A stretch of DNA of 11,400 bases from Marinagarivorans sp. UBA5868. Its GTDB lineage: Bacteria > Pseudomonadota > Gammaproteobacteria > Pseudomonadales > Cellvibrionaceae. Position numbers and translations under genes: made by a program. The number at the start of each line of letters is the position of its first letter. Position 1 is the first letter of the stretch. Shown in pieces: positions 1-11,400 of the stretch. The stretch covers positions 2,500 to 13,899 of the forward strand of contig DJFQ01000257.1 in assembly GCA_002432095.1 (NCBI GenBank), in the 5' to 3' direction. The notes under the pieces were generated by a model. That model saw only the letters and a program-made list of their open reading frames with translations. It ran no database searches and was not told where the DNA came from.

Positions 1-326
1 GAGCTGGATGAGCTGGAGCTTGACGATGCGGAGCTGGAGGAACTTGATGTAGATGAACTCGAACTCGACGATGTAGAACTGGAGCTCGACGAGCTTGAAC
101 TAGTGGAAGCCGAACTCGAATTTGAGGATGTTGAACTGGAACTCGACGAACTCGAATTAGAGGACGTCGAGCTTGAACTGGATGAACTTGAACTCGATGA
201 ACTAGAACTTGAGGAAGAGCTGGACGAAGAATCCGGCCCTGTGCTTTGACCGCCGCAGCCAGCAAATAAAAGTATCAGTAGAACAGGATATAACCGGCAG
301 GGTGATAACAGGCGAAAACAGCGCAT
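1..326 (-). CDS. Poly-serine lipoprotein, N-terminal part only (runs off the left edge)
   Basis: This is the first 108 codons of a secreted lipoprotein whose remainder lies to the left of the window. The ATG at 326-324 is preceded by a GGGGA ribosome binding site. The product begins MRCFRLLSPCRLYP, then a hydrophobic stretch VLLILLFAGC ending in Cys24, the expected acylated residue, followed by GG. Position +2 is Gly rather than Asp, so outer-membrane delivery is expected. From about residue 33 to the edge it is almost pure Ser with scattered Thr, Asn and Ala, about 75 residues. This is the linker style of the neighbouring xylan enzymes, where a binding or catalytic module follows, but here the functional module is not visible and no activity can be assigned. 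It is the last member seen in the minus-strand series. Confidence is high for the reading frame and lipoprotein signal, and nil for enzymatic function. Confidence 0.85.
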   Translation of the reverse strand, partial: MRCFRLLSPCRLYPVLLILLFAGCGGQSTGPDSSSSSSSSSSSSSSSSSSSSSTSSNSSSSSSSSTSSNSSSASTSSSSSSSSSTSSSSSSSTSSSSSSASSSSSSSS

Positions 327-549
327 AGTTTCCCCAAAAAATATGGATGCAATTTAGCCGCAGTCAAAGCAAAAGACCATCGGCTTACCATCAAGCTTTC
401 CAATTGGGAATTCTGCCATAACAGAGAGAAAGTCATTTCAACGAACGGTGATATTTTTAACAAATTCCGCACAGCGACTAAATTCAGCGTTCGCCTTTGC
501 TTCGGACCGGGGGGGGTTGCGGTCACTGGAAATCAGCGCCGCTTGAGGA
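327..549. other. Intergenic spacer with a G8 homopolymer
   Basis: The 223-bp gap lies between the 42-residue ORF and the poly-serine lipoprotein start. No convincing ORF, RNA gene or intrinsic terminator is visible. It contains eight consecutive G at 509-516 (C8 on the transcribed strand) and a small dyad TTCC-CAATT-GGAA near 404-416 with no T-run. A promoter for the lipoprotein gene at 326 may lie here, but no clear -35/-10 pair could be identified. Confidence 0.5.
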
Positions 550-678
550 CTAGCCGCCCGAAGAGGGCGAACCACTCGATCCGGAGGGACCTTCCCCATT
601 GCCGCCGCAGCCAGAGGTGCCAATGCATACGCCAAGTAAAATGGCTGCGCCAATTCGCTGTTTCGTCATGCATTTCAT
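550..678 (-). CDS. 42-residue lipoprotein-like ORF, possibly a truncated relic
   Basis: The ATG at 678-676 has a good ribosome binding site (AAAGGTG, 7 nt spacing). The 42-residue product starts MKCMTKQRIG, has a hydrophobic core AAILLGVCIG, and continues TSGCGGNGEG, i.e. a lipobox-like TSG-Cys24-GG, ending in a Ser/Gly-rich tail PSGSSGSPSSGG. This matches the opening layout of the two neighbouring enzyme lipoproteins (signal, GCGG, Ser-rich linker) but stops before any linker or domain. Past the TAG stop the same frame reads SSSGADFQ and then TGA. The TAG sits where a Ser codon would fit (TCG to TAG is one change), which suggests the remnant of a longer poly-serine protein. It starts 59 nt after the GH43 stop with no terminator between, so it is probably on that transcript. 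It could be a genuine small lipoprotein or a decayed gene; the sequence alone does not decide. Confidence 0.5.
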   Translation of the reverse strand: MKCMTKQRIGAAILLGVCIGTSGCGGNGEGPSGSSGSPSSGG

Positions 679-737
679 AAAGGCACCTTTAATTGCGCCG
701 GCTGCTTCAGCTGGTTTTAGCTAGTTTTAACTTAGCC

Positions 738-2960
738 TCAATTTGCGCTCACATGGAAATAATCGAAGTCCGCGTATCCGCCGGTGGACTGACGGGCGAA
801 ATTAAACAGCGCAAAGCGATAGCCCATAAAATGGGTGAGTTCGTAAGCCATTTGCACCGTGTTACCAATCGGCGTCCAGCTATTGCCATCCAAGCTATAG
901 GCGAAGGTGGCGTCGTCAGCTTGGTTGCGGAAATTACCGTAAGCTCGCAAATAAACGGTATTTTGATCCAGTGGCACACGCGCAACTTCCGTGTGATTTT
1001 TACCGTTGTTGTTCACCATGACCACATAATTACGGCCGCTGGAGCGACTGACCGCAACATAGCCATACTGGTCCTGGAATGCCGCAATTCCTGCTGTATC
1101 ACCGTCCTTCAGACCAGTCACGTCCAATTTAACAACGCCGGCGCTGGTGGGTCCGAACATGCGCTGGGTAAGTGTATTTTTGGTCGCATGGATATTGTTA
1201 TCGGTACGGTTATTTTTAAGACGCAGATAACCGGGGCGATCTGTCAACGACCAACCATTGCTTTCAGGATTGTGATTCCACTGCCAGACAATATCCAATG
1301 ACGCGGTGTTAAATTCATCCGAGCGGATAAGGCCGCTAACGCCGCGATCTTCCACGTCGAAATTCATCGTTGAAGGAACACTTCCCGCCACCGGCCAATC
1401 ATTTTGCCAGGTCACCGGCACCAGATATGGAATTCGACCTACGGCACCGCTGTCGCGGAACGCGTATAGAAACCAATTGCCGGCCGGGGTGCTGACGTAG
1501 GAACCTTGCGCAACCCCCGCACCGTTAACATTTTCACGCAGAACTACGCGCCCCTCATACGGCCCGGTAATATTGCGCGAGCGGTGTACAACCTGAGTGC
1601 GCGGACCACCACTTGGCCAACAGATATTGGAAATGTAATACCAGCCGTTAATTTTCTGAATCTGTGTACCTTCCGCCTTCAGAATAAAATTCGTTCCCGC
1701 CACAGCGGAAGCACTTTGAATAATCGTCTGATTGACGCCGCCGGATTTAATTGCCGTAGCATCGGCGTTCAATTCGATCAACCGAACCTGATCGCTGCCA
1801 TAGGCAATATAATTCCGGCCATCATCATCCAGCAGCAGTGAGCTGTCGTGGTACAGATTAGGCAATACGGATTGCGTCCAGTTGCCACCTTCAATATTGT
1901 TGGTTTTCCAGATATAGGTTCGGTTAGTGGTATAGGAAAATGAAGTCACATAAAAAGTGCCGGCTTTGTAATTGATACTGCTTGCCCATGTGCCTTTGCT
2001 GTAAGCGTTACCGCTGTTGAGATTCAGCGCGTTATTGTTGGCATCAAGCGCACGGTGGGCGTAATTGATCACCTCCCAATTTTTTAAATCGGTGGATTTC
2101 ATGATCGGCACACCGGGGTTGAGATGCATGGTGGTGCTGCTCATGTAATAGGTGTCGCCAACACGTACGACATTCATATCCGGCACGTCCGCCCAGATAT
2201 TAGGATTGGTTGCCCGCACGATTGGATAGGTCGGCTCCTGCAATTCGCCGGAATCGGAAAATACCGCTATTCCTGAGAGTGTTGCATTATCGGTACTGGC
2301 GGTAAGTTCGATGGTGAGATTGCCATCGGATACTTGAACATCGTTCACTACTCGCTCAAAAGCCGTGTCATGGCCGGCTTGTTGAAATAAATCCAGGTTG
2401 GTAAAAACCGATTTTCCTTCCACCGAAACACTGAATAAACGGCTACCGGCGGTAGTCTGATAAAGCTCATTAAAAAATAATCGCAAGTCATAACTTGCTT
2501 CAGAAACGGGAATTTCGTAAGTGTAAATTCCGTAACGCTCAGTTTGAAAAAGCGCGTCTTGATCCGTACCCGATATAGGGTCGGTGGTGGAGTTAACGTT
2601 GCCTCCACGAGAATACTGGTCGGCATCGAAATCGATTCCGTCAAACGTTAAAGCCGGCCCACCAGCATTGACGGCGACCACTAAACGGTTGGAAATCGCG
2701 ACTCCGCTTGAGGAGCTGGATGACGACGAACTGCTCGATGACGAGCTGCTTGATGAAGAACTGCTTGATGAAGAGCTATTAGATGACGAGCTATTGGATG
2801 AAGAGCTGGAGGAACTGGAGCTGCTCGACGAGGAACTCGATGACGAAGAAGGATCTCCGCTGGAGCCGCTTCCGCCGCAACCAGTCATTAGCAGTGCGGT
2901 ACACGCCAGCGTGGATAAACAAGCCGGCAGTGATTTTATTTTTATTGCTCTTCGTAACAT
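738..2960 (-). CDS. GH43 lipoprotein with malectin-like (CBM57-type) module: beta-xylosidase/arabinofuranosidase family
   Basis: A 740-residue surface enzyme. The lipoprotein signal is MLRRAIKIK followed by LPACLSTLACTALLMTGC, with Cys28 the lipid attachment site and GG after it. The poly-Ser linker spans about 38-85. A malectin-like module spans about 88-240, with VVAVNAGG, the FxAD-type segment, LFQTERYG and VSVEGKSVF. The GH43 five-bladed propeller domain spans about 242-540. Probable catalytic residues are Asp261 in WADVPDM (base), Asp372 in YHDSS (pKa modulator) and Glu430 in KAEGTQ (acid). Residues 545-740 form a C-terminal beta-sandwich typical of GH43 two-domain enzymes. The family removes xylose or arabinose from xylan and xylo-oligosaccharides; the exact specificity cannot be read here. 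The start at 2960 is chosen because it gives a clean signal peptide and is preceded by TTGGGTG, a weak ribosome binding site. A longer frame from TTG at 3053 would run over the terminator at 3026-3052. Confidence 0.93.
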   Translation of the reverse strand: MLRRAIKIKSLPACLSTLACTALLMTGCGGSGSSGDPSSSSSSSSSSSSSSSSSSNSSSSNSSSSSSSSSSSSSSSSSSSSSSSSGVAISNRLVVAVNAGGPALTFDGIDFDADQYSRGGNVNSTTDPISGTDQDALFQTERYGIYTYEIPVSEASYDLRLFFNELYQTTAGSRLFSVSVEGKSVFTNLDLFQQAGHDTAFERVVNDVQVSDGNLTIELTASTDNATLSGIAVFSDSGELQEPTYPIVRATNPNIWADVPDMNVVRVGDTYYMSSTTMHLNPGVPIMKSTDLKNWEVINYAHRALDANNNALNLNSGNAYSKGTWASSINYKAGTFYVTSFSYTTNRTYIWKTNNIEGGNWTQSVLPNLYHDSSLLLDDDGRNYIAYGSDQVRLIELNADATAIKSGGVNQTIIQSASAVAGTNFILKAEGTQIQKINGWYYISNICWPSGGPRTQVVHRSRNITGPYEGRVVLRENVNGAGVAQGSYVSTPAGNWFLYAFRDSGAVGRIPYLVPVTWQNDWPVAGSVPSTMNFDVEDRGVSGLIRSDEFNTASLDIVWQWNHNPESNGWSLTDRPGYLRLKNNRTDNNIHATKNTLTQRMFGPTSAGVVKLDVTGLKDGDTAGIAAFQDQYGYVAVSRSSGRNYVVMVNNNGKNHTEVARVPLDQNTVYLRAYGNFRNQADDATFAYSLDGNSWTPIGNTVQMAYELTHFMGYRFALFNFARQSTGGYADFDYFHVSAN

Positions 2961-3025
2961 ACAGCACCCAATAGATAGAAAAATTAGAGAAATCCTGTGA
3001 AATTTAGTCGCCTGCATACCGTATG

Positions 3026-3052
3026 AAAAAAATGTGGAAATCCTTTTCCACA
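3026..3052 (-). terminator. Intrinsic terminator after the GH10 gene
   Basis: Read on the minus strand, TGTGGAAA-AGGA-TTTCCACA forms a perfect 8-bp stem with a 4-nt loop, followed directly by seven T. It lies about 37 nt past the GH10 stop codon and about 65 nt before the GH43 start. It should end most transcription from the xylanase gene and implies a separate promoter for the GH43 gene in the short stretch 2961-3025. Plus-strand reading gives no T-run, so the direction is clear. Confidence 0.9.
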
Positions 3053-3088
3053 AGCAGTCACAACGGTGATATCGCTAAAGCGAGGCGA

Positions 3089-4957
3089 TTAGGGTTTTGG
3101 GTTGTCGCGTAGATAATTCATCAACCAAGTCATCGCAGGACGCGGTGTACCGTTTTCCTGAATCAGCCCGGAACCGGTGATCCACGTTCTGTTGACTACA
3201 TAACCCCAGATGGTGATGCCCTTGACGTGCGGATGGTTGTAGAACACTGGGAAGTGCTCTTGGAAATTCCTTAGCTGATTCTGGTCGTTGGTGTCACCGA
3301 TGTCATATTCGGAGATGTAGATTGGCACCTGCAGCTGATTCCAAAGATTATCTATCGCAGTCTTAACGGTCGATGCAGGAACGTCCTTCAACTCATGTGC
3401 CTGCAGACCAATCGCATCCACATAACCGCTCGGAATAGCCGATTTGGCGAGCGTAATAAATTCATTGTGCTGCCAGCGGATATTGTTGTAATCGTTCAGG
3501 ATCAGAATGGAGTTGGGGCAGTACTGACGCGCCAGCTGGAACACACGCACGATCCAGTTATTGCCGAAGGCGCGTTGCGCATAACCTGCTGGCTGATGTC
3601 CTGGCACTGCTTCGTTCACCACATCAATCATGGCGGTATCTGGATAACGCGTGCAGTAATCGCGAATCCACTCTTCGATTTCTGCTGCGGTTTCGGTCGC
3701 GTTCAAATTATTCAGCCAAGTTGGTGATTGTGCTCCCCATACAAACGTGTGCGCCTTCACCGGAATATTATGCTGACGTGCGTAAGCGTAAATACGGTCT
3801 ACTGGTGCCCAGTTGTACTGGTCACGAGTACCTTCGACGGAGCCCCATTTACCTTCGTTTTCTGGAGTGATTTGGTTCCAGTACTGAGTAAAATCCGAGC
3901 GCACATTGCCGGACGTGGTGATGTTGCCGACAAAGAACTTGTGGTTTTTACCTGTTACTGGCGGCTCCTCGAATTTGCCACCGGCATTCGAATAAATGGC
4001 GAACGCGCTGATGGTGCCATTATCGATACTGGCGCTAAGTTCGATGGTGAGCTTCTTATCCGCCACCATGACAGTGGGCACGATGACGTCGTATGCGCGG
4101 TCATGGCCAACTTCCCCATAGAGATCCATATCAGTGAAAATCGGCTGTCCTTCCACTGTTACGCTGAATAGGCGGTTGCCTTCCATTTCCTGATACAGCT
4201 CGACAAAACGCAGATGAACGCTGTAAGTGGAATTGGTCACCGGAATTTCGTATTTGAAATTGCCATAGCGCTCGCTTTGATAAAGTGCATCCGCCGTGGT
4301 GCCGTCGATTGGATCCGTGGTGGAGTTAGCTGCGCCACCGGTAGAAAAACGATCCGCTTTATATTCCACACCGCTAACGGTAACCGCCGCGCCGCCCGCA
4401 TTAACGGCGTAAACCAAACTGGAACCGGCGGGGATGGAACCTGAACTCGAAGAGCTGGATGAGCTGGAAGATGATGAAGAAGAAGACGAACTACTAGATG
4501 ATGAAGAGGATGAACCGCCGCTGCGCAGACTCCAGATATAGGCTGCAGTATCGGTGGCGCACTGGCCCACGCAACTAGTTGGGTTGGTGCTGGGCATATT
4601 TGCGGAAATATAGGTCGCGAGCGTCGCTTGGGAATTAGCGTTTTTTAAGCTGTTTGCATTAAACGGCACTAGCCCGCCAATGGCCGCCGTGCCGCTGTCG
4701 GTGTGACAAGTGGAGCAGAGACTGCCGCGGAACTGTGTTCGCCCATTTGCGACATTGCCGCTGGATCCGCCGCTGGTGGAGCTGGATGAACTGCTTGAAG
4801 AGGAGCTGCTCGTTGATGAGCTACTGCTCGAAGAGCTGGATGAGCTGCTGCCCGTCGGCGTACCCGACGAGCTGGTGCCACCACCGCAGCCTACCAGGAG
4901 AACGCAGCCTGCGAGCATGCCTCCCGTTATACTGAGTAATTTGCTGATATTGAACAT
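3089..4957 (-). CDS. GH10 endo-beta-1,4-xylanase lipoprotein fused to cytochrome c and malectin-like modules
   Basis: A 622-residue protein with five parts. (1) A lipoprotein signal ending LLVGC, with Cys24 acylated and GG next. (2) A poly-Ser linker at about 40-68. (3) A class I cytochrome c domain at about 70-147: heme motif CSTCH at 81-85, probable axial Met121 in ANMPS, an extra cysteine pair at 129 and 133, and a closing AAYIWSLR helix. (4) A second poly-Ser linker, then a malectin-like module at about 180-330 (VNAGG, ALYQSERYG, VTVEGQPIF). (5) A GH10 TIM barrel at about 336-620, with acid/base Glu449 in VVNEAV and nucleophile Glu550 in ISEYDIG. Both catalytic residues are present, so xylanase activity is expected at the outer-membrane surface. 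The start at 4957 has TTGAGG about 10 nt upstream. The gene lies 196 nt after the esterase gene and ends just before a strong terminator. The role of the heme domain is unknown; electron transfer to a surface redox enzyme is only an inference. Confidence 0.95.
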   Translation of the reverse strand: MFNISKLLSITGGMLAGCVLLVGCGGGTSSSGTPTGSSSSSSSSSSSSTSSSSSSSSSSSTSGGSSGNVANGRTQFRGSLCSTCHTDSGTAAIGGLVPFNANSLKNANSQATLATYISANMPSTNPTSCVGQCATDTAAYIWSLRSGGSSSSSSSSSSSSSSSSSSSSSSSSGSIPAGSSLVYAVNAGGAAVTVSGVEYKADRFSTGGAANSTTDPIDGTTADALYQSERYGNFKYEIPVTNSTYSVHLRFVELYQEMEGNRLFSVTVEGQPIFTDMDLYGEVGHDRAYDVIVPTVMVADKKLTIELSASIDNGTISAFAIYSNAGGKFEEPPVTGKNHKFFVGNITTSGNVRSDFTQYWNQITPENEGKWGSVEGTRDQYNWAPVDRIYAYARQHNIPVKAHTFVWGAQSPTWLNNLNATETAAEIEEWIRDYCTRYPDTAMIDVVNEAVPGHQPAGYAQRAFGNNWIVRVFQLARQYCPNSILILNDYNNIRWQHNEFITLAKSAIPSGYVDAIGLQAHELKDVPASTVKTAIDNLWNQLQVPIYISEYDIGDTNDQNQLRNFQEHFPVFYNHPHVKGITIWGYVVNRTWITGSGLIQENGTPRPAMTWLMNYLRDNPKP

Positions 4958-5085
4958 TTTGTTGCAACCTCAAGTTGTTGGTTTTCGACTTATTATCAGT
5001 GCCATCAGGTTTCCCGCCGGATGACCTTTTCTCGCCGGCACTGCGCGGTGCGCAATGCCAACGGATTCTTGCCAATGAGGCTATA

Positions 5086-5100
5086 CCTCAAAATTGCGAA
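5086..5100. promoter_or_regulatory. 15-bp dyad upstream of the xylanase gene
   Basis: TGAGG-CTATA-CCTCA is an inverted repeat with perfect 5-bp arms, about 130 bp upstream of the GH10 start and inside the 196-bp spacer between esterase and xylanase genes. It could be an operator or the stem of a leader hairpin. No T-run follows, so it is not an intrinsic terminator. The rest of the spacer is AT-rich near the esterase stop and shows nothing else that can be named. Dyads of this size can occur by chance. Confidence 0.3.
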
Positions 5101-5153
5101 AAAAATTGCCAAACTTCAAATTCGTTAGCTAAATCAATTTTTTGTTTAGTTGC

Positions 5154-6926
5154 TCATATTATTTTTCTGCCTTGCGATACATCTGATCGAATGGCATTTC
5201 GTTCGTGTAACGGTGAGATTGAAAATGACGCATCGTGTGGCATATACGCTGCCGGATAGTCTGCACGCGCTGGATTTCTGTATTGCAGCGTGTGCCGCAC
5301 CCACAACAGAAAAACAACAATCAAAAACAAATCAAAAATCGGCGCTGCCCCGCCGGACGTGGTGCCTTGTGTGCCAGACGAACTTGAACTGCTGGATGAA
5401 CTCGACGAATTTGATGAGCTGGACGAGCTGGAACTAGTCGAACTTGAAGAGCTGGACGAACTTGAAGAGCTAGTCGAACTGGATGAGCTGGAAGATGAAG
5501 AGGAAATGGAGCCCGCGGTGCGCACAAGAATACTGGCAAGCGTGCCATTGTCCATCTGCGTGGCAACTTCAATATCCAAATACCCATCATTAACCGAGGC
5601 GGTAAAGGGACCGGTAATCAACCCAGTGTCGTGGCCCACCTGCTGGTATATATCCACATTTTCCAAAACCCGCTGACCTTCCAGCGTCACCTGAAATAAC
5701 CGCGCTCCAGGATTGGTGTGGAAAATTTCCGCCATGCCCAATTGCACGGAGTAAAGGCCACTATCGACCGGGATTTTGTATGCGAAATTTCCGTATCGCT
5801 CAGATTGAAAAAGCGTACTGGCTACTAAATCCCCAGGCACTTGTACTGGATCACTAGTCGCGTGAGCCATGCCATCCGTAAAAAAATGGTCCGGTTCGTA
5901 CCAGATACCCGAAAAATTTACCGAGGCGCCGCTGCCGCCCACATTAATAGCCGCCACTACGTCAGCGGGGTTGGCGGGATGCCAGCCTTCGCTGTCTTCA
6001 GTGACGACGCAAATATTGCCATCCGCCTGTTCGCCAAAACCATCACCATCGAGGTCCGCCAGAATGCTGCAGCACACCGGCATGCCCGCATCAATGCCAC
6101 AACCTGCCGGTGCGTTATCCCCCACCTCCAGCATTTTTGCTGCAAAGCGGCGGCCGAGCTCCCGATTGGATTCCGTATCAAAGTGGATGCCATCGCCTTT
6201 ATCTTTTAACCCGGCGGCAGATACCCAGTGGCCGTTCTGCACGACATTGGGGATCTGCTGAATATATTGATTGAGTCCGCAACACAGCAATTCGCCGGCG
6301 ACAAAAGGCACTTCATTTGCCTTAAGGCCCAGGTCGGCGCGCAAGCTCGTCACCAACTTGTTCACTTTCGACGGCCAATCGGACTGGCCGCCGTTACTCT
6401 CCCCCTGGTGGAAAATAATGCCCTTGATCACACCGCGCTGCTGCGCTTTAGTGGCGAGGTCCATAATCCATGCATAACCGCTGGTGCCATTGTTGGGAGC
6501 CCCGGCAACCGGGCCGAAGGGAGGCTGGCAAGCGTTATAGGTCGCGCAATCCTTCATGAAGTATTCGATTTTTGCTCCGGGATAAGCCGCGCCCACCAGA
6601 CCTATGGTCACGCCACCCGGCGCGGCATCGCCCATGCCCCGGCCAAAATAATCACCGGGACCCAAACCGCCAGGGCAGTAGATTAAAGGAGGGGTCGCCG
6701 GTCGCCACTGACCGTAGGGAGTCGCAATACTGCTGCAGGAGATGTCCTGCATGACCTGAACTTTCGGGTGGGAGTTACGATCTTGCGCCTCAATCGTTCC
6801 GGCGCCGGCCATATTGGATTGGCCGATCATTAGGTAGATATGAAAATTCGGGTCGGGGGCAGCGCTCACTCTGGCCGCTGCCCATGTAAGTAGTACTAAG
6901 AAGGTGACGCCAATTCGTTTCAACAT
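5154..6926 (-). CDS. CE6/SASA-type acetylxylan esterase with malectin-like module, Ser linker and GlyGly/hydrophobic tail
   Basis: A 590-residue secreted esterase, expected to remove acetyl groups from xylan so that xylanases can act. The Sec signal is MLKRIGVTFLVLLTWAAARVSA, cleaved near residue 22. The SASA/CE6 domain spans about 26-268: Ser37 in IGQSNMAG is the nucleophile, HQGES at 173-177 is a conserved family block, and the DGIH block supplies Asp245 and His248. A cysteine-rich bridge follows, with a calcium-loop-like DLDGDGFG at 291-298. The malectin-like module spans about 322-470 (INVGG, LFQSERYG, VTLEGQRV). A Ser/Thr/Asn linker spans 473-517. The end is SGGAAP, a hydrophobic stretch IFDLFLIVVFLLWV, then RH and a further roughly 45 polar residues. 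The GG-plus-hydrophobic arrangement resembles a GlyGly-CTERM sorting tail, but the extension is atypical. The start at 6926 is the first ATG giving a clean signal peptide; an in-frame TTG at 6956 would add ten residues. Confidence 0.92.
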   Translation of the reverse strand: MLKRIGVTFLVLLTWAAARVSAAPDPNFHIYLMIGQSNMAGAGTIEAQDRNSHPKVQVMQDISCSSIATPYGQWRPATPPLIYCPGGLGPGDYFGRGMGDAAPGGVTIGLVGAAYPGAKIEYFMKDCATYNACQPPFGPVAGAPNNGTSGYAWIMDLATKAQQRGVIKGIIFHQGESNGGQSDWPSKVNKLVTSLRADLGLKANEVPFVAGELLCCGLNQYIQQIPNVVQNGHWVSAAGLKDKGDGIHFDTESNRELGRRFAAKMLEVGDNAPAGCGIDAGMPVCCSILADLDGDGFGEQADGNICVVTEDSEGWHPANPADVVAAINVGGSGASVNFSGIWYEPDHFFTDGMAHATSDPVQVPGDLVASTLFQSERYGNFAYKIPVDSGLYSVQLGMAEIFHTNPGARLFQVTLEGQRVLENVDIYQQVGHDTGLITGPFTASVNDGYLDIEVATQMDNGTLASILVRTAGSISSSSSSSSSSTSSSSSSSSSSSTSSSSSSSSNSSSSSSSSSSSGTQGTTSGGAAPIFDLFLIVVFLLWVRHTLQYRNPARADYPAAYMPHDASFSISPLHERNAIRSDVSQGRKII

Positions 6927-6938
6927 CACATTAGTCCC

Positions 6939-6954
6939 GGTCACCCGTGTGACC
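6939..6954 (-). promoter_or_regulatory. Hairpin in the esterase leader
   Basis: GGTCAC-4 nt-GTGACC is a perfect 6-bp inverted repeat, 12 nt before the esterase ATG. It sits directly upstream of the weak GGGA ribosome binding site. In mRNA it could fold next to the translation start; as DNA it could be a protein-binding dyad. It directly abuts the 18-bp repeat array. The function is inferred from position only. Confidence 0.4.
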
Positions 6955-7029
6955 AAGGTTTGCCAACGAAACTAGTTTATTTGCGAAACAAGGTTTACCG
7001 ACGAAACAAGGTTTACCGACGAAACAAGG
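6954..7029. repeat. Tandem 18-bp direct repeats upstream of the esterase gene
   Basis: The unit CAAGGTTTACCGACGAAA occurs as two exact copies (6989-7006, 7007-7024), one copy with two mismatches (6954-6971), one 17-bp degenerate copy (6972-6988) and a trailing CAAGG (7025-7029). The array starts 28 bp upstream of the esterase ATG, where a promoter would be expected. Direct repeats of 17-21 bp are a common operator layout for AraC-family regulators, and such a regulator is encoded divergently nearby. The repeats are contiguous without spacers, so this is not a CRISPR. Confidence 0.8.
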
Positions 7030-7060
7030 CGTCAGTTGTTGTCTTGCTTCTTTAAATGAT

Positions 7061-7104
7061 GTTCTGTCGCTTATTGTTGTTCTGTCTATTGCCGTTCTGT
7101 CGCT
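7061..7104. repeat. Three GTTCTGTC repeats
   Basis: GTTCTGTCGCT at 7061, GTTCTGTCT at 7079 and GTTCTGTCGCT at 7094 form a short direct-repeat series with 18 and 15 bp spacing, about 30 bp beyond the 18-bp array. They are unrelated in sequence to that array but have similar spacing. They may be protein-binding sites or leftovers of slippage in a T-rich stretch. Confidence 0.5.
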
Positions 7105-7143
7105 CATGATCCTCTACCTATCGCCGCATACTGCTTAGGCCGG

Positions 7144-7177
7144 AAAAAAGTGCGTGAGCTAACCAGCTAACTCACGC
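7144..7177 (-). terminator. Minus-strand intrinsic terminator without an obvious gene
   Basis: Read on the minus strand, GCGTGAG and CTCACGC form a perfect 7-bp stem around a 12-nt loop containing TTAGCTGGTTAG, followed by AC and six T. No recognisable minus-strand gene lies between here and the AraC start at 7658. It therefore ends either an unannotated small RNA or an upstream-initiated esterase leader (about 220 nt before the esterase ATG), where it could act as an attenuator. It would also protect the esterase from antisense transcription entering from the right. Confidence 0.75.
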
Positions 7178-7311
7178 CAAGTGCCGGGCGGGAACTCGTC
7201 TGCTACAGTCGCCAATATCTGGCGCTTCGTCAGGAGTTCACGTTATCGAAACTGGCAACAAGGGAGGTAAAAAGAGCGCTTTATATTTATGTACTGACGA
7301 AAAAATTGAAG

Positions 7312-7360
7312 CTTTTTTGCTAGTTGTTAAAACAATTTTTCACCGATGAAAGCAAAAAAG
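7312..7360. repeat. AT-rich inverted repeat with nested dyad
   Basis: CTTTTTTGC at 7312-7320 is the exact reverse complement of GCAAAAAAG at 7352-7360. Between them lies TTGTT-AA-AACAA (7324-7335), a second small dyad. The arms are mostly A/T runs, so chance or intrinsic curvature are alternatives to an operator or RNA structure. Confidence 0.4.
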
Positions 7361-7373
7361 TGAACTGCATCAC

Positions 7374-7385
7374 GGCATTAATGCC
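7374..7385. promoter_or_regulatory. Perfect 12-bp palindrome
   Basis: GGCATTAATGCC is fully self-complementary and lies mid-way in the divergent control region, about 270 bp before the AraC start. Its form suits a dimeric repressor or activator site. No second copy was noticed in the window, and a palindrome of this length could also be accidental. Confidence 0.35.
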
Positions 7386-7519
7386 AACTAATTTTATCGG
7401 AATTCTTTTCATTGAATTTGGCTTCAGCGCGTGGGTTGCTTCATTCTTCTTAATAGACAACCTCTGTGATGCACATCAACGACGCCCCCTTCGCCCTCTG
7501 AGACACTGCGGACATAACG

Positions 7520-7537
7520 GCTGGAGACGAATCCAGC
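7520..7537 (+). promoter_or_regulatory. 6-bp stem-loop upstream of the AraC gene
   Basis: GCTGGA-6 nt-TCCAGC forms a perfect stem about 120 bp before the AraC ATG and 33 bp before the TTGACA string at 7570. It may be an operator dyad. No T-run follows. Confidence 0.3.
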
Positions 7538-7657
7538 ATATCATCAGATGGTTTTCTTTCAGCAAGGACTTGACACGGAGCAATTAGATAAAACAAAAGG
7601 CCGTATTGCCCTGCGCGAAGAAATATCAGGTCACGCACTAAAACCCGAAACCGGAGT

Positions 7658-8818
7658 ATGAAAAGCGTCCTGTTTAATAGCCACGACATCGTTCTGGCAC
7701 TGGTTATTATTCTTAGTTTTCTGCTGGCCGTTCGCGTCAGATCAGTTGCGGCTTTGCCGCGCGCCGCGCAAACTTTATTACCCTCTTTTTTTGTCTTGCA
7801 CGGATTGGTCGCCCTCGACACTTTGCTGTTTTGGGGGGACGCGATTAAATTCGCCGCGTTTAATGTTTCCACATGGCTGCCGATGTTTTTCAGCTTTGCG
7901 TCTTTTGCAATTGGACCGGTGATGTATTGGGCATTTCGCTCGGTTTTATCGCCAGGAAAACCGATTAAGTTCACAGATTATCTGCAATTGCTACCGGCGC
8001 TATTGACGTTCCCCTATTTATATTGGGCATGTTATCGCTACTCATTTGAGCAACAGAGCGAATTGATTTTGAATCTCGCTATTTTCAGCGACGTCAATGT
8101 GCATTTCATGACATTTCTCACGCTGAAAAAATTAATGCCTGTGATATACGGTTTTTTATGCGTGAAGCTGTTGTTTCGCAAAGCTCCTGCGACGGAAAAT
8201 CTCGCCGGCGTTAAACCGCTGCTGCAGCCGTGTACGGCCTTTGTATTTATCTGGTTTTGGATTTTACTGACGCATGTGCTCGGCCAATGGTTGCCGCTGT
8301 CTTCCAGTGATTTAATGGGCATTTTTGGCAATTACATAAGCCTGACATTAGTGGCCGCGCTGACGTACAAAAGCTTTGGATATCCTGCGACTCCGACACC
8401 TGTGAGCCATTTCACAGAGGAGCCGGAAAACGAGGAAGCCAACGAAGATATTGCCGTTTTGGCGGAACGGATTCACAAATTTATTCAAACAGAAAAGCCC
8501 TACTTGAATCCTCGTTTAACTCTTGAAAGGTTTGCCGCGCTTTTACACATCTCGCCGCGCCATGTTTCGCTGGCGATCAACCGCTGTTTTGAACAAAATT
8601 TCCAGGAATATATCAACGGCTTCCGCGTGGAGGAAGCCAAGCGTCTGCTGCGTGACAATATGGATCATGAACGGACGATTCTCGATATCGCTCAGCAGTC
8701 CGGTTTTAACAGCAAGGCCACATTCAACCGAATTTTTAAATTATCCACTGGTGTGACGCCCAGCGCCTACCGTCAGCAATTTCCTCCCGAACTCACGCCT
8801 CATCACCCCCATTGTTAA
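7658..8818 (+). CDS. Membrane-anchored AraC-family transcriptional regulator
   Basis: A 386-residue regulator. The N-terminal half has about seven hydrophobic segments: about 11-27, 40-59, 73-93, 107-127, 146-172, 188-212 and 219-238, including IVLALVIILSFLLAV and AFVFIWFWILLTHVLG. An acidic spacer (EEPENEEANED) follows, then a C-terminal AraC/XylS double helix-turn-helix at about 272-378: LTLERFAALLHISPRHVS is the first HTH region, and ILDIAQQSGFNSKATFNRIF with GVTPSAYR is the family signature in the second. The DNA-binding domain would face the cytoplasm while the membrane part senses or anchors. It stands between the divergent esterase and GH16 genes and is the natural candidate to control them in response to cell-wall sugars, though no ligand can be named. 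The ATG at 7658 has GGAG only one base away, so its ribosome binding site is poorly placed; no better in-frame start is visible. Stop-to-start distance to the GH16 gene is 113 nt. Confidence 0.9.
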   Translation: MKSVLFNSHDIVLALVIILSFLLAVRVRSVAALPRAAQTLLPSFFVLHGLVALDTLLFWGDAIKFAAFNVSTWLPMFFSFASFAIGPVMYWAFRSVLSPGKPIKFTDYLQLLPALLTFPYLYWACYRYSFEQQSELILNLAIFSDVNVHFMTFLTLKKLMPVIYGFLCVKLLFRKAPATENLAGVKPLLQPCTAFVFIWFWILLTHVLGQWLPLSSSDLMGIFGNYISLTLVAALTYKSFGYPATPTPVSHFTEEPENEEANEDIAVLAERIHKFIQTEKPYLNPRLTLERFAALLHISPRHVSLAINRCFEQNFQEYINGFRVEEAKRLLRDNMDHERTILDIAQQSGFNSKATFNRIFKLSTGVTPSAYRQQFPPELTPHHPHC

Positions 8819-8931
8819 GCGTCTTACTTTATTCCGGGCTCAAATTGAGACTTTACTCGTGTTCAGCCGCCGCGCAGGCTGGGCTGTGCAGTCACATTCG
8901 TGCCGCAGCGACATTTTTGCGAGGAAAAAAT

Positions 8932-9975
8932 ATGACAATTCTAAAAAAAATGATGGCGGGTTCTTTAGCGTTTCTGTGCGCTTGGGCCGGGCTGTCGTCT
9001 CCAGCTTTTGCCAAACCTTATAAAGCCGCAGAGATCTTTACCTTCGAAGAAGATATGTACGGCAAGTACGTTATCCGCATGCGCGCCGCCAAAGGCAGCG
9101 GCATCATCTCGAACTTCTTTCTGTGGAAAGACGGCTCGGAACTCTCTGAGGTTTTCTGGGAGGAAGTGGATGTCGAAGTATTTGGTAAAAACAATGCCAC
9201 CTCATGGCAGAGCAATATCATTACCGGCCTCGGCACTACCTCCAAGTCGGAACAGGTTCACTCACAAGGCGCCTCCTTCGGCGACGCCTACAACACCTTT
9301 ACCCTGGAATGGAAACCGAACGAAGTTCGCTGGCTGGTGAACGACCAGGTCGTCCGTACCACTACCGGTGGTCAGGCCCGTGAGCTGATGAACCCGGCGC
9401 AGCTGCGTCTCAATTTCTGGCCGCCTGCCGTACCCGAGTGGGTCGGCCCCTGGAACGACGGCATCCTACCGGTCCATATGTTCGTGAACTGGGTGGAATA
9501 CCATCGCTGGAACGGCAATGGCTTTGAGCTGGCCTGGCGCGACGATTTCAACAATTTCGACAGCAACCGCTGGGGCAAAGCCGACTGGACCTTCGCTGAG
9601 AATCAGGCGGACTTCCATTTCGACAACGTGGTTGTGCGCAACGGCTATTTGGTACTGGCAATGACCCGTGAAGGCCAAGAGGGCTACAATGGCAATCCAC
9701 CCACCGATAACGGCGGCGGTAGCAGCTCCTCCAGCAGCTCAAGCTCAAGCAGCTCATCCAGCAGCAGCTCGTCGAGTTCGAGCAGTTCATCAAGCTCCAG
9801 CAGCTCATCGAGCAGTAGCAGCAGTTCATCCAGTAGCAGCTCCAGCTCTTCGTCCAGCAGCAGCTCGTCCTCCGGCAACACCAGTTCTGGTGGCAATACG
9901 GGTGGCGGCGCGATGAACCCGTTGGCCCTGTTGTCCATGCTGATGTTGTTGGTGCTGGGCCGCCGCCGCGGCTGA
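8932..9975 (+). CDS. Circularly permuted GH16 beta-1,3-1,4-glucanase (lichenase type) with poly-Ser linker and GlyGly-CTERM tail
   Basis: A 347-residue secreted enzyme expected to cut mixed-linkage beta-glucan. The signal peptide is MTILKKMMAGSLAFLCAWAG LSSPAFA in two parts, cleaved after Ala27. The mature protein begins directly with the strand that normally lies inside GH16 (EEDMYGKYVIRMRAAKGSGI). The catalytic motif WEEVDVEVFGKN follows, with Glu78 nucleophile, Asp80 and Glu82 acid/base. The segment that opens ordinary GH16 lichenases (WRDDFNNFDSNRWGKADWTF) comes last, at about 198-256. The same permuted order is known in the Fibrobacter succinogenes 1,3-1,4-beta-glucanase. Residues 264-314 are 51 uninterrupted Ser encoded by mixed codons. 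The C-terminus GGNTGGGAMNP, a hydrophobic helix and GRRRG fit a GlyGly-CTERM sorting signal. The start at 8932 has GAGG 7 nt upstream and gives the signal peptide; an upstream TTG at 8812 overlaps the AraC gene and is rejected. Confidence 0.94.
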   Translation: MTILKKMMAGSLAFLCAWAGLSSPAFAKPYKAAEIFTFEEDMYGKYVIRMRAAKGSGIISNFFLWKDGSELSEVFWEEVDVEVFGKNNATSWQSNIITGLGTTSKSEQVHSQGASFGDAYNTFTLEWKPNEVRWLVNDQVVRTTTGGQARELMNPAQLRLNFWPPAVPEWVGPWNDGILPVHMFVNWVEYHRWNGNGFELAWRDDFNNFDSNRWGKADWTFAENQADFHFDNVVVRNGYLVLAMTREGQEGYNGNPPTDNGGGSSSSSSSSSSSSSSSSSSSSSSSSSSSSSSSSSSSSSSSSSSSSSSSSSSSGNTSSGGNTGGGAMNPLALLSMLMLLVLGRRRG

Positions 9976-9996
9976 TCCTGCAACGCAGCCCAATCA

Positions 9997-10024
9997 AAGG
10001 CGCATCGTAAGGTGCGCCTTTTTT
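9997..10024 (+). terminator. Intrinsic terminator after the GH16 gene
   Basis: AAGGCGCA-TCGTAAGG-TGCGCCTT is a perfect 8-bp stem with an 8-nt loop, ending in six T (10019-10024). It begins 21 nt past the GH16 stop and lies in the convergent gap before the methyltransferase gene. The reverse direction has only three T after the stem, so it works mainly on the plus strand. Confidence 0.92.
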
Positions 10025-10039
10025 GTTTGTCGCATGGAA

Positions 10040-10873
10040 TTAAAACCGCGCCGCCTCCCAGGCATGTAGCGCGTGTTTACGAATCTCCCCCCAACGATAC
10101 CCCCCAAGAGCACCGCTCTGCTGAATCACTCTGTGACAGGGAATGGCCACCGCAATCGGGTTGGCACCTATGGCCGTGCCCACGGCGCGGGAAGCGGTCG
10201 GGTGGTTGATGGCTTTGGCGATCTGGTTGTAACTCACCAGCGCGCCGGGCGGGATCTGCAGCAGTGCTCGCCAAACATTGATTTGAAAATTGGTGCCGAC
10301 AACGCAGAGTGACAGCGGTCGATCCGGCTTTGCCAGGCCAAACAGTGCAGGAATTTTTGCCCCGGTGTCTCGGTGATTTTCTCTCAGCTGCGCTTTGCGC
10401 CAGTGTCGGCGCAATTCCTGGAGCTGCTCCTCCACTCCACCCTCCCCCAAAAAAGCCAGCCGACAAATACCGCGCGGCGTCTCAGCGATAAAAGCCGCAC
10501 CAAAAGGCGTGGCGTGAACTCCATAATCGACCACCACCCCATCACCCGCGCTTTTAAACTCTCCCGGCGTCAATGCATCCAGCTGCACAAAATGATCGTA
10601 CAGTCGCGACCCGCTGCTCAGCCCCAAGGTCTCGGACACCTCCAATAAAGACCCGGATTCCCGCAACAGAATTTTCGCCCGCTCCACGGTAAGCACCTGC
10701 AAAAAACGCTTGGGCGTCACCCCCGTCCAGCGGCTGAAGAGACGCTGAAAATGAAATGGACTGAGTCCCACATGCATCGCCACCTCGTCGAGCGAGGGCT
10801 GCTCCGCCATGTGCTCGACCAGAAATGCGATGGCCGTGCTGATGCGGTCGTAATCGGTATCGGAAGCATTCAT
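10040..10873 (-). CDS. AraC-type HTH / methylated-DNA-protein-cysteine methyltransferase (Ada-like, no N-terminal zinc domain)
   Basis: A 277-residue DNA repair protein that would move an alkyl group from O6-methylguanine to its own cysteine. An AraC HTH comes first, at about 10-110: PSLDEVAMHVGLSPFHFQRL, then WTGVTPKRFLQ and LTPGEFK. A methyltransferase ribonuclease-like/alkyltransferase domain follows, with FQINVWRALLQIPPGALVSY and the acceptor motif IPCHRV, where the reactive residue is Cys246. The N-terminal zinc/phosphotriester domain of classical Ada is absent. The ATG at 10873 is preferred because homologous products begin near here; an in-frame ATG at 10969 would add 32 residues (MRSRLSALRKIRVAF...) but has no ribosome binding site and overlaps a hairpin at 10950-10967. 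Neither start has a clear Shine-Dalgarno sequence. It is unrelated to polysaccharide use and marks the edge of that cluster. Confidence 0.9.
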   Translation of the reverse strand: MNASDTDYDRISTAIAFLVEHMAEQPSLDEVAMHVGLSPFHFQRLFSRWTGVTPKRFLQVLTVERAKILLRESGSLLEVSETLGLSSGSRLYDHFVQLDALTPGEFKSAGDGVVVDYGVHATPFGAAFIAETPRGICRLAFLGEGGVEEQLQELRRHWRKAQLRENHRDTGAKIPALFGLAKPDRPLSLCVVGTNFQINVWRALLQIPPGALVSYNQIAKAINHPTASRAVGTAIGANPIAVAIPCHRVIQQSGALGGYRWGEIRKHALHAWEAARF

Positions 10874-10949
10874 AACAAACTGCCGGATGGGAAAGTCCGG
10901 CGGATTATGGTGCAGGGTTTGAGGGAAAGCGACCCGGATCTTGCGCAGG

Positions 10950-10967
10950 GCGCTCAATCGAGAGCGC
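10950..10967 (-). other. Stem-loop after the chemotaxis gene
   Basis: On the minus strand, GCGCTC-TCGATT-GAGCGC forms a perfect 6-bp stem 16 nt past the chemotaxis-protein stop codon. It lacks a T-run, so it is at best a weak or Rho-assisted 3' end or an mRNA-stabilising hairpin. Its presence argues mildly that the methyltransferase starts downstream, at 10873. Confidence 0.4.
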
Positions 10968-10983
10968 ATGCATAGTTCATTAT

Positions 10984-11400
10984 TTACAACCGGAACTGCT
11001 CCACCCGCTCCTGCAGACGATTGGCAATGGACACGAGTTCACGACTGGAGGCGCCGGTCCGGTTGGCGCCCTCGGCGGCCTTTTGTGAGGCCTCGGTAAT
11101 TTGGGTGATATTACGGCTGATCTCCTCTGCCACCATGGATTGCTCCTCAGCGGCGGTGGCGATTTGGGTATTCATACCGTTGATGGAGGCCACCGATTGG
11201 TTGATTTTGCGCAGCGAATCCCCGGCGCGTTTGGCCTGGGTGACGCTGTCGCTGGCTTTGCCACGACCCTGCTCCATCACCGACACGGCGGAATCGGCAC
11301 TGGATTGCATCTGCTCGATCAGCATCTGGATGTCCCGCGTGGAATCTTGAGTACGGCTGGCCAAAGCTCGCACTTCGTCGGCCACCACGGCAAAACCACG
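10984..11400 (-). CDS. Methyl-accepting chemotaxis protein, C-terminal end (runs off the right edge)
   Basis: The last 138 residues of a chemoreceptor; the sensory and membrane parts lie beyond the window. The frame opens at the edge with RGFAVVADEVRALASRT, the conserved stretch near the cytoplasmic signalling tip that contacts CheA/CheW, and continues as a long helical coiled coil with heptad patterning (QIATAAEEQSMVAEEISRNI, ITEASQKAAEGANRTG). Gln/Glu pairs such as AAEEQ are potential adaptation methylation sites. It ends EQFRL without the NWETF-type CheR-binding tail seen in some receptors. No ligand can be inferred. The methyltransferase gene follows on the same strand, 110 nt on if its start is 10873. 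Confidence 0.95.
   Translation of the reverse strand, partial: RGFAVVADEVRALASRTQDSTRDIQMLIEQMQSSADSAVSVMEQGRGKASDSVTQAKRAGDSLRKINQSVASINGMNTQIATAAEEQSMVAEEISRNITQITEASQKAAEGANRTGASSRELVSIANRLQERVEQFRL

Follow-up and report, generated by a model that had tools for sequence, protein, structure and literature searches.

The closest described counterparts of the heme module analysed here belong to X183, a CAZy-associated cytochrome type. In Cbp2D of Cellvibrio japonicus, the X183 domain (CjX183; structure 7b21) has a single CXXCH motif, His/Met ligation and a C-terminal CxxxC disulfide, and shares its chain with linked carbohydrate modules; the passages of the source that describe this protein list CBM2, X158 (YceI-like), FN3 and X132, and no hydrolase (PMC8981238). 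Two further X183 domains, TtX183A and TtX183B (8q1v and 8q1w), occur together with X122 and X132 in Teredinibacter turnerae TERTU_2913, deposited as a putative lipoprotein. Published passages give potentials of +193 mV for CjX183 and +11 to +124 mV for the TtX183 domains, and describe the heme as exposed. A third group, the GH5-X183-X132 proteins, unites an X183-type cytochrome with a glycoside hydrolase in one chain, while the GH10 xylanase 4pmx has the catalytic module of the protein studied here and no heme module. The protein described here joins X183 to malectin and GH10. Its distinctive traits are the GH10 partner and the missing X132, and what is new is the history of its heme module, which was probably inserted, apparently as a recent gain, into a poly-Ser linker of the xylanase.

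The analysed stretch of DNA (hereafter the window; 11,400 nucleotides) comes from one metagenome-assembled genome (MAG), 87.6% complete and in 263 contigs. The xylanase lies on its minus strand; a plus-strand reading of the same interval was rejected, the frame being full of stops. The features of the gene are as follows:

3089..4957, minus strand: xylanase ORF of 622 aa, in the order lipobox-like signal, poly-Ser, X183 cytochrome c, poly-Ser, malectin, GH10 (ORF list, Pfam)
4886..4957, minus strand: signal peptide with lipobox-like LVGC (Cys24) and Gly at +2 (by eye)
4772..4849, minus strand: poly-Ser/Thr linker 1, residues 37-62
4520..4756, minus strand: X183 mono-heme cytochrome c module, residues ~68-146 (sequence, profile, model)
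4703..4717, minus strand: CSTCH heme attachment motif, residues 81-85, with His85 as the proximal ligand (alignment)
4595..4597, minus strand: Met121, predicted axial ligand, homologous to CjX183 Met66
4559..4573, minus strand: Cys129 and Cys133, putative disulfide by homology to CjX183 Cys74-Cys78
4442..4513, minus strand: poly-Ser linker 2, residues 149-172
4007..4414, minus strand: malectin module PF11721, residues 182-317, E 3.7e-28 (Pfam, above cut-off)
3116..3907, minus strand: GH10 catalytic module PF00331, residues 351-614, E 4.1e-55 (Pfam)

The PF13442 match of the heme module fell below the Pfam cut-off of 27, with 20.9 bits in the whole protein and 25.8 as an excised domain, yet a sequence search with the excised domain retrieved the solved X183 structures (8q1w, E 5.5e-7; 7b21, E 1.4e-5; 8q1v, E 0.0067), and a profile built from 45 relatives ranked the same three at the top (E 1.4e-21 to 1.6e-20; fourth chain 1.5e-14). 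The predicted structure of the module (mean pLDDT 94.7) matches the fold of solved X183 domains, 8q1w being the best match in fold (~34-35% identity) as well as in sequence. His85 and Met121 sit in invariant columns of the X183 alignment. Among 169 X183 domains picked by CXXCH and score, none lacks the Met; one of the two extra Cys is present in 168, the other in all 169. The Met-to-Cys spacing of 8 equals that of CjX183 (66 to 74), whereas the stretch between His and Met comprises 36 residues in the xylanase module and 43 in CjX183. On these sequence and fold matches the heme module is classified as X183, with all six key residues, and it is predicted by homology to bind a single heme through His and Met. 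Generic cytochromes (cbb3 subunit, c6) were weaker than X183 in both profile and fold; TsdA tied with X183 on Z, yet was weaker by profile. X132, the criterion for Cbp2D-type redox CBM proteins, is absent from the xylanase chain, where neither Pfam (DUF1587/1592/1588) nor an X132 profile found it.

The PF00331 match of the xylanase reaches 187.6 bits (cut-off 22.1), and E449 and E550 each align to a Glu in 4pmx; from the GH10 family we presume that they are the catalytic residues. At the other end of the protein, LVGC-G was read by eye at residues 21-25. Outer-membrane lipoproteins follow the lipobox rule of a Cys and no Asp at +2, and the xylanase is tentatively read as a probable outer-membrane lipoprotein, presumably anchored at the surface. 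Such predicted anchoring resembles the deposited annotation of TERTU_2913, and a loose lipobox pattern was present in 71 of the 84 X183 ORFs in which it could be tested. The earlier note, made from the letters of the window, had described a cytochrome domain between two poly-Ser linkers ahead of malectin and GH10; the ORF and the domain matches confirm this order. Its complete mono-heme module (with His/Met as ligands by homology) and its intact GH10 domain, PF00331 being over cut-off with both predicted catalytic Glu in place, are borne out as well, and the profile search and structure prediction that it proposed led to X183. The tie that it drew to cytochrome-bearing carbohydrate-binding proteins of Saccharophagus and Cellvibrio also holds, the module being of the X183 type described in the passages on Cbp2D (PMC8981238).

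X183 was detected in 77 of 144 Cellvibrionaceae genomes (E 1e-6) and in 17 of 369 genomes drawn across the class, the genome under study among them (E 1e-10). Fusion partners were surveyed in loci made up of 80 hand-chosen stretches, 20 others and those returned by searches. This survey listed 131 X183 ORFs, or 130 once L066, a second copy of L107, was removed; one of the 130 (L051) belongs to another family. A home-made X132 profile identified an X132 partner in 101 of them, and seven of the 29 lacking one are cut at the locus end. Pfam was run on 64 of the 130 ORFs, mostly chosen for a missing X132 or long unexplained stretches, and the remaining 66 were covered by the X132 profile and by searches that used a single GH10 and a single GH5 sequence as queries. 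A glycoside hydrolase exceeded the cut-off in three of the 64: the GH10 of the xylanase itself and a GH5 in each of L108 and L148. Both GH5 domains are cellulases in chains with X132 (L108:4376-8959, with three X183 copies; L148:3327-8399, with four). Moreover, GH5, PF13442 and DUF1592 occur together in at least seven proteins among the best 120 of 248 matches to L108, namely P0089 (= L108), P0095 (= L148, from Agaribacterium haliotis), P0090, P0104 (Colwellia sp. E2M01), P0106, P0110 and P0115. Since such GH5-X183 chains were found repeatedly, hydrolase-X183 chains recur and are already in databases. They differ from the xylanase in having GH5, several X183 copies and X132, and their X183 domains group apart from that of the xylanase on a poorly resolved tree, so that the hydrolase fusion probably arose more than once.

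Among 37 GH10 ORFs with distinct last 150 residues (nine of them 5'-open; 21 ORFs under a coarser grouping), X183 or CXXCH is found solely in the xylanase of the window. The wider survey of enzymes with the same module, as suggested in the earlier note, thus brought up GH5 chains and no second genome carrying a GH10-X183 fusion, with 64 of the 130 ORFs scanned by Pfam. No such fusion is named in the titles and passages searched, and one may stand among the X183 proteins of Branch 2021 Spreadsheet S1. Malectin next to X183 recurs in X132 proteins and in L186. Two other ORFs of the survey have unusual C-terminal parts. L184:1243-3873 is an 877-aa ORF without X132; its C-terminal part, which gave no Pfam match, contains two more CXXCH motifs. 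In L218:2127-4460, X183 is followed by a C-terminal stretch weakly resembling DUF4832 (E 0.003, under cut-off), which was not counted as a hydrolase; a further enzyme fusion is possible there.

Orthologs of the malectin-GH10 protein are present in two congeneric genomes, a Cellvibrionaceae MAG (G001; 90% identity over malectin-GH10) and Saccharophagus sp. K07 (G002; 87%). Both have the signal (similar to that of the xylanase in G001), a poly-Ser linker, malectin and the same catalytic module, and both lack CXXCH; the heme module is thus missing from two of the three congeneric genomes. The window aligns to G001 DNA in two blocks, 4773-4984 (upstream region, signal and linker 1; 71%) and 3114-4506 (linker 2 to near the gene end; 83%), which reach adjoining, slightly overlapping G001 positions, that is, an uninterrupted linker. 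In the search against G002, the downstream side alone aligned (3024-4505). The genes surrounding the xylanase likewise match G001. The inserted stretch and a direct repeat in the linkers are located as follows:

4507..4772, minus strand: stretch without G001 counterpart, the insertion (DNA alignment)
4827..4847, minus strand: 21-bp direct repeat, linker 1 copy
4446..4466, minus strand: 21-bp direct repeat, linker 2 copy

Because the module is absent from the orthologs and both flanks match the uninterrupted G001 linker, the comparison points to insertion of X183 into the poly-Ser linker. Remoter malectin-GH10 homologs with an intact 5' end (L099, 60%; L100, 64%; L085, 55%) lack CXXCH as well, which favours a gain here over losses elsewhere. 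A repeat as long as 21 bp arose in two of 2000 codon shuffles within the linkers. Recombination at poly-Ser-coding DNA is the simplest reading of the insertion, with donor and direction not proven. The nearest relative found for the module is the X183 of L184. It is not a paralog within the same genome: it belongs to G093, a genome of another genus, and shares 57% identity with the module. In a tree built on few columns, whose bootstrap had not settled, the two group together with support of 98/92. Four seemingly heme-free relatives (P0001-P0004) were left out as evidence of absence, their predicted starts lying directly after the poly-Ser run; in P0001, which is identical to the xylanase at 287 of 287 positions of the GH10 part and 139 of 151 of malectin, the upstream region may or may not hold the module. 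A search of viral contigs returned no relative, and the titles searched for literature on linker recombination contained nothing relevant.

The xylanase gene is flanked on the same strand by two other malectin proteins:

738..3053, minus strand: malectin-GH43 protein with poly-Ser (Pfam)
5154..6956, minus strand: SASA-type esterase with malectin and poly-Ser (Pfam)

Farther out come a regulator of the AraC type and a GH16 protein on the opposite strand, and the locus looks like a xylan-degradation cluster. At the corresponding site of G001, ~1 kb separates GH10 from the AraC-type gene and no ortholog of the esterase was seen; the esterase gene may be another local gain or loss. A 55-bp intergenic block (7143-7197) is 98% identical to the syntenic G001 site; each of these two genomes has one match, and a search of G002 at E 0.01 gave none. 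Inspected by eye, its minus strand looks like a hairpin and then a T run, as expected of an intrinsic terminator or a leader. Rfam gave no match on the window. At its end (9888-9972), the GH16 protein has poly-Ser followed by a Gly-rich region, then a hydrophobic segment and finally a basic tail, an arrangement that we take to be reminiscent of GlyGly-CTERM sorting signals; NCBIfam yielded no match of the GlyGly-CTERM type. A similar hydrophobic segment follows poly-Ser in the SASA protein (~5270-5340), there with a longer tail.

A hydrolase needs no heme, and the module would have no part in hydrolysis. The reading that we put foremost, with a little less than even confidence, is that of a tethered electron carrier serving the cell's surface X183/X132 proteins. 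The c-type maturation machinery would load the single heme in the periplasm, and the lipidated xylanase would be displayed on the outer membrane, with the heme held on two flexible arms between the anchor and the xylan-binding head. There, it would most likely trade electrons one at a time with the cell's other X183 proteins, as a network carrier placed on xylan. Candidate partners are at hand: the genome has 14 X183 matches in 12 ORFs, the xylanase included, and DUF1592-type domains occur in nine of the ten other X183 ORFs scanned (11 others were found). Three matches to the cytochrome c assembly family PF01578 are also present. Long-lived electron carriage is made less likely by the published observation that TtX183 domains lose electrons to air rapidly, and the carrier reading is weakened by the occurrence of the fusion in one MAG, with two of the three congeneric genomes lacking the module. 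These same absences suit the next-ranked reading, a serious rival to which we give clearly less weight: X183 was copied in recently at a poly-Ser recombination handle and is a neutral passenger that folds and may bind heme without a selected role. The 21-bp repeat in both linkers and the lone X183 among the GH10 ORFs compared are in keeping with it, whereas the retention of all heme and disulfide residues and the joining of X183 to GH5 hydrolases as well speak against it.

The earlier note had linked such cytochromes to the feeding of lytic polysaccharide monooxygenases (LPMOs), and a survey of co-occurrence supports this weakly; the link to extracellular electron transfer that it also raised is conjectural. 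Electrons passed from the heme to AA10 would bring oxidation and hydrolysis together on cellulose coated with xylan, and CjX183 does reduce LPMOs in vitro, slowly, according to passages of PMC8981238. The genome under study has one AA10 match, and among the 144 family genomes both families occur in 63, X183 only in 14, AA10 only in 27 and neither in 40, an association in presence (odds ratio 6.7, Fisher p 3.6e-7; kinship ignored) that is accompanied by a weak correlation of counts, scored up to 39 per genome (rho 0.35, p 2.3e-5; kinship ignored). Where both are present, however, the counts are uncorrelated (rho -0.15, p 0.24). No AA10 or one low-scoring match was found in five of the six genomes richest in X183: G029 (at least 39 X183) and G031 (23) have none, and G012, G093 and G095 (34 to at least 39 X183) have one low-scoring match each, above the Pfam cut-off, while the sixth, G058 (25 X183), has one good match. 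The TtX183 domains failed to drive TtAA10 in the experiments described in passages of PMC10916295, and there and in PMC10154616 the group that solved the X183 structures doubts that LPMO donation is the sole purpose. LPMO feeding as the entire story is weakened by the co-occurrence counts, and we consider it improbable for the xylanase. It is very unlikely that the exposed heme instead passes electrons to O2, as a local source of peroxide at the xylan surface for LPMOs or other oxidative enzymes. The His-Met spacing of the module is nearer to TtX183A/B (33/32), reported in published passages to be air-oxidised rapidly, than to CjX183, but 36 is also the median of the 169 domains, and the published passages report no peroxide from X183 alone. 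An assembly chimera, in which X183 of another gene was joined at poly-Ser repeats, is hardly credible, even though the MAG is fragmented and its poly-Ser DNA repetitive, with at least 66 and at least 57 matches to the two linkers, mostly partial and weak. Two independent misjoins would be needed, since both flanks match one uninterrupted G001 ortholog. In addition, among the best 40 of 62 and best 40 of 80 candidates, no linker match at 100% exceeds 21 bases, the length of the match between the linkers themselves, and one match of 29 bases has 93% identity; the GC content is 0.57 in the module and 0.58 in the signal part.

A wider extension of the carrier reading is speculative and rather doubtful: a hydrolase would be wired into a surface cytochrome network independently of LPMOs, X183 domains would be plug-in carriers exchanged among secreted enzymes through recombination at poly-Ser DNA, and the xylanase and its heme-free sister orthologs would form a natural before/after pair for testing whether hydrolysis and extracellular electron flow are coupled. 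With a heme module, and no X132, as the main difference between the xylanase and its orthologs, their comparison isolates what the module does to a measurable activity and to growth on xylan. Finally, the case suggests a route by which multimodular redox enzymes are assembled.
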